64,000 nt of DNA from Paraphaeosphaeria minitans (Eukaryota; Ascomycota; Dothideomycetes; Pleosporales; Didymosphaeriaceae), in contig WJXW01000014.1 of assembly GCA_015832175.1 (NCBI GenBank), forward strand, positions 496,001 to 560,000, read 5' to 3'. The first letter of the stretch is position 1, and every line of letters begins with the position of its first letter. The translations under genes and the position numbers were made by a program. Under the pieces are notes generated by a model. That model worked only from the letters and a program-made list of their open reading frames with translations. It did no database searches and was not told where the DNA came from. This document shows positions 1-64,000 of this stretch, in pieces.

Positions 1-298
1 GAGAGTGTGTAGACGGGTAGGAAAGCGGCGTTTTGTTTACAGCTACAAACGGTCTTCAACACGCTCCACGCGACAGTGAGAGCGCGTCCGTGAAGCCACA
101 AAAACAACGGCACCTTCCTCGAATTCTAGTAAGCATTTAAACAGATCAACTAGAAATACAAAAAACTCATGTTCTCTGCAGCATAGTAGCTAGCTATTGA
201 TTAAGCGCTACTTGATTATCCTCTAACTGTCTTGATCAAGCTATTCTAATTTGTTTTTCGATTACTGATTTCCTTGACCTAGACCAAGATACTGCCAC
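1..298. other. No gene seen
   Basis: No long open frame, repeat or RNA gene is apparent. The stretch is moderately AT-rich and precedes the broken acidic frame that starts near 299. Confidence 0.5.
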
Positions 299-661
299 GG
301 AGCAAGAACCGCACCAGATACCGAGGCTTACACAGACGACGGAAAAGATGCGGCGACCGAGGATGACAACGACATGGTCACGGGCAGCGGAGACGCCCTG
401 GCGGCTAACAATGAGGTCACGCAAATCTTCTTCTTCGAGCAGCTCAGGGAGTACCTCAGCAACGAGACCAGAATTTAGGGCTTCTCGGGGTTGCACAAGA
501 GCTTTTTCACGGCACAGATTCACCTCGAGGGTTTGCTTCAAGAAGCGGGAACGTTCCTTGGCGAGCAGTCCAAGCTTTTTGCCAGCCTCAAGGACTACAT
601 GCGGACTGATGAGAAAATGGATATGCTAGACAGCGCGTTCATAGGCTTCCTCGATAACTGA
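299..661 (+). pseudogene. Broken acidic ORF, family unknown
   Basis: One frame from about 299 to the TGA at 659-661 reads through roughly 120 codons with a single internal TAG near 474-476. Before the stop it encodes an acidic segment (TDDGKDAATEDDNDM) followed by QIFFFEQLREYLSN. After it comes GLHKSFFTAQIHLEGLLQE and then a hydrophilic helix-like tail ending FIGFLDN. Composition on both sides is protein-like and continuous, so the stop probably interrupts a former coding exon. No ATG start or intron is clear, and I do not recognise the family. It could also be a chance open frame. Confidence 0.3.
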
Positions 662-1303
662 AACATTGATTTATGAGGTTGAAGAACCGGGGAGAGGTGA
701 GGTTGATGAGCTCTTCAAAAACGCTCCTCGAAGCTTGCGATATGTTTTCAACGACAGAAAGGTGGTGAGGGGGTAACGACTACTGTGTTCGAAGTACATG
801 TCTCGCCCATGGAAGAAGAAGGTGTGAGACATCGGCAATGAGAAGATTCTCATTAGCTTTAAAATCTTTCGACTGTATATGATACCGGTAGAATCAACGT
901 TCATCAATCACAAACATTATGTTCTCGGGCATACCGTATTCCAAGTTATATGCATTATCGGAATCTTGAAAAATAGATTAATGCTGCCCATTTACTGGGA
1001 AGCTCTTCCTCTGCGTGTTCCTTTCCCTTCCAGAAAACCTTGAGACCTGGAAGCGTTCGGAACGGGTGCTCACATGGAGAGGATTTTATTTTATTAGAAC
1101 TTCGAGGAGACATCCAAGGACTCCAATAATCTGCTTGTCCATAATACACACGTCTAGGGATGTCAAGACTTTTTGGGTTCTCACAGCTGTTTACGTCGCA
1201 AGACCTAAACTATATAAATTGATTCTCTTAGTGATCCATACCCTCGAGTGCTACGACAACTACTCTTCTATATAAACACTTGCAATTTTCTTACACAGCA
1301 CCC
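662..1303. other. No gene seen; TATA-like motifs near the right end
   Basis: Only short overlapping frames occur. Two TATA-like motifs, near 1210 (TATATAAATT) and 1269 (TATATAAAC), precede the small ORF starting at 1304. Confidence 0.4.
1269..1276 (+). promoter_or_regulatory. Candidate TATA box
   Basis: TATATAAA lies about 30 nt upstream of the ATG at 1304, so the distance is short for a promoter plus leader. It may instead mark a transcript start further downstream. Confidence 0.25.
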
Positions 1304-1543
1304 ATGAAGATCCCAAAGAGAAAAAAACGTGGCCCAATTTGCGCCCACACAGCAGCAACCACCCCTCTCGCCTTCTCGCCAGCCCTCTCCGCCGTCCGTC
1401 ACATCGCCGAGCAAATCACCCCTCTCGAGGATCCTACGCAACCCAAGCTTCGGCGCAAGCGCGGGATCCGCAACCTGCGGGCCGAGCACGTCTTCGATGC
1501 GGAGCTGACTGGAAAGTACTACAAAATTTGCGCCCAGTCATAA
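1304..1543 (+). CDS. Small basic hypothetical protein (79 aa)
   Basis: An ATG-initiated frame of 79 codons opens with a lysine/arginine cluster (MKIPKRKKRGP). It is followed by an alanine-rich middle and a second basic stretch (KLRRKRGIRNLRAEHVFD). Nothing in it matches a family I know. The basic ends could suggest nuclear or nucleic-acid association, but that is only composition. A TATA-like motif sits upstream. The frame may be chance, since a competing frame is also open over the same bases. Confidence 0.2.
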   Translation: MKIPKRKKRGPICAHTAATTPLAFSPALSAVRHIAEQITPLEDPTQPKLRRKRGIRNLRAEHVFDAELTGKYYKICAQS

Positions 1544-2430
1544 TACTAACCACTTGATAGAGATAGGTCCCGCAACCGGCAATTAGGTTGCGATACCGTT
1601 TGGTCAGATGCGGAATATATCGGCTCCCGCTATTATGATTACGCCGCCGTCGCCTAAGAATAAGTCTAATCCTCCTGATAAATCTGGTAGATTCTTGTTT
1701 AGGCGGCTGGACTGGCGAATGGGCTACAAGTGCCCCGGTAAGGACTAAATGCCTCGCCCAGGGAAGTATGTTGATAATTGCCAGCAGGGCTTGGTCCCTC
1801 CCAGATCTTGGTTGGCTTGCTACTGCGGCCGGCCGCGCTATCTACAGCGCCCTACCTTACTGGCAGACGTCCTGGGGTACGCTCACCAGTTTCAGATAAT
1901 CGTTCCCACAACCTAACTGTATCAACAGGAGGATGTCGAACAAGACTCTGAGCAGGAGCTTGAGCAGTGTGGTAGCATTTGCGAGCAGAATCTCACCGAC
2001 GAAATGCCCCTTGAGTGAATATTCTCTTGAGTTGCAGCTGCCGACATGCTTTTGAGCAAGTCGCTTGGAAGCTTCAAAGATTTTTTGAGGGTGTTTTGGG
2101 AATTGACGTGGTTTTCGACTCCCCTTTCCATACTACAGGCACCTGTGGGCGCTTCACTATAGTCTTTTTCGACTCTAGCATTCCAAAATCCCCAGTACTA
2201 TAGGTAGACGAGGCGAAAGAATATGCGTGCGAGACTCTAATTGCACTATCACAAATGTGGACAAGCTGTTCCAACCTAGCTGAATCGAGTTGGTGCTCAG
2301 TGAATGTACTCTTAGCCTTATTTGCGTGTGCAGCACTCGCGGTCAAGCTATACTTAACCCGCACTTGCTCTCGTCTGCAGCCACTCGCACCTCAACTTCT
2401 CTGGGACAAGATCTGCTGTAGCTCATCAAT
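1544..2430. other. No gene seen
   Basis: Only short, mutually overlapping frames occur. No repeat or RNA gene is visible. Confidence 0.4.
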
Positions 2431-3645
2431 ATGGCATCGAACGCAAGCAAATCAAACCCAGCAAACACCCTCCCGCAAACCGCGTGCTCTTCTTCCTCAA
2501 ACGCCGCGCCCGTACCTCCCACGGACGATCTGGACGGCACGCCAACGCGCTCCTCCCTCTTGACCGGATACTCTCCCATTTTCACCGTCTCTCCGCAGAC
2601 ATCCCCCATCCTGTTGCCGCCCATCTACCGCGAGCTCAACGACCCCCGCACTACTATCCGCTTCACATGGCGCATTGATAGCCCCACTACGTTCCCAAGC
2701 GTGTTTCCGTTGCCAGGCGTGGTTCCAGCGACGCCCCGGATCAAGACCTTCACGCCGGTGACGGACCAGGAGTTGAATGGGATTGAGCCAATCTTCCAGG
2801 TTTCGGAGCAGAGCGTGAATCTTGATGGTGGAGTTGAAGGGCGATTGATGATTGACCAGAACACACCGTTTCTTGTGCGGGGATATGTGGAGATGGGGCG
2901 GCAGCAGTCAGGCCCGCTTCATGCCTCCCAATGCCACAAATATCAAGACCGAACGAACTGGGGACCGGCGACCACAGCTCCTCCGCCCGTCCATAGAGCG
3001 CCTGGTGCTACAAGTAACATGTCAGCCTTCGACGCGCCTACCGGTTACCATTACCAAAAGCGCCTTGCCACCATCCCCGAGGACAACACCACACCTTTCG
3101 GTCTAAACACGCGCTTCCAGAACGCACCCAACGCCTCAAACGGCATGGCAACCTTCGCATCGCCCACCGCCTATTCGTACCAGCACCCGCTTGCGCCCAT
3201 CCCTAGCGGCCACCCCTACCTCTCTGCCGCAGGCAACGCAGCTCCTGCACAGAGCATGCCAAACCTCAACCCATACAGCGACAATAAGGCCCAGCACCAA
3301 TATCACTCCCACGTCGCTCCAAACCCCGCGTACCTCTTAAACACCAACCCCACCCCTCCACAAGCTCAGACGCCGCCTCCCAACCGCTGGCCGCTACACA
3401 CTCCCACCGCCGCCGATGTGCGCAAAGGCACCGCTGCCATCGACTCGCCGCACTGGGAGGACGCAGAGGTGCAAGAATGGGTTGGGGGAGGAGGTGAGGA
3501 GGTGTTTCATGGAGGAGAGAGTACCGCAGTGCATCGATTCAAGCAGAAGTCGATACCGTATGAGGGAGAGGGCGACGCAGAGGACTGGGTTGAAGGCAAC
3601 TCTAGTGCCGCCGTGGACTCTGGCGCTGCAGCAACCGGCAACTAG
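2431..3645 (+). CDS. Proline/serine/threonine-rich hypothetical protein, probably C-terminally truncated
   Basis: An uninterrupted 404-codon frame starts with ATG at 2431. The first 60 residues are Ser/Thr/Pro-rich (SNPANTLPQTACSSSSNAAP). A more conserved-looking core around residues 60-150 follows (PIYRELNDPRTTIRFTW, FLVRGYVEMG). After that comes a low-complexity tail with two related motifs (TGYHYQKRLATIPED and TAYSYQHPLAPIPSG). No signal peptide or membrane segment is seen, so an intracellular disordered protein is likely. The end (KSIPYEGEGDAEDWVEGN) is echoed immediately after the TAG stop in the same frame (TSIPFEIEGEEEDWVQEK), and that frame then runs to another TAG at 3742-3744. The gene may therefore have been 32 codons longer. 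I do not recognise the family. Confidence 0.55.
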   Translation: MASNASKSNPANTLPQTACSSSSNAAPVPPTDDLDGTPTRSSLLTGYSPIFTVSPQTSPILLPPIYRELNDPRTTIRFTWRIDSPTTFPSVFPLPGVVPATPRIKTFTPVTDQELNGIEPIFQVSEQSVNLDGGVEGRLMIDQNTPFLVRGYVEMGRQQSGPLHASQCHKYQDRTNWGPATTAPPPVHRAPGATSNMSAFDAPTGYHYQKRLATIPEDNTTPFGLNTRFQNAPNASNGMATFASPTAYSYQHPLAPIPSGHPYLSAAGNAAPAQSMPNLNPYSDNKAQHQYHSHVAPNPAYLLNTNPTPPQAQTPPPNRWPLHTPTAADVRKGTAAIDSPHWEDAEVQEWVGGGGEEVFHGGESTAVHRFKQKSIPYEGEGDAEDWVEGNSSAAVDSGAAATGN

Positions 3646-3744
3646 GAGACGTCGATACCGTTCGAGATAGAGGGAGAGGAGGAGGACTGGGTTCAGGAGA
3701 AAAGTGATGGGATAGTCGAGGTGTGGGCGAGGCAGGGGTCGTAG
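3646..3744 (+). pseudogene. In-frame 3' extension after the stop (second copy of an acidic repeat)
   Basis: These bases continue the frame of the upstream ORF beyond its TAG. They encode a near-copy of its last repeat: SIPYEGEGDAEDWVEG becomes SIPFEIEGEEEDWVQE. The coding-like conservation suggests either a recent nonsense change or stop read-through. Confidence 0.4.
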
Positions 3745-4067
3745 GAGAGCAAGCTGGTGTTAATTTGGCGCTGCAACAACTAGGGTGGTGCCACCGCTGG
3801 TGCCGGTTGGTAGATCTTATGTCTATCGCCTCGGTCTTCGGACCGCCGGCAACTGGGCTGACGAGTCTGCTTGGATAAGGATGAATGGGGGCATACGTTT
3901 GTGATTGACTTTCGGCACGATTTTGAAAGAATACACGGACTTTCGGCGACGCACAAACATGGAGAGTTACAGTCTGAATAGGGAGATAGGATGTTCTGGG
4001 ACGCTAAGGGAAGATCCTCATATATATGGTTCGCATAAAGTCTAGTAGCGATTTAATTGTTTATTTC
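3745..4067. other. No gene seen
   Basis: Intergenic stretch at the 3' ends of the convergent ORF and xylanase genes. Nothing else is recognisable. Confidence 0.5.
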
Positions 4068-5546
<1,479 letters not shown>

Positions 5547-7238
5547 GATTCCCGTTGCCAGTCGGGGTTCCAATCAATTCAAGACAATGCAGCAAGGATC
5601 AATCGTAAAAGCCAAGCTCGTTATACCAATGTACCACCAATCTCTCATTGTCCAGAGAAAGGCCACTACGACTGTTTGGTCTAGGCCCTGATACCTAGCT
5701 CTTGCCCAACCATGTCTGTCAGCAACAGACAGATATCCAGACCGAGCGTGGCGCGCGGTCGACAACCCGGTTTTCGCAACGGAGAATTTCGATCCAGCCT
5801 AGTTCAGACTGCCATTTCCCTAAACACGCTGGCGTTTAATATAGGGAAGATTGGCATTTTCGGTGGGCGAAATTACCTACTCCCATGATGAGAGCCGTGC
5901 AATGTATTCGAAGCAGGCAATCCTCCGTCCGCTGGACGAGGAGGCGTGACAGTATCGCAACACTGATTGAAGCTGTAGTTTGTTGTGGCAAGAGGCCTAG
6001 TATTTGGAAAGTGAGAATTGCTCTAGCTGATGGAGGATGCGGATGCGATGAGAGGAACCGCGGTGCGCTTGGTGGACCGCACGAGTCAGGTGCGATGAAA
6101 CTTGGCTTGGCATCTAGGTTTGTGGGGAACTGGGGAACTCGAGACCACAACCGTCAGGCCACGCGCTCCGCACATTTGATTGCAAGTACCACTCGCCTGT
6201 TTCCCTTTCTAGTAATCTCGCTGTTGCTTTCCTCAGGGAGCGTTCGCCTTACGCCAGGCGATTGTCGTTCATAGGACGTCCGAAGCGTCTCCCCGCGGAC
6301 TCGTCTGCCACCGGCGATCTGCCAGCCAGCAAGGGTGGACCCCATAGGTACGCCGCTGCATGCATCGATAGTTTCAATGCGCGGAAGTCACCATGTAGCC
6401 GCTTCGCTGGACAAATACAGACAGTTCCCACCCGACCCCAACATAGACGAGCGTCGCCGCCTCCCTTTTTTCCGTCTCTTCTCGTGCGTGATCCTTCGAA
6501 GCGATCGATGCCAATGTGCGAAGATGCGGGTCCCCGGGCCGTCGCAAGACTACCTCCGGCTCTTACGCGTACACCTGCACACTTGTCTTGAACGAATGAT
6601 GGTTGCAAGCACCGACGGAAGATTCACTAGGTAGACCAAAGGAACCGCTGCCGGATTTCCGCAAACCTCAATCTTCAGGATATCAAGTAGGCTTGAATCG
6701 ACAACTCGCGAAACACTGCGTACATACCATCGTGCCCTTGAACCCCACTTCGAACCCCACTCCAGCAAGTGCACGCATTTTGACCAAGATGGACGCTCTG
6801 TTAGAGATACGAGTTCAGGTTGGCTTCTCTGCGTGACGAAATCCCACCTGACTTCAATGGCAGTCATGACACCATTGATGTCTATGCGATATCTGCTTCC
6901 AGTCATGATCGAGCTGGAGCCTCTTACAGCCTCTGTGGGAGTATGAAGACGTTGATGTCATTTCCCAAAGACTTAGAGCCTAGAACTCCGTCCTGAAAGT
7001 GATTACCTACTTGCGTGCTAGTTATGTAGGAGACTTGACGGTCGTGATTATGCGTTCATATGGGACGGGGTGTTACTAAAACGTGGAAGTTATATTGCTG
7101 TTTCATTTACCCGACCGAGGACACCTAGACAGGTTCGCTTCGAGAGACAACAAAACCTACCACTCAGCTCGATTTACTTGGATGTTGCAATCCAATGCGA
7201 GATTCGTATTCGCTATCTTGACCGTACATTAGGTGTCT
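5547..7238. other. No gene seen
   Basis: About 1.7 kb upstream of both flanking divergent genes. Only short conflicting frames are present, and no repeat family or RNA gene is recognised. Confidence 0.45.
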
Positions 7239-9734
7239 ATGCACCAGCGGAAGAACCTAAGAAAAGCTCGCCTTGCAGATCCAACCCCGATTCGTCCACT
7301 ACGGCCTCCCGTTCTTCGTCAGGTGATCTCAGATTCCATCTACCAGGTCATCAAGGCCAGCATGGTTTCATTTGCTGGAGTCAACAACACATACGAAGAG
7401 GTACCCGACCTAGCCAAGAAGTTCATCAACGATGCATCAAATGAAACGGGGCAACGACCTAAGTCTAAAGTATCACGGGGTACCCTAGTTCGGACCCACC
7501 AACAACATCTCAAGCTTCTAAGCGAAGGTAGCGTGCCCGTTCGCAGCTTGGTCCTACCCAAGCCGTATCCCCCAGCACGCGGCTGGTTTGCGGCAACGTC
7601 AACGAAGACTGTAAGTATCAATGCCCTTGTCGTAAAAGTCCTTTACGAATACTATACTAGGTCCACCTTGGCGATCTTCAAATAGACAGCAGAGACAGGA
7701 GTGCGGTTCTCCTGCTCCGTACCGTAACGGCCCCCTACGTCTGGTCTTCTACGGTCACGGTCGCAGAGGATGAGACAGGGGATGTTACTAGGCTGACTGT
7801 TTGCAATCTCGAAGATAATGTCGTCGATCCCATCGTGACTGAAGGGGCTATTGTCGCGGTAAGACAGCCCTGTTGGACAAGATTGGTGGATGGAGGATAC
7901 CATATTCGTGTCGACCACCCTTCAGACCTTGTCTTACTTCAACCATACGATGACCTTGTTCCTGAAGCATGGAAGGACGACGATGGCAAGGCTTCCAATG
8001 GAGACGCGGCACAGTGTAAAAGAGATGGCGACAAGATGTTTCTGAAGAAGCGCTTCCGCCAAGCACTCGAGCTGTAAGTACCGTGACAGATACCCCTTGG
8101 CCCTGACTAATCCAGCAAAGCTATACCAAGGGTCTACAATATGTCTCCACCACTCCGGATTCAGTTGTTGAAATCGACTTGTATCGTAAGCGCTGTGGCG
8201 TCAGTATAGTTCTTCTTCGCCTGGACGATGCAGCCAAAGACCTATCCGAGGCGATAGCGTCCCACGCTCGCTCTACGCCCGACCTCTCATCCTCCGAACT
8301 GGCAGACGTATCAGTTGTCAAATCTTGGCTTCGAAGTCGTAGTACCGAAGATTCACTACATATCTCATCCAGGATCCCTCGTCCCCTCAAGGAACTGGCA
8401 GTCAGGATCAAGTTCGATATCGGCATCAACCAAACCACCCCGGAATATAATTTCTCGGTGATATCAGCTTATGTAGGACCCTTGACTTTGCACGTTGACG
8501 CTGCGAACTACCTTAACGACACTGAAGTTCGAGAGACAGGTTCCCACGGCCGTGGCATATTCGCAAAGAAAGACTTCAAGGAAGGCGACCTGATCTGCGC
8601 GGAGAAAGCATTCGTGCTGCCAGGATATTTCATGCAAGACCGCAACAGCGACTGCCTGCTGTACAGTCTGGATGACGGAACCGCCGCATCAAGACCAGGT
8701 GCCTGGCTTTTCAAAGAGCTGGTGCAGAAGTTGAGGTGGAATCCCAGCCTGCGCAAAGAGTACTTTGACATGAGTGATGGGGGGTACTGGCAAGAGCATG
8801 GATGGGAACTAGCTGGAGACGAAGAGTTACCAGTCGACATGTACGCCTTGTTTCTTCAACGATGGCATTTATATTGATACCAGGCAGATTTCGCGTTGAA
8901 TATATCCGCCGCCTCAACTGCTTCTCCGCGCCAATTCGTTCCTCGGATCTCCTGAACCAACCGCCGAATTCGAACCCCGAGCTCCGCAATGGCTTCTGGA
9001 CGCACGGCTCGTACGCGAACCACTCTTGTCTGCCAAACTCGATACGCGCCTTTATCGGCGATCTCAGGTTTTTGCGCGCTGCACGGGATATTCCGGCAGG
9101 GGAGGAGATTACGAATCAGTATGTGGCGCCTGACATCGACATTGACGAACGACAAGAGAAGCTGCGAACGACTTGGGGATTCGAGTGCGATTGTCAGCTC
9201 TGCGTCACAGACGGCAGCGTCAGTCGAGACACGAGAAAGGAGCGGCTGAGGCAGTTTGAAGAGCTCAAGAACACGGTCATGAAATTGGGCGAGAAAGGCG
9301 CCCCCACGATAACCTCGTTGAAGAAGATTGCCCGCGCACTCCGCGAGATAGAAGCACTCTACTCACTTTCTAGTCCTGAAGGGCAAACCGGAGAAGATCC
9401 TTACGCCACGCTCCCTCGTCTCGCGTTAGTCCATCCCACGCTCTTCTTGACTGAAGCCTGGCGCAGCGTCAAGAATGTCGACCGCACAATCGAATACGGG
9501 CTCAAGCTGCTGCGCAATTTTGGCATCGTTATCAGAACCGAGGGAGGGAAGTTGGAGACGGTTCACAACGCAGGCTTCGTCAACGTCGAAACTGTCCGCG
9601 CGCTGAACTACCTAGCTGAGGGTTATACGTCCCGCGGCGAGGAGCAGCTTGCTCATCAATGTCGAGAAAAAGCTAGGCTGTGGTATATCATCATCACAGG
9701 CTCTGAAGTAGGCGCGGAGCAGTTTTTCTCATAG
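7239..9734 (+). CDS. SET-domain protein with TPR repeats (SMYD-like lysine methyltransferase family)
   Basis: Four exons join in frame (introns 7611-7660, 8074-8120, 8841-8887) to give 783 residues. The ATG at 7239 follows an in-frame TAG, which fixes the start. The N-terminal third has a fungal-specific region (AVLLLRTVTAPYVW, VAEDETGDVTRLTV). TPR-like helices begin near residue 235 (GDKMFLKKRFRQALELYTKG). A split SET domain follows: TGSHGRGIFAKKDF near 400, INCFSAP-like RRLNCFSAP near 515, the S-adenosylmethionine-site motif YANHSCLPN near 546, and the post-SET cysteines WGFECDCQLC near 597. No MYND finger is seen. The fold predicts protein-lysine methylation, but the substrate is unknown. 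The first intron has the perfect donor GTAAGT and the second a CTGACTAA branch site. Confidence 0.88.
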
Positions 9735-9853
9735 ACTCTTCATTATGCCTAGTCCAAGCAATCTTTGATCCCCCAGTCTCTTCTCCAAGTGCGCCCAGGC
9801 TGTTCTATGCATGACCCTGTTGCTCGCTATAGGAAGAGGTGTCCGCGAGTGAG

Positions 9854-10338
9854 TTAGCCCCTGTGGCCTAGCAGGTTAACCCACATCAGGACCGCGTTGA
9901 CGATGAGGTAGATGTCTGAAGCCCGGGTGAGCCAACGCAGGTTGGGCACATCCATGAGCGCTATGCTCAGGAAAAGCGCGACGAGTAGACTCAGAAGATG
10001 GAAGAACTCCTCCATCTTGTTGTAGTATTGTGGTTCGTGAGCGACGAGGAGGTGTTGTTGTGGCGAGTGCTGTTGGAGCGGGGCAGCAACACACGTGAAT
10101 GCACGTGAGCAATGTGCGAGCAGGAGGCGTAGTGTAGCTATTCTAGTATCAGCTGGGATAGATTGAATTAGAGGGATGGTTACTTGCCCGTCGATAATCG
10201 AGCATACGCTGAAGATGTGGTGTTGCGGGGGCGGACGCGAATATCAAGCTCGATAGTGGGCGGCCGAATGAGGCTAAGCGTCAGTGAGCGCCTTCCGGGC
10301 AATGAGGGTGCGACAATGATTGCAGCGCTTTTCTCCAT
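9854..10338 (-). CDS. Small two-exon membrane protein (147 aa)
   Basis: Exon 1 (10184-10338) starts at ATG 10338. A 41-nt intron (10143-10183, donor GTAACC, branch-like CTGATAC, acceptor CTAG) leads to exon 2, and the joined length is an exact 148 codons. The product begins MEKSAAIIVAPSLPGRRSL, has a basic and polar middle, and ends with two hydrophobic spans. Span 1 is FFHLLSLLVALFLSIALM and span 2 is IYLIVNAVLMWVNLLG, separated by DVPNLRWLTRASD. A short polar tail GHRG follows. It looks like an ER or endomembrane protein with a hairpin anchor. I do not recognise the family. The shorter C-terminal exon alone (ATG 10015) would still encode both spans. Confidence 0.5.
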
Positions 10339-10989
10339 AGCTAACGAGTTTGGTTGAGTGACTTCACCGCCGATATTATTGTCTGGCTTTCGGATTACAT
10401 GTTTGGTCGTGCAGTGCATTCCCCTGATTGAGTAGCGACCAGCTGTAGCTCCGTATGGCGGCGAGCTGCGTCCTTCAGGTTGTCACTCATATCAGAGCCG
10501 TACTCGCAGTTTGAGAGCTTGCTTGACACTGTACGTGCAGCCTTCTTCTGCTGGCTTGCTTGGTTCAATCTTGATCTGCCCTCCCAGTTGCGGCGCCTTT
10601 GCCCTGGCAGCTCATCACCAAACATGATCACTGGCACGAATCATGGCACTAAAAGGGGAAGGACCTCAATCTAGTCACTTATAGAACGCTAATCGACTAT
10701 CTGAAGGCCTCTCCCTCCAGCTCCTCAGTGGGATGTGCCGCACTCAGGCACTGCAGCAGCCTTGATGGGCATGAGCTCCGTACACCCATGCCAGGTCGAC
10801 GAACACAGGCACATCTGGCTCCTTCACTAGAGATTGAAGCTAACCTACCCACCGTGCTCTCACTCGGCGGGGAAGCTGCTGCGGCCGCGTTTGTTGTGAT
10901 CCTGCCACTGCCTTCGACGCGCTTCACTTGGTCCATGCGCCCTCGACCATAAAACTTGTCTGCCCCGCCACCTGCTCCCTTCCACTTTC
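10339..10989. other. No gene seen
   Basis: Upstream region shared by the small membrane-protein gene (minus) and the intron-array locus (plus). Only short conflicting frames are visible. Confidence 0.4.
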
Positions 10990-11045
10990 TTCTCACTCTC
11001 TCTATAACATCTTTTGTTTGGGTCTCTTCTTGTCTTCTTCTCTTC
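10978..11045 (+). promoter_or_regulatory. Pyrimidine-rich core promoter candidate of the intron-array locus
   Basis: A CT-rich tract (CTTTCTTCTCACTCTCTC, then TTGTCTTCTTCTCTTC) contains a TATAACA element. Such tracts commonly precede transcription starts in filamentous fungi. The first plausible donor (GTAAGTC) is at 11186, and there is no ATG between this tract and that donor. Confidence 0.35.
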
Positions 11046-11185
11046 GAGTGCCACTTCGCCGACAGTGACCTACAACAGCCTGTCACTGACAGCACCTTTT
11101 TTCACACCGGGCTGGACGCCGACGTCGACGACGTCGGCCACTCGCCGCGTCGCAGCACCTTGAGCGGCGGCTACCAAACAGTTCT

Positions 11186-11367
11186 GTAAGTCTTCTCTCC
11201 TCTCCTCCTTCCCTCGTCTTCGCGGGCGTGATAAAAACAGCTTGAGTCTATCGACCCCTGGTCAACGTTGTCTCTCCCTAGAAAGACGGCCATGCAGACA
11301 ACAAGGCGGCCTTAGGGCCAAATCTCTGAACACCGCTCTCTCCTCACCTTTGCTCTCACACTTACAG
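11186..11367 (+). other. Candidate first intron of the array locus
   Basis: It starts GTAAGTC and ends CACACTTACAG, like the downstream elements, but the inner sequence is unrelated and the terminal complementarity is only about seven bases. Confidence 0.4.
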
Positions 11368-11856
11368 CGACCTCAACTGACAGAGCGCACGCAGCCAGTC
11401 GTTTACAAGGCTTCGAGTGGCAGTCGCCCGTTAGTTCCGAATCACTGACAAGTACTGCCATGCTCTATCCCCTTACCCACTGCCTAACATGATGATACTC
11501 CCTGCGAATGACGGCGTCCTAGTAGTTACTGCTGGAAGTAACGCGCAGCCACTGAGGCCTATTCCCTTCACTCACTTTCACAAACTCTCTGCGCTACTTT
11601 CGCTGACATTGGCAAGCAGAAGCTTATGACGCTAAGGCATGTAGCCGGCCCTGGCCACGATTTGTACTTCGCCGCCTTGCGCACCTCCGTGGCCTATGAC
11701 AATCACACCATCGCGACCTGAAGCTCTCCGCGGCTGGCGATGTCTCTTCAACCCGCTGAGGCTTCTCTCCCTCGTCTGCAGCCGTTCATTTCTCGGATAC
11801 TGCCGACTTGGGCGCCGGTGTGCACCAGCTTGTTTAAGACAAGTTCAACGAAGCAT

Positions 11857-12310
11857 CGCTTCGCTTCAGTAAGGATAACCCTTCCACTACTTCAAGCACT
11901 TATGAGTGAAACAACCATTCTTCGACGGCCACTGAATAGTTCATGCTGGACAACCATGGGGCTGGTCAAGCAGGACAGCTGTCTTCTGAGGGTATCATCT
12001 ACTGCATTTCGCGTTTTCACTTCACTGCAGAACATGGCTGACTTCAGACTCCAAAGCAGCGTCTGTTACACAAAACCAACATTCTCCAATCGCTTCAGTA
12101 AGTACAATCCTCTCATCATTCGAAGCACTCATGAATGAATTAAACATCCTTCGACGGCCACTGAACAGACGGATCATGTGGACAGCGATGGAGCTGGTCA
12201 AACTGGACAGCTATCTTCTGAGGGCATCACTTCTTCTGCATCTCGCATCTTCAGCTTTTCCCTGAGCGTCGCTGACTTCAAACGTCAGAGTCTGTTCGCC
12301 CTCACACACA
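11857..12310 (+). repeat. Two-copy tandem duplication of about 230 bp with intron donor
   Basis: Copy 1 starts near 11857 and copy 2 near 12087. Both begin TCGCTTCAGTAAG and share CTTCGACGGCCACTGAA, GGAGCTGGTCAA / GGGGCTGGTCAA, and GACAGCT(G/A)TCTTCTGAGGG. They then share GCATTTCGC / GCATCTCGC and GCTGACTTCA. Each carries a GTAAG donor at its start (11869 and 12098), so exon end and intron were duplicated together. Confidence 0.75.
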
Positions 12311-12389
12311 CACCCGCAACATTCGATCCTCGCGCCGCCTTCGACCCGATAATGAGCGATCACATTGTCAGGTCTTTCTCACAGCCTTG

Positions 12390-12642
12390 GTAGGTCCAGC
12401 AGCCACCTGTGGTCACCCCTCCGGGCTCAGTGACGGCTGCCCCACTTCTCTCCATAAGTGAGCGGCAGTATATACTGCGCCCTACATCAAAAGCAGGCTG
12501 GCTCCGACAAATTTCGGCGTAGGGTCAACGCCCTTTGACGTGTGCATTAGGCCCGGGACTTAATCTCGCGAAGGGAGGAACCCAGTTTGCGACATCTTGC
12601 CACACGTGCCAACCGCTTGAACGCGTGCTGACTGGACCACAG
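12390..12642 (+). repeat. TIR intron element 1
   Basis: Begins GTAGGTCCAGCAGC and ends GTGCTGACTGGACCAC + AG. The ends are near inverted repeats. The interior diverges from later elements. Confidence 0.6.
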
Positions 12643-12751
12643 GGCTCTCCAACCATGTCTTCGATGGTTCATTCTTCGGACGCCTTTGCTAGCCGCATTC
12701 TCTCGCGGCATCTACCATATCCATAGCCTTATCGGCTAGATCTCTCTTAAG
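12643..12751 (+). other. Unique segment between elements 1 and 2 with stops in all frames
   Basis: This 109-nt putative exon contains in-frame stops in every frame. If a protein is made downstream, this lies in its 5' leader, or it ends an upstream short ORF. Confidence 0.45.
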
Positions 12752-12861
12752 GTAAGTCCAGCAGCTGGCTGTGGTAACGGGTTCCCCTTCCTCTTCGCCC
12801 CCACTGCCCGGGCTTGGTACCACGCGTACAAATGATCGAATGGCTTGCTAACTGATCTTAG
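12752..12861 (+). repeat. TIR intron element 2 (short)
   Basis: Begins GTAAGTCCAGCAGCTGG and ends TTGCTAACTGATCTTAG. At 110 bp it is about half the length of the others and lacks their internal core. Confidence 0.5.
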
Positions 12862-12892
12862 ATACTGTGAAGTACACAGCATTTCCTTCTCG

Positions 12893-13177
12893 GTAGGTCC
12901 TCAGCAATGCTCTTCACATACATTCTTCTCTTCCAGGGTACCTATCAGAGGCTGGTACATAAAGACCCCTTGGTACTGGCTTTATATGGGCCCTAAATTA
13001 AGCCAACCCACCGCGATGCTTGGCTGGTCATTTCACACTGACTGCTGCGTGTCACTCTGCCGGCGGGTGTAGGTTGAGTGTCAGCATGCCTTTATGCCTT
13101 GTCCATGGCTGGAGGCGCTCTCACCAAAGCCTCGCACATTCACAGTATCTGAACAGCTTTGCTAACTGGACCTACAG
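12893..13177 (+). repeat. TIR intron element 3
   Basis: Begins GTAGGTCCTCAGCA and ends GCTAACTGGACCTAC + AG. The unusual GTAGGTCC start is matched by GGACCTAC at the end, a compensatory change relative to GTAAGTCC/GGACTTAC. A smaller intron inside it (from 12893 to about 12936) is an alternative. Confidence 0.65.
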
Positions 13178-13248
13178 ACTTCGTACACCGCCTTGATTCG
13201 TTGCTTCTATCAACTACAGGCTCAGCCCATCATCTTGGGCCTTCGACA

Positions 13249-13531
13249 GTAAGTCCGCAACTTCATCAATTTTTCCACACTGTGGCGGGTTGCCTTAATC
13301 GGCAGGGTATTGTACTGCGCGCGGTCGCATTGCACAACGCCACCGTGAGACTTCGGTCGTCGCATGGATAGTGCAGAGCCTAATGACGGCCCCGCCCAGA
13401 AAAACCTCCATGGCATGGGTTTGTCGAAGCATGCTTGCTTATCGGAAGTACTGTCCACCGTAATTCGCGTTCATGACATCGCTTCGCGACCAAACCTCCA
13501 CTTGGTATCGAAGTTGCTAACGGACTTACAG
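13249..13531 (+). repeat. TIR intron element 4
   Basis: Begins GTAAGTCCGCAACTTC and ends GAAGTTGCTAACGGACTTAC + AG. The terminal arms match each other (CAACTTC/GAAGTTG) although this arm differs from all other elements. Confidence 0.7.
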
Positions 13532-13623
13532 CTCGGTTTGCTCTCAGCTTCAGAGCATTCTTGTCCTAACGAAACGTCGGCAAACTATTCACGCACACTA
13601 TCTCCTCTCCAGAGCTCATATCA

Positions 13624-13849
13624 GGAAGTCCCTCACTACTTCACTTAGTGATTTTCTTGGCCGGTGGCGAGACGGCTAGCTCGTGCTTCCTTATAGCATA
13701 CGTAGTTCGCAGTTTGAAGTCGCCGGCCTAGATCAACCTCACGGCATGACTATGTTTGATCGTCCTTGCTTGTGGCAAGCGGCGTGATCTCTTTGCGTCA
13801 TGACATTCCTTCAGGATATATGCGCTGAACGTAGCTGACGGACTCACAG
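13624..13849 (+). repeat. TIR intron element 5 (altered donor)
   Basis: By alignment it begins GGAAGTCC where others have GTAAGTCC, so the usual donor GT is lost. A GT four bases on (13628) keeps the frame. It ends AGCTGACGGACTCAC + AG. The core GGCCGGTGGCGA / TCGCCGGCC is present. Confidence 0.65.
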
Positions 13850-13954
13850 ATTTAGCTCTGCGTACTCGCCGCTTTGCTCAACGACCTTCGCAGCGCTCGT
13901 TGCTCCGTTAAAGCCCCCCGATGGTCAGCGCTCTAACTTTCAGCAGTACGGCAT

Positions 13955-14194
13955 GTAAGTCCAACAGCTTCTTCCCATCTTCTGACTTCACTGGCCGGTG
14001 ACTATAGACGGCTAGATCGTGCTTCCTTGTAGCATTCGTAGTTCGGGCTTCTGAGTCGCCGGCCTAGATTAACCCTATGGCATGGGTGCGTTATAGCGTC
14101 GCAGCTTTGGCTCGGCGTGACAATAATTCGTTCACATGACATCCCAAATGCACAAAGACAAATTTTGGGAAAACGGAAGCTGACGGACTTACAG
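13955..14194 (+). repeat. TIR intron element 6
   Basis: Begins GTAAGTCCAACAGCTTC and ends GAAGCTGACGGACTTAC + AG. The internal stem is GGCCGGTGACT pairing with AGTCGCCGGCC. Confidence 0.75.
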
Positions 14195-14253
14195 ATTTAC
14201 TCCAGTGCAAAAGCGCACAAAGTCAGCAAGACGCTCATGCTGTTTCCCACCGG

Positions 14254-14471
14254 GTAAGTCCATCAGCTCCACTATCCTCAGCGCGGCCGGCGTGACGGTG
14301 CTCGTGCTTGCTCATAGCATAAGTAGTTCGCAGTTTTTTCTACGCCGGCCTAGATCGAATGACATGGAAGCGTCACGAGCGGTCCTGCCTGTGGCATGTA
14401 TCCCGACTGTAATCCGCGACCATGGCATCCTTTTGCAAGCCCTGTTTGGTAACGAGCTAATAGACTTACAG
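14254..14471 (+). repeat. TIR intron element 7
   Basis: Begins GTAAGTCCATCAGCTC and ends GAGCTAATAGACTTAC + AG. The internal stem is GGCCGGCGT / ACGCCGGCC, a covarying variant. Confidence 0.75.
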
Positions 14472-14525
14472 ATTGCTTCACTCCATCATCAAGGCGCCCA
14501 GTATCCGGGAACCTTTTCCCGAGTG

Positions 14526-14753
14526 GTAAGTCCATCAGCTCCAGCCTCAACATATGGCCGGCGACTAGATGAAGGCTTAGCTCATGCTTCCTTATAGCAT
14601 ACGTAGTTCGCAGTTCATAGATCGCCGGCCTAGATCGAATCGCATGGGTGCGTTGGAAGCATTCTCGCCTGTGGCGAGTATCGCGACTGTAATTCGTAGT
14701 CATGACATTCACTTGCTAAATCCAAATTTAGCAGGATGCTGACGGACTTACAG
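14526..14753 (+). repeat. TIR intron element 8
   Basis: Begins GTAAGTCCATCAGCT and ends GCTGACGGACTTAC + AG. The internal stem is GGCCGGCGA / TCGCCGGCC, with a second hairpin CTCGCC-TGT-GGCGAG. Confidence 0.8.
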
Positions 14754-14815
14754 ATAACTACGCACCATCCCAGAGACGTACAAGATCATGCGACATCGCC
14801 AATATGGTACCTATG

Positions 14816-15037
14816 GTAAGTCCATTAGCTCTATCATTCTCACCATGGCCGACGATGACGGCGTTTCCTCATAGCATATGTAGTTCGCAGTTTATTCCAT
14901 CGCCGGCTAGATTAACCTTATGGCATGAGTACGTTGGAAGCGTTCTCGCCTATGGCAAGTATCGCGACTGTAAGCCGTGGTTGTGACATCTCGATTTACC
15001 AAATTCTTACTTGGATCTGAAGCTAATCGACTTACAG
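14816..15037 (+). repeat. TIR intron element 9
   Basis: Begins GTAAGTCCATTAGCT and ends AGCTAATCGACTTAC + AG. The ATTAGCT/AGCTAAT arms covary relative to ATCAGCT/AGCTGAC elsewhere. Confidence 0.8.
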
Positions 15038-15090
15038 ATCGTAGCACCCCCATTTCTAGACGCTCGACAGCCAGCGACATCGTCCACATG

Positions 15091-15320
15091 GTAAGTCCAT
15101 CAGCTTCACCCTTCTCCGCATGGCCGGCGATGATGGCGCTCGTGCTTCCTCATAGCATACGTAGTTCGCAGTTAATTCCATCGCCGGCCAGATTGACCTT
15201 ATGGCATGAGTACGTTGGAAGCGTTCTCGCCTGTGTGGCGAGCATCGCGACTGTAATTCGAAATCATGACATCTCCCTTCCTTACACTCATGTTTGAATC
15301 TGAAGCTAATGGACTTACTG
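15091..15320 (+). repeat. TIR intron element 10 (altered acceptor)
   Basis: Begins GTAAGTCCATCAGCTTC and ends GAAGCTAATGGACTTAC, but the following AG is TG. The next AG (15333-15334) preserves the frame. The internal stem GGCCGGCGATG / CATCGCCGGCC is an 11-bp perfect match. Confidence 0.8.
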
Positions 15321-15490
15321 TTCGAATGTCGAAGTGTTTGCCTCGCAAGCTTGCGCAACGGCACCCGATCCCTCGAACGGTGGTAAGCACTACCGCTCGG
15401 TGCGCTGTCGCAATTGACAGTCTACACCTTCACGCTGCTTTTTGGGTCTACACATTGGATCATCTGCAGAGCTTCGACACCTCTCAGTAG

Positions 15491-16388
15491 AAACTGTCCT
15501 CGCCACATTCAGCCTGGAGCGACAGAGGCTCTGCAGATGCTTTACCGAAGTTGAGCATTCCCGGTTCAGGGAATTGCAGCAAGTTCGAGGTTGCCGATCT
15601 ACACCGTCACGTTGCTTGAATGAGAAGACATTCGCTCAAGAGGATATTGACGAGCACAAGGCCTGGGTCTGGGGAATGCTCGGGGAAAGCTTTAATTGCA
15701 GCAAGGTCGAGGTGGAGCTTGCAGACCTGGTCTGGATATCGATCACAGAGGAACGCCGGACTTGCGCAAGGTTTTGATGAGAACACAGAGTAGTTACAGG
15801 CAGAGACTATACACCATTACGTTGCACATGCTTGAATTGATACACTACGATACAAGTAGAGGTCAAGACTTGGGGGGTATGCGTAAGCCTGCACGCCGTT
15901 GTGGATGGCTGAATACCACGGGTCGTAATTCTTCCCATAAGTGCGACCTCTGCACTTCAGAATAGATCAAACCAAGCGCAGTGGTTAGTAGAACATACCT
16001 CGTTGTGCTCTAAACCCCTGATTGTTAATATTGTGAAACCGGCGAGTATTAAGCTTGGAGGTCTAAACACATGTTGCCATCGCGTTGACTTTGGCGTCGG
16101 AGTGAGCCAATAGACATCTTCTCGATATGCAGATGAATGGGAAGAATTACATAATAATTGTGTTCGCGTACAGGCGCAGGTGCAAAAGAGAACTCTATCA
16201 CAGGTACGCGATAGATAATCTATATACCATGGACCTTTAGTTTTACAAATTGTCTATGACGTGAAGGAATCAAAAATCGTTGGCTTCGTGATAGTCGTCG
16301 AAGAGGCTGCTGCTGGCCTGCCGCACAAGAACCCCGCATTACGAAGCATTCCTGGTGCCGCCTACTCAAACATGTACAACAGGAAAGC
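15491..16388. other. Region downstream of the array with short degenerate repeats; no gene seen
   Basis: Related fragments recur loosely: CTACACC(T/G)TCACG, TACACCATTACGTTGC, and AATTGCAGCAAG(T/G)TCGAGGT twice. These look like further decayed duplications. No coherent gene is visible before the zinc-cluster gene's stop. Confidence 0.4.
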
Positions 16389-19079
16389 TCAGAAAGAGCC
16401 ACCCATGTCAAAATTCCAGAAATCCGGAAACGCCCAGCCTGACAAGTCCACTTGCATGCCCTGTAAATCGTCGAAAGCTCCATCGCCAATGCCCTTGCCT
16501 TCGTTGAGCGCAGTCGCAACAGCGCCGGTTCCGGGAAGTATCGTGGGCAGGTCTCCACCAAAGCCCCCACCACTGAGGTTATTTGAATACATGTTTGCGG
16601 CCGCAGGGGGACCCGTCGACGGGCCAAGGCTCGAAGCTGGCGTCAGCGGCGACGGCACTGTGACGTTCTGGCGTAAGGAGCTGACGAGCGAATCGGCAGG
16701 TTCTTTCTGCAGCGCAAGGACGCGGAAACATAGTGAGGTGACTCGCTCGAGCGACTTGCGGCCTCGCGAGCGTAGGTCATCGGCTGTAGCGTTGGTGATA
16801 GATGCGATGGATGTACCTCGATCTTGGCTGATGCTTGGCATGATGCCCTGCGCGGAGCAGAGAAGAAAATACTCCATGTAGCCGGTACCGAGGCGCATGA
16901 CCTTATTCTCGAAGAGCTGACGTACTTGTTCGAGGAGTTTGACGGCAGTCGTGCAAAGCGTCGACGCAAGCAGGCTGTCTGTGGGGAGTCTGGGGATCTT
17001 GAGATCTGGGCCATTAGTGGGACGCTCCTGTCTGGATGCCACGCCGACGTCAATAGGGTGGATGTAGTCTTTGTGATTGGGCGCATCGCGACCCTCTGCT
17101 GGCGATGCGTTGAAGCAGTTGTGATATGTTGTTTGAGCGAGCGCTATGCCGGCTCGCAGAGCGTCGTTGCGAAGATGATTTAAAGATAATATATTCTTTG
17201 CGAGCAGCTGCTCGTGGAGCACCAAGGTCGTACTCGCGGCTTCTATGCAAGCTGAGAATGAGAAACTGAAGCGCTTGTTCACAGTGGCGTACGCAGCGTA
17301 TGGTCGATGCAGTATCAATAGAAATTGCAATAGTTGCAACTTGAGTAGCTTAGAGGGGATGTCGGCTCTAGGATCGATCCAGTTGGGTATGGTGTGCAAC
17401 ATGGCATTCAACTGGCCGTCGTAGTGGAGGACATCAGAGTATTGGAGCTCGGTCGTGGGGTTGTTCAACAGCTGTAGAAGATGAAGGCGGAGAGGCATCG
17501 ATTGCAGCGACACAATCAGATATGAAGTGGATGTGAAATGTTCGATCGGACGCCCTGCCGGTATTTGGGTTGTGTCCGCCGCGAAGGTTTCGTCAGGAAG
17601 GTTGGATGGAGGTTGAACATCGAAGTAGAGGCCGCAGGCTGAAGATGGCAAGCCGCAATCAATTGAGCCTTGTACTTCGAGCTCCACGATAGTCAACCAG
17701 ACCCTCCTCCGCATTTCCTTTTCAAACTCGCTAATCCGACCTCTTGAAAGCAGCGAGGGGTTTCGGTGTAAGCCTGCTGCGATTGCCAGCCGAATTATGT
17801 CGCCGGAAGTTGTCCAATCCTGTTTTAGCTTTAGACAGTTGACCCTCTTCGCGAGAAGAGAGAGACATTGAAGCTGGAAGAAAGTGAGGGTTGTATGTTT
17901 CCGCGACTGCCGCTGCAACCACATGTCGCACGTTTCGATAAAATCGAGCGCTGTATCGCGATCGACTGCGCTGTCGCCCACGAAGATATTGCCGTCGTTT
18001 GGTTGTAGACACTTAGTGACCGCAAGGATGTACAAGAGAATGGCGGCGAATGGCGTGAAAGATCCGTCGTTAGATGGCCGTTCCCAAAAGGCTTGATATT
18101 CTCTCCAGAAACTGGGCTCATGCAATATGCGGTAGGAAGTCTCGCATGTCTGGAAGTACAGGGCGACCTGCGGATCGAGCGTGGTTTTGTCTGGTAACTG
18201 GAGAAAGATCTCCTCATCGTAGCCGCGCCTTCGTGCATTCTTTTCCTTCATCATTGCCTTCCTCCGGACTCTGAAGGTTTTGAAGTCATCCCGGACATGG
18301 CCCATGCTGCCCGAAGAGATCACCGATTCTCTCGTGAAAGCCTGGAGCTCGGAAAACTGTTCCCGATTAGCCGAAAGAATGTAGCTCATATCTTGAGTCT
18401 ACGAACCTGTGTTAGCGCGCTGAGAGGAGATGTTGAGCCGTAAAAGCGGGTTTTGAAGGATTTGCCTCGAAACATCATATCTTCGTGTACGAGAGGTTCG
18501 TCCGCGTTGAAGTCGTGGAAGTGTGACGGCGACGATTCGTACGCGTGTACACCTGCGCCGCTCTGCGCAGCCAGCTTGTTCTCTAGCTGCTCCAGTCGCC
18601 GCTCTTGTACTGAGAATGCATGATCAATAACAGCTCGTGCGTACTTAGTCTGCCGAACTCGCTTACCTCGTAGCTTCCAGCTTACAAGATCAGAAGAGCC
18701 AGCTCCACCTGGAGCGCTGTCGTGATGTACAAAGGTCGGCGGTTCCGCGTAACCATCGCCATTGACAGGTATATCCTCAAGCAATCGAGGGTCGTAGGTG
18801 CACTGATCTGCCCTTCCGGTCTTTTGGCAACGTCCGCAAACAGGATCTAGGCCACAAGGCGTCAGTCACAAAAGATCGAGACTATCCGGGTGCATAGAAC
18901 AGTAGCGAAGACTGAGCTCTGGAGACACGACACATAACGAGTCACCTACAAACTCGATCACATTTCATCTTTCGGTTTCTGCAAGCGTAGCATGATAACA
19001 CTTTCCGCTTTTTGCTGGCCCGCTTCTCAGCCGAAGCGTCTGGCGAATTATCGCGCGACTCAGCACTCCTGGTCGACAT
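16389..19079 (-). CDS. Zn(II)2Cys6 fungal-specific transcription factor
   Basis: Three exons (introns 18847-18949 and 18357-18406) join to an exact 845-residue frame. ATG at 19079 starts MSTRSAESRDNS. A basic stretch KKRKV precedes the zinc cluster CYACRNRKMKC-DRVYPVC-GRCQKTGRADQC, with six cysteines in the fungal spacing. After a serine-rich linker comes the fungal-specific regulatory domain, recognisable from LYFQTCETSYRILHEPSFW near residue 240 through the central helices to about 600. The tail is Gly/Pro/Asn-rich and ends in aromatic residues (WAFPDFWNFDMGGSF), which suggests an activation segment. The second intron matters: without it the last two exons are out of frame, and splicing gives ALTQ-FSELQAF. 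Targets cannot be inferred. A four-copy 14-bp repeat lies about 195 bp upstream of the start. Confidence 0.88.
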
Positions 19080-19273
19080 CGTGTCGTGAGCTGGCCGGTA
19101 TTCGTCGATATGGGCTTTCGGATAAAGCGGAGAAGAGGGATGGAGGCGGACGTGGAGATGACGATGGTTCGAGGTCGGCTCGGACTTTCGGCGGATTCTA
19201 ATCTCTGGTCCGAGCGCAGTAGGCTTGCATCCGTTCCTGCATTTGGGCAAAGTATGAATGGTTCTTGCTTTGC

Positions 19274-19325
19274 GATTCGTTCAGATCGATTCGTTCAGAT
19301 CGATTCGTTCAGAACGATTCGTTCA
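19274..19325. repeat. Four tandem copies of a 14-bp repeat in the regulator promoter
   Basis: GATTCGTTCAGATC-type units start at 19274, 19288, 19302 and 19316. The first three are near-identical and the last ends in TG. They lie upstream of the zinc-cluster gene and could be a binding-site array or a simple minisatellite. Confidence 0.75.
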
Positions 19326-21669
19326 TGTGCTTGGACGGCTTTCTCCCCACTGGAGGGTTCCCATTATCCTAGCGAGGCGCCACGGCTAGGGCACGTGACA
19401 TTTTCAGTCTCGGGGGCTTACAACTTTTGGTGCTACAGCTCCTGGTGGTGCGCATGAAGGTGACGAGCTTCGTACTCAAGGTATGCGTTAATCGCGTGCA
19501 TAGACATAGACGTTTCATGGCAAGGTGGTTTAGAACTGTCCCCAACGTTCTGAGGCAGAAAGGTTGCAGGTTGGCGGCATGGGAACATGACCCAAGAACA
19601 TATCAAGTGCTCTCATCAAAACATACATTTCGAAAAACGATGCCTAACCAGCATTGGAATCAAGCCCATATGGAAAAACAAAACACAAAGAGGGCGACGA
19701 TCACGTGGGCTAGGCTTAGTCACTAGCTCTTCCCAAGGTCGTTGTCCATTGGGTCCTCCTGGCGCCGCTGCCGTTCCACCTAGGTACCTGCTTCCTAGCA
19801 CCTTGCTTCCTTCTTGCCAAAACGTCATATGTATCTATCACAAGCACGTACACGCTCTCCTAAGTGTTCTTCCCTGAGATAACGAGATGGCCGCCGCAGT
19901 TCGGCCCGTTAGCCAGAGTACAGATTTCCATTTACCTGGGTTCCCGTCTCGAATTGACGATATTTCGAACAGACGACACAACCATTCCAAACATTCCTAC
20001 GCAGCCAACCATCATGCACAGCTCATCTTCGGGACACGTAGCTGGGCGCCGACAATGCACACGATTGCCCTTAAAACAATGAGGTCCGGGTAATCTATCT
20101 CACAGCGAGACTCAAGGCCACCCACTCAGTAGTCTGCAAAAGCCCATTACCCGGAAAGCGTCATCTTGCATAGATTGTCGGTGTTTCTCATTGGCGAGAG
20201 TTTTATGAACCTCATGAAACGGCTGACCTTGTGTGCTATTCCAGATCTTCCAGGGCTTTTCATTGCTTCGCAGGCCAGTCCACCAAACCCGGTACCTAGG
20301 TGTCAGGTCTTGAGATAATCTACGTGATGAGACTTCAAGCTCTTCAATTCTGAGCCTCAGCGGAATCGTGCTTGGACAACGAAGTGGCGCATAGACGTAC
20401 CTTTAGCCGTCCTCCACTTGGCCGTGCACACTGAAGACACCGTTGTGGGGACTAGATACTTAACATGCCTTCACCCAACACCTGGGCAACTCTGAGAGGC
20501 TCGTTGAGCCTCACCGTGTCCTCTTCGCTCGCCCACGAGCCAATCTCAAGCAAGAAGGAATCTACTCGAAGACAGCGACTGAAGTGCTACCCCGGATCAG
20601 TTCTTTGAGCAGGTTTCTCAAATACTGCTAGGATCATACAGTCGGCTCGACTTCGTGTACTTCGGTGATTGCCTTCGACAGGCCAGTCAATTTTTTCCCC
20701 GTCCCGGCGTCGTTCCCTGGGGTAGTGGAGCGCCGCTTGTGTCACTCGCCGCTAGTGTCCGCCATTTCAGGATCGTTCACACGTTGCAATGCTCCCATTG
20801 ATCTGAGCAGGCTTTCAACATACATGATGATCGTTGTCAGTGTTCATCTTGGGACTAATATGGTCGCCACCCTGCAGCTGGTGCTCACGATTGAGCGGAA
20901 GCTGCACATCGATTGGAGATAAAAGGATTGATTGGAGGACAACAAAAAATTGCTTAGTTGGAATTGCAGCCGAATATTCTAGGAGCAAGGGACTTCGATG
21001 ACAGGAAGTGTGGAGAAGCCCTGCAACCCCCGCAAACGCGAAAGTGCCGAAGGTTTAGCTCTTGAGCCTAAATCGACTCCCCATCTCTTTGGTCATATAC
21101 ACAGAGTGATCATCACACTACAGCCTCTCGGAGCGTCTACCTCGGGTCAGGATCTTGCTAACCTTGCTGCAGAACGAACAGAACACCAACACACTGCATC
21201 ACAAGCTACTACCTCGCATGATCTTGTAGAGGCAGATGGCCCAAAACTACTCTACACTGATTTAACATCAGTACGAACAGGATCCTGTTACCACTTCACG
21301 GGACACGAAAGAGACGAGGAAAAACTGTTGCCTCGCAACACGATCTGATCAGGCTACTTGCGCATTGGATGTCAGCCATACAACAACGAATGCCAAGAGC
21401 TACCGGTCTACATGGACTTACCACAGTCAATTGGTGTCAGATAACGACGCGGAGTCGCTTGGCTCTGGGTGGCGTGCTTCCATGCTTACCCGGTCCCAGA
21501 GCTGATGCCTTCATCCCCCGGAACCACATCTCTGGGGCCTATCGTAGCCGTCGCATGTAACAAGTAGCGCACATGAGGCTCACATCCTCACATCGAGTTG
21601 ATGACTTTCAATATGCGCAGACGAGATGTGAATATCACTACTCATGCTCCGGAACCCATACAAGCTCTT
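19326..21669. other. Gene-poor stretch; only weak small ORFs
   Basis: About 2.3 kb with short overlapping frames. The longest ATG frame, 20998-21348 (116 codons, plus), has no recognisable features. No transposon ends or RNA genes are seen. Confidence 0.4.
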
Positions 21670-22041
21670 TCAGGCTCCATCTGCTAGGTTCGTACCATGC
21701 ACAATGGCACAGATTGTCTCCTCAATTCTGGCTCTCATTCGTCCCTCCGCTTCCGTTTGAGAAAGTTTTCGTTCTGCCTTGATTAGCGACCCTCTCCAGA
21801 TTGATAATGTACCGGCAGAATCTGCGTACACTTCCTGCAACTTTGCAAAGTGGCTTTCAATTTGACACGAACGAGTGTAGTACGAATCTAGCTCCCGTCT
21901 TACCGCTACGGCCTGTGAATCTAATGGCCAAGATCGGTGTCCCCATACAGCGATTGCAGCCGGGTCGACTATAAAGAGGAGATGGTTCTCAAGTGCTCCA
22001 GGATACGCCACAGGCTTCATCGATTGCGCAAGTTCCACCAT
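21670..22041 (-). CDS. Hypothetical ORF (123 aa) divergent from and touching the cellulase start
   Basis: A minus-strand frame starting at ATG 22041 encodes a helix-like product: ALENHLLFIVDPAAIAVWG near the start, then charged alternating segments (ETICAIVHGTNLADGA at the end). Composition is more protein-like than most neighbouring frames. The start overlaps the GH7 start by two bases, so there is no room for a separate promoter. It may be the truncated end of an older gene, or chance antisense coding. Confidence 0.25.
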   Translation of the reverse strand: MVELAQSMKPVAYPGALENHLLFIVDPAAIAVWGHRSWPLDSQAVAVRRELDSYYTRSCQIESHFAKLQEVYADSAGTLSIWRGSLIKAERKLSQTEAEGRMRARIEETICAIVHGTNLADGA

Positions 22042-23770
22042 GTATCGCCTTCTCACTGTCGTGTCCTCCCTTCTCGCTGTGGCTCAGAGCCAATTGGTGG
22101 GAACCCAGCAATCGGAGACACACCCTTCAATGACCTGGCAGCAATGCACGGCCAAGGGCAGTTGTACTACCAAAAATGGCAAAGTCGTCGTTGACGCTAG
22201 TAAGTTCGTATGTACACAATAGAAGTGAAATCGCATGCTTATCAAAGCTATCAGATTGGCGCTGGCTCCACACCAAGTCCGGGTAGGGCGACCTCTAGTC
22301 CACCCCGCCGAATTTGTGACTGATATCGTTCTGCAGCTATGACAACTGCTACACCGGAAACGAATGGAATACGACGCTTTGCAAAGGTACAAAAATTCAA
22401 CAGAAAGAGATCAAGGCAAACATCTGCTCACATTATCATCAGACAACAAGTCATGTGCGTCAAACTGTGCTCTTGACGGCGCTGATTACAAGGGTACCTA
22501 TGGAATCACTGCAAGTGGCAACTCGTTGCAGCTGAAGTTCGTAACCAAAGGGTCCTACTCCACTAACATCGGCTCTCGTACCTACATGATGAAGGACGAT
22601 TCTACTTATGAGATTTTTAAATTTGGTGCCGACCAAGAGTTCACGTTTGACGTCGATGTGTCTAACCTCCCTTGCGGCCTCAACGGTGCTCTCTACTTTG
22701 TCTCCATGGATGCCGATGGAGGCCTGAAGAAGTACTCCACCAACAAGGCTGGTGCTAAGTACGGCACTGGCTACTGTGATGCGCAATGCCCACGCGACCT
22801 TAAGTTTATCAACGGCGAGGTATACCTATATTCCACATCTAGTAAATCGCACAGCCCGCTGATACTCTGTTAGGGCAACGTCGAGGGCTGGAAGCCGTCT
22901 TCCAACGATCAAAATGCCGGTGTCGGTGGCCATGGAAGTTGCTGCGCTGAGATGGATATCTGGGAGGCCAACAGTGTATCGACTGCTGTTACACCCCACT
23001 CTTGCAGCACGATTGGGCAGAGCCGATGCGACGGCGACCGGTGCGGTGGAACATACTCCGCGGATCGTTATGCAGGTGTATGCGACCCTGACGGCTGCGA
23101 CTTCAACTCTTACCGTATGGGCGTGCCGGACTTCTACGGAAAGGGCAAGACAGTGGACACATCGAAGAAGTTTACTGTGGTCACCCAATTCGTCGGTTCA
23201 GGTGCCAACATGGAGATCAAGCGCTTCTACGTGCAAGGCGGCAAGGTTAGCCTAATAATGCTTACGGCTCGCATCCAGCTACTGACAATATCTGTTAGGT
23301 GATTCCTAACTCGCAGTCCGCGATTGCTGGTGTTGAAGGCAACTCGATCACAACTAAGTTCTGCGACCAGCAGAAGCAGGTCTTCGGCGACACCTACACA
23401 TTCAAGGATAAGGTAACTCAATTTCTCTGGAATAAGATCTCCATCTAATCATAGTTAGGGCGGAATGACCAACATGGCTTCGGCCCTTTCGGGGGGCATG
23501 GTGCTCGTCATGTCTCTGTGGGATGACCACTACTCCAACATGCTGTGGCTCGACTCTAGTTACCCCACGGACAAGGACGCATCAACGCCCGGAATCGGCC
23601 GCGGTGAGTGTGAGACCAGCTCCGGTGTAAGTGGTTCTTTCTCGAATCTCGACGGTGGCTGCGTGTTGACTTTTGTCTAGGTACCTGCCGATGTAGAATC
23701 CAAGAACGCCGATTCGTCTGTTATCTACAGCAACATCAAGGTTGGCCCGCTGAACTCCACCTTTGGTTAG
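22040..23770 (+). CDS. GH7 cellulase (cellobiohydrolase/endoglucanase family), no CBM1
   Basis: Eight exons join to an exact 452-codon frame. Introns are 22200-22254, 22283-22336, 22387-22442, 22820-22873, 23246-23298, 23413-23458 and 23627-23680. A signal peptide ([18 protein letters not shown]) is followed by the GH7 N-terminus ([23 protein letters not shown]). The catalytic block [11 protein letters not shown] near residue 220 has the expected Glu-Asp-Glu trio. Further signatures are [34 protein letters not shown] and [20 protein letters not shown]. The enzyme cleaves cellulose outside the cell, from the reducing end if a cellobiohydrolase. The retained loop segments suggest that subtype, but I cannot be sure by eye. 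It ends at PLNSTFG without linker or binding module. Confidence 0.92.
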
Positions 23771-24113
23771 ATGAGTACGGTTGCTCATCAGAAGCGAACA
23801 AGCGGATCAAGTGCCAGGATAAAATGCCGCGCGATTGTCTTCGTAGTAAACATTCTCAGCTTCTGTACATACTTGTTCAGACCGATGCCCGCAAGACCAA
23901 CGCAAATTGTGATTGTTTTATTAGACCATATTATGATGTTCGCTTTTCTTACGTCTCGTCAAGAAAGGTGTCGCGCTGTGCTATTTTCGGTGTCAGCGCG
24001 GAGTGCGAGGGTGTCGCTCGCAGCGAAACAGGCCTGAAACCAGCCTATGGTTTCAACGCAGCCATCTAATTTTGAGCAACAATCGCCCTCGTTATTCCTG
24101 CAACTCCAACACA
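23771..24113. other. Intergenic region between cellulase and ferric reductase
   Basis: 3' region of GH7 and promoter of the ferric-reductase gene. No specific site is recognised. Confidence 0.5.
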
Positions 24114-26457
24114 ATGGACAAAGCGAGATACGATCACCATTGGAATCATAGTGGGAGGGCGAATCGCCGTATTGCGGAATTGTTTTGGGCTGCGATATGC
24201 GCAATTGTCTTCGCGATATGGCTCCAGCGTACAGTAAAATGGTGGCGTAGACGGTAAGCCACCACACTTCCCAAAAGAGACGCGCGCTGATATTCGTAGT
24301 AGTCGTCGGGGAAGTCTTAGGCTGACGAGGCACGCATTTCCTTCTGCCTGGCTCGCAAGAAGAGCTGCGCTTGCCCGGGGCATCCTTTTAGTCTCGCTGC
24401 CGCTGGCTCACGTTTCTTTGGGGCACGCATTTGCTTTGACAGTGGGTGAAATCTTGCAGTTATAAGTGCATCTTACGCGTCGCCAAGTCGATGCAACTCT
24501 GCAGTTGGTCTATACTGACTTGCACCCTTCACAGGCGTACACATCCATCATCATCGCAATGCTTTTGAGCGTTGATGCACCAACATTCACCTTCCATTTT
24601 ACAGACGATGTAGCCTTCCGTGCAGCGTGGACAACAGTCTCACAAATTCCACTCGTCTATCTTCTCTCGGCAAAACGTGGTCCTCTCAAGTATCTGACCG
24701 GTCTGAGTTACGAGCGCATAACCTGGCTGCACAAGTGGGTAGGACGAATGATTTTTGTCTCGGCAACTACACACATGGCCATTATGCTATGCTCAATCTC
24801 GATATCTGAGCTCACAAGTTCACACGACGACGCAATGCAAGTTGTCCGTTACGGCGTCGGAGCGTACTTGTTGCTGCTTTGGATCGCTGTTTCGAGCATC
24901 ATAGGTGTAAGAAAGAGATGGTATCGCTTCTTTCACATCAGCCACTGGATTTCGACCATCGTGTTCCTGGGACTTGCTTTCAACCATGTTCCCAGTTACG
25001 CGCGACTGCCCATCTATGCTTCCATTGGGCTTGTTGCAACAGACAAAATGCTTGTCACTTTTGGGTACCTCTTGTTCAATATGACTCTCCGTCCCATCAA
25101 GACCAAGCTCAGAAAGTTTCGGAGAGGCCCAAGTTCAGCTAGGGAGGTGCATTTGCTAGCCATGGGCCATCCGATCAAGATGGTGGCGTCGCTGTTTACA
25201 ACAGGGGGTGATGGCGCCTCCGAGTCAACGACTGTGATGCGATTCAGTGATCTGCCGTTCAAGTGGAAACCTGGCCAGCATGTCAGGATGTGGTTCCCAC
25301 GCCTAGGCTCCCTCGAAGTTCATCCTTTCACACCAGCGACGTGCTCTGACTTCTCAAATCACCGCGAAATCGGAAGTCAAGATGTGGAAGAGCATGTTCT
25401 GCTACCCATGGAGTCAACAGCCCAGCCGAACGACATGATTTTGATGGTCAAAGCGCACGAGGGACTGACTCGAAGACTTGCCGACTATCGTGACGAGTGG
25501 CGATCTCTTCCTTGTCCAAACGCAAGTCAGCCGAGCTCTTCGCTCGTTGCGTTCATTGATGGTCCATATGGAGAAGGCCCAGCTTGGGAGGACTACGAAA
25601 ACATAGTCATGCTTTCCACCTCGACAGGTGTATCTTTTATGTTGTCGATTCTCAACTACCTAGAGCATTTGTCAGTCGCAAACAACGGAAGTCTGCGTAC
25701 TCGGAAAATTCACTTCGTTTGGGTGAACAGGCATATCGAACCAGTCTTAAAGTCGACTATCACCGAACTGTTTTGCAAAAATAGCACTGCGCTTCGCGAT
25801 TCTGGTGTATCGGTGAAAGCCGAATTCTACATCACATGTTCTGCATCCACAGAGCCGGACGCCTGCGACATGGACCCGTTCGCGCATCTACGTCGCTCAA
25901 GAGGAAGATCGCTGATTGGCAAGCCCCCTCTGCGAATCAGGAATCCAAACAACCCAGATGATTGGTATTCAGATGCAGAGTCGACACATACGTTCCAGAA
26001 CAGCCCACGAACAAGTAGTGATAGAGGCAGTCTCTCGAGCGAGGGCACCTATGTCGAAGAAAGAGCGGAGGAACAACGACCCTGCCTCTCTGGGCTACAA
26101 CCTGTCGAGAATAAACTTGAGACATCTTTTTGGGCCAGATTCAAGTTTTCAAGCTGGATCCATAGGACACATCGACAGGCTGAGACATGCCAGTGTGCGC
26201 TGCTGCAGCACCAAGAGCGCAAATGCAAAGTACGACAGTTGCCACCATTCATAGTGAGACATTACGGTACCAGACCGGATACTGGTGTTATACTGAATAC
26301 TGTTGTACCGCGGACGATGCTAGCGAAGACGATGGTTACAACTTGCGGTACGAGGTTAGGCAGTGATGTAAGGAAGGTGGTGTCACATATGAACATTGAC
26401 TATGGATTGAAGAGGAGGGAATCAGGAGTGCAGTTCTGGGACGAGAGCATGTCATAA
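24114..26457 (+). CDS. Ferric-reductase-type transmembrane flavocytochrome
   Basis: Moves electrons from NADPH through FAD and two haems across a membrane, by family. Exon 1 (ATG 24114) supplies a first span (LFWAAICAIVFAIWL). Intron 24254-24320 leads to a second span (GILLVSLPLAHVSLGHAFAL). A second intron follows. Both 24442-24534 (727 aa) and 24446-24487 (744 aa) keep frame, so that junction is uncertain. Haem-ligand histidines are visible in WLHKWVGRMIFVSATTH and FFHISHWISTIVFLGLAFNH. The FAD motif is HPFTPAT and the NADPH-binding motifs are DGPYGEGPAWEDYENIVML. Between the two NADPH-side blocks is a long polar insert of roughly 130 residues. The distal motif reads CGTRLGSDV, with threonine where proline is usual after CG. 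Role in iron or copper uptake is inferred. Confidence 0.85.
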
Positions 26458-26529
26458 AGCCTCCGTGAGGCTGTTTTCTTTTGTACAAAATACCCAAGTA
26501 ATCCTACAATCCGCACCAAACCCTCTCCA

Positions 26530-27336
26530 TTAGTATCTGACCGTGGTGCGGACATTCGTCGGCTCGCCGCCGTGAGACCGCCAGAATTCTGCCTCGAACT
26601 CCTCCTCCGACAGTTCCTTCTTCTTGCTCTGCGGTCCCGCTCCCATCATCCGGTCAAGCCGGTGCTCGTCCTCAGCCTCGGCCCCGGCCTCTTTCGTCTT
26701 CTCCTTTCCCTTCGCCACAACGCCAGGCAGCTTCATGCTGAAGCTGAAGCCAGAACGCTGGGCAGGCTCGTTCCCCTCGCTCGAACGCGATGGGCTCCCC
26801 GCACGCGGACCGTCTTCGCCGCTGGTGTACACCCGTTGGACGAAGTAGGCTTCGCGCCTCAGCTCGTGCGCATCTCCCTCCACGAGAATGCAGAGCGAAA
26901 GGCAACCGAAGACGTCCATGCCCCAGCTAAGGGCTGTCTTTCCCACGGCGTGGCACTCCAGGAAGCCAGGGTTGGCGCGCTGCTGCTCGGCGGGACTGCT
27001 ATCGCATTGCGAAGCAGAGAGCTCTGCGAAGATGATGGCGCGATTGTCGAGAATGAGGCCAATCAAGCCGATGTTTGCAGACTCGGCAAACGCAAAGCCG
27101 GTCTGGATGGTGGTGGTTTTGGTGTCACGCTTCGGGATCAAGTAGATTTGCGCTTGCTTGATCTCGTACTGTGTGCCGTAGCTCGCGGCGGGCGCCTCTA
27201 CGGCGGCTTTGGTGTACTTGGAGCAGGCATGCTCGAAGTTGGTGCGGAGTCGGTCGCGCAATGCGGAAGGCACAACGTCGAATTTGGCGGCGGAGAGAGG
27301 AGTGTTGTCTTCAATGGGGACGAAGGTAGGGGCCAT
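26530..27336 (-). CDS. Conserved-looking hypothetical protein (268 aa)
   Basis: A single uninterrupted frame begins MAPTFVPIEDNTPLSAAKF. The first 190 residues look folded (QIYLIPKRDTKTTTIQTGF, ANIGLIGLILDNRAIIFAEL, GMDVFGCLSLCILVEGD). The last 80 are polar and charged (KGKEKTKEAGAEAEDE, KKELSEEEFEAEFWRSHGG). There is no signal peptide or membrane span. I do not recognise the family. Its 3' end converges closely on the ferric-reductase gene (about 70 bp apart). Confidence 0.6.
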   Translation of the reverse strand: MAPTFVPIEDNTPLSAAKFDVVPSALRDRLRTNFEHACSKYTKAAVEAPAASYGTQYEIKQAQIYLIPKRDTKTTTIQTGFAFAESANIGLIGLILDNRAIIFAELSASQCDSSPAEQQRANPGFLECHAVGKTALSWGMDVFGCLSLCILVEGDAHELRREAYFVQRVYTSGEDGPRAGSPSRSSEGNEPAQRSGFSFSMKLPGVVAKGKEKTKEAGAEAEDEHRLDRMMGAGPQSKKKELSEEEFEAEFWRSHGGEPTNVRTTVRY

Positions 27337-30060
27337 TGTGGCTTATGGAATGAGAGTAGTGGTAGTCTGAAGAAAGAGTATAGCGTATTGCCGCTGAGTT
27401 CGAGATAGAGGGTGAGTGTCGTTGAGCTGCAAGAGTCAAACGCGCTTCAACTTTATAAGGAGCGAGTGCGCGTTCACCTGAGCAACCCCCCTTCAAGCAC
27501 GCGCTAACCGAGAGCCATAATAGAAACGGGTTGAATCTGTATATATGTGTGGCAGTGCATCCTTCTCGCGAAGCCTGTGATGTCTCTTCTGTAGATGTAG
27601 AGCACTGCCTAGATGCGCCATATCTAGACAAGTCCAACTTGGTACGGGTTATACCAGGATGGATCAGACTATTAGAAGTTTAGGTTACATTAAAAAGGGG
27701 GAACTCGTGCGTTTTCCTAAGAGATACTATGTTGTGAGAGGACTGCAGCTGCAAGAGCATCTATACGATGTCTGGCATAGATGTTGTGTGTGTCGCAATG
27801 CTTCACAAGACATGTATTGAAGATGAGCGTGGTTGTAATCAAAGCACTCTGTGGGTGTATTGCCCCTTTAATACCCTAGAGTATGCACATACAATTGCCA
27901 TAGTCGGTTTGTTCCTCGACCGTGACGTTGAACGTGATGTACCTTCGAATATTCTAGCAGCTTTCAAGAATAGCTCCCAACACATGGGTAGAGTGCTCTC
28001 ACGAACTAACGGATAATGCTTGTGGTATAAAACACGATAGGCATCCTATGGTACAAAGTATAACTTTGACAGCCGTTGAGCGTTTCGACTATGGACTCCA
28101 TGCAATACATAGTATAGGGCAGCCGAACTGGAAGCACAATCATGGAATGGAGCTCTGTGGAGAACTATGGAAGGCTAGCACTACAGAGATACGTTCTGAA
28201 CCATGAGTATATGAACCATGAGTAACGCCATGATTCGAATCGATATCAGCTGCGGCTGCTGCTAGTGTATCTTCAGATACAGGCGATGTGGATATACCAT
28301 ATGGCAGCAGGGCTGGTGCCCGAGGCAACGAATCAATGTTGAAGCGTCATGGAATACTGCGGCTCGCCTGGTTAAGCAGCGTGGAGCCAGAGGCTGTCGA
28401 GGCAATGCCCGATATGGACTAGCGCACCTTTGGGGGAGCAATAAGGAAGTCGCGTCGCTGACACGGCCTGTTGACACCTCCACCACTTCCCTCCACTTCC
28501 CAAGTCTTTCAATGTTTTTGTTCGCGGAAAAACTTCTTTTCTATCCAAACCACGGCAGGTGCTGCGCCCGCACTGTACTTCTCGTCAATCTACTACACTC
28601 GCCCTCATATGCCATCGGCTGCTTTGACACTGGTCAATGTACCCAAATTGGAGGGTATACGATGGTGCCAGAGCCACCAGTCACCTCTACTTGGCCTGTA
28701 TGGAACACACACAGGCATTTTCTTGCCTCGATCCTCGTTGCTACATAACGTATCCCCGCGCACACTTGCTATCCAATACAAATCAACGCGCCTGATAACT
28801 TCTCTGCGTTCCTCATAGTAATTCATTTGCAAGCAAGAACCTCGCAGCTTCCCTGAGGCCAGACTACTGAGGACTTACCGATATCCATGAAGGTCGTTGT
28901 GCGCAGCAAGGTAACTGTCCAGTTATCTCCTCTCTCCCTGCAACGTTGTTTAGGTCAGACTTATCGGCTTGCAAGCCAAAAGACTAACCAGGAAGTCTCA
29001 CGCCGGATTCTTACCCGCAACTGTACCTGTGCGATCTCCTCAGCTGGAGCATGCTTTACACCCGTTTGTTCGCTTGAAGTACGACGAAGCTCTGCTAACA
29101 GTTCGCAGCCCGACACCAACATTCGTCGCCATGACTGGGAACGGAACAGACGGTAGTTGACCTGCAATCCTCCTGCCGGCACTTGATCAACCCCAAATTT
29201 CGAATCCAAAGCCCTGGTGGCCTGAGCACCACGCCTGAGTCGAGCACGAGCGAACTTCCAGTGCTTACCTTCACCCCTCCCCTCCCTTCCCTTCCACAAC
29301 CCACGAAAATTGGCCATGATGAACAAGCAAAACCAAGTTCCTCGTACTTGGTTTGCGTTCATTCGGCCTAGAACGGACCCGACACTTCGATCCCTCGTGA
29401 GGCAAGACACAGGCCCCGAAAGGGACATGCTGGGGTCATAGGATTACGGTGTGAGTCAAAGTTGGGCGACCAACCCCACATCCCTAGGATTCGTCAGGGT
29501 AGGGGCGTTTCCCCGCCCGAGAGGAGCCAGCGCTTGTACCTGACCCGAGGGCCCCGGCTCTCTTTACTAATTACAAGGGGGTATCGACGACGCCAGATAG
29601 GTTCCATCCAAGATTGTGCCCCTACCCGGGCCGCGTGCTTCTACGTCTTGGATGGTTTTCTGAGCTCGAACATTTCATCGATTTCTCTTTTGGCGTTTTC
29701 GGATCGTGGGGTCATCGGGATTCGGATGCGTTTACTGACGCTTGATAGAATCGTCGCTTGAGCAGATGGCATATGAGCTTCCACGCCACGAACACGCCCT
29801 GAACACGACCGAGCTGCTCCCACTTCGCTCGAGCCATCCCTCGCACTCTGCCGCCGTCTCCTCTTTCGATCTCGGCATCATATGGACGCTGGGGAATCGC
29901 CGAGGCTTAGGATGAATACAGACGGAACCCAAGACCGAGGCTACAGGATTTTGATATGGATACATATAGCGAACAAGACAATCTAGATGGCCAGGCATCA
30001 GTATACATGCAAGTGAAGCTATAAACACAGAGTCGTCGTATCTTGCCGAAACATCCAATA
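27337..30060. other. Gene-poor stretch; no gene seen
   Basis: Only short conflicting frames. GC composition rises after 29.4 kb. No transposon or RNA gene is recognised. Confidence 0.4.
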
Positions 30061-30120
30061 GCATGAACACCTGCTACCTACACCCTTCCCAGCAGCGACA
30101 CCACTCCTACCTGTCTAAGT

Positions 30121-30145
30121 AGCACCAGCACCAGCACCAGCACCA
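30121..30145. repeat. (AGCACC)n microsatellite
   Basis: About four copies of the hexamer. Confidence 0.9.
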
Positions 30146-30287
30146 ACCCATCACCACCAACCTCCCTTCCCGTGCTCCTCAGCAACCCACCCCCCATCTC
30201 GCGACCGCTTCCACTCCGCAAGATCCGCCTCACCTGCCACCACACCGCTATCCCAAACCCCCTCGCCTCATCTAGGTAACCCCCTCC

Positions 30288-30313
30288 CACACACACACAC
30301 ACACACACACACA
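30288..30313. repeat. (AC)n microsatellite
   Basis: About 13 dinucleotide copies. Confidence 0.95.
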
Positions 30314-30443
30314 AGCCCGCTCCTCGTTCCTTCGCCGCACCCTCAATGCAATGCTTCCACCCGACGACCCTCCACGCTGAAACCCTAGCGCCCACCAAGC
30401 ACAACCAAGCCTCGCGTCCCCCCCACCCAGCCTTATGCACTCC

Positions 30444-30482
30444 ATCCCCATCCCCAACCCCAACCCCAACCCCAACCCCAAC
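30444..30482. repeat. (CCCCAA)n microsatellite
   Basis: About five to six hexamer copies. It resembles a ciliate telomere repeat, not the fungal TTAGGG type, and is internal. Confidence 0.9.
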
Positions 30483-30608
30483 CACAAGCACCGCGATCCA
30501 TACATCATCGCTTCTACCACATTCACCCTACCACCATCGCCCAAAAAAGAAAAAAAAAGGGTCTAGAATTGTGCCGGTGCTTCGGTGTTCGGAAGTTCGG
30601 CGCACCGC

Positions 30609-30664
30609 TACCTACCTACCTACCCACCTTACCTACCCACCGTACCTACCCTCCGTACCTACCA
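30609..30664. repeat. (ACCT)n microsatellite
   Basis: Imperfect tetramer run ACCTACCTACCTACCC and related units. Confidence 0.9.
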
Positions 30665-30887
30665 TACAGGGGTGCGCAGGAGGCGTAGCGCGCAAAGCCA
30701 CGAGGGAGAAAGGTCCGACGCCGGTGTTGCTGGATATAGGTAGCTTTGACGGAGAAAGGGAGGGAGATGGATGGGGGGAAGTGGGTACCCAGGTAGTTAG
30801 CTAGGTAGGTCTTGGAAGGCAGTCCGTCCGCGAGGCTGAGCGCATTCCGGGGTGCTCGGAGAAGGGGCTTGGAAGGGGATTGTGCTG

Positions 30888-30912
30888 GGTAGGTAGGTAG
30901 GTAGGTAGGTAG
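30888..30912. repeat. (TAGG)n microsatellite
   Basis: Six tetramer copies. This is the complement of the ACCT run 280 bp upstream, so the two could pair as an inverted repeat. Confidence 0.9.
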
Positions 30913-31648
30913 TGAGGTATTCTGGGTAGGCTAGGCAGGTATTGTAGCACTTGAGAGCGTCAGCCCGTTGTGCATTATCCTGCCCATCTCCACGTTCCGA
31001 CTCCACGAAAAAGCGACGCTGGGAAAGGCAAGGCAAGGCAAGGCAAACACATCACGCGCAAAAAAAAAAGACGCAAAAAAAGCATGTGATGGGTACGATT
31101 AGCTGTACCTACGCGAGCGAGCGACGTGCTCGGCTCCCCTGTTCCGTTTACAAGTTAAGACTACAAGACTCTAGTTTTAGGTGCACCGTAATATACACTG
31201 GTGGAAGCAACAAAAAGGAAAGTGGTGTGGTTGTAGCTGTGTGGAAAAGCACAGGACAGGTATTCGCTGTGAAGCAGTGTGGAACGCCGTGACCCCATGC
31301 CCCTGTATGTTGCGCGCGCGCGCGAAAAGAATAAAATGAAATGAAATAAAGGAGCGCCGCTCTGTGTAGAGGATAAGAGGGAAAAGAGACTTCATGCTCG
31401 TGTCGTCATCCATCGTGTCCTACTCTTTTTGCTGCTGCTGCCTACTGCTGCTGATGTCTGGCCGTCCCGCGCTTTGTTAAGGATGTTTCATGATGGTGGT
31501 GGAAGGTAGGCGTTGTCGAGCTTTCGAGCGCGATTCGCGTCGACATGTCAAGATATTCGCTCCCTCCGCCTGTCTATGCTCCGTTCGGTAATTTGCACAA
31601 AATCTCCAATATGGCTTCATCTTCCCCATTTTGTCCATTTCTCCTGGT

Positions 31649-34125
31649 TTACGAGCTCTTGCCAGCCTCGTACACTTTGCTCATGAATTCATCGGGGCTC
31701 TCGCGAAGCTTCCTCGTCTTCAAGACTTCTGTAACATCGCTGGCCTCTCCGCCCATGCAGTTGCCTTCAAGGGCGCCCATGAGTGCAACTGCAACGCGAG
31801 GTGGAATCTTGTCGCCTTCGATGGTGTACACGTCCATAATCCGGGCGGCATGCTCGATCGAAACACGGTCGCAGAAAAGCCCACTGAACATCGGGAGCAG
31901 ATAATCGTGAGGCTCGACGCGGAGTTGAGCCAGCCGATTCGCCATGTCCGGGCTCTTCTTCCTCAGGGCTGAAAGCGTGGTGTCGTAAGCGGCCATGATG
32001 GCACTCATGTCCTGAAGTAGGAATGAGAGTGGTAGAGCGCGGTTCATCATGTTCGAAAGCGCAACGAAAGAATCTGCGGCAGACATGTTGAGGAGAAACA
32101 GAGCAGCCACATGGTGGATACCGACGGTGGTATCGACGTCGGAGCGATACGAGCTGTAGGCGATGCAGATGTTTACGAGTTCCTGGTGAAGCGGCTGCTC
32201 GGGCAAGTCCTGCGTCTCGGGGGCGAACATCTTCAGGTCCGAGAAGACGCTCTTTGTGTTCTCCACGATCTGGGCGTAGCGGCCATCGAGAGCTGAGGCG
32301 CCAAGCGCCGTGACCTGCAGTTGAGCCTTCTCTAGGGCTACGTTGTAAGTGACTTCGGAGACCTCGAGCTCGTTCCCAATGGCCTTCTTCCAGACATCTC
32401 CGCGAAGCTTGGCAGGGATGCCGTTCCACCACATCTTTCTATGTGAGCCCTTGAGTTCGGGGCGAGACATTTCCTGCGCCCAATTCGGGAGTAGTAGGCT
32501 AGACCAGTATTCGGCTTTGATGCGTTCAGCCTTTTCTCGTGCGAGGGCCTCTTCCTCTTGACGCTTGGCTTCGAGACGTTCTAGTGGTTGTTAAAATGGG
32601 CGTTTGTAACCTGGAAAAGGTACTTACCAGCTTCCTCGATCCGCGCCAACATCTTCTGGTACTCCTTCAGATGCTTCTTCTCTTCCTTCGGATCTTTGGG
32701 CGGCAACCAGGACGGACGAGTCCGCGAGAGGTATTTTTCCTTCTCGGTCGAAGGCTGGAACGGATCGATGAGCGGGTCGCTCTTCCGGACTGGCGGTAGA
32801 GGAGCCGCTTTCTTCTTCTTCTTTGCCTCGGAGTCTCCAACTGATGACGAGCGCGATAGTGGCTGCTGGCGCTTGATCTCCTGCTCGAGCTCTACCTCGG
32901 TCTGGTACTCCTCCAGCGCCTCTGTGAGCTTCCGTGCATCCGCGTCGAGCGCTCCGTATGTCTCCTCCCATGTGTGTGTCGGCTGGCGGCTCAGCGCAGG
33001 AGGCTCGTTCTCTTTGTTTGGATCGGGGGTCGGTGGCTGCGAAGGATAGCGGCGTTCTGAGAAAGCGGACGAGGTCTTTGAGAGCGGTTCGCCGCGTTGC
33101 GAGACCGGGCGGCTTGTCGCAGGGGTGTGTGAAATCTGGGGTGGGCTACCACACGAGGAAGGTGCCGGGGAGCGTTCTTGGGCAGGTCGCGGCGAGATGG
33201 GCACGTTCCAGATGACTGCATCCTCGGGGAGGTCATCGTCTCCATCGTCGACATCACACTCTGCTTCCCGCTCCTTGGCGGTCTTGCGGGTAGTGTGCTG
33301 CCACGACTGTCTCCTAGAAGCCATTGAGGGAGACACTTGGAGACTTCGGGAGCTGTTGCGAGATAGGGAACGCTGGGAGGAAGAGGAAGGAAGTGGTTTG
33401 TTCGGGGAGGGAGAACGCGAGCGGCGGACGGGTGCCTGCAGGTTGGTGATGTTGGCCAGCGAGGGAGCGGACGGCGACGAGAAGCCCCTCCGGAGCTGCT
33501 TCCCTGGTGCATGGAGCTGCGACCCCGCACGCAGGTTGTGGCTCGTCTGGATCTTCATCGCCGGCGGCCGTGACTTGGCTCCCTTTGTGAGGTCGCGGAA
33601 TGAGTGGGATGCTGAATGTGGAATGCTGCGTGATCGTGAGGCCTCGAAGAGCACGCGGTTCGGCGAGTGCGGCACGGGGAAGGAGGACGGGCCCGTGTCG
33701 TCGGCGAGGTTGATGTCTTCAAAGTGGGAGAGGTCGCTGGGGCCCATGTCGCTGAGGCCCTCGGAATGGAAGCTGCTCGACTTGCTGCTCTTGGAGTTTG
33801 TGAGATCGGGCGGGCTGCCCGGCGCGGCCAGCGGCATGGTGTTTGCGTGCTGCAGGACGGCAGCCATGAGCGGTCTGGGGTCTTTCTTCCTCGGGTTGGT
33901 GGTTGGCTGCAGGGCAATGCGTCGAGAGGGAGCGAGGTATCGCGTGGGAGGTTGCTTGGCGCAGACGGTGCGCTGGGAGGTAGTCAGAGCAGAGACATAG
34001 TCGGACTCGGTGATGATGTAGAGGCTCTTGTCGGGGTGCGAATGAATATGGTGGACGTCCGGATCGAAGGGTAGACCAGGGCCGAATGCGTGGTGCTGTT
34101 GCGCTGCGAAGAGCGCGGTAGGCAT
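31649..34125 (-). CDS. TBC-domain (Rab-GAP family) protein with atypical catalytic fingers
   Basis: Two exons (intron 32581-32627) give an exact 809-residue frame from ATG 34125. A longer start at 34188 is open. Residues 1-490 are disordered and Ser/Pro-rich with many RS-like clusters (SRSRSIPHSASHS, RRSRSPSPNKP). A coiled-coil basic segment follows (RLEAKRQEEEALAREKAERIKAEYW). The TBC domain begins at about 540 (LKGSHRKMWWNGIPAKLRGDVW) and runs to the end. TBC proteins stimulate GTP hydrolysis by Rab GTPases with an arginine and a glutamine finger (IxxDxxR and YxQ). Here the matching places read IVENTKS and VGIHHV, lacking both, so it may bind a Rab without GAP activity. Conserved YSSYRSDVDTTVG and MNRALPLSFL support the fold. 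Confidence 0.75.
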
Positions 34126-34734
34126 CTTAGACGGTAGGTGCAATTTCGGGGAAGCAATTTTGGCTAAGCCCCTGACGGGAGCGAGCAACCCAACCCCTGC
34201 AAGGCCCGGGGGACAAAGCGTGGGTCAACGACAGCGGCAGAATTGGACAATGGAAGGTGCTCGAGGTTCTTTCGATTTAGGGGTGCGGGTGGAGGGTGCG
34301 GGTCAGTGAGGGGAGTTGCACGTTCTACATGATGGTTTGGCGCTCTGCTCAGGCGGCAAGGGATCCCCTCGGAGTTGACGGGTGCTACAAGCGTTCCCAG
34401 ACGCCGGGAGCATAACAAGAGCCTGGGCAGATGTGAAACGGTAAACCTGATGGCTGGTGTGGCTGGAGACCGTCTGCCCGCTTTGCAGACCGTTGGACAT
34501 TGGTTACATCACGACATCGGACCGCCGATTCTCAAGGAACATCGAACGCACGGCCAATGGTATGCACTGAAGCATGTTCAATGGGCCGTCTATCCAGAGT
34601 TTACGCCTACTGTGTACACCAATAATGCACGTCAGGATCAGACATCTCGACCCGGCCATGGGAAATCTTCATTTCGGCTTGCCATCACGATGGCACTTGC
34701 ACCCCTTGGGCCTCCGGGCCATCCGCTCGCTGGT
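34126..34734. other. Intergenic region between TBC gene start and telomerase gene end
   Basis: Includes the TBC promoter and the telomerase 3' region. No specific motif is recognised. Confidence 0.5.
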
Positions 34735-37700
34735 TCAGATGCACGCCAAGCGGGCGGCGTCCTCAAGCATGCACCTTTCCGCTTTGTGAGGCGGTCGGAC
34801 TGCCGCTTGCACGCCTCCGAGGTACGCCAGCACCGCGTGGTGCTGTGTCTGTCTGCGCTGAAACACCGTGTCGAAAGCCCTCGACGCCAGCCTACCCGTG
34901 GTCCATCAGCAACGGCTCGACTGTGATACGGCCGGGCCAGCCACACTTACCATTGGACCTGCCTGCGCGAAATGTCCCCCCGTATCTTCTCCGCGTTCCG
35001 TGCCGCCCGGCTGCGTGTTCTGCGCTGCAACATTACGAACGCCAATGCCATGATGCCATCAACTGTGCCTGTAGAAATCATGTGTCAGTCCCAAGTGATC
35101 ATGACAGGGTTGCGCGATGATCGACACGGCATCCCAGCTACTGATGCGATGCTGGCTGTCGACCTCTCTCTTACGCTTCTGGGCTAAGGCACATACTGAT
35201 AAGCAAGCTGGAATGTATTGGCCGCGCCTTGGAAAGACTGCGGGCATACTCAAAGCACCTCACCGCCGCTTCGTGAAAGCTTTGGTACAGGTTAGCTAGC
35301 ACTGTTGCCACGCTGTTGAACGACGTGTCAATGAGCATGGCCTGCAATTGGATCTTGAACCCACTGTTCCAGGTTAGCACCTCGCAGGCTCTGATTTCGA
35401 TGGAGTCACCCGTCTACGCGCTCCAGATAGCGTTATAGTAGTCTATAGCGCCGCGGATCCTATTACTTACTTGAGCGCCTTGCGATGGAATGTCTGTCCG
35501 GGCACCTTTGCTAAATCCACCGTCAATGAATCGACCACGTCTGTTAGCGTTAGCCAAATCCGTCATCATGTGTAGAGGAATGGGTCGACATCGGTCGACT
35601 TCTCACGTACTAGCCGGACCAGTGCGCTCGTTGCTTTTGCTGACTTCAAGGGTGCGCATGTCTATCTGCACGCCACAGTAGGGGAATCTTCTTCCCGAGA
35701 CACACCTCGGTATGCGAGTCCCGTCTTCCGCAGCCACGTCGAAGTTTGCCAACGACTTGGAAGACCTCACCGCAACGCCATATTCGGCGTGGCCGCGATG
35801 CATGACCTGTACGAAGCGCTCCGCATGCGCGCGGTTAGTCGAGATCAAGCAAAAGTCGTCAAGCAGCCTAAGCAACAGACAGTCGCCGCCAAGCGCAAAG
35901 CTTAGGACCTCGTGCTCCAGCTCGGCGTAGAAGAAATTACACAGGATGGTCGACAATATCGAACCCTGCGGTATGCCTGTCTTCTGGCGGTAAAATCGCT
36001 TTCCGATCTTGACGAGATTGCGTTCCACGTGCTCACGCAGCAACTGCATCAGATCATCCTTCGTCTCAAACTTCTGGGCGCTTGTGTTCACAAACACCGT
36101 GTTCGCCTTCGCCTTGACATGATTATCTCGGACCAGGCTGTCAAATGGAGCAATGTCTTTTCCGCCCGCGCTGTGTGCGATGTAGCGTTTCTGCGGCACT
36201 GGATTCACGTACTGCCCGTCGAGCCGCTGAAGCTGGCCCAGAGCACGAACTTCCACATGCTTGCCGGTATGGTATTCCTGCAAGGACAAGAGGCTATCAA
36301 TCATGGCGAGAAGGCGTTGCTGGGGTATGGTGTCGAAGCAAGACTGCACATCAACTTTCGCAAAATACAGCGGAGCATCCCCAAAACCTTGCTCAAATAA
36401 CGACTGCTTGAAAGCAGACAATTTTGGGAACATGTCGCCCACCGAAAAAAGCGACGATCCAAACTTCTCTGGATGGAGCGACTGTTCATAATCAGTAAAG
36501 ACCTGCTGGGTCTGGCCTGTTCAGGTGTCTGACTGACCTTCTCGTAGGTGATGACATTAAATGCAGGTGACATGACCGAATTGATACTGCGGCCCAGAAT
36601 TGTAACACCATTCCTTACGATCTGCTGCCTCCGCTTCAGATTCGTGATCATCCTCACGCCAACTTTCTTGGGCAGCAACCGTATCTTGCTGTAGCCCAGC
36701 GACCTCACCGACAAAAGTTTCGTAGCATGATCGGTAGGTACTTCCTCATATAGATTCAATCGTAAGTTTGACAAGGAAGGCTCCGCCAACATGCGCCAAA
36801 CATCATGTCGGAAATAGAACAGACGGTTGCGATGCACATTCGATTCTGTGACATGGAAATTCGAGCGAACAAGCGGAATCAGAAACGAATCGAAAACCCA
36901 GTACACAAACTCCAGGAAGATCTCTCTGCGCTTATCGTGATCGGATTTAGCCATGGATGCAGCAGGATCTTGACCGGGCGGCCGGAGCCAGGTCACTGTG
37001 GATATCTGCACGGCTGTTAAACGTCTATGCGATTTTCGGGCATATCATTCCTACCTGAATGCTCTCCGTCACCTGATGGAGCGTGAGGCTCTCAAATCGG
37101 CGGAGGCTGACGAAGCCGTCTATCCAGAACATGATCATGCGCTTATTCTCTTCGGTTCCCCAGAATGCATTCGGGATGACTTTGGCGAGTGCGGCGCGGC
37201 AGAATGCGGAGACGTGCGCCGTGGGACACGCCATATCTGTGAAACAGCTATCTTCTACGGCTCGAGGTTTAGGGCGAGAGACGGAGTCGGCCTTGCGCCC
37301 TTCTGCTGGAACCGCGCCCAGCGAAGCATGGTCTTTGGGCTGCAGTGCGCTTTTCCGGCAGGCCGGTTTGGAGGAAAGATCGAGTTCCTGTGGGTGTGAG
37401 CTTGTGCTGTCAAGGGTGCCCTTGGTTGCAGTTACCTCGACATGACAATAATGGCGCAATAACTCCACGTATGAGCACCGCTTGTTCAGTTTGCGAAGCT
37501 TGTTGATCAACACCATCGCCTGACCACGAAGTCTCCTCGGAACACTCCGTTTCCATCTCAGAACGAACTCATTTGTGCGTTTGATGTCGGGAATCTCCCG
37601 ACACATTGCCTGGTGGATTTCCTTTTCTCGTAGTGTGTAGTCCTTGAACGCCATGGTCGTCTCGCGCTTATCTACTACCGACGTAAAGACGTTGTGCAAT

Positions 37701-38891
37701 CCATACTGACGCGGGAATACATGCCGCAGGATGTGCACGGCCTGCTGGTGGTCGTCCAGATCTGGATACCGATTCAAGACATCTGTTCAATCAGCGACGT
37801 ACTATGCCCCAAGCGAAGTTACTCACGAATGTGACGCATCCCGAACCGAACGCCCCCTTTTGCATTGAGGGCTGCACGCGCATACATCATACGACTTCGA
37901 ACAAACGTGATGGCATTTGGCGTTCGGTTCTCGCTCGTCAAGCTATTCGGCTTTCTGGTGGCAAAGTTGTTGGCAGATACTACTGCGGGAATGCTATCGA
38001 GACCAGGTACAGGCTGCAATTCAGATATAGAAATACCGCTCATCTGCAGCAGGTTGCCATCTCCTTGACTTTCTTTTATGAGTGAGAATATGCCGCAATC
38101 CGTAAGCATGTCCATCATGATGGCTCGGCCTTCATTGCCCAAGACGGCGTGTAATCGACACCATAATGGCCCCTTCAGCGTTTCCACAGCAGTATTCCTG
38201 AAAAAAGATGACATTCCCGGGATGGAGTGGGCTGTCTTTTGTGATCCGTGTTGAGCATGCCCGCCTGACGGTTGGAAGCCATGGCAGAGTAGATGCGACG
38301 GCCTGTACGACGTTGATCGCTTGAAAAGCCTCCAGATCACGAAGTCCACAATCTGCGTCTCGTCAGCCGTTGTGTTTACTTTAAAGTTTGGAGAAACATA
38401 TCATAGCTTCCCCATTGTACCACCCGTGCAGTCAAACTCACCTCAGCCTGCGGGAAATAACCCGGTTTGAAAGTCCCCGCGGAACCATTGCTGGCAGCTA
38501 CCTCCTGCGTGAAGCTCTCAAGGTCTCCGTCTCTTTCTCTCGCCGCACTCTCTGGATTCCCTGCACGCGGGCTCGGTACCACACCCACCAGGGTCGCGTC
38601 GAGTAGGTCGGCGAGCTCAAGGTCGATACCACGTGGTGCAGTGTCTTGGTGACGGGTGGGTATTCCTAGTCGAGACAAATTCCTTCGCCTGTTCTTTGAC
38701 CTAGACGAGGCTGGCAGGCGTGACAGCAGATAGTGGCGCAACGACAGCACCTCGGGGTAGAGGCGAGAAAGCACGGGATGCTCGATGGCTGGAGGTGTGG
38801 CGGCATGAGATTGGTCCGTTGCAAGCCTGGCTTTCTTGGAGCGTGGGTTGCGGCCGCCAGCAGGGTGCGGGTCATTGCCTTTCCTCTTCAT
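34735..38891 (-). CDS. TERT: Telomerase reverse transcriptase
   Basis: Nine exons join to exactly 1185 codons. Introns are 38353-38441, 37783-37826, 37006-37054, 36482-36537, 35541-35610, 35364-35470, 35069-35196 and 34892-34950. ATG at 38891 gives MKRKGNDPHPAGG. Domains in order: N-terminal region (YPEVLSLRHYLLSRLP, QAEIVDFVIWRLFKR), RNA-binding domain (VRSRMMYARAALNAKGGVRF, HVLNRYPD, VFPRQYGLHNVFTS), T motif (FHVTESNVHRNRLFYFRHD). The catalytic motifs are 1 (IRLLPKKVGVRMITNL), A (FAKVDVQSCFD), B' (TGIPQGSILSTILCNFFYAE), C (LLRLLDDFCLIS), D and E (FPYCGVQIDM). The C-terminal thumb is spread over four small exons (FKIQLQAMLIDTSFNSV, RRQVQWLASRAF, AVLAYLGG). The three catalytic aspartates are present. 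It copies the telomerase RNA onto chromosome ends in the nucleus. All intron phases agree, which strongly supports the model. Confidence 0.95.
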
Positions 38892-40080
38892 ACTGGCAGG
38901 ATTCCACGCAATTGACACGCCAGTTGCACTGTTGTTGTTCCTACCAGGGCAGCATTGTGAGTGGTGGAAGTGGGTGCGGGAAACGGGGCGGGCGGTGCCG
39001 TGTGTATGTTGATGGTGTTCCAATCGTGTCTTTGGGCCGGCTGGCGCCCGAAGTTGGCTAGACCACCAGGCGCGCCGGGGATGTGAAATTGGTAGTCTTT
39101 GTGTGAGATGGCTATCCACGACTGCGCCGTGACACCAAATCTTGTTGTGTTGCAGGTTGGCCAGGTGCACGATAAGGGACTGGCGATGAATGCAGACAGG
39201 ATGCAGGAGATGGTGATAGATAGTCTGGCGGCGGCACTGGGCAGACACTGACTAGGTAGGCTACTGGTCGTTGGCACTGACGTCCTATCTTTCCCCGGAC
39301 GAGCTGCCGTGACGCTTACTCTTAGCTTCTCTCCACAAAAACTGGATAGGTATCACGCATCAGGAGCATGCATGGTGCGGCCAGCATGAATGGCAGTGCG
39401 TGGGAACTGTAGCGGGTGCGGATCCATGCGCCAGTGACGGTCTCCGTCTCCACGCAGACACGAAAGCTCGTCGCATCCCACTCAGTGTTGTTGTCGTCGT
39501 TGTTATTGTTGTTGTCTGGGAGCGGACCCTCGCCATGGCGCCAGGGGAGAGTTTGGTACAGCAACGGTCGGCCAGTGAGCTTGGCTCGCTGGCCCGCAGT
39601 TGTGGGCTCACATTCTCCCTCCCGTGCTTCCGTAGATCATCAGCAGCCGACGACGATTCACCTCCGCCGTGCCTCGCCCAGGCTTATCCACCCTCCTCCT
39701 TCCCCACTGCCCTCCGATCCTCGCCTTTCGCTAGAGTCGGACGTTCTGTCTGGTCTTGTGCCGGCTGCCGTCCTCTGCCCTCGTTGATAGCGCGGAACAG
39801 TGCAGGCTGAAACCAGCAGCCTCAGGGCAAACTGGAGCCACCGGCTGCCTCTGCTCGCTATTGGCCGACCCTGCGATAGATCGAGGCTTCACCGTGGGTG
39901 AGTTGTCTCCTGCAACCCTTGCCGCCTCGACTTGAGAGAGCTCAGCGCGCCGCGAGTCCCTCCTCACCGCCCCAGGCTGATTGGCCTTCCTGTTCTCGTC
40001 GCCATCGTGCTCGCCTTGATCCGCGCCATTCGCTTCGCGCCCTCCTCGCAAGTAGGATCATGGTGCGGTAGGGGTTCGAT
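38892..40080. other. Divergent promoter region, telomerase / RhoGEF
   Basis: About 1.2 kb shared 5' region. It contains a GTTGTTGTCGTCGTTGTTAT trinucleotide-like tract near 39488-39513. No gene is supported. Confidence 0.5.
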
Positions 40081-43000
40081 ATGGCGGAGCCTGAGCATAC
40101 CCACATGCATAACTTTGCATACCACCCTGGCGTGGCCAGCTGGGTCCAGTCACTCGACAGCGGTGATGAAGTCACCGAACACGCTCCCGATGACTTTTAC
40201 AAGTCTGCCATCGCCCACACGCATGAGGTACCACAGTCTGGCGACATGACGGCCACTCGCCAGCGCCAGCAGACACCCAACGGAGCACCGCGCTCGACCG
40301 CCAAACCCTCGATACGCTCCGTTTCCGGTCCCGCGACCTCCCCAACCTCACCGCGATCCACTCCCTCGGTCGCGTTCAATCGACCGTCAGTCAAGACCAT
40401 GGCGCAGAAGTTCAACCAGCCTACGTCGGCCGAATCTTCCCCCCAATCCACACACGCGCGACCCGTCCGACCGCCAGCAGCTTCCGCGAACTCATCGCCC
40501 GCACAACCAGCAAAAGAGGCCGCGTACGGCTCGTACAAGTTCGGCAACCTGAAGCCGCGGGAACGGCCACAGCCTGCGCCTTTGTCTCCCGCCAGTGCCC
40601 GAGAGGTTCGACAGGCGAAGATGTACGGCGCACTGGTCAACGGCGTCGAGAGCTCGAGTCCACGCAAGGCACCATTGCGAAAGAAAGTGGCTTCGCCAAC
40701 GCGCGAGAAGCAAAACGGTCGACAACCGTTCTTCGGCGAAGTGATAGGAGAGCATGATGCCGCCATGCCAGGGTTTGGGATCCCCCAATTCGACGGCGCC
40801 GCAGGCCCAAACGAGTCGGTTTCCATTTCACCGGCCCCGCACCCAGGCACTTCGACCATCAAAATCGTTACAGATGACCTCCCCGCTTTACCTGAGAACC
40901 ACGCGGACCGTCTTCCTCCACATCCCCAACCCTTCGCCTCCGACATGGCGTCGCACCGACCGGTTGCGGACCATGATGCGCAACAGTCTCCCATGTCAGA
41001 TAATCGAACACCGCGACGGCGATCTCCGCCTTCGCGAATACCGGTTCCAGCGTCACGAAGAAGGAGTGGAGCTTCGGATTCAAGCTCTTCGACGCGTTCC
41101 GCCAGGCTCGCAAGCTACATGCGGCCCACGGCAGCGACTCGTGCACACGGCGCCGAAACACTCACACGCCCGGCAAGAGCACCCGTGAGCAAGACTAGCA
41201 CGCCTTCTAAGAAATCCGCAACAACCGCAGGCCAATCTACCCTGTCGGCCGCGACGTACCGCGGATACCGTGAGCGGGGAAAGTCCCCCCAGGCCAACAG
41301 TGGATCAGGACCCAGTGTCGCGGCTGTCATAGCTGCCCCACCGCCACCCACGTCTCCACGTCTTCGCAATTCACGCGAGCGCCAGCCTTTGCAACGGACA
41401 CCAGGCTCGCGATCCAGGAGCGCGGATCCACATGGTACCCAGGACTACTTTGGCGAAAGCTACGCGCCGCAAGCGCAGGAAAGAACGCACTTGCTAGAGC
41501 CCGAATATGAAGTGAAGCGACTGTCAGTGAGACGCGTCGAGCCCTCGGAAGACGGAGAAGATCATTTGGATATACCTGGTGTGCAGCAAGAGTTGGATGT
41601 TAGCAACCAGCATTTGAATTCTGCATTAGACAAACAGCAGAGGGGATTGCACCTTGCCACCGATGGACTTTTAGTACCTCGCGCTGGACGGCCTTTATCA
41701 TCAGCAACGAGTTTTGAAGAATCTCCGGTTTTGGGAATGCCGGGAAGCTTTATGACGACCCCGCCCATAGTACAGGCCGTTGCTACGCCGCCACCGGAGC
41801 AATCATCATTTGAGAAGGAAATGCCCCAGGACGCACCTGCGCCAGAAGCGCCGCAGCTAGGTGGTGAGCTGCTGCAAGCGCGGGTTTTCCAACCGGCGAA
41901 CAAGCGCATTGCCGAGATCTCACGCACAGAAGATACACAAGACAAGTCCGAACTTGGTGTCAGGGAATCAATACCCATCGCACTTGGATCAGAAGTCTCA
42001 AGCCCAGGATGGGACAGCGACGCGCCGAAGCGGCCGAGGCACCAGACGCGGCTGAGCATTGGCTCTCAAACTTGGCGAGTTGAACCTTTGGATGCCTCTG
42101 GAACGATATCCTATCTGGACGAAGATCTTGACGATTCACCCGTTGACCCGTTCGGCGGGCGAGGAACGCTGGGGCCAGACGACTCAGCAAGCATGGCCTT
42201 CTTCCAGCAGATTGGCCAGCAGCGCCCTAATTGGGGCCCGAAGACCCCGGAACCGCAAAAGGACTCATTCACTCTGGATAGTGAAGCCTACAGCGTCATC
42301 AACAAGATTTTGAACATCTACCACGAATCAGACACGATCACTCCGCAAATCGCGCAACAGTCATGGCAACAAGTCCAGAGCGTCTCTCCTATAGTGGCTC
42401 AACACAGGGACTGGAGCTCGAAAGAAGCAACCGAGACGTATCTTGCAAGATTACTTAGCGATGCTGCGGTAGGAAGAGATGGAGAAGCAGATCTGGATGC
42501 AACACCACATGCGGTACAGCCTGTGCAACCTGCGGCATCGGCACCCAGCATCCGGCAACTGGCTCCGGACCCAGAGGAAGATGAGCCTTTCCCCGGCGGC
42601 ACCGCCATCATCTTCCCGTCGGAATCGAGGCGGTATTCACGAGGTTCGCATGCGTCGGTCGCGTCCGCTACGACTACCATCTTCGAAGGCCCAAGCCGGC
42701 CCGACAGTTCCTCCGGTCTCTCTGCACGTGATCGCCACCACGGCAACGGCAACGCGTATCCAGTGAATGCGCCGCCGAAGGACTGGTCCTCGCCGCTGTC
42801 CCACGGGGTCCAATACCAGCGGCTGCCTGAAGACACCAAGGCAGGCTCAGGCCTAGGGCTGTCTCTGCAGCAGAGTCGGGAGCAGCCGCAGGCGCATCAC
42901 GGGCCACCATCCGCACCGCCAAAGCCGGCATACTCGCCGCCGCCGCCACCACCGAACATGGGGCACGTCTTCACCCGCATCTGCCCACCCGAAAGACACA

Positions 43001-45686
43001 ACGGCGACGACTCAGACAGCTTCGATGACAGGCCCCTGCTCAGCAGGTCGCCGCCGCCCGACTCGCCGAAGCGGACTCGCAACACCGGGCCCATGATGGC
43101 AATCGCTGTTCCGAGCACGGAGCAGGTATCGCCGTTAGAGCCCACGTCGCCCAATCCTGAGCGGCTGCAGGAGAAGCTTCCCCTCGACTCGCCGGGGCCA
43201 GGTGCAGAACAGGCTCGCGGCAAGGCCGTGGTGCAGGTACAGAAGCGCTACCGCGTCATAGAGGAGTTGTGCAAGACGGAGCACAGCTTCTGCGTGGACA
43301 TGATGGTGGCTCACCAGATTTTCGAGGGCACGTCCAAGGAGGTACTGACCGACGACGAGCGCAAGCTCTTGTTCAGCAATTGCAAGGACCTGGAGAACTT
43401 CTCCCACAACATGTGGAAGTCGCTCAAAGACGCCATCCGGCCCATTGTCAACCAGCTGCCGCCCGAAGAGAGCTCAGGGGCCGAGTACGATGAATTTGTA
43501 CACTGCACGCCAGAAAACGACCGCCAGGTCAAGATTGGAGAGGTCATGCTGGCATTCATACCCCGCATGGAGCGCGTGTACACGACCTACTATCTCAACT
43601 ACGACGACGCGTCGCAGTTCATCAAGGCCAACACGCAGAATCCCGAACTGCTGGGCTGGGTCATGGCCTGCTTCCAGCACTGCCCCAACCTCACGACTGC
43701 GTGGGATCTCGATTCCCTTCTCATCAAACCCGTCCAGCGCATGCTCCGATACCCCCTGCTCCTCTCGGAACTCATCGAGAAAACTGTTGCGGACCACCCC
43801 GATCTAGCGATGCTCAAACAGGCCAAGGATGCAATTATCAAGATCGCCGAGCGCATTGATGTGGCCAAAAACCGGCAAGAGACGCTGCGCGCAGCAACGT
43901 CAGAAGGCAAGAAACAAAAAGGCAAAGGTTCCGCCGATCGTAACGTCAAGTCGATCGTGAAAGCTCTTAGGTGGAGCAAGGAAAAAGCCAAGACCCTGCA
44001 AGAAGCCACCCTCATCTTCGACGATCAAGAATACAACCAGGTGACGCAGAAATTTGGCGGTCATTTCTTCCAGATTCAGATCGTCATCGCCGACATGGAC
44101 CATTACTTATCTTCCATGACCGAGTCGACCGTACAACTCAATCAAGTGATGCTTGGCTTCATCACAGTCGCCGAGACAGGCCCATCGGCGAATGCCGAGA
44201 TGGAGAGCACATGGCGTCGGTGGGCGATGGCACACCTTGATCTCCAGAACAAAGCCCTCGAAGAGCACGTAAGTTGCACTCGGTCCACTCCAAGTCATGT
44301 TTACTAACATCAACGTAGAAAACCGCTGTTAGGGATCGTGTCATGAAGCCCATCTCGAGCGTTTGGGATCAATGGGTCGGCCCGCAGAAACTCATGGAGC
44401 AACGCAAGAAGCTCCTCATCCAGTACGCCAAGTACAAGCAGGCCACTGACCGCAAGGAGAAGATCGACTCTAAGCTTGAGGAGACTGCCAAGTCCTTCAT
44501 TACGATCAATGACTCCCTCAAACAAGAGCTGCCCATGCTGTATGAGCTCACCAAGAAGGTTGTCCGTCTCTGCTCCACCATCTTCATCGGTCTTTCCAAG
44601 GACTGGTACAAGACCTCCTCCAAGAAGATCCTTCCACTTCTCGAGAGCGAGCCACAGCATACTACCTCGATTAGCTATGACTTTAAGACCTACCAAGAGC
44701 GCTTCAAGTCGGACTTCCGCCAGATGGAGGCGACTGCCAGGAGCCTCGCGATCATCAACCACGACCTGATCAATAGTCTCAGCAACTACATGAGCCCTAT
44801 CTCCATGGCTGACGATGCCTCGTCACGCAAGTCTTCATCCAGAAGGACTGAGTCCATCGGCAGCGAGGTCTCTATGATCGACCGTCACGGCCGCAACCGC
44901 AACAGCGGCGCCTACAACAGCTCGCGCTCTGGCATGCACTCTTTCGAGGGCCCGTCCCGTTCCTCGCCTGCTGCCACATATGGTTCTGGTTCTCAACCAC
45001 CGGTCAGCTACAAAGGTCCTTCTACTACTGCCAGCGCAGCATCTTCGCTGTTCCGCGAGCGCCCTAGCTCGGATCGTATTCATGACCAACCGCAGGCTCC
45101 AGGCTCCTACACTAGCGAATCTACTGTTACTGCAGGCAGACCGTCCAACAGCAACGCCCGCAACCCTGCCTGGATAAATATGAACCACGGCTTCGATGGT
45201 ACCTGGGATGAGACAACCTCTTTCGCGCAGCCCGCTTCTATCGGTGCTTCTTTCCTCCAACCCTCTCTCACCCACTCCACCGCCTCATCCTCGCACTCCC
45301 AGCAGCTCTTCCAGCAGCCCTCCCAGCAACCTTCCCAGCAACCCCCTCAGCAGCCCTCTCAGCCCGGCTCTTCCCGCACCTCGGGCGTCTTCAATTCGGC
45401 TCTCCCGATGTCTAGCCGCAATTCTGCTGAGGAGCTGCCTGCGACACCGTCGGATCCCGACGAACCCGAGGTCTTGTTCCTGGCTGCGAGCTTGTTTGAG
45501 TTCAACATCGCGCACGATCGTCGCGAGGGCGGTATACCGTACCTTGTCTATGTGCCGGGGGAGATCTTCGACGTCATCGGCATGAAGGGCGAGTTGTGGC
45601 TCGCGCGCAACCAGGACGATCCGCATCGCACCGTGGGCTGGATTTGGGAGAAGCACTTCGCTAGGATTCTGCCCGAGGATGCCTAG
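40081..45686 (+). CDS. Rho guanine nucleotide exchange factor with DH, BAR and SH3 domains
   Basis: Two exons (intron 44269-44318) encode 1851 residues from ATG 40081. Residues 1-1040 are largely disordered, rich in Pro, Ser and Arg. A Dbl-homology domain lies at about 1049-1260 (KRYRVIEELCKTEHSFCVDM, LLIKPVQRMLRYPLLLSELI), the exchange module for Rho/Cdc42-type GTPases. A BAR domain follows at about 1290-1560 (DDQEYNQVTQKFGGHFFQIQ, EQRKKLLIQYAKYKQATDRK), which senses or bends membranes. The linker has a glutamine repeat (QQPSQQPSQQPPQQPSQP). A C-terminal SH3 domain lies at about 1780-1850 (GELWLARNQDD, GWIWEKHFARIL). The order DH-BAR-SH3 resembles Tuba/DNMBP-type proteins and fungal septation or polarity GEFs. 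No PH domain is seen, consistent with BAR replacing it. It probably acts at the cell cortex. Confidence 0.9.
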
Positions 45687-46520
45687 GCCTGACTTGGTGG
45701 ACTGCATCTGTACGATGATACAACGGTCGTGTCCTTTGCACATGTCACTTCACACTTGCCCGAAATACTTCTTTCTTTCTTCCTTCGATTTTTCCTTTTC
45801 TTTTCTGCTCGGCGTTCTTTCGGAGGGCCCAAGGCTCGTTTTGCTGCATGATACCTCACCTTTTGCGGGAATGGAATAAGGGAGCCAAGTCCCTTCGTAC
45901 TTTACCTGGCTTCTTTCTGGGCTGGAGTTTTGACGGATGGAATGAATGGATGGCATGGATGGCATGGATGGCATGGATACTTCACGGCCGAAGCGAAGCG
46001 AATCGAAGCATTGGCATGGCAATGGCATTAACATGGCTGGCGTAATGACTGCATGAATGATCTGCGGCTTCTTTTATTTTCTTTTTTTTTCCTCTCTTTC
46101 TCTGTCTCTTCCTTTCTTCCTTTCTTCGAGGGATTACGGTAGGGTGGTGTGGAGAGTGTATAGTACAGGCGCGAGGCTAGAAAATGCAAATGTATAACCG
46201 TGTACATGATGCAATTCTGGATGGTGCACGTGCACGGGGAGGAGAACAGTTTTGACAAACATGTCTTTTTGTTTTATCCAGGGTGCAGGGGCCCCACCAA
46301 CGGGTGTTCACTTTGGAATCGACCAGACGCATCCCATGCAATGCGGTGGTTTTCTGCAGATGATCTATATCAAACCGAAGACAAAACCCCCGATCCCCCC
46401 ATCACCGCAATCCTGTCCCGTGACCAATGGCAAGCACGAAACTCATCAACTGACACATCTCCCATGCCTAGCTCCTTACTTCTTACACCTCCCCTGCCAA
46501 CCCCAGCAAAAAGAAGGGTT
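45687..46520. other. Intergenic region between convergent genes
   Basis: Contains CT-rich tracts and an ATGGATGGC repeat at about 45945-45979. No gene is supported. Confidence 0.5.
45945..45979. repeat. ATGGATGGC short tandem repeat
   Basis: Roughly four imperfect nonamer copies (ATGGATGGCATGGATGGC). Confidence 0.8.
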
Positions 46521-49500
46521 CTACACCGCCCTCCTCAGCACCGCAACACCTGAGTTGTCGATCGAGATCGTAGAAATAATAGTGCTGCCGCGGAGAGGGA
46601 TCCAGCCAGGCGCCACGAGGGAAGCTATCGAAGAGCGCGGCGCATCGGGTATAGTCGTCACCGTTACCGTTACTGTCTCTGTCTTTCGGGAGACGTTGGT
46701 GGGGAGGGGTGTGTGAGAGTGGGAGATGTGTGCTGAGCTGAGGAGGGGGGTTGTCGGAGAGCTTGGTGGTTTGGCTATGGTTGTGGTTGTTACTGTTACT
46801 GTTTTTCGGGGGGAATTGGTGGGGAGGGGTGTGTGGGAGGTGAGGGAGGCTATTGAAGAGCTCGGCGAGTTCGGCGCATGGACTACGGTCGTAACTGTTA
46901 CTGTCTTCCGGGAGGAATTGGTGGGGAGGGCTGTAGATGAGATGCGTGCCGAGGTTAGGGAGGCGATCGAAGAGCTCGGTGAGGCTATGACCGTGACTGT
47001 TACTATTTTTCGGGAGGAATTGGTAGGGAAAGTCGTGTGTGAGATGCGTGCTGATGCCGAGGTGAGGGAGCCGATCAAAGAGCTTGGTTCGGCTATGACC
47101 GTGGCTGTTACCGTTATCGCCTTTCGAGAAGAATTGGTAGGGAGGGTCGTTTGTGAGATGCGCGCAGTAGCCGAAAACTGTTTGGAGTTCGACTTGCCAG
47201 CAGTAGCTGAAGACTGTTTGGAGGTCGACTTGGTGCCAGAAGCGGACGGGTATTTGGAGTTGGACGTGGTGCCAGAAGCGAAAGGGTAGTTGGAGTTGGA
47301 CGTGGTGCCAGAAGCGAAAGGATAGTTGGAGTTGGACTTGCTCGCAATTGTCGAAGGGTCGGTCTTGCTCGACCCGCCAGCAGTGGCCGAGGAGTTGGCT
47401 GGTGGCTGGTCGTCCTCATGATCGTACCAAGCCGCAGTGAGATTGTTCCGTTCTTTATTCAGGCCGTCCTCGATGTCCGCTTCGATGCCCCGTTGCTGCC
47501 TTCCGAAGTCCGTGTTGGTAGTATCCCAACAATGCTTCCAGATGTTGACGTGATACATCAGTCCAGTCAGACCCTTGACGCCTGTCTTGATCCAGCTGGT
47601 ATCGATCTGGACGCTGCCAGGGAGATCAAGTCCAGCGAAAACGCCCACTCTGAGGTCTACTTCAACACCAACAGCGGTCTTGAAGTCGCCGCCGTCATGA
47701 CATTTCTTGTCGACATCTGTGAGCTGGTAGTCAGTGGTGGTGGCGAGATTGAGGGACAGAAGAAAGGTACTTACTTTCTTTTGTGGAAACCCTGAGTTCG
47801 AATCCTGGTGTTTCCGCTCTAGCATAGATACCCATCTGAAGAGTTGGCTTGAATCCAGTAGGGAAAGGCGCACGTAGAGCGACGGCATCCGTATCTCCGC
47901 TTGTGAACCCAGCTGCATGGCCGTTCTTGTGCCCCAAAAGATCAACTCCATCTCCCAAATCAGTGTCACCACTTTTGCTTGCACCTGAGCGCTTGCCTGA
48001 GCGCTTCCTGTCGCCTGATCCTCCCCCTTCACCTCCATCTACTGTTCCACCGTCATTTGGTACCCCAGCTCCAAAACTCAACGACACAGCTGGTTCGATG
48101 GCAAGCGTACCATCAAACTCCAGGTGTTCTGCACGGAAATTGGGCCTGGTCCACTTGACCTCACCATCAAATTTCGACTGGAATTTCTTGCCGTTCTTGC
48201 GTCCATAACCAGCGATCGAGCCTTTTGGTATGTGGGCCTCAATTCCAGGTAAAGTGCTACACAAACCATCAGTAGGCTTGTATTAAAAGCGTGGCGACCT
48301 GGTAACATACACATTGAACCTCCCCTTCATTGTGATGGAGGACCAGACAGCTAGGCCCATTCCGACCTAGGCCCCAAAACCGTTGACCTGTTTTGATCAG
48401 CCTGTCGTTCTCGGGCAGATATGAGAGCAACTTACACCTCCAAGATTGGGGAACTTCGTTTTAATGTCCGGACCTGTCGGAATCCTGGGAACGTCCCACT
48501 GGAGAGCATCGTCATCTATCAGAGGACCCGCCGAGCATCCAAACGTGCCGTAGGGATACAAGAACACAATGCAGAACCCCAGGAATCCCACCGTTCCCGC
48601 AAGCTCCGCTTGAAGCCGGATGGCCAGATCCTCCATCGCCTCGACTTCGACGTAGAAGTCGGCCATGGAGTTCTCGCCGAACATGTTTGTCATTGAGGAG
48701 TCAAAGCCGTCCTCTCCGCCATCCTGCAACAAGTCTGTCGCACCCTTGATGTTGAAGCTGATCACAGCCCTGACCTCGAGATGCACCTTTGCGTACGAGT
48801 CCACCAGCGTGATGTTGGGCCATGGTTCGCCGTGGCCATGGGTTGTCGTTATTGGCTTCCGGTTCTCGTCGGAGCCGTATGTCATCTCCCGACCGGGGTG
48901 GGTAGTTTGGTTCAGGTTGCCTTCGAAATCGATCGGCATGGGTATGGTGAAGCTGAAGCCGATCTTTTCGAGCCCATCCAAGACCTTTCCCAGCCCATCC
49001 ATTGTGAGATTTTTGACTTCGTCGATTATCTTGTCCGCATCGAGGTCGTCCGGATCTATTGGATTTTTTCGATTTTTTCCGGTAACTCATCACCATCTTC
49101 GAGAGTTTCTTTAGTTTCACTCAAGGGGTCTTCGCGCTTTGACAGACGCTCGGATATCCCAGCGTTCAGTCGTTGCGTGAGATAGAAGCGCGAGTCAGGA
49201 TGTCGCTGCTTGAGAGACGCAAGAGATCCGGTTAAAATGGTGACCGAGTGGGCTGCTTCAGCTTCGTACGGTCCAAAGCTCAGATCGTCCGCGGCAATCT
49301 CCATTGACAAGTTTGCGTCGTCGAAAATCGTATCCAGAGACCTGCGTGGAAGGTGAGCACGAGGGGAAACGTATTCCGGGTACGGAAAAAACACATACCT
49401 ATACACCGACCGGATATTGCGGCCCTCGTGGCACGATTCATCCTCGAGCACGAACAAAAGGCCAGGATTGTGCCACTCCTCTTTCGCAGCTTGATACACA

Positions 49501-49991
49501 TCGTTATGTCTGAAGTCAAGGTTGAGGGCGGATCGCGAGTCACCCCTCTCAACGCAAATCTGACGACGACTGAGGAGAAGTCCATGAGACTGGAGTGGCT
49601 CGAGATTGATGTACGAAGTGTCGCCGTGCGTGTATTGAAAGCTTCGAATCTTACCGTCCGCTATACGTCAAGTCAGTGTCAAAACTGGCACTGGGCAACG
49701 GATAAACGTACGGAAATGCCAGTCAAGGGTGATATCCTTGCTCGGAGCTAAAAGTTGGAGATGGGCACTGCGCTTGCCAATGTGGTGATGCTCCGTTCGT
49801 ACAAGAGGGATCGCCCCTTGATCCATTCCGTCTAGGTGGCCATCGGGAGCCAAGTTCCCTTTGATACCCAAGCTGGTATCATGGTAAGCGAATTAGCCTG
49901 TTACGTCGACGTGGGCGTGTCCAAATAGCAAGGGCAACACAAGAGCAGTGATAAAGAAGAACCACAAATAGTCGTGGTAGGTTCCCGCCAT
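46521..49991 (-). CDS. Large secreted protein with Ser/Thr-rich C-terminal tandem repeats
   Basis: Eight exons give an exact 1026-residue frame from ATG 49991. Introns are 49873-49938, 49661-49711, 49342-49398, 49057-49091, 48367-48435, 48257-48310 and 47717-47774. The N-terminus MAGTYHDYLWFFFITALVLG is signal-like, and the first intron placement is the least certain. The folded part (to about 630) includes LGIKGNLAPDGHLD, GDTSYINLEPLQSHG, FSFTIPMPIDFEGN, FCIVFLYPYGTFGCS and DKKCHDGGDFKTAVGVEVDL. This looks like a beta-rich surface protein. The end holds NSNYPFASGTTS-type repeats. Those are followed by about 30-residue repeats built on LPTNSSRKTVTVT and SSSIASLTS. There is no hydrophobic GPI-type tail. 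The 35-nt intron is short. I do not recognise the family; cell-wall or extracellular location is inferred. Confidence 0.65.
46640..47330 (-). repeat. Coding minisatellite in the secreted protein
   Basis: Two families of coding repeats. One is a 13-14 residue unit (SNSNYPFASGTT), three or more copies near 47230-47330. The other is a roughly 30-residue unit containing PTNSSRKTVTVT, about six copies from 46650 to 47150. Frame is kept throughout. Confidence 0.8.
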
Positions 49992-50795
49992 GGCGGACTG
50001 GTGTCGATGTCTACTTTAAAAAGCAGGTTGGAGGGCGGCAACAAGGTTAAGAGGAGATTATGAATAGAAAGCTTTTGAACCAGATACATTTCGACCTTGC
50101 TTGATTTCTGTTGACCACGTTAAAACGTTTATTCCAAACCCCGCACACTCTGCGAAAGCAGGGAGCGCCCTTTATTTGCAACTTGTTCGACACATCTCAT
50201 CATATATGTAAGCGACCAGAGATACCGAGCCACTTGCGCATTGATAAATGCGATATGCCAGCTGGGGCGTATTCAATGGCAAAACACAGTGCGTAGGTAT
50301 GCACCCTGATGGCGCCGACCCCTTGGCCATCGGTCCCATCGTTTGCACTTGATCGGACTTTCGGTGCGGAGGTTGAGCGAACAGCTAGCCACATCAATAA
50401 AACTCAGCGAACATCAACAAAAAGTTGTTTGGGACTGTTTTGCCCCATGGTTCAGGGTCCAATGCAGAATGTATGTCACGACTCAGCAGCTAAGGCTTCC
50501 CATGCTTTATCTTCCTAGCGGTACATATTCGTTGCGTGCATCATACTTGTTCTATCTGGAATCATTTCATATATCTTCACAGCAATTATAAGGCAGCTTG
50601 TAAATTTTATTTTAACATTGAACGTGTCATGCTCCAAGAAATGATGAGGCTTAGCTCCTCACTAACATGACGGGCTGCCTTATTGTTCTCGAGTGATAGC
50701 AGAGACGTAGTCCATCTAGCCGCTCCCAGGACTACGGTCCCTCGCCTATCAACATGTCGACCCCGCCTCCCGCCAACCCTCCAACCCTCCACCCA
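49992..50795. other. No gene seen
   Basis: Promoter of the secreted repeat protein plus unassigned sequence. Short frames only. Confidence 0.45.
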
Positions 50796-51800
50796 TCACA
50801 CATCCACCCTCTCCAGGGTCACCTTCAACGCCGCAATCTCCACCTCCCTCGCCCCCTCGCCCCCAACCACAAACACCCAATCATCCACCCCATAAAGCCC
50901 CCACGTCGGCCTATCAATCCCAAGCCACGACGGACACGCCGAGAACGCGCCGACATCGTCGTCCCCGGATTGCTTATTCCGACGGCCCTCCAGCTGACCC
51001 TCCTGCCATACATCTCGTTGTAAGCGTCATCGTCGTGGCCATACTGCTCGCCCGCATTAGAAAGATACAGCCTGGACTCATCCGGATCCCCAAACACAGA
51101 GAACATATCCGTGCCATTGCTATCCCAAGATCCGAGCGTGAGCCTAGGCTTGCCCTTCTCGCTGGATACATGCCCGCATATTCCTTGTCCGCCTCTAAAG
51201 GCGCGGCTTCTTCCACAGCGGGGGGCAGTAGGTCTGTGATGACGCCTGCAAGCGTGAAGGGATATTCCCCCTTCCCGTGGCAAGGAGAATCGTGAAACCA
51301 ACACCGAGGTCTGGGATGAGCGCGATGAGTGATGTGTACACGCCTATGTTTCCGCCCTTGGCAAAGATGTCGACTACGCGGTTTTCTGTTTCGTGCGGAA
51401 CGGAGCGGTAGATCTTCCAGGGACGGCCGATGGAGCCGACGGGACTGGATGTGAACGCTGTGGGCTTGAGCCAGGCGCGGGTGGTATTGGGGAGAGGAGT
51501 GTGGAGGAGAGGATTGAGCAGCCGCGGACGGAGAGGTCGGAGGCTGAGGCGAAGATGCCGCCATCGGCTGTGGCTTCTGAAATGTCGATGTCCCAGCCTG
51601 AGAAGATGGCGTTGTGGAGGACGATACCTTGGCTGAGGTTCTTTGGTGTTGAGGCGAATGTGTGGTGGAGGGACAAGGGTTCGAGGAGGTGCTCTTCGAG
51701 GGCCGCAGCGAAGGTTTCGTTAGTGATGTCCTCGATGATGTAGCAGCTGAGCACGAAGGCTGAGTTGCTGTAGCCGGGCGTCGAGCGAGGTAGGGTATTA
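50796..51800 (-). pseudogene. Relic of a beta-lactamase-family serine hydrolase
   Basis: Reading leftward from about 51800, the frames show PGYSNSAFVLSCYIIEDITN, containing the family's Tyr-x-Asn motif. Next come PLSLHHTFASTPKNLSQG and SEATADGGIFASASDLS. The reading then shifts to RAWLKPTAFTSSPVGSIG, to GNIGVYTSLIALIPDLGVGF, and again to ITDLLPPAVEEAAPLEADKE and KPRLTLGSWDSNGTDMF. At least three frame changes lack splice signals, and the N-terminal part with the catalytic Ser-x-x-Lys is missing upstream. The gene once encoded an esterase/transpeptidase-like hydrolase and is now truncated and frameshifted. Confidence 0.75.
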
Positions 51801-52195
51801 AGGTATCGACGTCTTCAAATAGGCATGCAGGCCGCCACGCTCCACCACTCTACCTGGATTGCCCTTTGCGGCTCAGCCGTCGTTCTTCTCCCTCGTTCTT
51901 CCAACATGGTGTTTCAATACCAAGAGTGATAGGCCAACCTCGCGCCCTGGCAATCCTCGGCTTACTTCTGCACAATGGTCGCACGACACAAAAAAAAAGA
52001 ATGTTAAACCGGGCGAGCTCGGAGAGCATCGATTGGTACAGGATGGCGTACTCGTATACATTGAACTTTGTTCGATTGTCGTGTCATTAATCATGAAGCT
52101 GTGCTAAACACCTTGACAAACCCGCCGTGCGTGCAGAACTGCATCTCATTGCCACAGCCAGACCAACTTACCGCCGTAACTCCCGAAGGTCCGCA
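51801..52195. other. No gene seen
   Basis: Between the hydrolase relic and the 3' end of the Zw10/Dsl1 gene. No recognisable feature beyond an A-run near 51989. Confidence 0.45.
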
Positions 52196-54846
52196 TCAGT
52201 GGCCAGCCACCCTCCTGATATCAGCAATAGCCTTCCTCCTGTACTCGCTCTCCGCGAACAGCGCCCGGATCAGATCCAGCACCTCGTCCACCTCCATCTC
52301 GAGCCTCAACTCGCCATCCGTCCACATGTACTTTATATCCGCGAGACTGCTGTCCAGAATTTCGCTCAGGTACTGGAACTTGAACCAATTCGGCGTATAC
52401 ACGCTAGTCATGTCGCGCTGCTGGCCGTCGGCGTCCTCGGTTATGAACAGCGCAGACAGCGAGGACAGAGAGACGCAGTACCCGCGCAGCTTCTTGGACT
52501 CGTCCTCCGCGATGTCGGGCATGTCCTCGATGTCGCCGATAAATTTCGCCAGCGCGGCGGACACGAGCGAGCCGAGAGATTGGAGCAGCGCGGAGTGTGA
52601 CAGCACGGGCTTCCAGGCGTTCTTCACGTCCGATATGCGGTCGATGGTCATGGCGATCGCGTTATCGCACTCGGCTGCGAACGGCATCTTCGTGCAGCTC
52701 GCAAAGCCTTGCGCGGCATCGAGGTGGTCGCGAATGATTGTCCGCTGTGACTCCATTTCTCGGCCGTACGCACGTTTGCCGAAGCCTTGGACGGCCTTGA
52801 TGTCCTGCTCGAGCCGCGGCTTGAGTCTGATGGAGGGCTTGAGATGCTTTGGTAGGTCTGTTGATGGGTCTTGCTCTGCGCGCTCCGCCATGAAAGCGTG
52901 GAGCCGGTCTGAGAACCGGGTGCAGTCGTTGTAGATCAACATGTTGGCGGCGATGTCCCTGGAGTAGTGGGTGGCGGCCGTGGCCCGGTACATAGCTAGC
53001 AGGAGACTTGGAATGTCGTAGAGACCACCGCTGGCGGGCGCGATGGCAGTGCCTACCAAGTCGGGGGCGTTGAGGGTGCCGACGTCTGTAACGGCTTGGA
53101 GAATTAGGTCGATGATAGAATCGGGAATAGCCGTTACGGTGTACGTCTCCCTCAGTGTCATCTCACGTTCTTTCGAAGGCTTCGGCGATTTGGCGGTCAG
53201 CTCATTGGGTTTGGGCTCTGAGGATCGCGCAGTCGGTTCCGATGAGACGTGCTTTTGCTCTTCGTCGTCGCCCCAGTCTGCGCCCCAATCTTCAGCATCT
53301 TCTTCGCCTTGCGCTTCGGCCTTGGGCACTTCATGTTCCTTCAGGGGCTCTTGTGACTCGTCCTCGTCTATGCCCCACGCGCTTATATCCTCCTCCTCCA
53401 CCGGCTCGGCCTGGATCTTTTCGGCCTTGCTCGCTGGCTCTTCTGCTGGTGCATCTTCGTCTCCCCAATCGGCGCCCCAGTCTTCGTCGTGCTCTTCGCG
53501 CCTGCCGAGCATAGCATCTCCCTTTGACAAGACCTGAGTCTCGACCCGTTCGACCGTCTTCTTATCTTGCACCCGTCTCGGGAAAATGCGCTGGACCTGG
53601 GCTATCGCGGCTTCTTTCTGTCGCGCAAGCCATGTTTCGGCGGACTTGTCAACCCATTCGGTCAAGCGTTCCTGCCCGCTCCAGCCAAGCTCATTGAAGG
53701 ACTCAACAAGCCCAAGCACGAGCGAAAGTATCTCTTGGAAGTCGGGGATGCCTTTTATAGATACCGGGATGGCAGGCAGTAGCCAGTTTGAGATGAGTCG
53801 GTTGGCGATAACTGGCACCAGCTTCTCGGAGAGCGGAACGGCGACATCGGGCGGCATGCGGGTGCTGAGGTACTCGGCAATCGATTGGATATCTTCCAGT
53901 GCGGCTTGGACGCTCATATCGCTTAGCTGTCCTGCAGCTTGGATGTCGCTGCCGTAGATCGTCAATGCGGACACGACTTGGTCCAGGCCCATGGCCAACC
54001 GTGGCTGCACGATAACGCTGTCAAAGTCCCGGCTGAGTCGCGCAATGAAGTTGTCGAGCAGTCCCAGTCTCGTCAATGCTTCGACCAGTGTGCTTATATT
54101 CATGCCGCTCTCGCCATCCTCGCGCTCAATCTCGTCTTTGAGTGTGATTTTCCGTTCCGCGGGATTGACCAAGAGCAGACTGTGCCATGTCTCCGTAACA
54201 TTTTCCACGATTGCGGACCTCAGCTGGCCCGATCTTGTCTTTAGAAGACCGACCACTCGCGTATTCTCGAACGGCCCAAGCCTCTTGAAAGCGCCGTCCG
54301 CATCCTCAAGCCGCTCGAGCGCATGCAGAATGTGGCTGCGGACTGCAGCATCCTGAGCCGACTCCAGCAGAGTTGAGATGTCTTGGAGCTGCTCCACGAC
54401 CTGCACCAGGCTCTCGTTGTATGCGATCTCGGAATGCAGGAAGCTGACCTTGGTGGCGGCGTCCTGGACCCTGGCTGTCTTCTCTTTGCCGGACTCTGCC
54501 TGCTGCACAATCTCCTTCGCAGTCTCTTGGGAGCGCTTGATGTCGGCTTGGAGCTTGCGGGCTTGGGTCATCCATCCGTCCACGTCGGAGGCGGCTTCGC
54601 GGGACATTTGGCGGATTTGGTCCTGTTGATATCGTCAGTCTCCGTGGCAATAACGCGCATGACGTTGCGAAAGGAAGCCCGTGCCTTTGTGTCGTCCCTC
54701 GCCTTCTCTAGGGTCTCTCGCAGCTTCGGAAGAGCTGCAGATGCCACGGGCGCAGAGGATACGCTCTCGGACTGCGGGAAGGTGCCATGCTGGACGGAGT
54801 GGAGGAGGGCGTCCCCAAGCTCCTGGTCAGAGACTGTCGAAGACAT
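52196..54846 (-). CDS. Zw10/Dsl1-family membrane-tethering protein
   Basis: Two exons (intron 54623-54663) give an exact 869-residue frame from ATG 54846. The join reads SFRN-DQIRQMSREAAS. The N-terminal half is helical coiled coil (VQDAATKVSFLHSEIAYNES, LVQVVEQLQDISTLLESAQD). The C-terminal half carries the helical-bundle domain (HYSRDIAANMLIYNDCTRFS, FGKRAYGREMESQRTI, YTPNWFKFQYLSEILDSSLA). Between them is a long acidic loop with tryptophan motifs: DEDWGADWGDE, ISAWGIDEDES and AEDWGADWGDD. In yeast Dsl1 such Trp-acidic motifs bind coatomer, so a role in Golgi-to-ER vesicle tethering is likely. Animal Zw10 also works at kinetochores, but that is not implied here. It shares a divergent promoter with the M16 gene. 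Confidence 0.8.
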
Positions 54847-55718
54847 GGGAGCTATCGGCGTTGGAGCATGTCGTTTACAGGAGATGGACTAGATCTCGCC
54901 CAACGGAGGCGTAGACGTGTTCTGTAGCTACGCAGTGTTGATTCGTGGCGCGTACCAGTACAATATACCGGTACGAGTACCCTGCAAATTAAGTGGGCCG
55001 TGCGAGAGACCTGGCTAGGTACCAAACCCAACCCCCACCACCCCGCCATCGTCGAGAGCAGAGCAGAGCAGTTCGTCGGGAGAAATCAATACGACGCTCC
55101 TCTCCAAGTCTGCAGTTCCTCATTCACTTTCTTCCCTTCTCCCTTGCCAATCATATCCGCCCAGCACACAGCCTCCGTCTGCGCAGTGCGCTGTTACCGA
55201 TACGGTACCTACGGGTTTGGCACCTCCGGGAACGTACACTTATAGTCGGCACGTTCATACCCACAACCGGGGCTGCATCTTGGGAGGCCTTTTTCTGAAT
55301 TTAGGCAACGTTACTAAACTGGTAGGTAAGCATCTGCCCTGCATTGCACATTCTCCCATTCCTGTCCTCGCAGACATTCAGCTCATCGCGCGGCATCATT
55401 GCCTTTGTGTCAGCTGACTCGGTTCCTTCTCTTGACCTTCTGATGCGCGCCTTCCCCAACGCTCTCTGCGTTGTTGTGTCGGCCGTGCAGTTGTCAAGGT
55501 CTTTTGCCGCACATCTACACGATGAACCTCGCCCTTTGTTCCGGGAACTGACAGAGAACAATGCTAGCACTAGACCGGCATCGTACAAAGAAGCTTGCGC
55601 GCCCGGAACGGTAAACGCAGATCAGACAGACGCGCTTTCCTGCACTGAAAAGGAGTGCTCCTTCTACGACTCCGACACAGACACAGACACAGACCAACAG
55701 CCTTTTCTCTTCGGCAAG
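54847..55718. other. Divergent promoter region, Zw10/Dsl1 and M16 protease
   Basis: About 870 bp. The protease frame is open upstream to about 55344 with ATG codons, so a longer N-terminus cannot be excluded. A short CAGACA repeat lies at 55675-55694. Confidence 0.5.
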
Positions 55719-58700
55719 ATGGCGTCTGTTGCGCGGGAGACCAAGTTCAACAAGGTTCAGCAGTTCAAGGCCGACTACACAGAGGCCGAGTTCACCCAGT
55801 ATGAGTCGCAGCGCACCGGCATGAATGTCGTGGTGGTGGACAGGAAAGGACCAAAGATATACGGCTACTTTGCACTGGCAACCGAGATCCATGATGACTC
55901 TGGAGCACGTGCGTACTGACAGATCTAACCCATGCCTTCACTAACATCCGCAGCACACACACTGGAACATCTCTGCTTCATGGGCTCGCGGAAGTATCCT
56001 TTCAAGGGTGTTCTGGACAAGCTCTCGACTCGGGCTTATTCCGACACCAACGCCTGGACGGATGTCGATGAGACTGTCTACACCTTGACCACAGCTGGAT
56101 GGGAAGGTTTCGCACAGATCCTGCCCATCTATCTCGATCATCTCGTCGTTCCTACCCTCACAGACGAGGGGTGCTACACCGAAGTCCACCACATCGATGG
56201 CACTGGACATGATGCCGGGTAAGCGCCCTGATAGACCCTCGACTACCCACGCTGACAGCCGAAAGTGTTGTGTACTCCGAAATGCAAGGTCGCCAAAATT
56301 TACAGGGAGATCTGATGGACCTGGAGATGCGTCGAATCCTGTACCCCGAGAAGTATGGCTTTCGTTATGAGACCGGAGGTCGGGTAGAGAACCTGCGCGT
56401 CCTCACCGCGGAACGAATTCGCCAGTTCCATCGCGACATGTACCAACCCAAGAACCTTCGCTTGGTTCTCATCGGTGAGGTCGATCACGCAGACCTTCTC
56501 TCAATCCTGGACAAGTTTGAGGATGAGATTGCAGACAGCGTGCCCTCCTACACTGCTCCCTTCAAACGACCCTGGTCTGATTCAAAACTCGAGCCGGGAC
56601 TCTCCAAGACGACTGTTGAAACTGTTGAGTTTCCCGAAGAGGATGAGTCCACCGGCGAGATTCAGATTGCTCTTATTGGACCCGACTCTACGGATGAGAA
56701 GCTTGAGACAGCCCTCAATACCGTGCTCATGTACCTCGCTGGCTCTTCAGTCTCAGTGCTGGTCAACACACTTGCAGAGAAGGAGCATCTCACCAGCATG
56801 GTCTACTTCTACGTCCGAAGCTTTGCGCAGTCGGTGATTCACTTCACGTTGACCAGTGTCGCTACTGAGAAGCTCGAAGAGGTTGAGAAGCGCTTCTGGG
56901 AGGTTCTGCGGGAACATGTGGCTCAGCCGATCGATCTGGCCTACCTCAAGGATTGCTTGCACCGGTTCAAGCGCCAGGTGAGATTTACCTCGGAGATCGG
57001 CAATGACGAATTCAAAGATCCCATCATCAAAGACCATTCTTACGGTCCGCGTGATGGTTCTAAACTTCGGGAGGCTATGGAGTCGCTCTCCGTATTTGAC
57101 GAGCTCGAAGAATGGAGCGAGGAAGAGTGGCGCTCATTCATCAAGAAGTGGATCGTGGAACCCCATCACGTTTCTTTACTTGGAAAGCCTTCTGTCGCAC
57201 TTGCAGACAAGATCAAGTCCGATGAAGTCGAGCGTGTCAAGGCACAACAAGAAAAGCTCGGCGAGGCAGGCCTGAAAGAGAAGACGGAAAAGCTGGAGAA
57301 GGCGAAAGCGGAGAACGACAAGCCAATCCCACTCGAAATGATGGAGAGCTTGAAGGTCCCCAGCACGAGCTCTATCCACTTCTTCGAGACAACGACGGCG
57401 CGATCTGGGCTTGCAAAGAAGCTCGGCATCATCGACAACAAAATCCAGAAGATAATCGACAAAGACGAGAATGGACTCCCACTATTTGTCCATTATGAAT
57501 CAATTCCAACATCCTTCGTCCACTTTGGGCTTGTGCTGGGTACAGCCGGCGTGCCCACTGAGCTCAAGCCGTTACTCGGCGTCTATCTTAACAACTTCTT
57601 TGGCACGCCGATCACGCGCGACGGAAAGCGCATCGAATTCGAGCAAGTCATCACTGACCTTGAGAAAGACACGATCGAGTACAGTCTTGATCGCGGCAAC
57701 GACATCGGAAATGGCGAGATGCTCTATATCCACTTCGTGTCAGAGGCAGACAAGTTCAAGGACGTTGTGCAATGGCTCGCAGATCTGCTCGTCAACTCAA
57801 TCTTCGACACCGAGCGCTTGATTGCGGCGGTAAAGAAGATGCTCGCAGACGTGCCAGACGAGAAGCGCGACGGCCACAGCATGATGTTTTCCGTCGACCG
57901 CATGATCCACTACAAGGAGGCCTCTTCCACGCGCGCCACAAACACCCTCGTCAAAGCGCTCTACCTCAAGCGTACCCTGAAGCAGCTCAAGTCAGACCCC
58001 CAGCAAGTAATCGACAAGCTCGAGTCCCTGCGCAAGCAACTCCTCACTTTCTCCAACCTCCGCGTCCTCGCAATCGCCAACTTCGAAACCCTCCCCAACC
58101 CCGTATCTACCTTCAAAATCCTCACCGACGCCATCAGACCCGGGCCGGAACCCACCGTCAACCCCATCGACGACCGCGCATCCCTGCTTTCGGACATTGG
58201 AAAGAACCCTGGCGGCACCCACTACGTCGTCCCCATGCCCATCGACTCGTCCTTCGCCATGCTGACGTCCAAGGGCCCCGACTCGTACACCAGCCCCGAC
58301 CTGCCCGCGCTGATCGTTGCTCTGGCTTACCTGGATGCCGTTGAAGGCCCCATGTGGCAGGACATCCGCGGCACGGGTCTCGCGTACGGCGCAAACTTCA
58401 TGCGCGACATCCAGGCCGGCCTGCTCAAGTTCCGCATCTACAAGTCTCCCAACTCATATGCTGCGTACGAGAAGGCGCGCACGGTGGTCAAGGAGTACGG
58501 TGACGGCACACGCAAGCTCGACAAGCTCGCTCTCGAAGGCGCCATCAGCAGCATCGTGCGGGAGTTCGTCGACGACAAAGCCACCATTGTCGATGCGGCA
58601 CGCGGTAGCTTCATCGACCTGGTGGTCAAGCGCGTGGGCAAGGAGTGGTCGGAGTGGGTGCTCGGGCAGGTCCGCGAGGTCAAGGAGGAAGACGTGCGCA

Positions 58701-58998
58701 AGACGTTCACCGATGTCATTGCCAACGTGTTTGATCCTGCGAAGACGGATCTGGTCATCACGTGTGGGGGGAACATGGTCGATGTAAGCTTTGCCCCGTC
58801 TCGATGGTCGTTTCGACGGATGCTGACGAGATGCAGGATCTCAAGAAAAACTTTGAGAAGGACGGGTTCAGGATCAATGTCAAGCAGCTGGTGGACTTCC
58901 AGGAGGATTACGGCCTGCAGGGGGATGAGGACGAGGAGGAAGATGAGGAGGATAGCGAGGGGAGTGAGGGCAGCGAGGAGGCGTCTGAAGAGGAGTAA
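55719..58998 (+). CDS. M16-family zinc metalloprotease, Sdd3 (YOL098C)-like
   Basis: Four exons (introns 55909-55953, 56219-56265, 58784-58836) give an exact 1044 residues from ATG 55719, close in length to yeast Sdd3. The inverted zinc motif HxxEH is HTLEH, formed across the first intron (GA-PHTLEHLCFMGSRKYPF). The distal glutamate is probably within the block TDVDETVYTLTTAGWEGF / CYTEVHHIDGTG. Later M16 repeats are seen at FHRDMYQPKNLRLVLIGEV and in the C-terminal inactive half (YTSPDLPALIVALAYLDAVE, GPMWQDIRGTGLAYGANFM). The tail is strongly acidic (DEDEEEDEEDSEGSEGSEE). No mitochondrial presequence is clear, so a cytosolic location is likely. Substrates are peptides, not inferable further. 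Confidence 0.9.
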
Positions 58999-59243
58999 CG
59001 TTCAGCAGCGTATGCATTGTAAGAGGACGAAGGCAATATGCGAATAGAAGCATGGGATCGAATGTAGGCTGTGCCATGGAGTGAAGTGATTTGCGTTACC
59101 TCGGGACGCACCCGGCGGATTCTTGACAGTGATGCAGTAAACGCGTGGCAAAATGCAGAATAGATTACAACGCATATCAATCAGTGTGCTAACCTCAATA
59201 CTTCGAACAAGAAGGTAACCAGCACCGCACGTCTTTCCGCACA

Positions 59244-59284
59244 CTCATAGCTCATAACTCATAGCTCATAGCTCATAGCTCATC
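59244..59284. repeat. CTCATAG heptamer repeat spanning the lipase stop
   Basis: About six copies of CTCATAG with one CTCATAA variant. On the minus strand the lipase stop TGA lies within it. Confidence 0.85.
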
Positions 59285-60467
59285 GACGTCCAGCACGTCA
59301 CCTTCTCCCCCGTCGTCTCCGTGCTTCGGATACTTTCTATACCAATCCTTCGGATCGCCCCCGGGCACACACAGGCCCAAGCGCCAGAAATAATCCCTGT
59401 GCGCGAAGAACAACTCCCAGAACCGGAAGCGCGCGGGGACACCCCGTCCCGCAGACTCGGCATCGGAGCCCGCGATGCAACTCCCATCTTCGTCGCCGCG
59501 GCAATGCCGGATGTCCTCCCGAGCGAACGGGAGCGCAGGCGCAGAGACGAAGAGTTCCTCGCCGTGCATGGCGTAGCCCCACTCGGCGAGGGGCAGCAGG
59601 GGCACGGGGTCGGAGGCGTGGGTGACCCGGTGGTATCTGCTCGCGGGGCGACCGGAGGAGATGTCGAAGCGGGCGTTGATGTAGGACGCGAGGGCTGCGT
59701 TGCCGACGCGCGGCTCGCCGAAGGTGGTGACGCTGGGATGCCAGCCTCGCGCGCGGAGATCGAGGGCGGCCAGGGCGGCGACGGCGCCGCCGAGGGAGTG
59801 GCCCACCAGCACGATGTCGTAGGAGGGGTGCGTGTTTATGGCTTCGGTGAGCTGGGGGAGGATGGTTTTGCGCGTGTGCAGCCACGAGGTGTAGAAGCCG
59901 GTGTGGACGGTGCAGTTTGTGCATTTGGGGGGGTCGGCTGGGCGAGGGGCGAGGAAGTCGGATGTAGCGCCATCGTCGTCGCCGCCTGGGTAGGGCACGT
60001 ATTCCTGGGGGATGGTGGAGAGGTCGACGATGGTGTTGGCGAGGGAGTAGGTGCCGCGGAAGGCGACGAGGATGCGCGGGCGGGACGGCGGGTGCGAGAG
60101 GGCGATGTAGCCGCAGGAGTCGCTGAAGAGGGGGCCGGTGTTCCAGGCCTGCGTACGTTCATCAGCTATCGGGCGTTGCGATGCGTGCGGGAAATGTGCG
60201 CACAGTGACCAGCTCGAAATCGTTGAAGTCGTCGTCGTCGCAGTGGCTGGCGCAGCTGAAAGGCTTCGCGATGCCGAGCCCGGCGGTGCCCACGCAGTAG
60301 GAGATGTCGACTATGCGGGCCAGCTCCTCGAGGTGGAAGAAGAGCTCGCGGGAGATGGTGTCATTGGCGGGCGTGGAGAGGGGTGTGGAAAGGCGAAGAG
60401 CGCCTGCGCTGCGGATAACAAAGACAAGACATAGCACGCTGAATAGGAGGCCGGAAGCGCTGCCCAT
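59273..60467 (-). CDS. Secreted class 3 lipase (alpha/beta hydrolase) ending in VDEL
   Basis: Two exons (intron 60149-60209) give an exact 377 residues from ATG 60467. Signal peptide: MGSASGLLFSVLCLVFVIRS. Cysteine-bearing ISYCVGTAGLG and PFSCASHC follow. The N-terminal sheet has ILVAFRGTYSLANTIVDLS, where the FRGT motif helps form the oxyanion hole. The nucleophile elbow is VLVGHSLGGAVAALAALDL. The aspartate region is FGEPRVGNAALASYIN with the later THASDPVPLLPL, and the histidine is probably in HGEELF or FFAHRDYFW. It should hydrolyse acylglycerols or related esters. The last residues are DVLDVDEL, resembling an ER-retrieval signal, unusual for a secreted lipase. It is divergent from the membrane-protein gene at 61037. 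Confidence 0.9.
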
Positions 60468-61036
60468 TGAGTAGATGGTCTCACATAGTCTTTGGGTCGA
60501 GTACGCAAGGGTTCGAAGCGGACGAGGGCAACGGTACGAGGCAGTGGCTGATGTCGAGGTGATGAGATGATGAGGTGATGAGGTGACGAGGTCAGGGTGT
60601 GGAGGAGGCATTCATCCGTCTGGGGCCATGTTTGACGCTACCCAGGGGCGACAGTGACCGACTGGGGAAGCAGTGCCGGCCATGCCCGAAGCAGACGCAG
60701 TGCATCGGCTGCGGTGGCGTGTCTTCTTTGCTTGCAGCAGCTCAGCCCAGCGTTGGCGCCAAGGTGGTCCTATGATGTAATGCCCTGTGAAGGGGGCAGG
60801 ATGGTCGCGCCGAGGGACTCAGTGGACGCAGAGTCCCTCATGTCATGATGGACACGCACGCAACCTGCTTACCACAACACCCAACCCTCGTCTAGCACCG
60901 CTCCTGCAGTCCACGCCTTCTGCTGATAAGAAAAACCCCCCCCTCCCCGGGTCTAGACGTTTAGGTCCCCGACGAGCTCGACCCTGCAGAGCTGTCTACC
61001 ACGCACATTCACCCCTCGCAGCGAGGCCGCGACGAC
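60468..61036. other. Divergent promoter region, lipase / membrane protein
   Basis: About 570 bp. A GATGAGGTGATGAGGTGACG short repeat lies near 60562-60590. No gene is supported. Confidence 0.5.
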
Positions 61037-62384
61037 ATGGCGAGCACACAGCACACGGCGTCCATGGAGCCGCTGAGGCAGGACGCCCCGATGCAAATGC
61101 AGCCCAAGGTGGCCGTCGAGCCGCCCACGCCGCAGGAGACGCCCCAGACGGAAGAATGCATCGAGCCGTCACTACACACGGCAAAGGACGGCATCAGCAC
61201 CGCCAACCGCCCACACAGGCACGAAGCCACTCAGCCTGCCACCCACCCATCGCTACAGATCCCCGGCATCACCGTTGCAAACGCAGACGGCACCGCAGAC
61301 GAGCGAGGCCGCTCCACCGTGGCCCAGACGACGACGGATGCAGCCATGCTCAACGGCAACCTCAGCGCCACTGCCTCGCGCGCCCCCTCGCCGAACCCCT
61401 CGGCCCTCTACCCGCACACGCAGGTCGTCTTCGAGGACCCCGACTTTGCCACGCCGCCGCCGCTCAACTACAGCCTGCGCCCCCGCAAGAAGAGCATCTT
61501 CTGGTTCTGGCTGCTGATCTTCCTCGACTGCGTGTGCATGCCCATCGGCCTGTACTTTGGCATGTGGTATGGCCTCACGCGCGACCAGCTCAGCGCCAAC
61601 GCCGTCTTCAGCATCAGCACCGCCCTGCTGGGTACCGTCAGCATCGTCGAGTACTTCATCCGCTTCAACCGGCTGTGGAGGAAGAATTCAAACTGCCGCG
61701 TCATCGGTGCGAAGAGGTTCTACGTGAGTCGTTCTGACATGCAAGACGAATTCATCCGTGCTAATGCCATCGACAGCTCGACTGGTTCCACTGGAACCTC
61801 TCTGTCGGCTGGTTCTTCGTCATGATCGAGCTCATCGCCGGCACCTGCCCACACAACCCGCCCATCCGCGTGCTCGCCATCCCCGCCTCGACCATGCTCT
61901 TTGCCATCGGCGTCGAGCTCCTCATGGTCGACATCCTCCGCATCTTCGGCGTCCGTGCCCCCTGCCGCATCTCCTCGCTGCCCGTGGGCGCCCAGCTGCG
62001 TCCGGGCATCTACGCCTACATCGAAGACATCTGCGCCGTGGACGGCAGCGGCGGCACCGAGTTCCGCCAGCGCCTCAACCTGCGGTACCAGGCGAGCAAG
62101 GCGTTCAGAGAGATGCTGCACCGCTTGACGCTGTTCTGGGCCATTGGCGCCATTGTGTGCTCCGCGGTCACCGTGGCCATTGTGTTTACCATCCAGCGCG
62201 ACGCTGCTTACATCGTACGTTTCCCCCGACGTCCCCTCCAGACTATAGTGCTAATGAAGTCCAGGTCGGCTGGGTCCTCCCCTTCCTCTGGGCCGGCGTC
62301 TGGACCGCCATCACGATCCCCTGGGTGCAGCGCAGCCTGGCGCACGAGTACGAGCAGTGGACGACGGCGAAGTGGAAGGCGTAG
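61037..62384 (+). CDS. Fungal multi-span membrane protein of unknown function (414 aa)
   Basis: Three exons (introns 61724-61776 and 62215-62264) join to exactly 415 codons from ATG 61037. Residues 1-150 are polar and disordered, ending at an arginine/lysine patch (LRPRKKS). Hydrophobic spans follow: IFWFWLLIFLDCVCMPIGLY, FSISTALLGTVSIVEYFI, a third in WFFVMIELIAG, a fourth in ASTMLFAIGVELLMVDI. A fifth is WAIGAIVCSAVTVAIVFTI and a sixth is VGWVLPFLWAGVWTAITI. A soluble loop with a conserved-looking CRISSLPVGAQLRPGIYAYI lies between four and five. This fits a small fungal membrane family, but I do not know its job. No transporter or enzyme motif is seen. Confidence 0.8.
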
Positions 62385-63460
62385 ACCCTCGACTGGCTCG
62401 TTTCCATCGTCCTCTTGTCCCTTTTCGTTCCGATTCCTTCCATTTGTACTATAGCCGACCTTGTGCATGGCGGCGGCGTTTTGGGGCAAGGGTCTACACA
62501 GCCCAATTTGATCTGCTAAACAGGGTGCTATATACCACTTATATGCAAGTACAATGAATGGCGTCTGGGTCGATTCATCTACATTGTCAACATCATCAAT
62601 GAAAGAATACGTTGTTCATTCCATCGGTCCAATGAAGGCTCCCCGCACCACTGCTACCTAGGTGGACTGTCTGATGACGATTGTGTGGAATTCGATGCAG
62701 CGGACCCCCCTTGCGCTGCCCAGCGGCTCCCAAGCCGCGAGATGACGGAGGTCAAGCACGCCCCCTCCCCACTTGGCAGCGATAAGCGGGGACACGGGAA
62801 GCGAGGTTCAAGCTCCGAGGGGGCATCAGGGTAGACTACCTACCTACAAGCTTGTTGGTATTCTATTCTATCCATGGAGGTTTTGTGAGTTTCTGGATTG
62901 GTAGAATTGTGGCTGGTGGGCAGAATGGGATGGTTGCTCTGTGTAGCGTTTATCCTTGGCGCAAAGTCTTCGTGGTTTCCGTCTTGATTATTGAGGTTGT
63001 GGATGGTAGGTAGGTTGTTGGTGCTGTGTTTCCTCCTCGCCCGAGATACGATACGAATCATTTTCTTAATTGGAAGTCGGGTTTCTACGTACCTCCTAGG
63101 TACCTACACAACAGCAAAGAGGGGTCGCGGCGAGGTTGTTCGGAGTGGGATAAGGGGATGTGGGTGTAGGTACGACAGATACCCTTTTTTTTTCTTGGGA
63201 GTCGAGTTTCTAGGTAGATGAAATTGATCGGGGTAGGTAGCAAAACATGCTCATGACGGCGTTTCTAGGTACTCTTCAAGCTTAGCAGACTGGGGAAGTC
63301 ACGCCTCCATTTGTGATCCGAGGATAGATGGGAGACTTGGTGCATAGGTGTGCCATGCAGTTTTCCTTGCATTACTTGTCGCGTCTGGTTAAATCCTATC
63401 TTCCTCTCGTCCTCGGCACCCTCTTCGGTCTGTCGTTGGACCTGCAGCAAAGAACGTCGG
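62385..63460. other. No gene seen; short AGGTACCTAC-type repeats
   Basis: Intergenic sequence with scattered TAGGTAGG / ACCTACC runs (for example near 62835, 63005 and 63090-63105). Confidence 0.5.
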
Positions 63461-63733
63461 ATGACCAGTGAGCCGACTTTTCTCAGTTCTGGATCCGCGA
63501 GCTCTTCAGAAGTTCAGCGGCTGGGGCGTCTAATCTTCAAGAAAAACCGACGAGAAAGAATTGCCTTGGATGCCGAGGACATGGGCACGAAAGAGAAAAA
63601 TGACAGCGATGATAATAGCACGTGTGGCCTTCGAAATGTGCACGAGAGGAAAGCCTATTCGTACCCGGTGCGCAACATAGCCCTGAATAAATACTTTGAA
63701 ACCCGTCCGGGCGGTGTCATAGGTACGTTGTGA
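63461..63733 (+). CDS. Small charged hypothetical ORF (90 aa)
   Basis: ATG at 63461, 90 codons. It begins MTSEPTFLSSGSASSSEV, then a basic stretch (IFKKNRRERIALDAED), an acidic stretch and a tail with KAYSYPVRNIALNKYF. No family is recognised. It may be a chance frame or an exon of an unseen gene. Confidence 0.2.
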   Translation: MTSEPTFLSSGSASSSEVQRLGRLIFKKNRRERIALDAEDMGTKEKNDSDDNSTCGLRNVHERKAYSYPVRNIALNKYFETRPGGVIGTL

Positions 63734-63836
63734 TCATTACGATCTAGCACCGGGCTACGATCCATACCTATCCCCAACCGCGCCTCAAGGTACGCCCCGA
63801 ATCAAACGCTCCACCTCCCACCACACCCTCTCGGGT

Positions 63837-64000
63837 CTAAGAAAGCAGATACACCCGTCCCTCCCACGCCCCCAACACCGCCTCATCGCCAGCCCCCAGC
63901 GACGAAACCAGCAGCTCCCGCCTAGCATCCCCCACGCTCCCGGGCAACTCCAGCTTCTGCGTCTTGCCGGTGAAGTTGCACACCGCGACGGCCCTCTTCC
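63837..64000 (-). CDS. C-terminus of a probable GH13 alpha-glucosidase (maltase), partial at window edge
   Basis: The minus-strand frame entering from the right edge reads KRAVAVCNFTGKTQKLEL, then PGSVGDARRELLVSS and a final AWEGRVYLLS. This matches the C-terminal beta-domain style of fungal maltases, where a NFTG/NFSG block is followed by a short end with YL. The catalytic domain lies outside the window. The call rests on about 53 residues, so another GH13 subfamily is possible. Confidence 0.55.
   Translation of the reverse strand, partial: KRAVAVCNFTGKTQKLELPGSVGDARRELLVSSLGAGDEAVLGAWEGRVYLLS

Follow-up and report, generated by a model that had tools for sequence, protein, structure and literature searches.

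What are ten consecutive blocks that look like introns and whose two ends can pair with each other? This is the question raised by positions 12390-15320 of a 64,000 nt window (the whole stretch of DNA analysed here) from Paraphaeosphaeria minitans (GCA_015832175.1, contig WJXW01000014.1, 496,001-560,000, forward strand), where each block begins with a donor-like arm and finishes with its near reverse complement. The first-pass annotation had described ten blocks of 110-285 bp, and all of them are present with these lengths. The period of 270-300 bp that it gave for the array holds for E6-E10 (starts 299, 272, 290, and 275 bp apart) but not for the other units. Arms that start with a GT donor and end in AG are found in all units but E5, with its degenerate donor GGAAGT, and E10, which lacks the AG; the arms of E2 are weak.

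All ten units are on the + strand. E1 (12390..12642; arms GTAGGTCCAGCAGCC / CTGACTGGACCACAG), E3 (12893..13177; arms GTAGGTCC / GGACCTAC), and E4 (13249..13531; arms including CAACTTC / GAAGTTG) have end duplexes of -22.3, -23.4, and -24.1 kcal/mol, respectively. The short E2 (12752..12861) has a weak 3' arm and an end duplex of -13.8 kcal/mol; its first 28 nt are 82% identical to those of E1. E5 (13624..13849; -16.4 kcal/mol) is followed by four units with canonical ends, E6 (13955..14194; -26.6 kcal/mol), E7 (14254..14471; -17.8 kcal/mol), E8 (14526..14753; -26.3 kcal/mol), and E9 (14816..15037; arms ATTAGCT / AGCTAAT; -18.6 kcal/mol). The last unit, E10 (15091..15320; -26.0 kcal/mol), has the 3' end ACTTACTG, which finishes in TG, with no AG at the homologous place. 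The donor, branch point, and acceptor consensus is thus intact in eight of the ten units, one splice site being broken in E5 and in E10. Upstream, also on the + strand, there are an intron-like stretch (11186-11367) and a pair of 229-bp direct repeats with donor- and acceptor-like ends (11861-12284). This region (11186..12289) is possibly the upstream part of the array's host transcript, and its end duplexes (-6.4, -2.6, and -2.9 kcal/mol) amount to no strong terminal stems.

The 3' arm consists of a fungal branch point and 3' splice site, and its pairing with the 5' arm gives a terminal stem of ~15-18 bp that encloses each core, with donor, branch point, and acceptor all within the pairing. 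Part of it comes free, since a GTAAGT donor is complementary to an ACTTAC acceptor over some six base pairs; the pairing beyond these involves a CC-GG step and the branch-point segment. Nine of the ten blocks have an end duplex of -16.4 kcal/mol or lower, E2 being the exception, vs. a mean of -7.3 and a minimum of -14.8 kcal/mol, with no pair reaching -16, in a background of 156 consensus donor and branch point/acceptor pairs taken from the window and from further loci. E2 falls within this background range, and one pair of a smaller background set (n = 68) was as low as E2. The covariation of the arms proposed by the first-pass annotation is real, cognate arms pairing better than exchanged ones (mean -21.5 vs. 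-17.1 kcal/mol, with the E5 arm taken one base early); none of 20000 permutations was as low, a figure that is not a clean probability because the array copies are related. Its proposal that inverted-repeat ends carry both splice sites is likewise supported, the units being intron-like and their arms changing in concert. Stems that span the splice sites are unusual.

The interior of the blocks holds a feature that the earlier reading had missed. A box H/ACA snoRNA is made of two hairpins, with a hinge box H (ANANNA) between them and an ACA 3 nt from the 3' end, and nine of the blocks can be read in this way (eight by a relaxed descriptor and E3 by eye only). The anatomy is a lower stem GGCCGGCG/CGCCGGCC, then the hinge AGAT[CT][AG], a second hairpin, and ACA plus 3 nt. 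Such H/ACA-like cores, all on the + strand, are found in E5 (13659-13808; H box AGATCA, ACA box ACATTC), E6 (13993-14144; AGATTA, ACATCC), E7 (14285-14430; H box AGATCG, ACA box degenerated to GCA), E8 (14556-14710; AGATCG, ACATTC), E9 (14847-14991; AGATTA, ACATCT), and E10 (15122-15274; AGATTG, ACATCT), the latter with the top relaxed-descriptor score of the window and missed by the strict descriptor. The core of E4 (within 13249..13531; AGAAAA, ACATCG), matched by the relaxed descriptor, has the 3' half common to E5-E10 and a different, longer 5' half. That of E1 (~12423-12597; ACATCA, ACATCT) is unrelated in sequence to the cores of E4-E10, while E3 (~12936-13147; H box AAATTA) may hold a third kind, matched by neither descriptor and with two hairpins in its folded 3' half. 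In E2 the relaxed descriptor found no H/ACA core.

The free-energy folds give two clean hairpins in E1, E7, E8, and E10, and nearly so in E5. Those of E3, E4, E6, and E9 do not, the 3' half lacking a single clean hairpin in E6 and forming two hairpins in E9. The upper stem of an H/ACA RNA is expected 14-16 nt from the H box; this spacing is 14 nt in E1 and 11 nt in the E3 fold (14 only with three weak pairs open). There is also some decay of the boxes, as the H boxes of E7, E8, and E10 lack the last A. A strict H/ACA descriptor matched four of the ten units (E1, E5, E6, E9) vs. six sites elsewhere on both strands of the window; when the 4.5-kb region was shuffled ten times, two of the shuffled versions gave one match each. 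The relaxed one matched eight units vs. 63 other sites in the window, and 6 of the 11 relaxed matches scoring at least 36 were outside the array. With so many matches elsewhere the H/ACA motif alone is weak. A covariance model built from E5-E10 has all its window matches up to E 10 within the array and retrieves E4 with E 5.9e-8, although E4 played no part in building it. In the lower stem of E5-E10 both partners of pairs 9-11 vary, and for pairs 9-12, a post hoc choice, 20 of the 720 possible arrangements of the arms, counting the cognate arrangement itself, pair equally well or better. Compensatory pairs make up 3 of the 39 pairs predicted in the cores, and the RNAalifold covariation term is unfavourable (+2.12 for the whole of E4-E10, +0.98 for the cores). 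No Rfam family reaches the gathering threshold over the window, and at E 10 there are four chance-level matches only (E 4.9-9.8) over 10.8-16 kb.

E4-E10 form one family. Within E6-E10 the identity is 94.7% in the 5' arm, 84.1% in the 3' arm, 72.5% in the core, and 86.8% in the 28 apical columns, and it is 41.7% and 42.9% in the two spacers, i.e., these are saturated. Across E1, E3, and E4-E10 the arm motifs are common but the cores are not. Among the exons, one pair out of 21 is similar, the two flanking E9, which duplication of whole units would predict; the other 20 are unrelated. Saturated spacers together with conserved arms and core point to an old tandem duplication with selection, not to a recent burst of insertion. 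Protein-coding exons were considered and are unsupported: there are no ORFs of at least 150 aa between 9.74 and 16.22 kb, and the longest open stretch of the joined exons is 160 codons (P 0.06 by shuffling).

Taken on its sequence, the locus is probably a snoRNA host gene with the layout of UHG or SNHG14, non-coding and with H/ACA-type snoRNA introns multiplied by tandem duplication. RNA polymerase II would transcribe it from the + strand over at least ~12.3-15.4 kb, and as many as nine of the ten introns would each contain a single box H/ACA-type snoRNA. E4-E10, the seven units on the 3' side, would derive from tandem duplication of an exon-intron unit, after which exons and intronic spacers would have drifted and the snoRNA core, splice signals, and terminal stem been retained. 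Removal of the introns would most likely be by the spliceosome, through the donor GTAAGT and a branch point CTRAY ~10 nt before the AG, and the excised intron would be debranched and then trimmed back to the H/ACA RNP. In such an RNP a stable H/ACA RNA is bound by Cbf5, Nhp2, Nop10, and Gar1. Splicing requires an open terminal stem, given that all three signals (donor, branch point, acceptor) lie buried in it; the stem would form in unspliced or debranched RNA and could affect the timing of splicing, the protection of the ends, or release by a nuclease. We infer in this way transcription, splicing, snoRNP formation, and the role of the stem at the array.

There are several other ways to explain the array. 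That an RNase III or another double-strand nuclease, cutting the stem, is the main route of release of the H/ACA RNA, with the splice sites vestigial or competing, we consider rather unlikely. A covarying stem of ~15-18 bp around each core would suit it, as would the arms kept in E5 and E10 despite a broken splice site, and fission yeast Pac1 cuts hairpins of at least 20 bp and tolerates small bulges (PMC12508059). However, the array stems are shorter than 20 bp, eight of the ten units keep a splice consensus that stem cutting alone would not need, and in the introns of Hypoxylaceae symmetry was judged unnecessary for removal (PMC8469720). Slightly less likely still is that the stem is a processing switch, in which pairing of the donor with its own branch point and acceptor would keep the spliceosome off the intron and the stem would offer a double-stranded release site, so that the H/ACA RNA of each unit could come from either splicing or cutting of the stem; in this reading there might also be an effect of the RNAs on early 18S folding, by way of their apical stretch. 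A plain satellite or structured repeat without transcript function appears very improbable to us. The tandem period of ~280 bp in E6-E10, the decay in E5, E7, and E10, and the lack of an Rfam match are what it would give, but not conservation limited to the arms, the core, and the apical motif next to saturated spacers, nor arms that covary (the lower stems do so too, modestly), nor the same splice-signal arms around the different interiors of E1 and E3.

The first-pass annotation had seen a kinship with introners, that is, introns that bear terminal inverted repeats, spread by insertion, and would here have landed repeatedly in one non-coding transcript. We find this improbable. Fungal introner-like elements and symmetrical stwintrons (Hypoxylaceae, Capnodiales) are described as U2-type introns with terminal inverted repeats, which span the splice sites (PMC8469720), and nine of the ten units have such repeats, beyond all 156 background pairs. 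Besides, homology largely ends at the splice sites, with 20 of 21 exon pairs dissimilar. The same source places them at many gene positions, with repeats of 45-55 nt in Hypoxylaceae, where the G of the donor, the A of the branch point, and the G of the acceptor often lack a partner (PMC8469720), whereas the array is one locus with a ~15-18 bp stem and a conserved RNA-like core inside. Introners typically have many near-identical copies scattered over different genes, and genome searches that can miss copies of ~70-75% identity found none outside the array. With E10 as DNA query the genome search gave five places, all in the array (E10, E9, E8, E7, and E5); E4 and E6 escaped it, which is where this limit of sensitivity shows. 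E3 matched itself only, and the 3'-arm pattern had five exact matches in 47.45 Mb, all within the array. One exact 5'-arm match elsewhere had no 3'-arm match nearby among the matches listed. In the 10-nt flanks of the ten units no direct repeat that could be a target-site duplication, the mark of a DNA-transposon-like introner, was seen by eye. The saturated spacers beside conserved arms and core, the homologous exon pair, and arm motifs rather than cores common to E1, E3, and E4-E10 also speak against insertion.

The statement that no described locus of this form was known is too strong, as arrays and hosts of snoRNA introns have been described (PMC11608373, PMC2780460, PMC3596301). Human SNHG14, a non-coding host gene (PMC5748676), carries SNORD116 in 29 consecutive introns and SNORD115 in 48 tandem ones (PMC11608373), again paralogous snoRNAs, one per consecutive intron. 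Theirs are box C/D-like, whereas the P. minitans cores are H/ACA-like and the two ends of an intron can pair over the splice sites (terminal stems were assessed in P. minitans sequences). The UHG-like hosts of fungi, clusters I-V in Neurospora (PMC2780460) and I-III across fungi (PMC3596301), are also described there as multi-intron, non-coding, and with intronic snoRNAs, but these are diverse box C/D snoRNAs and not a duplicated H/ACA-like family; of 20 Neurospora H/ACA genes, 16 are intergenic and two intronic (PMC2780460), which counts against the main reading. The zipper stems of Saccharomyces likewise join the donor side and the branch-point side of an intron, but they lie inside the splice signals, while in the array the signals themselves are paired (PMC12350175). 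If a zipper stem is defined as one outside the signals, at least 10 nt from the donor and at least 20 nt from the branch point, the array stems are not zipper stems, with arms that begin at the donor G and take in the branch point. In the open-licence literature searched we found no description of H/ACA cores combined with stems that span the splice sites.

If the reading as a snoRNA host gene holds, the array would be a fungal H/ACA counterpart to the SNORD116 arrays of mammals. The genome around it carries the mark of repeat-induced point mutation (RIP), a process that destroys long repeats. The array units of ~280 bp are below the length limit of RIP, roughly 400 bp in Neurospora (PMC2780460), although adjacent units jointly exceed it. 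The ten units would also be a natural series, some with broken splice sites and intact stems, in which to test the role of terminal inverted repeats in introns, a question posed by the fungal introner-like elements.

The guide pocket of an H/ACA snoRNA is complementary to rRNA or snRNA around a U, and 19 hairpin settings gave no target beyond chance in an inferred 18S. The 3' hairpin of E9 alone beat all 20 shuffles, which is about chance among 19 settings, and the 5' hairpin of E7 had no pocket. A scan of the LSU, on a RIP-damaged copy, gave no assignment, and scans of U2 and a yeast-like 5.8S, run without control, nothing clear. The apical motif is complementary to 18S nt 83-92 over 10 nt in E5, E7, and E9 and over 9 nt in E8 and E10, but not in E6; out of 500 shuffles, 88 reached 9 nt and 29 reached 10 nt, and we take this complementarity as a lead only. 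Terminal stems as a general trait of the snoRNA introns of this genome are not supported, since the comparison stretches, with ends picked by eye, have end duplexes of -4.3 and -2.6 kcal/mol (two U14-bearing intron-like stretches) and -11.2 kcal/mol (a third, C/D-like one). In the two U14-bearing stretches a GCTAAC motif precedes the acceptor. The conserved apical stretch that is complementary to 18S nt 83-92 also matches the U14 sequence of the P. minitans genome.

The nine long ORFs scanned point to the fungal character of the window (C14:496001-560000 in a genome of 47.45 Mb and 30 contigs), with fungal transcription factor, ferric reductase, RhoGEF and SET among the Pfam domains matched. 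Between 9.74 and 16.22 kb neither strand holds an ORF of at least 150 aa. All ten intron-like units (E1-E10, 12390-15320, forward strand) lie within this gap, each beginning like a splice donor and ending in a sequence that matches its start, as described in the first-pass annotation. Far downstream, long ORFs on both strands overlap 108-bp and 36-bp tandem repeats at 46890-47337.

The 5' arm of a unit typically reads GTRRGTCC plus about seven bases, and the 3' arm CTRAY, then typically GGACYTAC, then AG. CTRAY is a fungal branch point consensus; in this genome two intron-like stretches that carry U14 have GCTAAC ahead of their acceptor. The cognate arms form duplexes of -22.3, -13.8, -23.4, -24.1 and -16.4 kcal/mol in E1-E5 and of -26.6, -17.8, -26.3, -18.6 and -26.0 kcal/mol in E6-E10. 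Their mean is -21.5 kcal/mol against -17.1 for exchanged partners, and none of 20000 exchanges reached the cognate mean, which bears out the earlier claim that the arms change together. Background donor/acceptor pairs (n = 156), chosen for their consensus signals in the rest of the window and in other sampled genomic loci, had a mean of -7.3 and a lowest value of -14.8 kcal/mol. The ends of the two U14-bearing stretches gave -4.3 and -2.6, those of a third, C/D-like stretch -11.2, and those of the three intron-like stretches that immediately precede the array -6.4, -2.6 and -2.9 kcal/mol. As far as this sample reaches, the terminal stem thus sets the array units apart from introns in general, snoRNA introns included. 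Some units are defective: E2 pairs weakly, E5 has GG instead of GT at the donor and E10 has TG instead of AG. Since the arm is conserved beyond the donor consensus and the adjacent spacer is not, arm pairing seems to have been kept by selection.

By alignment E4-E10 are a single family, in whose core a first, GC-rich hairpin is joined by a hinge, AGAT[CT][AG] (in E4 AGAAAA), to a second one, which ATGACAT[CT] follows (variants ATGGCATC in E7 and GTGACATC in E9). This is how a box H/ACA snoRNA is built. In the free-energy folds E1, E7, E8 and E10 each form a clean pair of hairpins and E5 comes close to it; E4, E6, E9 and the 3' half of E3 deviate. The interiors of E1 and E3 differ from the family. 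In H/ACA RNAs 14-16 nt separate the upper stem from the H box; in the folds this distance is 14 nt for E1 and, for E3, 11 nt, or 14 nt with three weak pairs opened. A strict H/ACA descriptor, run on both strands of the window, matched four of the ten units (E1, E5, E6, E9) and six other places; of ten shuffled versions of the array region, two had one match each. A relaxed version matched eight units (all but E2 and E3) and 63 other places; E10 had the top score of these 71 matches, and six of the 11 scoring at least 36 fell outside the array. A covariance model built from E5-E10 recovered E4 (E = 5.9e-8) and, up to E = 10, nothing in the window beyond the array. Pairs 9, 10 and 11 of the first hairpin's lower stem vary on both sides among E5-E10; over pairs 9-12, a range chosen once these changes had been noticed, cognate arms form 15 of 24 pairs, a count reached by 20 of 720 permutations. 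As the RNAalifold covariation term is unfavourable (+2.12 for the whole E4-E10 alignment, +0.98 for the cores), we regard structural covariation of the core as modest evidence.

Within E6-E10, identity is 94.7% in the 5' arm, 84.1% in the 3' arm, 72.5% in the core and 86.8% over a 28-column apical stretch; the two spacers reach only 41.7% and 42.9%. Of 21 exon comparisons 20 showed no relationship; the similarity in the remaining one, between the exons on either side of E9, was matched by none of 500 shuffles. Conserved arms and core with diverged spacers and exons are what is expected of an old tandem duplication of an exon-intron unit, after which selection would have kept the arms and core only. 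Had mobile introns been inserted recently, the spacers should be as similar as the rest, and they are far less so. Introner-like intron ends are already known from fungi (PMC8469720), and kinship with introner elements had been suggested for this array. It is not borne out: used as genome queries, E10 matched five places, all in the array, and E3 only itself, and by eye we found no target-site duplication in the unit flanks. The E10 search missed E4 and E6, so diverged copies elsewhere could have escaped it. The 3'-arm pattern had five exact genome matches, all in the array, and 28 with one mismatch (7 in the array; 7 for the reversed control pattern); the 5'-arm pattern had six (5 in the array) and 62 (10 in the array; control 37).

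The array is laid out like mammalian SNHG14, with its 29 consecutive SNORD116 and 48 SNORD115 introns (PMC11608373), and like fungal UHG-like hosts (PMC2780460, PMC3596301), but the snoRNAs of those are box C/D and the cores here H/ACA-like. The first-pass statement that no locus of this form is described is thus too strong; for the combination of tandem H/ACA-like cores with stems spanning the splice sites we found no report in our searches of open-licence papers. The best-supported proposal is that the units would be spliced out, debranched and trimmed, as described for other intronic snoRNAs (PMC12508059). The terminal stem might either compete with splicing or form after debranching; in Hypoxylaceae stwintrons symmetry was judged unnecessary for removal and the reacting nucleotides frequently unpaired (PMC8469720).

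Set against a yeast-like 18S (L068), the rDNA copy at G000:C12:21500-31000 (L066, rRNA genes at 1707-7368), a damaged unit, shows 161 G-to-A and 131 C-to-T changes and only 46 that run the other way, which is the mark of repeat-induced point mutation (RIP). This copy holds the only 5.8S match for this assembly among the 39 of 1222 candidates scored. The lower length limit for RIP in Neurospora is given as about 400 bp (PMC2780460); the E5-E10 introns, in units of ~280 bp at 72-84% identity, may have escaped it, and adjacent units together exceed that length. L068 (BMQD01000062.1, a Planomonospora parontospora assembly) carries yeast-like 18S, 5.8S, the start of 25S and a partial 5S in a bacterial record, probably through contamination; an Armatimonadota MAG (L067) also has a fungal-type 5.8S.

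Pseudouridylation targets were scanned for in 19 hairpin settings. Against the inferred 18S a single setting (the 3' hairpin of E9) did better than its 20 shuffles, which is no more than chance would give, and a weak candidate at yeast position 666 is common to the homologous 3' hairpins of E4, E9 and E10. The damaged LSU, its letters altered by RIP, makes a weak test; there too a single setting (the 5' hairpin of E8) did better than 20 shuffles. Scans of U2 and of a yeast-like 5.8S, run without shuffle control, gave nothing clear. In the absence of a clear target in these scans we call the RNAs orphan for now, like 6 of 20 Neurospora H/ACA RNAs (PMC2780460). In five of the six copies from E5-E10 the apical stretch is complementary to 18S nt 83-92 over 9-10 nt, inside a 10-nt string present in both U14 genes of this genome. 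U14 binds the 18S region around these positions. As shuffles can go as far (10 nt in 29 of 500, 9 nt in 88 of 500), this complementarity is only a lead. The U14-like genes, just under the Rfam cut-off, lie at C4:2365118-2365226 and C3:239328-239435, both inside intron-like stretches, the latter with a second C/D-like stretch upstream.

Just upstream of the array, a direct repeat pair of 229 bp (11861-12284), whose copies start with GTAAG and have CTGACTTCA close to their ends, is possibly two more host-gene units. At 11489-11555 we noticed by eye ATGATGA and CTGA spaced as in a box C/D snoRNA. The string GTAGGTCCTCTAGCT (or GTAGGTCCTTTAGCT) recurs on many contigs, e.g., at C1:24183, C3:37867 and C5:2671477, apparently often near contig ends; it may be a subtelomeric repeat with no relation to the array.
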